DNA of 29,969 bases, from IMG/VR virus record IMGVR_UViG_3300032291_000986, positions 1 through 29,969 of that record; one strand, given 5' to 3'. Origin of the DNA: a virus. Shown here piece after piece: positions 1 through 29,969 of the stretch. A program made the translations under genes and the position numbers. Within the stretch, counting starts at the first letter, position 1; each line of letters opens with the position of its first letter. Below the pieces are notes generated by a model, which ran no database searches, was not told where the DNA came from, and saw only the letters and a program-made list of their open reading frames with translations.

Positions 1-3000
1 AGCTTGTTGCTCGGTTGCCATTTTCTCAAGTGCCGCCACCTCATTCTCAATAACAAGTGGCTGCATCTTTTGAACAATGTCATTTTGCTGCTGACTACGT
101 TGCTCCTCAGGAATAGCAATAGCCTCGTCATATAATTGCGCAGCTACCTGCTCGTTACCCTCTAATGCCACCTCAACACCTTCAGGAGACGTAAATGTTA
201 TTGCTTGCTTTGTCTCTGTAGGTGCTGCTGTGAAAATGTCTGTAGTGGTTTGTTTTTGCACTCCAGGGGTAGCTTGCTCTTTTTGGAGTAATGCGTCAAG
301 CTCAGCTTGGGCGCCTGCTTTATCCTCGTAAGTATCATTAACTTTAATAAGAGGAGCTGGTACACCCTCTGTAAAGCTTTCTAATTCTGTAGGGTTCTCG
401 AATGCTGCTAAGAGTTCTTCTTTCCTTTGGCTTTCTTCTGGGCTGAGACCTTGCTTGGTAGGGACTTCAAGTCCTGTTTCGGGTTTTCCTTCGACCATCT
501 CTTGGCCAATTCCGGCTTCTGGCTGTACAGATACTTCACCTGTTGTTTGCTTTTGAAAGGCATCTACTTTTTCTTTAAATGTCTGAGTTACTTCAGGGTC
601 TCCTTTTACGGCAACTTTAGCCCTTGACAATCGCTCAGGTGTGAATGAATTGATTTTATCTAAAAATTGCTCCTTAGTATATCTTCTACCATCAATCATA
701 TACTCCCCAACTGCTGCTCTTTTAGCCTCAGGAGCCATCTCAACAAGCCCCTCAAGATTTACTTGCTCCTCAGTAGGAAGTAATTGCTTACTCTTACCTA
801 TAGCTGCAAGCTCATCATTTATGGCTCTTATCTCTTTACCATAAACCTCTTGTCTATTTTTAGTTGATGTCAACTGCTCTTTCGCAGCTAACAACTCCAT
901 AGTCCTTGCAGTAACATCCGATGACGCTCTACCTCTTTGACCACCAACTGATAATACTTCTTTCGCTGTTCTTCTAAGTCCCACATTCTCTTGAATCCTC
1001 TGATTGACACTTGCGTCTATCTTCCCAAGCTTCTCCATATTGTTTGCCCAATTGGAGATTCTCTCATCAGAAACATTCTCATTCGCTATCTTCTTTAAAT
1101 CTGTTAGATTATAAGCAAGATTTATGTCGACATTGTCTTTTGTTGCCAAATATGTATTGAACACATAGTTAGGAGTATTGGATCCCATACCACCAATCCC
1201 CTCTAATGCTATTTCATTTAGATTCAACTCTCTCCTTCCTGTTCCAAATACAATCTCACTTAATTGCGCAACAGTCTCACCACCAGACTCCATAGCAGGA
1301 TCAACTACAACATTCTCTACTGTACCCCTTGCCAACTTCGTTGCAGTTGACGATAATTTACTAGCTGGCTTTATTATTCTACCTGCTAGTCCTGCTGACA
1401 AATAGTCAACCGCAGCAATAGGAATACCTCTAGCTAGACCAACCGCAGCAGCATCGTCCCAAACTCTTTGGTCGCTCAATGCCTTCTCTAATGACTGGGG
1501 GTCAAGAGGATTATAGTTATATTTTTTTACCGCCTCCATCACGGCATTTGTGTACTCAGTAGCATAACCTGTCAATGCCTGCCCAACCTTTAAACCTGTC
1601 ATTGCTCCCGAAGCTGCACCTGCCGATACAGTAACTGGCGCAAAAGGACCTCCTAAAAGACCTGTTGTTGCACCTATACCAGTAGCAGGAGATACTGTAG
1701 CAGGAATTATCTTAACGCCATAAGGAAGCATTTGCGAGATACTACCTGATACGATTAGCGATGTCGCCTCTAATGGGTCATCAAGCATCACATCCCACCA
1801 ATCTCTATATGTCTTTGCTGCCTCAAGTCTTGTCATTACCCTGCTTTGGGTCTTACTCATGCTTGACAATTTCTCAGCTATATATTTTGATGCACTCTCT
1901 TTATCTGAGAAGCCAGACCAAGATGTATATCCAGGGATAGTAAGAGCTAGTAATTGGTCTCCAACAAGACCATTTTTAATACCATCATTCAATGCATTAA
2001 AAGTAGCTTCAAAGTTTTCAGTCAGCTCATTATTTATCTCTTTGTTGATTTTGGCATCAAAGAATGTTTTTGCTTCAGCGTATTTCGTTGTTGCTAATTG
2101 ACCTAGCTGAAGAGCATCGTTGTACTTTTGAATTAAATTATTATAAGCCTCTGGATTTTGTATTTGCTTATTGTCTTTTTTCATAAGCTCATCAATTGTA
2201 ACACCATATAAATCTACGGATGCTTGATTGATTTCAGCAATATTTGTCTGTACGTCTCTAACTATTTTAGTTGCTTCAGCAGCGGCTTTATTCTCTAACT
2301 TTGCTAGGTGAGCATCAAAATCCATTCTTAACTTCTCAGATGTACCCTCTTGATTTGCAAATGTAAAGTCTTTTACTAATGGGCGAAGAGCCTCCCTTTC
2401 GTTTTTAAGTTCTGATACTATCTCTCTCATATCAGTTCTCCATTTCCCATTAACAAAAAGGCTTGGATTTTCTTTTTTAAATTTCTCTGGATTTTTTTTA
2501 TCGTAGCCTTCAAAGAAATTTATGATACCATCAATTTCATCATATCTCTCCCATCTCCTTTTTTCTGTAATATAATCTTTGCCTTTTGATCTATAAAAAT
2601 TATCTCCTTCTAAATCAAGCTTTGATATATCTTTCCATGAGCCAGCTGCAAAATCCTGAGCTTCTTTCTCGGTTTTAAATGTAAATACTTCACCTCTTTT
2701 CTGTGCTTCTTTTAAAGCTTCTTCAAATGGCAATTCAATCCAGTCATTTTTGAATGGAGTTTGAAAAGTTTGGTATTTCGGAAAAAGAGTTGGGATTACT
2801 TTATTGTCAAAAGATACAAATTTAACGCTTGATATTGTTCCGTCCTCATTTATCCTGGCACCACTGCGCATATTCTTAGCGCGTAGAGCTTTGCTAAGAA
2901 AGTCTTCTTCTTGAGTTATTCTGTTATTTTCTTTTATGAATTTCTTGAGTGACTCTGGGCCGAGTTGCATTTCCTCTAAGTTATCAGGGGATGAGTCTAT

Positions 3001-3867
3001 TGATATGGACCTCTTACCGTCCTCGGTTCTAGCTACAATTTTATCATTGAAAAAGCCACTTTTTTCAAGGACAATGCCATACTGCTTAAAATTGTTTTTA
3101 AGCTCATTGAATTTATCGTCTGAGAGATAAATCGACTTATCGATTTTATTTATCTTATCTAAGAATTCAGGTGTTTGACTTGTGGCAATAGCCTCTTCTC
3201 TAAGTCTAGCATCTTCTTCTTTTTCTTTTATATCTTCCTGAGCTTTGAGCTTTTTTGTCTCTGCTTCTCTTATGCCATACTCTTCTTTAAATTCGTACTC
3301 TTTTTTGAACTCTTTTGCTTTATCAGCTAGGTTCTCCTCTCGTGCAATGGGTTGATTCATTTTTTGCTCAAGTTGTTTCTTGGCAATGTCTGTACCCATT
3401 ACATATTCAAGGTCAAGTTCTTTTTTGGGTTCAAACTTAACCTCTTCCTTTGGCTGTTGGCCAAATAAGAAATCATTTACCTTTGGAATTGTATTGCCTG
3501 AGGGTTCTGTTTCTGGCTTTAAAAGTTTATTGCTATAAGCGCGGAATGCATCTCTTAGACCATCTTTAGTCCCTGAAGGCTCCGATTCCGATGTGCCATC
3601 CTCCGATAACCAAGAAGATTCCCAATCTTCTTTTTTTTTAACCGGCTGCTGCTCTTGAGCCGTTGGCTGTTGAGTAGAGGAAAACTCAGGGAACATTGAA
3701 TTTACGGTTTTCCAATCGTAATTATTCTCCTCAGCTGTGGCTGCATAGTCTTTTAAAAGCTGTTGGTCATATCCCTTTAATTCAGGGAACAGTGAAAATA
3801 TAGATTCCCAATCATAGTTATATTCTTCAGCTGTAGCTACAAAATCTTTTAATAATTGTTCGTTCAT
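1..3867 (-). CDS. Giant internal virion protein, partial (C-terminus beyond window)
   Basis: An open frame runs without a stop from an ATG at 3867 to the window edge, giving 1289 codons with the 3' end missing. Residues 1-64 hold two copies of a 32-residue motif. Then follow a Q/E/P-rich linker, a very charged Lys/Glu helical stretch at about residues 175-230, and a long mixed alpha region. Around residues 695-770 lies a Gly/Ala-rich hydrophobic part (for example GATTGLLGG and GAASGAMTGLKVG) that could enter a membrane. After that the protein is helical and Ala/Glu/Gln-rich. Position at the end of the structural operon, size and composition fit the ejected or cargo proteins of short-tailed phages. 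No enzyme motif was recognised in the visible part, but the missing C-terminus may carry one. It starts 14 bases after the previous stop. The frame is sure; the role is inferred. Confidence 0.8.
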   Translation of the reverse strand, partial: MNEQLLKDFVATAEEYNYDWESIFSLFPELKGYDQQLLKDYAATAEENNYDWKTVNSMFPEFSSTQQPTAQEQQPVKKKEDWESSWLSEDGTSESEPSGTKDGLRDAFRAYSNKLLKPETEPSGNTIPKVNDFLFGQQPKEEVKFEPKKELDLEYVMGTDIAKKQLEQKMNQPIAREENLADKAKEFKKEYEFKEEYGIREAETKKLKAQEDIKEKEEDARLREEAIATSQTPEFLDKINKIDKSIYLSDDKFNELKNNFKQYGIVLEKSGFFNDKIVARTEDGKRSISIDSSPDNLEEMQLGPESLKKFIKENNRITQEEDFLSKALRAKNMRSGARINEDGTISSVKFVSFDNKVIPTLFPKYQTFQTPFKNDWIELPFEEALKEAQKRGEVFTFKTEKEAQDFAAGSWKDISKLDLEGDNFYRSKGKDYITEKRRWERYDEIDGIINFFEGYDKKNPEKFKKENPSLFVNGKWRTDMREIVSELKNEREALRPLVKDFTFANQEGTSEKLRMDFDAHLAKLENKAAAEATKIVRDVQTNIAEINQASVDLYGVTIDELMKKDNKQIQNPEAYNNLIQKYNDALQLGQLATTKYAEAKTFFDAKINKEINNELTENFEATFNALNDGIKNGLVGDQLLALTIPGYTSWSGFSDKESASKYIAEKLSSMSKTQSRVMTRLEAAKTYRDWWDVMLDDPLEATSLIVSGSISQMLPYGVKIIPATVSPATGIGATTGLLGGPFAPVTVSAGAASGAMTGLKVGQALTGYATEYTNAVMEAVKKYNYNPLDPQSLEKALSDQRVWDDAAAVGLARGIPIAAVDYLSAGLAGRIIKPASKLSSTATKLARGTVENVVVDPAMESGGETVAQLSEIVFGTGRRELNLNEIALEGIGGMGSNTPNYVFNTYLATKDNVDINLAYNLTDLKKIANENVSDERISNWANNMEKLGKIDASVNQRIQENVGLRRTAKEVLSVGGQRGRASSDVTARTMELLAAKEQLTSTKNRQEVYGKEIRAINDELAAIGKSKQLLPTEEQVNLEGLVEMAPEAKRAAVGEYMIDGRRYTKEQFLDKINSFTPERLSRAKVAVKGDPEVTQTFKEKVDAFQKQTTGEVSVQPEAGIGQEMVEGKPETGLEVPTKQGLSPEESQRKEELLAAFENPTELESFTEGVPAPLIKVNDTYEDKAGAQAELDALLQKEQATPGVQKQTTTDIFTAAPTETKQAITFTSPEGVEVALEGNEQVAAQLYDEAIAIPEEQRSQQQNDIVQKMQPLVIENEVAALEKMATEQQA
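3676..3867 (-). repeat. 96-bp tandem repeat encoding an N-terminal 32-residue motif
   Basis: Two adjacent copies encode residues 1-32 and 33-64 of the giant protein. Over the core (residues 4-29 against 36-61), 18 of 26 residues are identical, including QLLKD, ATAEE, NYDW and FPE. The similarity is visible in the DNA as well, so this is a true internal duplication. Confidence 0.85.
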
Positions 3868-3881
3868 TTATAAGATATAGT

Positions 3882-5831
3882 TTATTTTGGTTTTTGTCTA
3901 GGAGTTCCTCCATTTTGTGAGGCACCACCGCCTTGTCCTTGTGCATTACTCCCCCCCATTGTTTTTGAATAGCGGCTTAGTTCGCTTTCTGGAAGTGTAG
4001 AAAGTATTTGCTCCATCCATGTATTTAAAGTTTGTTGATTTGTTGCAGCATTATTTTCATATTCATTTACAGAAAAAACTAAGTCTTTTTTAGCATTTGG
4101 ATGTGATAATGTAAGCTGATTCCATGGATAAGTTCCTGTTGCTTTAACTGTTACTCCAGTCCCTGCTAGTGCTTTTGATAGCTCTGCTGCTGCCTCCCCT
4201 TGTGGCTTTTGAAATAAAGTTTTCTTATTTTTATCTTGTTTACCTATATTTGGCATATATCTTTCTCTATATATATCTATTGGATCTTTTTCCTCTTCAT
4301 ACTTTTCAAACATTGGATTGTAATTAAGTTCTCTATTCCCTTTTTTAGCCATTTCTCTCTTAGCTCTCTCTCTCGTTATCCTACCTCCTGTTAATCCAAC
4401 TACAATGCCACCAATTGCCTCTCCTGCTCCAACTCCTGACCCTTTCTTAAATCCAATAACATTATTCTTTTCATCCATCTCGGGCTTACCAAATGGACTT
4501 TTAAATACATCTCCATTATCCATAACTACAATAAGCTCTCCTGATGTATCAAAGTAAGCTTTATTTACATCTTTGTACTGATTGATTGATTCTAGTGCAG
4601 ATCTTCTTTCATTATCTGTTCCAAAATATAAATCTCCAAGGTCTGAAAGTATTTCTTCCTCAGTTCTTACTTCTTTTCCATAATCGGCAGCTTCTCTATC
4701 AAATCTTGGAGGCTCCTGTTTCTGTCTACCTACCTCAGTATATGTACTAATCTCCAACTTCTTGTCAATCATTTGTCTGTATTGACCTCTTAGAAACTCT
4801 CTAGCTTCTTTTTCTTGGTCAGGATTTAATAAAGGAGTGATTGTGCCATCTGTCTCCCTTTGAACTAGCATAAGATTAGAACCTTTCTTAGCTGCTTCTT
4901 TTGCATCATCTGTAGGCGTATAACCTAATTCTTCTGTAAGGATTGATGACTTATTGTACTTAGGATTGAGTGCAGCATTTATATATGCCTCTTCAGCTTT
5001 AGCGTACTCTGAAACTACTCCTTTAAGCCTTGCAAGCTCAGTTGCATCTGTTATGCCCAATGCTGCTGCTTTAGCTTCATCTAACTCTCCAGTCTTGTCC
5101 ACTATTTGCGTAATACTACCTGCTCTATCTTCTGAGCCAAGCACTCTATATGACATTAAATTGTCTCCAAGTCTTTTGATGAAATTATCAGCATCTGTGA
5201 GGTAGTCATACCTATTATACTTACTATTAACAGCACCAGCCAATTGATTGACTGACAATAGATTCTCTGCACCAGGCTTTGCTCGTGTTATTGTCTTGCC
5301 ATCTTCAGTTACTGTTTCAAGCCTGCTAAATGTCAGATTACCATTTATATTGAAGTTTGCGCCTAAGTCTGTAAGTTTACCATATTGCTCAAGGTCTTCT
5401 CCATCCCACATTTCAATTTTTTGATTTTCTTTATTTGCTTGCCTGTCTAACCTTTCTTGGAATGCTGTCTGTATTTGACTTACTGTTCCATATAGATTTT
5501 TGACACTGTCGCTTGTATTTTGTAGATATATGGCATAGTCCTTCACTTGAAGCTTTCCAGACTTTAATAAGTTATGTTGAATTTTTAAATTCTCAGCAGC
5601 ATTGTAAGCCATGTCAATAGTCCATTTGTTGACATCGTCTTTTTGTCCTATAGGCTTATTATTGATGCGCTCAAGCTCTTCCTTGTATGCTGCGTCAATG
5701 GCGGCTTTTTTCTCGGTGCGTACACGGTCAATCTCATCGACAGTATTTGTTATTGTCCTGCCGACATCAGCCCAGTTTACATAACTGTCAGCTTCCCTTT
5801 CAACGTAACCAAAATATGACTTAGGTGGCAT
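3882..5831 (-). CDS. Putative internal virion protein, 649 aa
   Basis: Not assignable to an enzyme family. The protein is mostly charged and helical, with probable coiled coils at about residues 20-60 and 85-150. A short Gly-rich hydrophobic patch (GEAIGGIVVGLTGG) sits near residues 465-485, and the extreme C-terminus is a Gly/Gln/Ser-rich tail. The N-terminus (MPPKSYFGYVEREADSYVNW) resembles, from memory, unnamed structural proteins of Bacteroidota phages that sit beside giant internal proteins. It lies between two other probable internal proteins, with a 10-base gap upstream and 14 bases downstream, so co-expression as virion cargo is likely. The ATG at 5831 is the first in frame and fits the gap. 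The structural role is inferred from context. Confidence 0.65.
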   Translation of the reverse strand: MPPKSYFGYVEREADSYVNWADVGRTITNTVDEIDRVRTEKKAAIDAAYKEELERINNKPIGQKDDVNKWTIDMAYNAAENLKIQHNLLKSGKLQVKDYAIYLQNTSDSVKNLYGTVSQIQTAFQERLDRQANKENQKIEMWDGEDLEQYGKLTDLGANFNINGNLTFSRLETVTEDGKTITRAKPGAENLLSVNQLAGAVNSKYNRYDYLTDADNFIKRLGDNLMSYRVLGSEDRAGSITQIVDKTGELDEAKAAALGITDATELARLKGVVSEYAKAEEAYINAALNPKYNKSSILTEELGYTPTDDAKEAAKKGSNLMLVQRETDGTITPLLNPDQEKEAREFLRGQYRQMIDKKLEISTYTEVGRQKQEPPRFDREAADYGKEVRTEEEILSDLGDLYFGTDNERRSALESINQYKDVNKAYFDTSGELIVVMDNGDVFKSPFGKPEMDEKNNVIGFKKGSGVGAGEAIGGIVVGLTGGRITRERAKREMAKKGNRELNYNPMFEKYEEEKDPIDIYRERYMPNIGKQDKNKKTLFQKPQGEAAAELSKALAGTGVTVKATGTYPWNQLTLSHPNAKKDLVFSVNEYENNAATNQQTLNTWMEQILSTLPESELSRYSKTMGGSNAQGQGGGASQNGGTPRQKPK

Positions 5832-5841
5832 ATGATTCTAT

Positions 5842-7422
5842 TTATTTTTTTAACCAATCAGGAGCAAATTGAGTTTCAGTAGGAGGCGCTACAAAAGTAT
5901 TCTTCGCCCCCTTCTCTTTTTTATAATTAAGACCATCAATCAATGATTTTAATTCTTTGTATTCGGGCCTATCTTTATGGTACCCATACCATACATTAAG
6001 ACCTTTATTTGGATTGTTTTTCTTATAATTTTTATAAAATTCTGTTGCATTAGACCCCTCTTGTACTACCTTTCCTTTTGTGTCATATATAGTTCTAGTT
6101 GAGCTAAAATCAACCTCAGGAGCCTTGTCAATTTGTTTTAATATAACCTCAGATTCTTTGTCATAAATTAAAGTTCTATCATCTCCATAAGGCTTATATA
6201 TGACAAATCTTTTATCCTTTGGAGGTTCGTCATTAGCATACCATATTTGCCCAGATTTTTGATTAAATTCAGCTTGCCTTTTATTTATTTCTTGTATTTC
6301 TGGATCTTTTTCATTTTGATCCTCTAATTCCATATCACTAAATCTAACATACATACTTTCTTGATCTTTGTCAAAGAATTTTTTGTCTTCATTTAATTTA
6401 TGTATTAACTTTCCCTCCGAGGTTGCTCTCCATCCTATTTCATATTTGTCATAATTATTATTTATGAAATCAGATAATATAAGAGTATTCTTTGAACACG
6501 AATCTAAAGATTCGTCTGGATCACATTTTCCTGTTCCTTCTGTTGTCCCTTTTACTGTTTCACCAATTTTTTTGTCAATTTCTTCGTACTTGCCTGAGCC
6601 TTTATTTACTACTGTTCTGTTGTCTCCCTCCTTAATGATATATTGGTCATACTCTTCAGAGTAGTACACGTCAGGACCTTTTTCTCCATAAGGCTTATAT
6701 TTCTTTCTTGGCTCAGGAACAGCAAAGCTAGGCACCTCTACTGTTGTCGGGCCTTTCTCGCTCTCCACTTTTATTGTCTCTATCTTTACTGGCTCCGGCT
6801 TGAGCTTACCTTTTACTTTCATCTTAGGCTCCTCAGCAGGCACCTCTTTTACCTCTACCTTTGCTACCTCAGTTGGCTTCACCTCCGCTTTTGCCTCTGA
6901 CTTTATCACCATCTTGTCACTTGGTGTCTCGATAGCTTTCACCTCAGTCTTCTCAGTAACAGGAAGGAGCTGGCTCTCAATGTCACTTTTAACAACCTCT
7001 TGCTTCTCGGCAGTCATTGGCTCCTCCTTAGTAGGTATAGCCTCTACGCTTCTCACCTGCATTGTTGGCATCTTTGCCATGTCAACTGTTGGTGTTGCTA
7101 CTTGCTTCTCAGGTAATGCTTGAGCTTTAACTGTAGTCATTGGCTCACTTCTCAACTCTTTTGTAGGCTCAGTAACAGTCTCAGTCTTAACAGGCTCAGT
7201 CTTTGCAGGCTCAGTAGTAGCTACAGGAGCAGCTGCTCCTCTGCCTACAGCTATTGAAAAGTCGTCATCACTCCCTTTATATCCATCATTTTTAGCATAT
7301 CTTAATACATAATTATAAGCATTGTCATCCGTTTGAATTTTTTTAATAAATTCATCTCTATTACCTTTGAATCCATCGGATTGCGCCCAATTAAATAAAT
7401 AATTTATGTATTCTTCTTTCAT
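5842..7422 (-). CDS. Putative internal virion protein with Pro/Lys/Glu-rich linker, 526 aa
   Basis: Three regions are visible. Residues 5-59 contain two copies of a short Tyr/Gly/Lys motif with a 30-residue period (SDGFKG and NDGYKG, each followed by an acidic residue and Phe). Residues 60-235 are a low-complexity Lys/Glu/Thr/Pro/Val linker, probably extended. Residues 240-526 look globular and Tyr-rich, with YKPYG occurring near residues 244 and 410. No catalytic motif was found. It follows the 342-residue protein by one base and precedes the 649-residue protein by 10. A virion-internal or capsid-lumen role is inferred from neighbours. The linker is richer in G+C than the C-terminal half, in keeping with its repetitive composition. 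Confidence 0.6.
   Translation of the reverse strand: MKEEYINYLFNWAQSDGFKGNRDEFIKKIQTDDNAYNYVLRYAKNDGYKGSDDDFSIAVGRGAAAPVATTEPAKTEPVKTETVTEPTKELRSEPMTTVKAQALPEKQVATPTVDMAKMPTMQVRSVEAIPTKEEPMTAEKQEVVKSDIESQLLPVTEKTEVKAIETPSDKMVIKSEAKAEVKPTEVAKVEVKEVPAEEPKMKVKGKLKPEPVKIETIKVESEKGPTTVEVPSFAVPEPRKKYKPYGEKGPDVYYSEEYDQYIIKEGDNRTVVNKGSGKYEEIDKKIGETVKGTTEGTGKCDPDESLDSCSKNTLILSDFINNNYDKYEIGWRATSEGKLIHKLNEDKKFFDKDQESMYVRFSDMELEDQNEKDPEIQEINKRQAEFNQKSGQIWYANDEPPKDKRFVIYKPYGDDRTLIYDKESEVILKQIDKAPEVDFSSTRTIYDTKGKVVQEGSNATEFYKNYKKNNPNKGLNVWYGYHKDRPEYKELKSLIDGLNYKKEKGAKNTFVAPPTETQFAPDWLKK
7246..7410 (-). repeat. Tandem 30-residue motif at N-terminus of the 526-aa protein
   Basis: Residues 8-29 and 38-59 align with 8 of 22 identities. 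Tyr, Ala, the DG-x-KG core and a following D-x-F-type acidic/aromatic pair keep the same spacing. The copies are diverged at DNA level. Confidence 0.6.
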
Positions 7423-7423
7423 A

Positions 7424-8452
7424 TTAGTCCCAAGGTTTTTTCATAACACCATAACCTGGATAAGAGTCTCTTTGCATACTAAATGGGTCAAAAAAATAAG
7501 GCTGTTGCTGAGACTGCATCTGCTGCTGAATAGTTGGTTGAGATTGATCTTTTGGAGTATACAAATATGGATTATATCCTCCTGTGTATAAATTATTGAT
7601 ATCTCTAATAGTTTGTTGTTGTTGTTCTGGCAAAAGTTTCTGTTGCTGTTGCTGCTGTTGTACAGCAGGTGTAGGTCCAAACAAGTCATATTGCTTGACA
7701 AACTTTTTGCCCTTACCTGTCATGTATGACTCAAACTCAGGATTTTTCATACCCTTTACCCCTAACCCATACTTTTGGTCAATAGCCTGTTGCATTGTCA
7801 TTGGTGTTTTCCCATCAATCATAAACTCAGCTGGCAACTGCCCAGCAGCAGCTCTCTTATTATACTCAGCCTGTTGTGCCCCGAATTGCTTACTAGCTGC
7901 AGTCTGCATATATAATGGCACCATCTCAGCAGCGTATCCTGCCATACTTGACACTCCCTGAAAGCCTTGAGCCATTGCAGCTGACCTAGCCTGCTGAGCG
8001 TCAGCAGCAGCCTGCTGCGCACCAGCAGCCTCACCTAAGTCCAACTGCACTCCTACGTCTCTAAGCCTTGACTCCTCAGTAGCTGATAGCTTCTCAAGGT
8101 TCATAAGCTCCTGACCCATCTCAGTCCTAATACCTGCCTGTGCCTGGTTCTGCATAGCCTGTAGTCGGCCTGCTGTTGCCGCAGCGCCTCTGTCAGCCTC
8201 TCTCGCTCCCTCTAGTGCCTGAGCGCCTGAGGAGAGCATCGCCTCTCTCTGTAGCTCATACGGCTCCTTCTTGATTGCAAGCTGGTCATAGTAGTTTACC
8301 TCTAGCTTTTTACGAGCCTCGCTCATAGCCTGGTCTGCCTTAGCCTGAGCCTCTTTCATCAATTGGTTCTGCTTAGCTGCCTGAGCAAATGACATACCGG
8401 TAGTAACTGCCGCTGTGCCTAGACCTATAACTGCTCCTGTAATTGCTGCCAT
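7424..8452 (-). CDS. Putative small internal/ejection protein, Ala/Gln-rich, 342 aa
   Basis: The N-terminus (residues 1-25) is a hydrophobic Gly/Ala stretch, followed by a long Ala/Gln/Glu-rich helical region to about residue 190. The C-terminal 90 residues are Gln/Pro/Tyr-rich and contain tracts of seven and four glutamines. This pattern of a short hydrophobic head, helical body and disordered tail resembles the smallest ejection protein of podoviruses (the T7 gp14 type), but I see no diagnostic motif. It is the first of four successive probable internal proteins, starting two bases after the stop of the GNAT-like gene and ending one base before the next ATG. Function is inferred from composition and position. 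Confidence 0.6.
   Translation of the reverse strand: MAAITGAVIGLGTAAVTTGMSFAQAAKQNQLMKEAQAKADQAMSEARKKLEVNYYDQLAIKKEPYELQREAMLSSGAQALEGAREADRGAAATAGRLQAMQNQAQAGIRTEMGQELMNLEKLSATEESRLRDVGVQLDLGEAAGAQQAAADAQQARSAAMAQGFQGVSSMAGYAAEMVPLYMQTAASKQFGAQQAEYNKRAAAGQLPAEFMIDGKTPMTMQQAIDQKYGLGVKGMKNPEFESYMTGKGKKFVKQYDLFGPTPAVQQQQQQQKLLPEQQQQTIRDINNLYTGGYNPYLYTPKDQSQPTIQQQMQSQQQPYFFDPFSMQRDSYPGYGVMKKPWD
7613..7660 (-). repeat. Glutamine codon tracts (CAA/CAG microsatellite-like)
   Basis: Positions 7640-7660 encode seven consecutive glutamines and 7613-7624 encode four, within the 342-residue protein. CAA and CAG codons are mixed, so this is not a pure repeat. Confidence 0.7.
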
Positions 8453-8454
8453 AT

Positions 8455-8868
8455 TTATAGTATTTTTATCATCTCACCAACATACTCATCGCCCTTTACA
8501 TAGCCAATCTCCTTGTATGTGTCAATAAGACTTTTGTTTTTAATCAGTGCGTAACAATACTCGTTTCCCAAGTTCTTACTTATCTCTGTCAAAGTTGATA
8601 CCAATAGCATAATCGCTTCCTTGCGCATTGGCTTTTTGGTATACTTTCTACTTGAGATTATCCAATCTACCCATGACACCTTTGAGTTTGTCATGTACAT
8701 AAAACCTGCGCAGATAGGCGTATCGCCATCATAAACTATAACACCACCTGTCCCCTCATCAGGCAAAAATGCCCTTGTTGGTGGGATCCATTCCCACTCT
8801 TTCCACCACTCTACCAATATAGTATCGTAGTCCTCCATTGTCAATGGCCTTATAGTTAGCTCTTCCAT
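8455..8868 (-). CDS. GNAT-like acetyltransferase-fold protein, 137 aa
   Basis: The sequence has GNAT order: an N-terminal strand (ELTIRPLTMEDYD), a central strand pair (GGVIVYDGDTPICAGFMYMT), a helix in the acetyl-CoA loop region (KKPMRKEAIMLLVSTLTEIS), then a strand and the closing YKEIGYVKGDE segment seen in many GNAT proteins. The usual Q/R-x-x-G-x-G/A pyrophosphate loop is not clear, so catalytic activity is doubtful. The frame could open at a GTG at 8874, but ATG at 8868 gives the natural start EELTIRPLT. It is co-transcribed with tail and internal virion genes. The substrate is unknown. Fold assignment is moderately sure, activity is not. Confidence 0.65.
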   Translation of the reverse strand: MEELTIRPLTMEDYDTILVEWWKEWEWIPPTRAFLPDEGTGGVIVYDGDTPICAGFMYMTNSKVSWVDWIISSRKYTKKPMRKEAIMLLVSTLTEISKNLGNEYCYALIKNKSLIDTYKEIGYVKGDEYVGEMIKIL

Positions 8869-8878
8869 AAACACAAAA

Positions 8879-9709
8879 TTATGGAAAAGATTTCATAACT
8901 TCAGACTCTACAGCAAATAATTCTATTTTTGATGTAGAAGAATTTGTAATCTCAAATACACAATAGTGACCAAGCACCCCATGCGACTCAGCCACTGAGT
9001 TCTTGGTATAAAAGAAATAAGCGTCTTGGACCGGTATTGGCGTAGTTCCAGGTATCGTGATGTCGATGACAATCTGATTGACACCAAGCTTATAGTTCCT
9101 GTTTATTTGTAGTATTTGTCCTGCAAGATACTGTGCTGTTGCTGGTGGCAATGTAAAGTATAAGATGTCACCAATGCTCATAATATTGCCAAGGTCAATA
9201 AGTGGTGATACGGAGAAGTCAATCGTGTCTCCTGCTACATTCACCTGATAGCTCTTGCCGATACCATTAGTACTGCGGATAGCCAACTCACCACTCTCAT
9301 CGTTACGGACAAATGCGAAATATGACTGCTCTTTCTTTTCGAACCAAGTGTCAAGAATATAGCCTGAGTCCTGTATGTCAGTGTAGAGTATCGCACTCCA
9401 TGTTGCATCCCCCTCAAGGTTAAGCGTCTTAAATAGCTTATTCTCAAGAGGCACCTGATTGAATACGCTCTTTAGTGTAGTTGGCGTAAAGGCCAAGTTT
9501 TCATCTCCGATCGTAACCCACCAAGGTACATAAAACACATTCTTTTTGACATTGACATTATGCCTGTATAGATTACCTCCTTTGAATGTGTAGAAGTATT
9601 GGTTCATCCCTATCATCCAATCAGGGTTGTACGAGTAGAATGACACCCATCCCGATACAGCATTGCTGAACGATAGGGTATAGAAATCCTCGATAAGTAT
9701 AGGGTCCAT
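8879..9709 (-). CDS. Beta-rich tail-associated structural protein, 276 aa
   Basis: A beta-rich protein whose N-terminal third contains the pattern FSNAVSGWVSFYSYNPDW followed by YFYTFKGGNLYRHN. I remember this 'WVSF ... YYTFK.G.LW.H' pattern from structural proteins of Bacteroidota phages, often attached to large neck or tail proteins. The region that follows (SPLIDLGNIMSIGDILYF onward) looks like a small beta-barrel domain. There is no signal peptide or transmembrane segment. The start at 9709 is an ATG 11 bases after the previous stop. It lies downstream of the large hub gene and a Cys-containing tail protein, so a tail or distal hub role is inferred. Confidence 0.6.
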   Translation of the reverse strand: MDPILIEDFYTLSFSNAVSGWVSFYSYNPDWMIGMNQYFYTFKGGNLYRHNVNVKKNVFYVPWWVTIGDENLAFTPTTLKSVFNQVPLENKLFKTLNLEGDATWSAILYTDIQDSGYILDTWFEKKEQSYFAFVRNDESGELAIRSTNGIGKSYQVNVAGDTIDFSVSPLIDLGNIMSIGDILYFTLPPATAQYLAGQILQINRNYKLGVNQIVIDITIPGTTPIPVQDAYFFYTKNSVAESHGVLGHYCVFEITNSSTSKIELFAVESEVMKSFP

Positions 9710-9719
9710 TATTTATTTT

Positions 9720-10652
9720 TTATGATGCGCAATATGAATGGAATGCAATAATTACTCCGTCCTGTACTTGGAACGTGTCGTATGGTGCCGGGACTGGCAA
9801 TGCCCTGTAGTATCCATCAGGTAGGACATTCTCTCCGCTGCTATCCAAGAATACCCAATCGTATAGCCCTAGCGTGATGCCATCACCATTTACTGGTGCC
9901 ACATAGTATGTGTAGTTATATGGGAAGTTACAAAAAAACTCAGGCGATACTGTTGGTACGCCAAATGTCCCCAAGAATGATGGCAGCTCTAATGGGCATG
10001 AGATGCCAACTATAGCCTCAGAGTCAGGACATATCCCCACGATCGTCACGTTAATATATCGCTCGGTAGCATTTGTCTTTGGTATCACCATTACGCATAG
10101 GTCAGGATTGCCTGCTGTTAGCTGTATCTCACCGGCAGATACCGTGATGCTAGATGTCCCAACAGGGACATAGGCAGTCTCGTCCCATGAATACAAGTCA
10201 AGCGTTACAGGAGTGCCAACGACAATACAGTCATTAGGTATATCACCTATGTATGTGTATGCCGTACTTGGTGTACCTGCAAGTAGCCCGAAGACTTGAG
10301 AGCTTAGTTGATTATAGACCACTGAGTCATAGTCAACCTTTATGCCATTGACGGTGCTATTGACAGCTATGGTGATTATGACTGCCCCCACTGACGTTGG
10401 AGTATTCCCTGCGTCAAATGTAATGGTATAGATGCCCTGTAGCGATGGAGCCTCTACTGTGCCCTTGCACTCAGTGCCGCAAGTAGGACAAGCCTCAGCA
10501 GGTAGTAATACACCACCAACTTGTTCTCTTGCTGTAGCTCCGTCATAGTAGTAACCATCGGGAGCGACTGTGGTAAGCCCTGGGTCCAAGAACACTGTGG
10601 TCGCTGATGCTAGCGTTGGGCAGTTTAGGTAAAATGTTTGTTGTACTGGCAT
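9720..10652 (-). CDS. Cys-containing beta-sandwich tail protein, 310 aa
   Basis: Unrecognised beta-rich protein. DGYY occurs near the N-terminus (about residue 32, followed by a CPTCGTEC cluster) and again near the C-terminus (about residue 281), suggesting that similar end modules flank a central beta-sandwich part. The central part (FDAGNTPTSVGAVIITI, then DCIVVGTPVTLDLYSW and VTIVGICP) is Thr/Val/Ser-rich like phage Ig-type domains. CPTCGTEC could bind metal or form disulfides. Located 9 bases after the hub gene stop and before the 276-residue protein, it probably belongs to the tail or its appendages. The exact job is unknown. Confidence 0.55.
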   Translation of the reverse strand: MPVQQTFYLNCPTLASATTVFLDPGLTTVAPDGYYYDGATAREQVGGVLLPAEACPTCGTECKGTVEAPSLQGIYTITFDAGNTPTSVGAVIITIAVNSTVNGIKVDYDSVVYNQLSSQVFGLLAGTPSTAYTYIGDIPNDCIVVGTPVTLDLYSWDETAYVPVGTSSITVSAGEIQLTAGNPDLCVMVIPKTNATERYINVTIVGICPDSEAIVGISCPLELPSFLGTFGVPTVSPEFFCNFPYNYTYYVAPVNGDGITLGLYDWVFLDSSGENVLPDGYYRALPVPAPYDTFQVQDGVIIAFHSYCAS

Positions 10653-10661
10653 AATTATTTT

Positions 10662-13600
10662 TTAACCTCCGCATATACAGCTCTCCATATAAATTATTGG
10701 ATTGCCTTGTAAAATTGTGTAATTCTCTTTGTCATTTGGTATACATAGGCTTACTGACGTGTTAGGAGCTAGTGTCTCCGTGTATGTCTCAGGCGATCCG
10801 CATAAGCCAAGAGGAAACTCTATAATTGCATCCTCAGTTGCCTCCTTTGGATTTTGGAATACGTATAAATTGCATAGCTCTGTACATGGCTCACAATTGC
10901 AACACACCTCATCAAGTGCCGTAGGGTGATAGCAAAGCTGCACACCAATAGATGAGCGTAGGTCCCATATAAGATATAGATACTGTCCATCAACCGTTGG
11001 AGGCACTATAAATGCAGCATTGTAGATACCTGTCGATGGATTGACAATAGGCGTAGCTATGCTTGATACCGCTAGTAACGCCTGCATATCAATGTCATTG
11101 TTACCATATAGCGTGCTAGTCCTTGCATATCTGAACTTATTCTGTCCTGGCTCAAACACATACGACACGTATGGCGGTGTCTCATTTATCTGTAATGTCA
11201 TTAGCGCTCCCTCTGGTGGTAGGCTACCCTGACCCTCAAATCCACTCGTTGTAAGGTAGTATGACACCAATGGGTTATTTGTCCCTGACGTAAAGATAAA
11301 GAAGTTCGACTGTATTGGTGAGGTATATGGCGTATTGACATAGCTAAATTGCTTCAATGTCGTTAAACCTGCATCGCAGTCATCTGTGAGTACTACCTCT
11401 ACAAGTGTCATAGGTATAGGCACTGGGCATCCAATAGTTACGCTTACTACGGAGTTGCCTGTAGCGGTAATTGTAACATCTGCTGTAGTTGGCACCTGTA
11501 ATCCCTTGAAGAAAGTAATAGAGCCTGATGATGTTATAACACCAGTTGAATATATTGTACCGTTATAATTTACATCAATTACAAGGGAAGCTCCGCTATC
11601 AATAGTCTGTACAATCCAATCCACATTTACTGGTCCAATTTTGGTTGCAAAGTCTACGCAGAAAGTATTTACAGTTGTTACTTCACCCTGAGCAAATGTG
11701 AAAGTTCTAGTGATACCACACTTGATACACTCCTCCGGCATTGGTATCTCTATGTCGTTTAGCGTCAGTACATACTCATTCATATATGGGTCGAATGCTC
11801 CTAGCTTTTGGTTATTGAACCTTGCAATGAACTCATCTCTAAACCATGTCCTCATATTCATATCAGAGATGACTGCGAGCTGCTCATTAGAGTATGAGTT
11901 GCCTCTGAGCTGTATTACTGCACCTCTCTTGGCATCAGTAAAGAACTTGTCATATCCCCACTTAGAGTAGCTCTCAGGGTTGAAGCTTATGCCATAGTTC
12001 TCGACTCTCGCTATCTGCGTACCTAACACCTCAGGCACCGAGGTGATAGCACCACCGGCAGCAGCATCAGATAATAGGTTCTTTCCTGCAAGGACGTATG
12101 ACACCTTGTCCTCTTGTAGGACTAGCACGTCAGTCTCTCTACCATCAAGGATGTATATGGCTCCGAATGATAGCTCAAGGTTCTTATAGTTGAGCAGGGC
12201 ACCGTTGAACTCATTAAGCTTATTTACATTGGTCTCAGGATTGTACACACCGCTATAGGTGATGTCAGCAAAGCGCCTTGACTCTTTGTAGTCTTGAGCG
12301 GCTACTGTTGTTACCCTGTTGCCAAGGTTAAAGTCTCTGCCGATGATTGAGTCTCTTATCTTGTAGCTCTCGGCACCATTACCAAATGCAAAGCAATTAA
12401 AGAATCCTGTTTGAATTATTCCAGGAGTGCTTGTTCCTATGTCTTGCGATTGATCGCCTGCTGACCCATTTGATAGGTGATTGCCACTTGCGTCAATCGG
12501 AAACGATAAGTTGTTCTCAAAGAATACATCAGGTAGCGTATCAATTGGTTGTGTCTCAAATATAATCGACTCTGCTGTTCTAAACACAGTGATATTTGCA
12601 ATTACTCTTGATTTTCTATTTTGAGTTGAGCCACAAGCCCAAGTACCTGACATATATAGCTCTAATGCCCCAGTTATTGGATGCAGGTAAAATCTCCAAT
12701 AATTATCACATAGTTGACCTGATGTGATTGTCCCATTGGTAGGTATAAAAATATTATTTACAGGACAAGCACCTCCTCCAACTTCTTGATCCCCATCATT
12801 TAAAGTACTTGCAATATTATCATTTATAAACCAATCTTCCATATTTGCATAATTAGAAGATGATGTATAAGTCTTTTTTAATGTATATATCCTCTTTTCG
12901 CAAGCGTTTCCTCCAAAGCCTATTCTCTCAAATCTTATATCAAATACAATAACAGTTCCTGCGTCAACAGTATATGGTATATAAAATCCTGGATTTGATG
13001 GGTCCTCTAAACTCATTGGGTATGCCAATATAGGTGACGTTCCAGAAGTAGAACTTACCGCAGTAAGTGTTCCAAACTCTATTGTAGAATATGACAATGG
13101 ATTCACAGAGAAGCCATTAGCCTTTATTTTCATATAGACACCAGCAGGAGGAGTTGGTGTAATCAAAGGGTCAAACCCAGATTGCTTTGCCTCCTTTTCT
13201 AATACGGTTGCAAAAACGCAGGTCTGCATCGGTCCTTCACTATCTGCCTTTACAGTTAACCTATCTCCTTCCTCTACCTTCCTTGGGTTTTCTCCTTGAA
13301 GCAAGAAGTATGTTTCTTGAGTAGAACTATTGGTAAAAAATATACTTGAGTAAATAGTCTCATATCCTGCCTGATTTGCCTTGCATACAAACTTATACCT
13401 CTTAGCCCAATAAGGAGCAACTTGTGTTGTTGGTATTGTTACTGTAATTGAGTTTACAAGAGATGAGTAACTACATGGAACATGAACAGTATTTAATGAG
13501 CTTACATTTGTCAAAGTTGATCTACCAAACTCATCCATATAAACAATACCAATCTCATAATCTCTATTACTGTGCAAGCTTTTTTGGCTTGATAAATCCT

Positions 13601-15335
13601 GCAATTGGACGCTAGCATTTTTAATGGTACCAAACAATGCTACTAAATCAAATGGAGGAGTTTGAGTATAATCATAATACACGATAGCTAAAAACTGTAA
13701 AGAAAAAACATTGCTACTTGGAGAAGCTGTTATTGCTATAGGCTGTCCATTTGCTGTGATTCCACTCTCGTATTTAATCCCATTATATGCAAATAATGAC
13801 AAGAACTGGGGCCAAGCACAATTGTATATATCGGTAAAAGTTAATCCATCGCAAGAATCGTCACCTCCAGGAGTTGGATTATATATAGGCTTTATATTTG
13901 CTGCTGTTCCTATTGCTTGCTGAAACTCTATGCTTGTTGCTAATTGATAAGGTGAGCTATAATTTACTGGAAGAGTAAAAGTAAAACTGCAACTTACGTC
14001 ATAGCCTAAAGTGGAAAAAGTGTTAAAGGTTATATCAAATGCCAATATCCTACCTTGCAATAATGGTATCCCTGTCAAATCTATGTCTAGCTGAGTATCA
14101 GGTCTAGTACAAGGGGGAGAGCAAGGGTTGAAAGCGGTATTCGAAAGAGGTAAAGAACTATCGCTAGTAGTAGATGGAATATCATTAGTTCCAATAAACT
14201 GAGACACTAGCGCAGTGGTATAGTCAAATCTTACATCTTGCCCATTACTATCGATTATGTTATATCCATCTACATAGTTCCCATACATCAACCTGTTGCC
14301 CATAATTGTTTGAGCCTTAGCTAATCTTGGGACATTGTCATAGAGTCTCAATAGCTCTGACTCCGGAAGGATAGTAAATATTTTATTATTTATAAATAAG
14401 TACGTTTGAATAGTATAATCTGCCCATCCCACATTCTGCTTAGTGAATCGCTCGATTACTTTTATAATGTTTCCTGTTGAATCTTTATATAGTAAATCAA
14501 TGCCAACTACCAATGGTCCACCTGTATTAAAGCTTACATTAACAGCATTAAACTTGTTCTCCATTCCTTGATTAAGGAAGCTGTTTGTGCTGAACTGAAA
14601 AGAGCTTGGCTCAAATGCAATCTCAGACCATTGAGATGTAGCGGTGTATTCCCCATCAATGTATCTATACCTATAAGCAAAGCATAAAAACCTATCCTCA
14701 AGATAGTTTTCCTGACCATCTACCTCAATAAGAGATATCGTTGGCGCTTCGGTAGGTGGCTTCTTAATGACAAGGATTGTCTCTGCAAGTAGGTCAGGCT
14801 GTCCGTTATAGTCAACACCTGCCCCATCAGGATTAGCGTAGCCCCTATTGATATTGATGAACCTAGGCTGATTATAGTCATCAGTCCAAAATAATAAATC
14901 CTCAACAATATCTACCCCTGTAATCAAATAGTCAGGGTTGAAATTCAATGTAGTATTTACTCCCCCTCCATCATCTACACTAACAATATGATATGTCAAT
15001 ACCTGAGACACCATATTAAACGATACCACTAGGTCAATCTTACCAGTATTTGACTTAGTAAAATTTGAGTCATGAACAAACCAATACAAAGTCTCTCTTG
15101 CGCTGTCATTGATGGCACCGATACATCTAGCATCAGTACTCAATTGATCGCCATCATAAGATAACGCAGTCAATGGCAAGTTACCATTCGTATTCTCAAT
15201 AACTCCTGCCTCTGACTTCTCTGTCGATCCCATCCTGACATTCATAGCGTCAATATACTCCCCATCAGGGACTACTCGCTCATCGAATGTCTTATTCATT
15301 TTACCGGCAATAAAGTTCCTTGTAAAATTCGCCAT
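10662..15335 (-). CDS. Large tail hub / stabilisation-type protein, 1557 aa
   Basis: The N-terminus (NFIAGKMNKTFDERVVPDGE, then YIDAMNVRMGSTEKS) is typical of the large 'stabilisation' or tail-hub proteins of crAss-like and other Bacteroidota podoviruses, loosely comparable to P22 gp10. Residues 1-395 and 920-1200 contain repeated beta elements suggestive of a propeller-like body (for example DILFWTDDYNQPRFININ in pattern form, and LGAFDPYMNEYVLTLND). Residues 395-910 form an AT-rich, compositionally distinct segment. From about residue 1200 come Thr/Val-rich beta-sandwich modules and a Cys-rich part (CCNCEPC; the protein ends ESCICGG). No catalytic residues were seen. It starts 2 bases after the ring protein stop. 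It probably forms the distal ring of the short tail. The hub assignment is moderately confident. Confidence 0.7.
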   Translation of the reverse strand: MANFTRNFIAGKMNKTFDERVVPDGEYIDAMNVRMGSTEKSEAGVIENTNGNLPLTALSYDGDQLSTDARCIGAINDSARETLYWFVHDSNFTKSNTGKIDLVVSFNMVSQVLTYHIVSVDDGGGVNTTLNFNPDYLITGVDIVEDLLFWTDDYNQPRFININRGYANPDGAGVDYNGQPDLLAETILVIKKPPTEAPTISLIEVDGQENYLEDRFLCFAYRYRYIDGEYTATSQWSEIAFEPSSFQFSTNSFLNQGMENKFNAVNVSFNTGGPLVVGIDLLYKDSTGNIIKVIERFTKQNVGWADYTIQTYLFINNKIFTILPESELLRLYDNVPRLAKAQTIMGNRLMYGNYVDGYNIIDSNGQDVRFDYTTALVSQFIGTNDIPSTTSDSSLPLSNTAFNPCSPPCTRPDTQLDIDLTGIPLLQGRILAFDITFNTFSTLGYDVSCSFTFTLPVNYSSPYQLATSIEFQQAIGTAANIKPIYNPTPGGDDSCDGLTFTDIYNCAWPQFLSLFAYNGIKYESGITANGQPIAITASPSSNVFSLQFLAIVYYDYTQTPPFDLVALFGTIKNASVQLQDLSSQKSLHSNRDYEIGIVYMDEFGRSTLTNVSSLNTVHVPCSYSSLVNSITVTIPTTQVAPYWAKRYKFVCKANQAGYETIYSSIFFTNSSTQETYFLLQGENPRKVEEGDRLTVKADSEGPMQTCVFATVLEKEAKQSGFDPLITPTPPAGVYMKIKANGFSVNPLSYSTIEFGTLTAVSSTSGTSPILAYPMSLEDPSNPGFYIPYTVDAGTVIVFDIRFERIGFGGNACEKRIYTLKKTYTSSSNYANMEDWFINDNIASTLNDGDQEVGGGACPVNNIFIPTNGTITSGQLCDNYWRFYLHPITGALELYMSGTWACGSTQNRKSRVIANITVFRTAESIIFETQPIDTLPDVFFENNLSFPIDASGNHLSNGSAGDQSQDIGTSTPGIIQTGFFNCFAFGNGAESYKIRDSIIGRDFNLGNRVTTVAAQDYKESRRFADITYSGVYNPETNVNKLNEFNGALLNYKNLELSFGAIYILDGRETDVLVLQEDKVSYVLAGKNLLSDAAAGGAITSVPEVLGTQIARVENYGISFNPESYSKWGYDKFFTDAKRGAVIQLRGNSYSNEQLAVISDMNMRTWFRDEFIARFNNQKLGAFDPYMNEYVLTLNDIEIPMPEECIKCGITRTFTFAQGEVTTVNTFCVDFATKIGPVNVDWIVQTIDSGASLVIDVNYNGTIYSTGVITSSGSITFFKGLQVPTTADVTITATGNSVVSVTIGCPVPIPMTLVEVVLTDDCDAGLTTLKQFSYVNTPYTSPIQSNFFIFTSGTNNPLVSYYLTTSGFEGQGSLPPEGALMTLQINETPPYVSYVFEPGQNKFRYARTSTLYGNNDIDMQALLAVSSIATPIVNPSTGIYNAAFIVPPTVDGQYLYLIWDLRSSIGVQLCYHPTALDEVCCNCEPCTELCNLYVFQNPKEATEDAIIEFPLGLCGSPETYTETLAPNTSVSLCIPNDKENYTILQGNPIIYMESCICGG

Positions 15336-15337
15336 TG

Positions 15338-16321
15338 TTATTTGATTATCTTATCCATTCCTCTCAAATTCATTAAGAGCCTTCCTGGATGAATGTTGCT
15401 AATTCTTATTTTTGCATTTCTTAAAAGCGCCTGCTTCTCCTTTCTAGCTCTCGCCACAATGTACTCCTGTACACCAAGCTTGCTATTTAATATCTCATAC
15501 CTGATATAGGCGTACACATACTGCTCAAACAATTTGTTTACTGAGATAGCTGAGTTGTCACCATTCTCCATACCATCAGACACATACTCAAGGATAACTG
15601 TAGCGCATCTGTTATGGTGATGATGAGGGTTGTCTTCACAGTTGCCATATTGCCAATTACCAGTGTGTAAAATTGCGCTGTCAAAGTTTATGACCCCAGC
15701 CTTCTTGTCAATATTGAACGTAGGATTGCGATTAGCTGTCTCAGTGTTCAACCCGAAGGCACCACCAAAGCCATACTCAAAGTACCACATCCCATCAACA
15801 CACCAACCATAGTGCCCATCGAACTGATGGCCATGGTTTAGGTAGATGCTCTTTTTCATATTATGCAACCTATCGTAGTCAATGTTTGAGTGCTGTGGCT
15901 CCAAGATGTTACCATTTTGGTCAAACAGAATATTGCAATCATTGTCCTGCAAATACGCCTTTGATGATAGTGTTTGTATATTCTCAGAAAGAGGCAACAG
16001 AGTTCCATTCACATAAAGCGAGATGCGCACCCAGTTGACAAAGTCGGGCGGCAGCACATAGCGTAGCTGGTCGCAGACACTAAGCTCAAGGACTTTAATC
16101 TCCTTGAATGCATCATAGTTCAACTCCTGGATAGCTCTTTTTGCGTGGAACAATGTCTTATATCGCTCCTCGTTATTGACCAATGAGTGGTTGCCGGTAT
16201 ACATCAACTGAAAGTTGTTGACGATGTCGAACAGGCTAACATATTGATACGACCCCCAATTGGCATCCGTTGGATTATTGCCATTATTGGTGTAATACTG
16301 AAAATTTGATATATATGCCAT
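15338..16321 (-). CDS. Tail tubular / ring protein (P22 gp4 or T7 gp11-like), 327 aa
   Basis: The pattern is helical N-terminal segments (FHAKRAIQELNYDAFKEIKV), then LRYVLPPDFVNWVRISLYVN followed by a Gly-turn and LLPL. This order is characteristic of phage tail tubular or head-to-tail ring proteins, where a helical bundle precedes a 'LP-x-DF' beta segment. The C-terminus returns to helix (FEQYVYAYIRYEILNSK, then basic ARARKEKQALLRNAKIR). A His cluster (NPHHHHNRC, about residue 235) is unusual. It lies directly between the adaptor gene (3-base gap) and the hub gene (2-base gap), exactly where a ring protein is expected. The family match is from memory of pattern, not a search. Confidence 0.7.
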   Translation of the reverse strand: MAYISNFQYYTNNGNNPTDANWGSYQYVSLFDIVNNFQLMYTGNHSLVNNEERYKTLFHAKRAIQELNYDAFKEIKVLELSVCDQLRYVLPPDFVNWVRISLYVNGTLLPLSENIQTLSSKAYLQDNDCNILFDQNGNILEPQHSNIDYDRLHNMKKSIYLNHGHQFDGHYGWCVDGMWYFEYGFGGAFGLNTETANRNPTFNIDKKAGVINFDSAILHTGNWQYGNCEDNPHHHHNRCATVILEYVSDGMENGDNSAISVNKLFEQYVYAYIRYEILNSKLGVQEYIVARARKEKQALLRNAKIRISNIHPGRLLMNLRGMDKIIK

Positions 16322-16324
16322 TTG

Positions 16325-17287
16325 TTATGAATTTGCTGATTGTTGTTGCTCTTGAGACATAGCGAATTGAGCCACCTCAGTCTCGCGAATGCTAATGCCA
16401 CAGTACTGTAATATTTTCATTACAAGCTTGTACTCATCCTCAAGCGGCAGGTCAAAGTCTTGATAGTCAGGCTGTGATTGGTCAAATACAGGCTCACCAC
16501 TAGCAAGTGAGATGTACGTCCATTTCGGTGGCCTTGGGTATGCAAAGTAAACTGCCTGCACAGCGCCATACCCCGACACGCTAACTGGATACACAGTAAG
16601 AATATTGCTATTAGACAATGTGTACGCAGGATACTGAGCAGATGGAGTAGTGAGCAGGGATTGGTTTAGCATAAGTATTTTACCCATTGTCACCTTCTCA
16701 GCCTCGCTGATCACTGATGCCTTATATACCTTATAGTCTTGGCCTATAGCCGTAAAGATGTCATCTGTTATGTCAAGGGCTGTAGCTGACACGCCTGTCA
16801 CGAATGCACCCTCATAGAGAGTGGTATTGACAACTACGTCACCAACAGATACGCCTGCCGTTACAAAGCTCGCACCGGCATCTATCAATTGGTATGACGG
16901 TACAGTGTTTGTATTAGCTCCTGATGCCAACACAGTTGTGTAACAGTTGACTCTATTTATCAAGTAGTAGTCAGACCCTGTTGTTGTTAGCGATGGAGCG
17001 AAGAAATTATTTCCGATATACCCTGATGCCGCAGGGCTTGGTACAAGGAACTTAGTAGTAATAAATGTCTCTAGCAGCTCTGCTATAGGTTGCTCTAAGT
17101 CTGCATAGTCAGTACCTGCCATGCGACCATTCTCCATATTTATAACCTTGTTGTATGTCGCAAAGTACTCCTCAAATATCTCCATCTGAGCTTGCAATGC
17201 ATACAGGTTGAAGTCAGCCGGTGAGATGTACCCATAGTTGTTCTTGTTCAGAACAGACTGCACTGTATTTCTTACTGAGTTGATCAT
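16325..17287 (-). CDS. Head-tail adaptor / ring protein, 320 aa, with inserted beta domain
   Basis: Residues 1-85 (for example FNLYALQAQMEIFEEYFATY and LLETFITTKFLVPS) and the C-terminus (FDLPLEDEYKLVMKILQYCG, then ISIRETEVAQFA) form a helical frame typical of structural connector proteins in crAss-like phages. Residues about 130-190 are an inserted beta module (LIDAGASFVTAGVSVGDVVV, then DITDDIFTAIGQDYKVY), a pattern I have met in unrelated phage proteins. The gene begins with ATG at 17287, directly after a terminator and a TAnnTTTG element, and leads the tail operon. It probably docks on the portal. The adaptor role is inferred from order and family resemblance. Confidence 0.65.
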   Translation of the reverse strand: MINSVRNTVQSVLNKNNYGYISPADFNLYALQAQMEIFEEYFATYNKVINMENGRMAGTDYADLEQPIAELLETFITTKFLVPSPAASGYIGNNFFAPSLTTTGSDYYLINRVNCYTTVLASGANTNTVPSYQLIDAGASFVTAGVSVGDVVVNTTLYEGAFVTGVSATALDITDDIFTAIGQDYKVYKASVISEAEKVTMGKILMLNQSLLTTPSAQYPAYTLSNSNILTVYPVSVSGYGAVQAVYFAYPRPPKWTYISLASGEPVFDQSQPDYQDFDLPLEDEYKLVMKILQYCGISIRETEVAQFAMSQEQQQSANS

Positions 17288-17301
17288 TCTCTATTTTTTT
17301 A

Positions 17302-17309
17302 CAAATATA
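17302..17309 (-). promoter_or_regulatory. Candidate Bacteroidota -7 promoter element (TATATTTG)
   Basis: The minus-strand sequence TATATTTG matches the Bacteroidota TAnnTTTG -7 consensus. It lies between the U-tract of the upstream terminator and the ATG of the adaptor gene, 14 bases before that ATG. No TTTG -33 element is visible at normal distance, so it is weak. If active, the transcript leader would be very short. Confidence 0.3.
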
Positions 17310-17340
17310 AAAAAAAGAGGGCATATATTTACACCCTCTC
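17309..17340 (-). terminator. Intrinsic terminator after the 250-aa gene
   Basis: On the minus strand a GC-rich stem (AGAGGG at 17334-17339 paired with CCCTCT at 17316-17321) closes a 12-base loop and is followed directly by a run of Ts (opposite As at 17309-17316). It lies about 30 bases after the stop of the 250-residue gene and points in the direction of transcription. It lacks a T-tract on the other side, so it acts on the minus strand only. Confidence 0.85.
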
Positions 17341-17370
17341 TTACTATAACTCTAAAATATTTTCACTTGA

Positions 17371-18123
17371 CTACGTTAAGTATGTCTCTAACATCTTTAG
17401 CGCATCAAGGCCTTCGTCACTTTGTAAGAACTGTCCAGCAAAATCATGTGGGTCAGCACCGAATGGTATTGAACACATTTTCTTTTTGTTGGATGGTGTT
17501 GTAAACCAAATCTCTCTGTCATTATTGCGGAGAGCCAATAGTCTCTTTTCGAAGAATAGCATAATCTTGCCTTGGTATTTTAACTCAGGGTCATTTATGG
17601 TTTGCATAAAATCCCTTGGGTTCATCTTGGCAAAAATAAGCATATCTCTTTTTAATTCTGCTGTTGAGATGGCAGATGGGTCCTTACCAAATAGCACCCT
17701 TGTCATAATCTCAAGCTGCTCAATGCTTAAACCTCTTGCTGCAATCAATGCATCTACCTCAATGTTCAAGTCCTCAACTTCTTCAAATGCCTCTTTTTCT
17801 TTATCTACCTCTTCAAAAATCTTTCCATTCAGTGGATGATAATGCATGAATGCTTGCAAAGAAGGATTTGTTTTTGAAACTCTTAAAAGTCCATCTTCAA
17901 AGATAACAGGTTCTAAAATTGCATTGCCATCTTGCTCATCCTCAAATGGTGTCTTTTGGTTTGATGCATATCTCAGCGCTCTGTTTACATTGTTCTTCTC
18001 ATCATACCACATCAATGGAAACCTTGGATGATTTCTTGATGCCAATGTGTATGATAATGGAGCTGATTGACCTTTTAATCTATATACCTTATCAGTAGGT
18101 ACCATTTTTTTTATCTCAGACAT
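17371..18123 (-). CDS. Conserved-looking unknown protein between capsid and tail modules, 250 aa
   Basis: I do not recognise the family with certainty. The N-terminal 110 residues (YRLKGQSAPLSYTLASRNHP, then MWYDEKNNVNRALRYASNQK and SLQAFMHYHPLNGKIFEE) look like a compact domain. An acidic helix follows (DKEKEAFEEVEDLNIEVDAL), then a mostly helical C-terminal half. The frame is open back to an ATG at 18171, but that upstream part lies inside the stem of the capsid terminator, so the ATG at 18123 (MSEIKKMVPTDKVYRL) is the likely start. The gene is bracketed by two strong intrinsic terminators, so its dosage is probably set apart from both neighbours. It may be a minor head protein or a regulatory late protein; the evidence does not decide. 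Confidence 0.7.
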   Translation of the reverse strand: MSEIKKMVPTDKVYRLKGQSAPLSYTLASRNHPRFPLMWYDEKNNVNRALRYASNQKTPFEDEQDGNAILEPVIFEDGLLRVSKTNPSLQAFMHYHPLNGKIFEEVDKEKEAFEEVEDLNIEVDALIAARGLSIEQLEIMTRVLFGKDPSAISTAELKRDMLIFAKMNPRDFMQTINDPELKYQGKIMLFFEKRLLALRNNDREIWFTTPSNKKKMCSIPFGADPHDFAGQFLQSDEGLDALKMLETYLT

Positions 18124-18144
18124 ATATTTAATTTGATTTAATTT

Positions 18145-18176
18145 AAAAAAAAGGAGAGTGCCATAAGACACTCCCC
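18145..18176 (-). terminator. Intrinsic terminator after the major capsid gene
   Basis: On the minus strand GGGGAGTG (18169-18176) pairs with CACTCTCC (18153-18160), eight pairs including one G-T wobble, with an 8-base loop. Eight Ts follow (As at 18145-18152). It begins 14 bases after the capsid stop codon. This is the clearest regulatory structure in the window. Confidence 0.9.
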
Positions 18177-18189
18177 AGTATTCACCTTA

Positions 18190-19647
18190 TTAACCGTATC
18201 TAAACAAAACGAAGTTATTAGCACCAAGGGTACAAACACAACGCTCAGAAAGGAAGTTTACTTCCATTGCATCCAAGTCGCTAGTAGCAGCACCACCGGC
18301 AGAACCTGTAATCCAAGTCTTGTATCTACGATCCTCAGACTCAGTTGCGCGGTAGCGAACGTGAAGGAATGGACGCTTAGCGTTTTTGCCCATAATCTGG
18401 TCGTAAACAGAAGTTGAACCGGCAGGAACCATAAGACCTGTTACTGTGCCAGCAGCTAAATTATTATTAGTAGAAAGACCGCCACGCATAGTTGGGTCGT
18501 TCAAGTACTTCCAATCTGATTTGTAGAAGTCATAACCACGTCTGAAGCCTGAGAACCCAAGATTCAATGCCATAGTTACGTCATTGTCAAATAGACCGTA
18601 AGAAGCACCATAAGAAGGAGCGCCAGTTACAGTACTTGCACCGTTAAGGCCTGCAAGCATACCGTCAATATCAAAGCTCAATTGACGATTACAGAAGATA
18701 ACATTCTCCTCAATAGCTCCTTGCTTGTCAAGACGCTGTACGATTGTATCCCAATCAGCAAGAGATGTTGGCGTACCACCACCCCATACGTTACCACGGC
18801 TATTTACAACGTAGAAGATACCTTCAGATCCATCTGCAACGGCTGCGTTTGTAACGTTTTGCATTGGAACGGCTTCAATCATAGCTGTTTCAAGGTAATC
18901 CTCAAAGCGAAGACGAGTCTCATGCTCTGATTTTAGGTACCAAAGATAACCAGTAGCACCGTTCTCAGTTGTAACCTCAACCCATCCAATCTGAGCCATG
19001 TCAGAACCATTTACAGCGTAACGATCTTTTAGGATAATTGGCTTGTTAGAGAAGATTGAATCTTCTGAGTCAAGAGAACCAACCATACCTGTAGTTCCTT
19101 TTTTAAACTCAGAACCATAGATAAATACAGTACAGCTACTTCCAGCACCAGCAAATGCTTGACCGCCAACTTCATAATAAGCAACTGTAAAAGTACCAGC
19201 TACAGTTGTGCTGCCTGTTTGAGTAACAGCAGTAACAATACCTTTGTTTGATAAAGCTGTAGTTGCATCCTGAATAAATACTGTTTGTCCAACTCTAATT
19301 GCAACTGTAGCAGGGTCTCCCACACCACCAACATTCACCGCAGGAACTGTATAAGTTGCAGTAGCCGCAGCAGCTGCACTCGCTGATGTACATCCTGTGT
19401 ATTTGATGTGCAAACGACCTTGCTCAGCCCATTTGATTTGGTCAGAGTTTGAAGGCATCTCAGCACCTACAAGGCGCAAGAATGATGCAATTGTTCTGTT
19501 ACCATAACGCTCAAATTCCTTCTCATAAGTATCAGGAAGATACTGATTCAAGAAATCAAAGTTGGTAATATAGTTTTGTTGTAAAGCCAACTGTTCCGCT
19601 GCTGGTTGCAACGCAAACGTAGGACTCGCTAATACTGAACCTGCCAT
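18190..19647 (-). CDS. Major capsid protein (HK97-type), 485 aa
   Basis: Assigned from position (terminase, portal, scaffold, then this gene), length close to crAss-like capsid proteins, and sequence character. The N-terminus holds helical stretches (LNQYLPDTYEKEFERYGNRT, then IASFLRLVGAEMPSNSDQIK). About residues 80-180 hold an Ala/Thr/Gly/Val-rich beta insertion (IRVGQTVFIQD, AGTFTVAYYEVGG). The second half is mixed alpha/beta (ENVIFCNRQLSFDIDGMLAG; LNLGFSGFRRGYDFYKSDWK). The C-terminus contains ESEDRRYKTWITG. Codon use is visibly more regular and G+C-richer than that of neighbours, as is common for a highly expressed gene. The leader is A/T-rich with no Shine-Dalgarno, and a strong terminator follows. 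Confident from context; the HK97 fold is inferred. Confidence 0.85.
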   Translation of the reverse strand: MAGSVLASPTFALQPAAEQLALQQNYITNFDFLNQYLPDTYEKEFERYGNRTIASFLRLVGAEMPSNSDQIKWAEQGRLHIKYTGCTSASAAAAATATYTVPAVNVGGVGDPATVAIRVGQTVFIQDATTALSNKGIVTAVTQTGSTTVAGTFTVAYYEVGGQAFAGAGSSCTVFIYGSEFKKGTTGMVGSLDSEDSIFSNKPIILKDRYAVNGSDMAQIGWVEVTTENGATGYLWYLKSEHETRLRFEDYLETAMIEAVPMQNVTNAAVADGSEGIFYVVNSRGNVWGGGTPTSLADWDTIVQRLDKQGAIEENVIFCNRQLSFDIDGMLAGLNGASTVTGAPSYGASYGLFDNDVTMALNLGFSGFRRGYDFYKSDWKYLNDPTMRGGLSTNNNLAAGTVTGLMVPAGSTSVYDQIMGKNAKRPFLHVRYRATESEDRRYKTWITGSAGGAATSDLDAMEVNFLSERCVCTLGANNFVLFRYG

Positions 19648-19668
19648 TTTTTTAAATTTTTAATTTGT

Positions 19669-20733
19669 CTATAATTTTTTTATGCTGCGGATTTTTAAGC
19701 TTTTTCCATGGTCAGGATTAACCGCTTTAACCTGAAACCCATCATTCCCCCTCGTTGTCTCATTTGCCTTACGCTCAGACATATTGATATTCTTAGTCTT
19801 ACGCATAAAGTCATCTGCTGCATCAGTCATACCTTGCTCATAAAAGAACTTGGCAAACCTCTCAGGGTTCATTGCAACAGCCAAAGCCTTATGGTATCCA
19901 CCTGCATCTTTAATCAAGCCGCTATCATCGATAAACTTACCGATAAAGCTTGATGGATTTGAGTGTAACTTTTTAAGCTCATTAGCATCCCCAGGATTAA
20001 AATTAAGCTTTTTGTTATTGACACTAAATTCAAAACCTTTGAAATTACCATCAAATACCTCATTGGTTTTTTGTTCAAACCATTGACGCTTACGATTATT
20101 TTCCTCCTCGATCGTCTTAGCCTGTTGCATATATTGACGATAAGCATTGAACTCCTCTTTCTCTTCCTGAGACATACCTGCCGTACTTGACTCAAGGGGC
20201 ATCTTATACATCTCCTTCTGAGAGTTGAAAAACTTCTTTGCCTCATTAACAGCTTTCTTTCTTGATATCTTCGTCTTCTTAATATAAGACTCGTCATCAA
20301 GGTCCTCGTCATACCTGTAATCATCCAACATCATCTCAACGTCATCTTCGTCAAGACCATCTTGTGTAGATAACAAGTACTCTTTAATTAGCTGCTCTTC
20401 CGGAACAGAATCGAAATCTTTCTTCAACTTGAGAAAGTCTTCGAATCCTCTTCCTGTGTCTTTTCTATACTTCATATAAGCAGCTACATCCTCTGGCATC
20501 TCCTCTGAGTTACGCTCAGCCATCAATTCATCGAATGAGTTAATCTGCTTGTTGTATCTTTTCCCTATATATGAAAGAACGTCTTCTTCTTTTAACTCAG
20601 GCTCCTGCGAGAAGCTTTCCTGCGGTGTATCTTGCGACAATGACTGCTCATGCTTCTCAAGAAGTTCCTTTTCTACCTCTTGTACACTCTTGGGTTCTGT
20701 TGAGTCTAATACTCTTACTGCTTTAAATTCCAT
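19669..20733 (-). CDS. Putative capsid scaffolding protein, 354 aa
   Basis: Very acidic and charged. Residues 1-60 are Glu/Ser/Gln-rich, and residues 95-150 are strongly acidic (LDEDDVEMMLDDYRYDEDLD). Coiled-coil helices cover about residues 150-230. The short C-terminus is basic (DHGKSLKIRSIKKL) and could bind the inner capsid surface. Together with its place between portal and major capsid genes, this is the usual picture of a scaffolding protein. No Ser-His protease motif was seen, so it does not look like a protease fusion. The ATG at 20733 follows a 52-base AT-rich gap with a candidate promoter element, and the gene ends 21 bases before the capsid ATG. The scaffold role is inferred from composition and position. 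Confidence 0.7.
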   Translation of the reverse strand: MEFKAVRVLDSTEPKSVQEVEKELLEKHEQSLSQDTPQESFSQEPELKEEDVLSYIGKRYNKQINSFDELMAERNSEEMPEDVAAYMKYRKDTGRGFEDFLKLKKDFDSVPEEQLIKEYLLSTQDGLDEDDVEMMLDDYRYDEDLDDESYIKKTKISRKKAVNEAKKFFNSQKEMYKMPLESSTAGMSQEEKEEFNAYRQYMQQAKTIEEENNRKRQWFEQKTNEVFDGNFKGFEFSVNNKKLNFNPGDANELKKLHSNPSSFIGKFIDDSGLIKDAGGYHKALAVAMNPERFAKFFYEQGMTDAADDFMRKTKNINMSERKANETTRGNDGFQVKAVNPDHGKSLKIRSIKKL

Positions 20734-20750
20734 TTGATTTTATTTTAATT

Positions 20751-20763
20751 ATTTGCAAATTTA
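20751..20763 (-). promoter_or_regulatory. Palindrome and candidate -7 element upstream of scaffold/capsid genes
   Basis: The 52-base gap between portal and scaffold holds a perfect 10-base palindrome ATTTGCAAAT (20751-20760) that overlaps a minus-strand TAAATTTG (20756-20763), matching TAnnTTTG. No TTTG -33 element is evident. It could give an extra transcript for scaffold and capsid. Confidence 0.3.
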
Positions 20764-20785
20764 TAAAAAATTTTATTATGTAGTA

Positions 20786-23221
20786 TTATCTTGGATTAAA
20801 TTCTGCTAAATCAAATCCATCTAGGCTATCTTCATTACTTTCAAAGTCAAGTGGAGGTAGGTTATTCTTCCTCTGATTGATGAGTTTTGACTGCTGAGTG
20901 TTCTGGATACCTATGCGCTTATTCTTCTCCTCCTCTCTTTTAGTCTCTCTGCTTGTCAATAAACTTGATTGCATCTCATGCATCTTTAGATTGTATTGGA
21001 ACTCCTCTGCCATCAGCTTAGACTTGATCCCTGCTTCGAACTCCATCTTCTTCATTTGCCCCTCTATCTCTGCCTGGATAACCATTGTCTTTGACTGGGC
21101 CTCAAGTTGTATCTTCTGTACTGCCATCTCGGCTGCCATCTGTTGAGATTGCATCTGCTGCTGTGCCTGCATCGCCTGCTTTTGCATCATCATCTGCTCC
21201 ATTCTCTCTGCATTCTTAACTCGCTTGAGCTTCAGTAGCTGATTGGCTAGCTTGAGATTTTTAAGCTCTCTGATGTCAATAGCATCCTCAAGGTTAATAT
21301 CACCTTTCGATAATGCCACTTGTATATTTGCTTCTAACTGCGCTTTCTGTTCCTCATCAGGAGTGACCTCAATGAATATACCAAAGTCGTACAGATACAA
21401 GTCCTTGATGTCATTTAGGATAGAGGTATTGTACCTGCCAATTCTCATAGCAAAGTCCTCTTTAAAGTCTGCATACTCTAAGATGTCAGAAACCCTGTAG
21501 GTTATTGCCTCAGCTAGTCTTCTGTAGATAAACAAACCACTCTCAAGGATATGTCTTGTTGCTGTATTTGAGTTGAGTGCTGCCATCTTCTGTAGCCCAA
21601 CCAAAGAGTTCGGGTCAGGCGTTGAGCCATCTCTCGCCTCGTTAAGACCTGTTACGGTCCTAATCATGTCCATATAGTGCTGGTAGTTGGCGATGAGCAT
21701 TTGCGTCTTTGCTGCCCCTGAGTTTGACGTAAGCTGAGTGATCGGCACCCTAGCATTGTTAAAGTCACCATCCTGAGTGAAGCTCCTACCGATAACACTA
21801 CCTGTTTGGAAGTAGAGCCTTAGTGCATCCTCAGGGTTATATGCGGCACCTGTACCTAGGTCAACCTCATTGAGACCGTCAGCGTCAATGAACACACCAT
21901 CAGGCACAACCCTGTTTATGACCTGCTGTAGCTTTAAGTGCGTTATCTGAATCAAGTCAGCGAATGGTATCATCCTTCTTACCAATGACTCAATAACACC
22001 CTTGTACATCCTTGGTGCGCAGGCCACATACATTGGCATTGCGTGTTGTGCTGATGACTTTGGTCTGACCATATTCTCAGCCATCTCCCATTTAACCAAG
22101 TAGTTAGTACCCATTACCATGACACCCTCATACCATACGTCAATGGTCTTCTCTACCTTCTCAAAGTTACCCTCCTCCATCATCTCTGTCGGAGGATTGA
22201 ACGTGTCATCCTTTGGTATCATCTTGACAGAACCGGTATCGGTAGTCTTCCTCTTATAGACTACCTTTTTGGTTGTCTTATAGTTAAAATATAGCAGAGT
22301 GCAAGTGTCCCTACTAAACAAGCTATTCTCATAGAATCTTGCAACATTGTAGTAATCGTACCAAGATTGACTGTATTGTGAGATTTTTTGTAAATCATCA
22401 TTCGTTAGTTTTGGATTGATTTTATATAGCTCTGTAAGAGGCACGGTTTTAATCTCACCCCAATAGAAGCAATCTTCGAAGAATGGGTCCTCAGTATAGC
22501 TGTAGACCACATTAGCTGGGTCTACATATGAAACCCTTACACCTTCGCCTAGCAAGAACTCGTGCTTTGCCACTGCTATACCAAGTACAGTCATGTCATA
22601 GTCTAAACGCTTTCTCGTGTCGTAGTAGTGGTTCTCGTCAAATATTGTGTTTATTGCTACCTCCTCTGCTATCTCAATTGCAGGCTTATAATTTATTTGC
22701 ATATACAATGACAGCTCCTCGTCATTCTCAGGTAGCGTGTTCGGGTCCGTAACAAATGGATTGGCACCTGTGAACTTTTGGATCGTCTCAAATATTGGCT
22801 TGCCAATCATCTGAGTCTCTATCATGTCTTGGTACTTATTACGCTTTGCCAATGACATAGCATCCTGGGCGTATGCCTTTGGCTTGAATAGCCTGTCAGC
22901 CATTCCATTTACTACGATGTCAACAAACTTTGGTATAACAGGAACAGGAGTCCAATCGATATTCAAATAAGATAAATCACCATCAATCGCTAGCTCATTC
23001 TTGTACTTTGCTACCGACTGTTCACCTCTTGCGTAGAGCCTAAGCTTATGGAACTCTCTCCATCTGCTGTAGTATCTGCAAGATGTACCATCCTTTCTAA
23101 ACCACTCATATTGAATAGCTTGTCCTACTTGCAACCCATAGCTTTCTGATGCCTTCTCTGCGTCAGTTGCCCATTGTTTAGGGAAGTCCGAGTACTGTAT
23201 GTCTATGATTATATCTTTCAT
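20786..23221 (-). CDS. Portal protein, 811 aa
   Basis: The length and pattern match portals of crAss-like phages. The N-terminal domain contains WREFHKLRLYARGEQSVAKY and PKFVDIVVNGMADRLFKPKA, followed by a mixed core (YDMTVLGIAVAKHEFLLGEG; VSYVDPANVVYSYTEDPFFE). A stem or crown helical part (LKLQQVINRVVPDGVFIDAD; VTGLNEARDGSTPDP) comes next. At about residues 660-750 lies a Met/Gln-rich coiled coil (MEQMMMQKQAMQAQQQMQ), and the tail is basic then acidic. The portal would form the dodecameric ring at one capsid vertex through which DNA passes. Its ATG overlaps the terminase stop (ATGA), a translational coupling expected for packaging partners. Confidence 0.9.
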   Translation of the reverse strand: MKDIIIDIQYSDFPKQWATDAEKASESYGLQVGQAIQYEWFRKDGTSCRYYSRWREFHKLRLYARGEQSVAKYKNELAIDGDLSYLNIDWTPVPVIPKFVDIVVNGMADRLFKPKAYAQDAMSLAKRNKYQDMIETQMIGKPIFETIQKFTGANPFVTDPNTLPENDEELSLYMQINYKPAIEIAEEVAINTIFDENHYYDTRKRLDYDMTVLGIAVAKHEFLLGEGVRVSYVDPANVVYSYTEDPFFEDCFYWGEIKTVPLTELYKINPKLTNDDLQKISQYSQSWYDYYNVARFYENSLFSRDTCTLLYFNYKTTKKVVYKRKTTDTGSVKMIPKDDTFNPPTEMMEEGNFEKVEKTIDVWYEGVMVMGTNYLVKWEMAENMVRPKSSAQHAMPMYVACAPRMYKGVIESLVRRMIPFADLIQITHLKLQQVINRVVPDGVFIDADGLNEVDLGTGAAYNPEDALRLYFQTGSVIGRSFTQDGDFNNARVPITQLTSNSGAAKTQMLIANYQHYMDMIRTVTGLNEARDGSTPDPNSLVGLQKMAALNSNTATRHILESGLFIYRRLAEAITYRVSDILEYADFKEDFAMRIGRYNTSILNDIKDLYLYDFGIFIEVTPDEEQKAQLEANIQVALSKGDINLEDAIDIRELKNLKLANQLLKLKRVKNAERMEQMMMQKQAMQAQQQMQSQQMAAEMAVQKIQLEAQSKTMVIQAEIEGQMKKMEFEAGIKSKLMAEEFQYNLKMHEMQSSLLTSRETKREEEKNKRIGIQNTQQSKLINQRKNNLPPLDFESNEDSLDGFDLAEFNPR

Positions 23222-25464
23222 TTCATTATTTGACTTGTTAACCCATCGTTTGTATATCTAGCAAAGTTAATAATTATTTTTGATTCTTTCTTTTCTGGCA
23301 TATAAAGGTGTTTCTGATTTGCCATAATTGCTAATCCTGAGCTGATTGCAGCGTCAAACTTAGTCCTGTCATTTATATCAAACTTTGCCCAATCTTCAAG
23401 TGTTCTTGTAAATGGCATATTGCCAATTACGTCAGGTTCTCTATATGCACCGGTATAATCAAATCCTATGAACTTCTCGATGTATGACTCGATTGCAGAG
23501 GCATGAGACTGCTTGACATCCTCAGATGAATTAGGTATACCACCTAGCTCTCGCTCTGTTTTTGTCAACTTGTTCAACTGCTTGTCTGGTCTGTTCATAC
23601 AAAATCCTCTGTATCCTCTGTTTTTAAAATGGTACAATAACCTTGGTTTATTATTCTCTATAAGTATTGGCATTCCGTAGTAAACGCAAGCCATAAGTAT
23701 CTCCTCAAAAAATATCTCTGCTGTTTGTGGTCTTGCTATATATTCCAAAAAGAACTCATTCACTGGGGCATCATCCATATGGAACTTTGTCATCCCATGC
23801 AGCGATCCACTTGACCCTCTTCCTCCAACAACTGCTGAGATGTCATATGGGTCACATCCAAACGACCCTAAATGCTCATTACCTGGATGCTTGATTCCGT
23901 TTCTTGTATGCACATTGTTTGCATAATGCGCAGGAGGGAACCAACTAATTAAAAATCTTCCATGTTTATTTGGAGTCCATATAACCTTTGTGTCTTTAAT
24001 TCCGTCTTTCCAAGAGAATGACCCTCTTGTTAAATACTGCTCCTTGATTAAGGAGTCATTGTAATCAATTTGCTGATATATCTTAGTCAGGTTAAATATC
24101 GCCTGCTTACTCTCATCTCTAAATGCATGGGACTCTGACCTTGGGAACTGACGATAGAACTCATTCAGTGCATCAGCATCATTCTTTAGTGATGCTGCCT
24201 CATTCTCCCAGTAGTCAATCGCTCCATTTGATATCTTGCCACCATCAACACCCTCTATTGGCTTCTCAGGCTTCCTGAACACAGGCATACCGTACTTATC
24301 AATAAAGCCCTCCATGTTCCACTCCATCGGGATAAACAATGAGTATAGCCCACTTTTTGTCTGACCATTGGCATTCCTGTTCTCTACATTCGAGTCATAG
24401 TACAAGGACTTGAAGTTATCACCACCCTTGTTCAAGGCATTTGAGGTAGACCCCATCATACACTTGCCTATAATCTTGCTACCCAAACGCAAACACGTTT
24501 TTGTTACACGCCAGTTATTAAGAATGTTATTTGGCTTTACCCACTTGCCTGACTCGTCATGAGCCAGGAACAATAACTTCTCACCGTCATAAGAGTTCTC
24601 CTCAGTATTCTTCCAGTCAATAGTAGTATCCAATCCGACTATGTCATTGTTATTGACCTCATGCATATTCTTCTTGGTAATCTTCGATGCCGGAACACGA
24701 AATGCCAACTCTACTTTTGGCTTGTCCATACCATCCATTATTGGCTTGAAGAAGAACGGCAGCTTATTGTTGATTGGGACCACCTTGTCGGTAAACATCT
24801 TCTTGGCATCGGCACCGGTCTTTGACAGGATACCTAGTCGCGCGTCCTTTACTAATGTTGCTAGATTTACGCACTCGGAGGATGACATAAATGAGAACCC
24901 TGAGCGTCTTATCTTGAGGTATATCATTCCGAAGCATCTTGGGTCCGCTTTGCAAGCCTCCCAAAATAGGAAGAAGATTCTATTCGCTTCTCGGAAGTCA
25001 GGATAACCAACGTCAATGCTTGACCATTGTAGGTACATATAATGAGACCCTGTGATATAGCAAGGAGTCCCATTATTCATAAACCAATAGCCTTGCTCAC
25101 GATAATCGAACTCGGTCTCTATATAGTCAACCCATTTATTTTTGAACTCGATTGGCTTTTCATTCCATTGGAAGATTGAGTTTATCTTCTCAAGTTCTCT
25201 AGGTATCGGAACACGCTCCCAATGTTGCTCTGCTTTTGAGTCGCTCCTTTTGCGGCAGTTCTCAGGTGCAGGAGGAAGGGCTATGTTTATCCCTGATACG
25301 TTTATAACCTCGCCTATCTGACCGCTCTTTGAGATAACAATAATGTCGTACTGCTCATTGTAACCGTACAGCCAAGAGCGAACTCTGTTTTTATTAGTAA
25401 TCGCATTTAAAGGAATTAAATCCTTCACGACATAATAAAGTCTATTTTGATCGTCTTTCTGCAA
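23218..25464 (-). CDS. terL: Terminase large subunit (ATPase-nuclease), 748 aa
   Basis: DNA-packaging motor with two domains. In the ATPase domain the P-loop region is KIRRSGFSFMSSS (residues 184-196), a deviant Walker A without the usual GK-S/T. Walker B is LLFLAHDE (residues 297-304, D303 and E304 catalytic), followed by a coupling-like GSTSN at 338-342. The C-terminal RNase H-like nuclease has likely metal ligands D538 (GCDPYD), E603 (ILIEN) and D704 (KFDAAISSG). Deviant P-loops of this type occur in crAss-like terminases. The only possible start is TTG at 25464: an in-frame stop lies just upstream and no ATG follows nearby. It overlaps the putative small subunit by 23 bases. Confidence 0.93.
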   Translation of the reverse strand: MQKDDQNRLYYVVKDLIPLNAITNKNRVRSWLYGYNEQYDIIVISKSGQIGEVINVSGINIALPPAPENCRKRSDSKAEQHWERVPIPRELEKINSIFQWNEKPIEFKNKWVDYIETEFDYREQGYWFMNNGTPCYITGSHYMYLQWSSIDVGYPDFREANRIFFLFWEACKADPRCFGMIYLKIRRSGFSFMSSSECVNLATLVKDARLGILSKTGADAKKMFTDKVVPINNKLPFFFKPIMDGMDKPKVELAFRVPASKITKKNMHEVNNNDIVGLDTTIDWKNTEENSYDGEKLLFLAHDESGKWVKPNNILNNWRVTKTCLRLGSKIIGKCMMGSTSNALNKGGDNFKSLYYDSNVENRNANGQTKSGLYSLFIPMEWNMEGFIDKYGMPVFRKPEKPIEGVDGGKISNGAIDYWENEAASLKNDADALNEFYRQFPRSESHAFRDESKQAIFNLTKIYQQIDYNDSLIKEQYLTRGSFSWKDGIKDTKVIWTPNKHGRFLISWFPPAHYANNVHTRNGIKHPGNEHLGSFGCDPYDISAVVGGRGSSGSLHGMTKFHMDDAPVNEFFLEYIARPQTAEIFFEEILMACVYYGMPILIENNKPRLLYHFKNRGYRGFCMNRPDKQLNKLTKTERELGGIPNSSEDVKQSHASAIESYIEKFIGFDYTGAYREPDVIGNMPFTRTLEDWAKFDINDRTKFDAAISSGLAIMANQKHLYMPEKKESKIIINFARYTNDGLTSQIMK

Positions 25465-25720
25465 AACCTTGTTTTGAGTCTACTTTACTAATACCTCTCT
25501 CTATGTAATCAAGAGATTCTTTCTCGGATTCTATTCTACTGAGTATTTCAAATGCGTCAAATATTGCCAACTTCTTGGATGCTGCTGCATTCTTTAACTT
25601 ATCTGCTGATATATCGCCATCCTCGTGGGTGACGATACTTTCCTCTGCAACCTTTATCAATTCCTCTATGGCCTTGTATCCAGAGTTTATTATTTTAAGC
25701 TTTAGCTCTCTGTTACTCAT
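25442..25720 (-). CDS. Putative terminase small subunit, 92 aa
   Basis: A small helical protein (EELIKVAEESIVTHEDGDIS; DKLKNAAASKKLAIFDAFEI) with a basic C-terminus (GFAERRSK). There is no recognised helix-turn-helix signature. The assignment rests on place and size: it directly precedes and overlaps the large terminase gene by 23 bases, and its ATG overlaps the stop of the GroES-like gene (ATGA). Small terminase subunits bind the packaging start site and stimulate the large subunit. Some phages encode other small proteins here, so the function is tentative although the gene itself is sure. Confidence 0.55.
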   Translation of the reverse strand: MSNRELKLKIINSGYKAIEELIKVAEESIVTHEDGDISADKLKNAAASKKLAIFDAFEILSRIESEKESLDYIERGISKVDSKQGFAERRSK

Positions 25721-26289
25721 ACCGGCTCTAGTTTCATTGTCACAAAATGGTCATACATCCTATATAGCTTTTCACCATCAATTTCAAATTCGTACTCACC
25801 GTTAGGGGCAAAGCACACGGTATCTCCTTCGTTGACACCTTTACTTTTTAAATATTCATTAGGGTACTTCATTGTACCCATCAAAGGCTCAAGCGTGAAC
25901 GGTTTCTTTATATAGCTCTCTTCAGCAGGGATAGGTTTTACGAAACAATACCTATCATATGCGTTCCACTTGCCATCACTTTTATATAAAAAAAACTGTT
26001 CTTCATCAATAAAGAACAGGTCCTCCTTAAAAAAGCTCTTACCGCTTTTGCGTCTTCCCTTAATGTCATTGTAGAACTTAAAGACATTATGGTGGACAAT
26101 TAAGGTGTCACCTGGTCTTATTGGACCGCTGTAATCTATAGGTGTCTCTATAACCTCAGCATAACGATTTGAGAACTTTGACTCCTCCTCAGAGGTGTTT
26201 ACAATGAACTCAACACCAGCTATACTTTTTGTGTTGTTATATCGACTCCCATTTACAGGCTTTACTATAAACTGAGTCGGTGATTTCAT
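25717..26289 (-). CDS. GroES-like co-chaperonin with two GroES-fold halves, 190 aa
   Basis: The C-terminal half (residues about 113-188) follows the GroES order: an opening strand CFVKPI, a flexible stretch, a GT-x-KYP strand, then GVNEGDTVCF and EYEFEIDGEKLYRMYD, equal to the GD-V-F and dGe-yl--r-dd parts of GroES. Residues 5-105 repeat this plan: FIVKPVNGSRY, then RYAEVIETP, GPIRPGDTLIVHHNVFKF and EEQFFLYK. Phage co-chaperonins (T4 gp31 is the known case) help the host chaperonin fold the capsid protein, which fits its place just upstream of packaging and capsid genes. The start ATG overlaps the previous stop (TAATG). The C-terminal assignment is good; the duplicated N-terminal fold is inferred. 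Confidence 0.75.
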   Translation of the reverse strand: MKSPTQFIVKPVNGSRYNNTKSIAGVEFIVNTSEEESKFSNRYAEVIETPIDYSGPIRPGDTLIVHHNVFKFYNDIKGRRKSGKSFFKEDLFFIDEEQFFLYKSDGKWNAYDRYCFVKPIPAEESYIKKPFTLEPLMGTMKYPNEYLKSKGVNEGDTVCFAPNGEYEFEIDGEKLYRMYDHFVTMKLEPV

Positions 26290-26510
26290 TAAAAATCTAT
26301 ATTAAATTCGATTGAAATTGGAATAGTGTCATTAAATTCTTTCCACAGGACTACTTCCTGCTTCTTATTTACTATGTAGATTCGGATAGCTCCCGATTGG
26401 TCTCTTCTTATAAGATGAATCTCATTAGTATCGCCTAAGACTTTCTGCCCGACAACATAATGCATTGCGTTCTTATAATCAGCACCTATCGATATCTTCC
26501 TTACGTCCAT
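26289..26510 (-). CDS. Small protein of unknown function, 73 aa
   Basis: Unrecognised. It begins MDVRKISIGADYKNAMHYVV and alternates hydrophobic and charged residues in a way that predicts a small beta-rich domain (IHLIRRD, AIRIYIVN, EVVLWKEF, ISIEFNIDF). No Cys, signal peptide or membrane segment is present. It is linked by TAATG overlaps both to the fibre gene upstream and to the GroES-like gene downstream, so it is certainly part of the same operon. Its tight coupling supports a real gene. Confidence 0.7.
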   Translation of the reverse strand: MDVRKISIGADYKNAMHYVVGQKVLGDTNEIHLIRRDQSGAIRIYIVNKKQEVVLWKEFNDTIPISIEFNIDF

Positions 26511-27628
26511 TACCCAACATTAAATATAGAAACATTTACAGATGGGGATAGAGGTCTTGTTGGACTTGTTCCTGCGGCAGTTGCAAGGAGTTTCATTCCT
26601 GTAGCCTGTGACCACCAATAAAATTTAAGATATTGCCCTGCGGTTAATGCTATAGTATCTGTTATAACAGCTAATGTTTGATCGTTTTGCGCCCCTGTTG
26701 TAGTAAAAGTAAATGCAGAGTTAGGGACAATTATGTCATCTACAGTATACCATACGGTTACATTATAGTTTGACGCTCCTCCTGTAAATGTAAGCTGCAT
26801 ACTAGCACTAAAAAAGTATGTCCCAGCATTAGTAACATTTATTCTGTCATTAGGACCTAATGTAAATCCATTTGCATTCTGCGTTGAATTGATTGTAACC
26901 TGATTGGCTACAGTAGCACCACCATTGTTTTGTGTAGTAGTATCAAAAAATGTTGCAGAATATAAAGATGTAGGATTTACCCAAGTTGCTGGAAGTGCTG
27001 CTCCTTGACTTGTCAATATCTGACCTGCTGTGCCTGTACTAGCATTGGTATAGATAGCTTTACTTATCTCTACTCGGCTGTTGGCATCGTCAACTTTGAT
27101 ATAGGTGCCATTAACAGCATTGCCCCAATCCCCAAGAAAATACCTGTTATTGACAAAGTCAACCAAGAATCCTGATGCAGTAAATCCATTGTTCCCTATT
27201 CCAAAGTAATCACCAGAGAAGCATTGGATACCTTGCATTATCACATCATCGGTTGTTACCTCTAAGCTTTGAGATGTAAGCTTGTGAATTCCCAAATTAA
27301 CATTACCTGTTGCTCCAGTGTATGGGACATACGTTGTTGCGGCAGTAGATACAGGCAAATAAGCAGTGCTATCAACTGAACCATCTGCCATGAGAAATTC
27401 AGTTCCTAGCCCTCCTAGTTTCACAAAAGCAAATGCCGTAATATCATTAGCTCCCAAATCAACATTATATAAGGCTCCTGTATAAGGTACATATGCTGTT
27501 GATCCAGGTAGGGATAACAAACTTCCTATGGTAAAATTCTTAGTGCTGTTCATGTCATTGACATCAGTGCCAATGAGCATATCACCAAGAGCAGGTGCTG
27601 TAGTAGCGTATGTACTTATCTTTGCCAT
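26510..27628 (-). CDS. Fibre protein with YVPYTGA repeats and C1q-like C-terminal domain, 372 aa
   Basis: The N-terminus (MAKISTYATTAPALGDMLIG, then TDVNDMNSTKNFTI) resembles the attachment segment seen in fibre proteins of Bacteroidota phages. Two shaft-like repeats start AYVPYTGALYNVDLG and TYVPYTGATGNVNLG (about residues 45 and 100). The last 150 residues are a beta jelly-roll with C1q/TNF-like order (SATFFDTTTQ, FTLGPNDRINVTNAGTYFFS, IALTAGQYLKFYWW and a final SVNVSIFNVG). Such domains trimerise and often contact receptors or sugars. It is placed before the packaging genes, so it may be a head or tail fibre. The fibre role is confident, the attachment site is not. Confidence 0.75.
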   Translation of the reverse strand: MAKISTYATTAPALGDMLIGTDVNDMNSTKNFTIGSLLSLPGSTAYVPYTGALYNVDLGANDITAFAFVKLGGLGTEFLMADGSVDSTAYLPVSTAATTYVPYTGATGNVNLGIHKLTSQSLEVTTDDVIMQGIQCFSGDYFGIGNNGFTASGFLVDFVNNRYFLGDWGNAVNGTYIKVDDANSRVEISKAIYTNASTGTAGQILTSQGAALPATWVNPTSLYSATFFDTTTQNNGGATVANQVTINSTQNANGFTLGPNDRINVTNAGTYFFSASMQLTFTGGASNYNVTVWYTVDDIIVPNSAFTFTTTGAQNDQTLAVITDTIALTAGQYLKFYWWSQATGMKLLATAAGTSPTRPLSPSVNVSIFNVG

Positions 27629-27631
27629 TAT

Positions 27632-27865
27632 TTATGTTTTTTTAGTGACCTCGCCTGTTTGTAAATTTATTACAGAATCTTGGCCATATTTTGAAATTAA
27701 CATTCTTTCATATTCAGAGAACTCCTGACGCATAGCGTTAATCTGACCTAAGATTCCTTGTTTGTTTAACTCTAGTTCTCCTAATGCCATCTTTGCTTTA
27801 GCAAATTCTCCATTCATTGCTTGAATTTTGTCAAGCTCTTCTTGTAAAACGTAATTCTTTTCCAT
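27632..27865 (-). CDS. Small coiled-coil protein, 77 aa
   Basis: Charged and almost entirely helical (LQEELDKIQAMNGEFAKAKM; ALGELELNKQGILGQINAMR) with a short beta-like tail (SVINLQTGEVTKK). The family is unknown to me, though similar short coiled-coil proteins with a TGEV-type ending occur near fibre and lysis genes of such phages. It starts 5 bases after the holin-like stop and ends 3 bases before the fibre ATG, so it is co-expressed. No membrane segment is present. Confidence 0.65.
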   Translation of the reverse strand: MEKNYVLQEELDKIQAMNGEFAKAKMALGELELNKQGILGQINAMRQEFSEYERMLISKYGQDSVINLQTGEVTKKT

Positions 27866-27870
27866 TTGAT

Positions 27871-28329
27871 TTAATTTGAATTTCTTTTAATTGAACTACC
27901 AAAATAATAACCGAATATTGAAATTACAATACCCTCGGTGATACCGATAAGGTGAATCCACACCTCTTTGTTATCTGCCGGTATTGTGAGGTAAACGATT
28001 GCATAAATCATAAAACAAAATGAGGCTAAACCTACTAGCCCTGTAAGATAGAACAAGATATCAAATTTTTGTAATTTTGCTATCTCTACTTCTCTATTTC
28101 TTGCTGACTCTCTATCCTTTAGCATTATCTGCTCCATTTCAATCAGCTCTTTTGTTACAATCTCTTTATCTTCGTCAGTTAATTCATCAGAGAGATTTAT
28201 GATATTCTTTACGATACCTAAGCTCCCATTGCTCGGAAGGATGTCTCCTATAGTTTGAAGAATCTTTGGAGCTTTCTCCGAAAGAAACTTTCCTACCTTT
28301 GTATCTTTAAATTTTTTTCTTTCTTTCAT
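27871..28329 (-). CDS. Holin-like membrane protein, 152 aa
   Basis: The N-terminal half is soluble and charged (KFKDTKVGKFLSEKAPKIL; acidic helix DELTDEDKEIVTKELIEMEQ). Two membrane segments follow: about residues 90-112 (FYLTGLVGLASFCFMIYAIV) and 122-146 (LIGITEGIVISIFGYYFGSS). The ending FGYYFGSS plus a basic tail is characteristic of the holin group called '3TM' type, which opens the inner membrane for lysis. It neighbours a lysin and a second small membrane protein. The frame opens at an ATG at 28359 inside the upstream gene, but ATG at 28329, one base after that gene's stop (TAACATG), gives the natural start MKERKKFKDTKVG. Confidence 0.7.
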   Translation of the reverse strand: MKERKKFKDTKVGKFLSEKAPKILQTIGDILPSNGSLGIVKNIINLSDELTDEDKEIVTKELIEMEQIMLKDRESARNREVEIAKLQKFDILFYLTGLVGLASFCFMIYAIVYLTIPADNKEVWIHLIGITEGIVISIFGYYFGSSIKRNSN

Positions 28330-28330
28330 G

Positions 28331-28642
28331 TTAGTGTGCTTTTTCCATTCTTTCAACAAGATTCAGAAGCTTTTTCATCATTGATGTATTGTTTTCAATC
28401 ACATGATTATTAGATGCAACTGTCTCCATTAGTTTTGTACGATCTTCTGACAGGTATTCTTCAAGTTTATTTTCAAGCTCTTGAATTCTATTCTCATTCT
28501 TCTTGTGCCATACAAAAAATTGCTTACCCATGAAGTAAATTAAGGCAATCATAAGAATGGCGAAAATGCCAAGAACCCCATAATTTGCGAGTGTATTTAA
28601 GTACGAGGGGAGTGGTTCAACTTGAAGAAATAGTACGTTCAT
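28331..28642 (-). CDS. Membrane protein with N-terminal TM and coiled coil (lysis accessory), 103 aa
   Basis: One transmembrane helix at about residues 22-42 (GVLGIFAILMIALIYFMG) is followed by a basic patch (WHKKNENR) and a coiled coil (IQELENKLEEYL; MMKKLLNLVERMEKAH). This layout is shared by BhlA/UviB-type holin-like proteins and some inner-membrane spanins. There is no Cys lipobox. The frame can begin at a TTG at 28663, but ATG at 28642, four bases after the upstream stop, is preferred. It sits between a lysin cassette and a two-TM holin-like gene, so a lysis role is likely. Confidence 0.65.
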   Translation of the reverse strand: MNVLFLQVEPLPSYLNTLANYGVLGIFAILMIALIYFMGKQFFVWHKKNENRIQELENKLEEYLSEDRTKLMETVASNNHVIENNTSMMKKLLNLVERMEKAH

Positions 28643-28646
28643 GGTT

Positions 28647-28841
28647 TTATAATTTATATTCAATAATGGGGAGATATTTTACCCACCAACAATCGATATT
28701 GGTATTGTCATATATCTGATGCAAAGGTAATATCCAAACTCCATTTACATCTAATATTGGGGTAAATAATTTTTCATCTTCATAATGTTTTTTAGACAAA
28801 AAGGTTTTTTCCTCTTCATCTAGCAAACCGCCTAATGCCAT
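28647..28841 (-). CDS. Small unknown protein, paralog of the 74-aa gene, 64 aa
   Basis: An ungapped comparison with the 74-residue protein at 29464-29688 gives 24 identities in 64 positions, including GLL, a Y-x-x-x-x-x-F-x-PI-x-D stretch, WI, WVK and LP-x-IEY. No domain is recognised and there is no membrane segment. Conserved aromatic residues suggest a compact fold. It overlaps the lysin stop by 10 bases, so it is translationally coupled to it. It ends before the membrane proteins, placing it within the lysis group. Confidence 0.7.
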   Translation of the reverse strand: MALGGLLDEEEKTFLSKKHYEDEKLFTPILDVNGVWILPLHQIYDNTNIDCWWVKYLPIIEYKL

Positions 28842-29464
28842 AGTTCTATAAGTGTGAAGTTAATAAATTGATTTGGATTGAATATTTTAATAGCTTCAAA
28901 CCATCTAGCATCAGGAACAACCATACAACCTGCACTCCAATTGTCAACAAATGAGCCTGCCCCGGCACGATGAAAGTTTATTCCAAAATGTCCTTTAGTT
29001 TTAATTGCAGTATCTAGCTTTCTATCCTTGTTTCCATCTCTGTAAATCTCAATTGCACCTGCTTGGAAAAAGTAAGGGGCACCTAGCCAGAGTGATTTCC
29101 AATTTGCTGATATAGTAAATTTATGTGATGCAATTACTTGCTGCTCACAAGCCACTGCTGCTCCTGTAATGCCACCGTGAGTTATCGGATTGAAGATATA
29201 AAAATCTCCAGGAGTAGTAGAGCATGGCATAATCATATCAGCATTTCTGTTCGAAAACCGAACAACATAGTCTGAGAACTTATTATCAAAGGATTGGTCT
29301 GTGCGAATCCATACAAGGTCATTTACAGGCTTTACCCATCCACGTTTGTCCATCTCTGCATCGATAAACTGCTTTGTTCCTGTAAGGCTAAGAGGCCCGA
29401 TTATTCCATCGATGTTACCTGAATAGTAACCTTTGTCTTTGAGTATCTGTTGAAATTGTTTCAT
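28832..29464 (-). CDS. Lysis protein: peptidoglycan-binding plus L,D-transpeptidase (YkuD-like) fold, 210 aa
   Basis: Residues 1-35 (FQQILKDKGYYSGNIDGIIG, then PLSLTGTKQF) match a peptidoglycan-binding domain of the PG_binding_1 type. Residues about 80-210 carry a YkuD-like catalytic order: strand AIEIYRDGN, then GHFGINFHRAG and NWSAGCMVV, giving His165, Ser177 and Cys180 of the H...S-x-G-C signature. L,D-transpeptidases act on meso-DAP peptide cross-links in the periplasm. In phages this fold is probably used as a cell-wall-degrading lysin. There is no signal peptide, so export would rely on the holin. The ATG overlaps the previous stop (TAATG). Fold and catalytic residues are seen in the sequence; hydrolytic rather than transpeptidase action is inferred. 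Confidence 0.75.
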   Translation of the reverse strand: MKQFQQILKDKGYYSGNIDGIIGPLSLTGTKQFIDAEMDKRGWVKPVNDLVWIRTDQSFDNKFSDYVVRFSNRNADMIMPCSTTPGDFYIFNPITHGGITGAAVACEQQVIASHKFTISANWKSLWLGAPYFFQAGAIEIYRDGNKDRKLDTAIKTKGHFGINFHRAGAGSFVDNWSAGCMVVPDARWFEAIKIFNPNQFINFTLIELWH

Positions 29465-29688
29465 TATTCTACTGGAGGAAATGGGTCTATTGGTTTAGGA
29501 ATATATTCAATCAAAGGTAGTGTTTTTACCCATTGAAATAAAGGATTTACACATTGGTCAATCTCTTCAACTGAAATTATCCAATTGTCATCAATGTCAG
29601 TTATGGGATTAAAAAAACTATCCTCATCGTACATTTGACCGACAAGCTCATTCTTTTGTGATTCTGTTAATAGTCCTACGTATGTCAT
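29464..29688 (-). CDS. Small unknown protein, paralog of the 64-aa gene, 74 aa
   Basis: Starts MTYVGLLTESQKNEL and contains FFNPITDIDDNWIISVEEI and WVKTLPLIEY, all positions shared or similar in the paralog on the other side of the lysin. It has an additional Pro-rich tail (PKPIDPFPPVE). The ATG overlaps the stop of the LamG-like gene (ATGA) and its stop overlaps the lysin ATG (TAATG). Function unknown; it may belong to the virion, as an assembly or attachment factor for the fibre upstream, or to the lysis group. Confidence 0.7.
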   Translation of the reverse strand: MTYVGLLTESQKNELVGQMYDEDSFFNPITDIDDNWIISVEEIDQCVNPLFQWVKTLPLIEYIPKPIDPFPPVE

Positions 29689-29969
29689 ATTTGTCTACCT
29701 AAAGTTGTGTTAAATGCCTGCACGGCTGTGTACAAATTATCTGCATCTGTATCCGTTAAGCCATCGCCCAATGACGCGAATGCGCATTGTTTTGTTGAAT
29801 AAAAAACAACTGAACCAGTTCTGTTAAAAGCACCTAAATAAACATTTGCAGTTGAAGGTGTTGTTGATGCTACACTACCTGTTACAAGTTTTGAATTATT
29901 ACGCCAACCATTTACAACTGTTGAACTAGTTCTATTACCAATATAAAAAGCTCTTGAATCAGTATCAGC
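29685..29969 (-). CDS. Fibre or structural protein with LamG-like C-terminus, partial (5' end missing)
   Basis: An open frame enters from the right edge of the window and ends at a TGA (29685-29687) that overlaps the next ATG, leaving 94 visible residues. The pattern SRAFYIGNRTSS, then ANVYLGAFN, CAFASLGDGLTDTDADNLYT and AVQAFNTTLGRQ looks like the end of a concanavalin-like/laminin-G beta sandwich, a common phage appendage domain. The closing Leu-Gly-Arg-Gln-Ile is typical of this group as I remember it. The N-terminal part and full length are outside the window, so attachment and role are unknown. Confidence 0.7.
   Translation of the reverse strand, partial: ADTDSRAFYIGNRTSSTVVNGWRNNSKLVTGSVASTTPSTANVYLGAFNRTGSVVFYSTKQCAFASLGDGLTDTDADNLYTAVQAFNTTLGRQI

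Follow-up and report, generated by a model that had tools for sequence, protein, structure and literature searches.

Two small homologous proteins encoded on the minus strand of an environmental phage genome, here called UP (74 residues) and DN (64 residues), arose by gene duplication and keep two separate, conserved gene partnerships: UP nearly always comes right after a LamG-like fibre gene, and DN nearly always lies directly before a membrane/coiled-coil protein (TMCC) of the lysis cassette, to which it is fused in some phages, and DN is also present on contigs where searches detected no UP and no fibre. An even chance is given here to the reading that UP is a fibre companion and DN a duplicate recruited as a soluble partner of the holin-like protein of the lysis cassette; the binding, the assembly role, the regulation of a holin and the topology belonging to this reading are what we infer. 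A fibre companion is a known kind of system, and its copy in a lysis cassette is the unusual part. An orphan ORF pair thus becomes one family with two predicted partners, which should be useful to annotators.

The window, i.e. the whole stretch of virus DNA analysed (29,969 bases), carries the following genes of interest:

29685..29969, minus strand: C-terminal 94 residues of a LamG-like fibre, the gene running past the window end
29464..29688, minus strand: UP, 74 residues, putative fibre companion and paralogue of DN (ORF, BLASTP, neighbourhoods, AF2 model)
28832..29464, minus strand: lysin, 210 residues, weak PG_binding_1 N-terminus and YkuD-like C-terminus
28647..28841, minus strand: DN, 64 residues, lysis-side paralogue (ORF, BLASTP, neighbourhoods; model from a fused homologue)
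28331..28642 (ATG start), minus strand: TMCC1, one membrane segment and a predicted coiled coil, putative holin-like partner of DN
27871..28359, minus strand: TM162, hydrophobic segments near the C-terminus, cassette gene next to TMCC1

"LamG" is the label given to the fibre by the first-pass annotation, and no Pfam family confirms it among 15 relatives scanned; the fragment in the window matches by BLAST the 262-residue fibre of another locus (L010). The lysin matches PG_binding_1 (E 0.0037) and YkuD (E 0.17) in Pfam, both under the cut-off, and in PHROG phrog_3000 (E 4e-12) and the endolysin phrog_33083 (E 6e-6); the PHROG matches of TM162 are weak only. Coupling of all these genes by overlaps, as first annotated, holds for fibre/UP (4 nt), UP/lysin (1 nt) and lysin/DN (10 nt), but an overlap of DN with TMCC1 requires an alternative TTG start, open at 28663, and the starts of the TMCC1 relatives align at the ATG at 28642, which gives a 4-nt gap. 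Further products encoded in the window are a terminase large subunit (phrog_6681), a portal protein (phrog_6547), a number of virion structural proteins and a co-chaperonin of the GroES type (phrog_13932); the hosts of this virus are probably Bacteroidetes bacteria.

The first-pass annotation described the two small proteins as paralogues aligning without gaps, one on each side of the lysin, that arose by duplication rather than chance, and this is borne out. BLASTP aligns UP and DN gaplessly with 24 of 62 aligned residues identical (E 5e-14, a single comparison), the 74-mer searched against the whole record finds only itself and the 64-mer (E 2e-10), and profiles of 28 UP and 26 DN relatives align with each other at a probability of 99.3 (E 3.7e-20). 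The likeness is far beyond chance, and common descent by duplication accounts for it. Placement of the two in unrelated families would have spoken against this; neither could be assigned to a library family, and it is their own profiles that align. Pfam searches up to E 1 find nothing for UP and DN of the window, NCBIfam and PHROG yield noise only, 28 UP members searched up to E 0.01 hit no PHROG, and tblastn of INPHARED with UP, DN and a relative from locus L117 gave no match; nor is the pair described in the titles and opening lines of abstracts among the papers listed by full-text literature searches. In a tree DN and the fused forms make one clade (support 100/100), and with a midpoint root UP groups with its diverged relatives, against DN. 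UP would be the older form, judging only by its wider spread.

What was duplicated appears to be one small alpha/beta domain of ~65 residues. The AF2 model of UP (pLDDT 89, pTM 0.67) runs strand, helix, strand, strand, two helices, strand and a proline-rich tail. The model of a fused DN-TMCC2 protein is poor overall (pLDDT 70, pTM 0.33), with a long helix after the DN part, but that part itself scores 76-83 in 10-residue blocks and has the same order of secondary structure as UP. By fold the UP model finds nothing in the PDB at E <= 0.001, and a single VIA row, eEF2 at Z 2.2, is unrelated; in BFVD, at E <= 0.001, it finds two uncharacterised 70-residue phage proteins, A0A6J5MZP8 (E 2.8e-8) and A0A6J7WIL2 (E 9.7e-6), followed by two further matches near E 0.002-0.004 without annotated function. 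By sequence the UP profile has no PDB match up to E 10, and the DN profile has four coiled-coil matches, all of them on the fused rows. Residues D31-E42 of UP resemble a calcium loop; an EF-hand was rejected because the third loop position is not conserved and because in the model residue 40, next to S39, already opens a helix, for which S39 and E42 would be a capping pair.

Gene neighbourhoods were compared over loci fetched by UP (77), by DN (42), by a further DN search (80 of 109 matches), from MAG contigs (2) and by diverged UP (38). Near-copies, i.e. hits with identical C-terminal 40 residues, the same intervening genes and the same next gene, were counted once, and L001/L002 (the window itself) and L114/L115 (no ORF hit) were dropped; this left 92 distinct neighbourhoods from the UP, DN and MAG searches, of which contig-end cases (5 UP, 2 DN) were set aside, as were 3 TMCC and 1 LamG cases in the reverse tests. 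The diverged-UP set was held apart and keeps near-copies, its 36 testable loci representing 20 different UP sequences after L221 was set aside at a contig end and L226 gave no hit. Gene orders include fibre-UP-lysin-DN-TMCC as in the window, fibre-UP-DN-TMCC, fibre-UP alone and DN without UP; loci with a single copy, looked for as the first-pass annotation had proposed, are common for UP and for DN alike.

In 67 of the 74 neighbourhoods that could be tested, UP comes immediately after a LamG-like fibre; 5 more UP are at contig ends. Among the other seven, an endonuclease-like ORF stands between the two in five and an 80-residue ORF in one (L060), and in L181 an endonuclease-like ORF precedes UP on a contig that begins before a fibre could appear. 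Of the 36 testable loci with diverged UP relatives, counted with their near-copies, 34 have the relative behind the fibre by profile, and of the other two L206 follows it by its ORF and L225 lies behind a 275-residue ORF that is negative by profile. Starting from the fibre, UP is directly behind in 65 of 68 testable distinct genes (best 80 of 583 matches), a test that leans towards linkage, like that led by TMCC, its queries having been drawn from loci with UP or DN; the exceptions have one ORF (L355, L361) or two (L353) and then UP. LamG fibres without UP occur in L113 (fibre, lysin, DN) and L187 (fibre, DN). The gene after UP, by comparison, varies (n=79): DN in 29, TM162b in 16, lysin in 15, unnamed in 15 and others in 4. 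Among the phages sampled, the UP-fibre partnership thus has good support, and a small protein family of environmental phages, unclassified until now, gains a predicted partner.

Conservation of UP over 28 rows is 0.62-0.84 in 10-residue blocks up to residue 70 and 0.41 beyond, and residues 141-220 of the fibre are variable (0.16-0.27, 15 rows), its ends being better conserved; a companion working with many fibres would be expected to contact those ends. Start-coupled to the fibre gene, UP would most likely bind the conserved parts of the fibre and not the hypervariable middle, and may help the fibre to fold, to trimerise or to be capped. By analogy UP is most likely an assembly factor or else a small fixed part of the fibre. 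A purely structural role, as a subunit of the fibre tip or base and not a chaperone, is doubtful; it would suit a highly conserved protein found near-constantly behind the fibre, but position and conservation do not separate such a piece from an assembly factor, and the titles and abstract beginnings seen in the literature search showed no virion proteomics.

Extra ORFs lie directly before UP in nine loci, in eight of which the fibre is seen on the far side:

L057:2822-3427 and L061:4381-4992, ORF with a NUMOD3 motif (Pfam)
L066:4393-4989, L072:4402-4998 and L073:4402-4998, one ORF each
L181:91-840, L355:2399-3163 and L361:3290-4048, one ORF each
L353:3777-4533, two ORFs

The ORFs of L066, L072 and L073 we take to be HNH-endonuclease-like, those of L066 and L072 having no Pfam family, and the remaining ones without NUMOD3 resemble homing endonucleases in their motifs. 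The 3' end of the fibre gene thus seems to be a repeated insertion site.

A fibre of another type has its own small protein. In L105 (943-1786) an Lcl_C-like fibre (E 1.3e-5, below cut-off) has a 77-residue protein in the place of UP, and the small protein is therefore exchanged together with the fibre, which is how fibre companions behave; a relation of the 77-mer to UP was rejected (best E 230). The same fibre type, assigned by eye, and its 77-residue companion also occur at L154, L171, L176, L179 and L253.

Chaperones encoded behind fibres have roles in folding or capping, according to three reports (PMC7289586, PMC9608196, PMC10579305). Gp27 of Alteromonas phage V22, directly downstream of the fibre, is required for a functional fibre, and the chaperones compared here, Mu Tfa, T4 gp38, V22 gp27 and Pam3 gp25, are proteins of ~20-22 kDa (PMC7289586); gp25 of cyanophage Pam3 is 162 residues long and combines an N-terminal domain of ~55 residues that binds the fibre with a helical domain for trimerisation (PMC9608196); and distant Alteromonas phages share fibre and cognate chaperone as a module, while the A5 fibre is functional without its chaperone (PMC10579305). 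UP resembles these four chaperones in the position of its gene directly behind the fibre, which is the rule for UP and not for DN, and UP and the 77-residue protein each keep to a fibre type as does the Alteromonas module. UP differs in its size (~65-86 residues), under half of theirs, in having no helical domain of the Pam3 kind and in showing no detectable sequence match to them by Pfam or PHROG.

A distant cultured relative makes the UP-fibre prediction testable. Flavobacterium phage elemoE (Elemovirus) has a fibre-like gp40 that matches the fibre profile (E 4e-8), and one base after it the 66-residue gp39, a weak candidate relative of UP that leans on its position (UP-profile match E 0.003), both E values being for an assumed database of 40,000 sequences. 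Beyond gp39 come three short hydrophobic-looking proteins and a gene annotated as D-alanyl-D-alanine carboxypeptidase, with GroES and TerL at a greater distance, in an arrangement similar to that of the window. The elemo group differs in having one small paralogue and a lysin from another family, sited after the membrane genes; no DN was found among 13 neighbouring elemoE proteins tested, and tblastn with DN of the window gave no match in that collection (INPHARED).

DN keeps different company. In the 92 neighbourhoods, among the matches listed, a TMCC lies directly after DN in 50 of 57 and is fused to it in 6, so that in 56 of 57 the lysis-cassette membrane/coiled-coil protein either follows DN or contains it; a seventh fusion comes from the diverged-UP set (L224). 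The exception, L047 (510-776), has DN followed by a 26-residue stretch that by eye corresponds to the end of TMCC, and likely is a natural deletion in which the membrane part of TMCC is gone. When the fusions are cut by hand, the start methionine of an unfused relative (L063) aligns with their internal methionine. The unfused kind (TMCC1) and the fused kind (TMCC2) show no detectable relation with the shallow alignments used, and DN is thus linked to two kinds of membrane/coiled-coil protein. Starting from TMCC1, DN is directly before it in 37 of 45 testable loci (best 80 of 101 matches), 6 of the 45 have UP but no DN, and 2 have neither; TMCC1 therefore does not need DN there. The DN-TMCC partnership, too, has good support among the phages sampled.

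On four DN contigs of 66-89 kb, which may be fragments or incomplete, searches for UP (E <= 0.001) and for a LamG fibre (E <= 1e-5) found nothing, and DN thus seems not to depend on the LamG fibre. These contigs, with the seven fused ORFs, weigh against both copies serving the fibre, with DN a second fibre factor and TMCC no lysis protein; this is unlikely, even though the UP and fused-DN models share their order of secondary structure and DN is the sole copy beside a LamG fibre in L113 and L187. That both copies serve lysis, UP being a lysis regulator placed by chance at the border of fibre and lysis genes, is likewise unlikely. Many loci do continue from UP with a lysin, a TMCC or a TM162b followed by a Phage_holin_4_1 gene, but UP stays with the fibre and not with the lysis genes, being followed elsewhere by a protein of the type IX secretion type (L043), a GroEL-like protein (L060) or unnamed proteins, and in L222 it is set between two fibre genes. 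Of the two functions first proposed for the pair, partner of lysis and assembly factor for the fibre, each thus fits one copy only, lysis DN and the fibre UP.

The lysin between the copies is another matter. Flanking of the lysin had been taken as a meaningful arrangement, and this did not stand: DN is immediately preceded by UP in 29 of 57 cases and by a YkuD-like lysin in 20 of 57 (92 neighbourhoods, among the matches listed), and lysin between UP and DN is thus one state of a shuffled cassette. Loci of the fibre-UP-DN-TMCC order continue with the same lysin, with an Amidase_3 lysin (E 1.7e-19) or with other genes, and in the remaining loci the lysin follows the membrane protein or is replaced by one of the Amidase_3 kind. 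The lysin sits between the copies because lysin genes move within the cassette, and the flanking is incidental. The lysin of the window has 24 named relatives in the phage collection, mostly in crAss-like and Bacteroides phages, at 26-33% identity and nearly all labelled hypothetical.

Holin-like proteins of the BhlA/UviB type are short and have a single membrane segment at the N-terminus, the C-terminal part being helical. TMCC is also short, sits in a lysis cassette and has one membrane segment, at residues 29-45 of the 110-residue TTG-start form of TMCC1, and a C-terminal part predicted to be helical. It differs in being usually preceded by a DN domain or, for TMCC2, fused to one. Holin_BhlA itself was rejected for TMCC1 (Pfam E 0.12, 12.8 bits against a cut-off of 22.6), and its weak PHROG matches are to phrog_462, phrog_1625 and the holin phrog_1296. 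The better of these are named lipoprotein or bacteriocin-related, phrog_1625 reaching at best E 1e-4, in 6 of 10 members and with no curated cut-off, and the holin PHROG appears in 2 of 10; together with the place in the cassette, these suggest a holin-like protein. The same names could point to DN and TMCC as a membrane unit of superinfection exclusion or host takeover, which is decidedly improbable given that TMCC is surrounded in the cassette by lysins and further membrane genes and that PADLOC matches neither DN nor TMCC1, and the fused DN-TMCC2 only weakly, to PbeC (E 0.001) over the helical part.

As a partner in lysis, DN would have become attached to the membrane/coiled-coil protein of the next gene, most likely as a cytosolic cap or regulator of the holin-like TMCC, the two forming a single polypeptide in some phages. 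The fusion has two hydrophobic stretches ahead of the coil, so that both of its ends could face the cytosol, a topology that the sequence allows. Very improbable is the further proposal that a fibre companion was copied onto a holin-like protein so as to read the state of fibre assembly at the membrane, where DN would still recognise the fibre or UP, free or used-up companion would time the lysis protein and the natural DN-membrane fusions would be one-piece sensors tying virion completion to lysis; it is disfavoured because of the DN contigs in which no fibre was found, unless DN reads another fibre. A fibre-side gene that was duplicated and fused within a lysis cassette is nevertheless a concrete case for the question of a link between assembly and lysis.

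Two of the genes behind UP deserve mention. The ORF directly behind UP in L043 (5219-7423) encodes 734 residues with a CHU_C type IX secretion signal and SprB and PKD-like domains, a surface protein of the Bacteroidetes type on a contig listed as viral. Shortly behind UP in L060 (5040-6885) lies a GroEL-like gene (Cpn60, E 8e-59), followed by an 87-residue ORF that looks like GroES, for which the GroES genes of the window and of elemoE may be compared.
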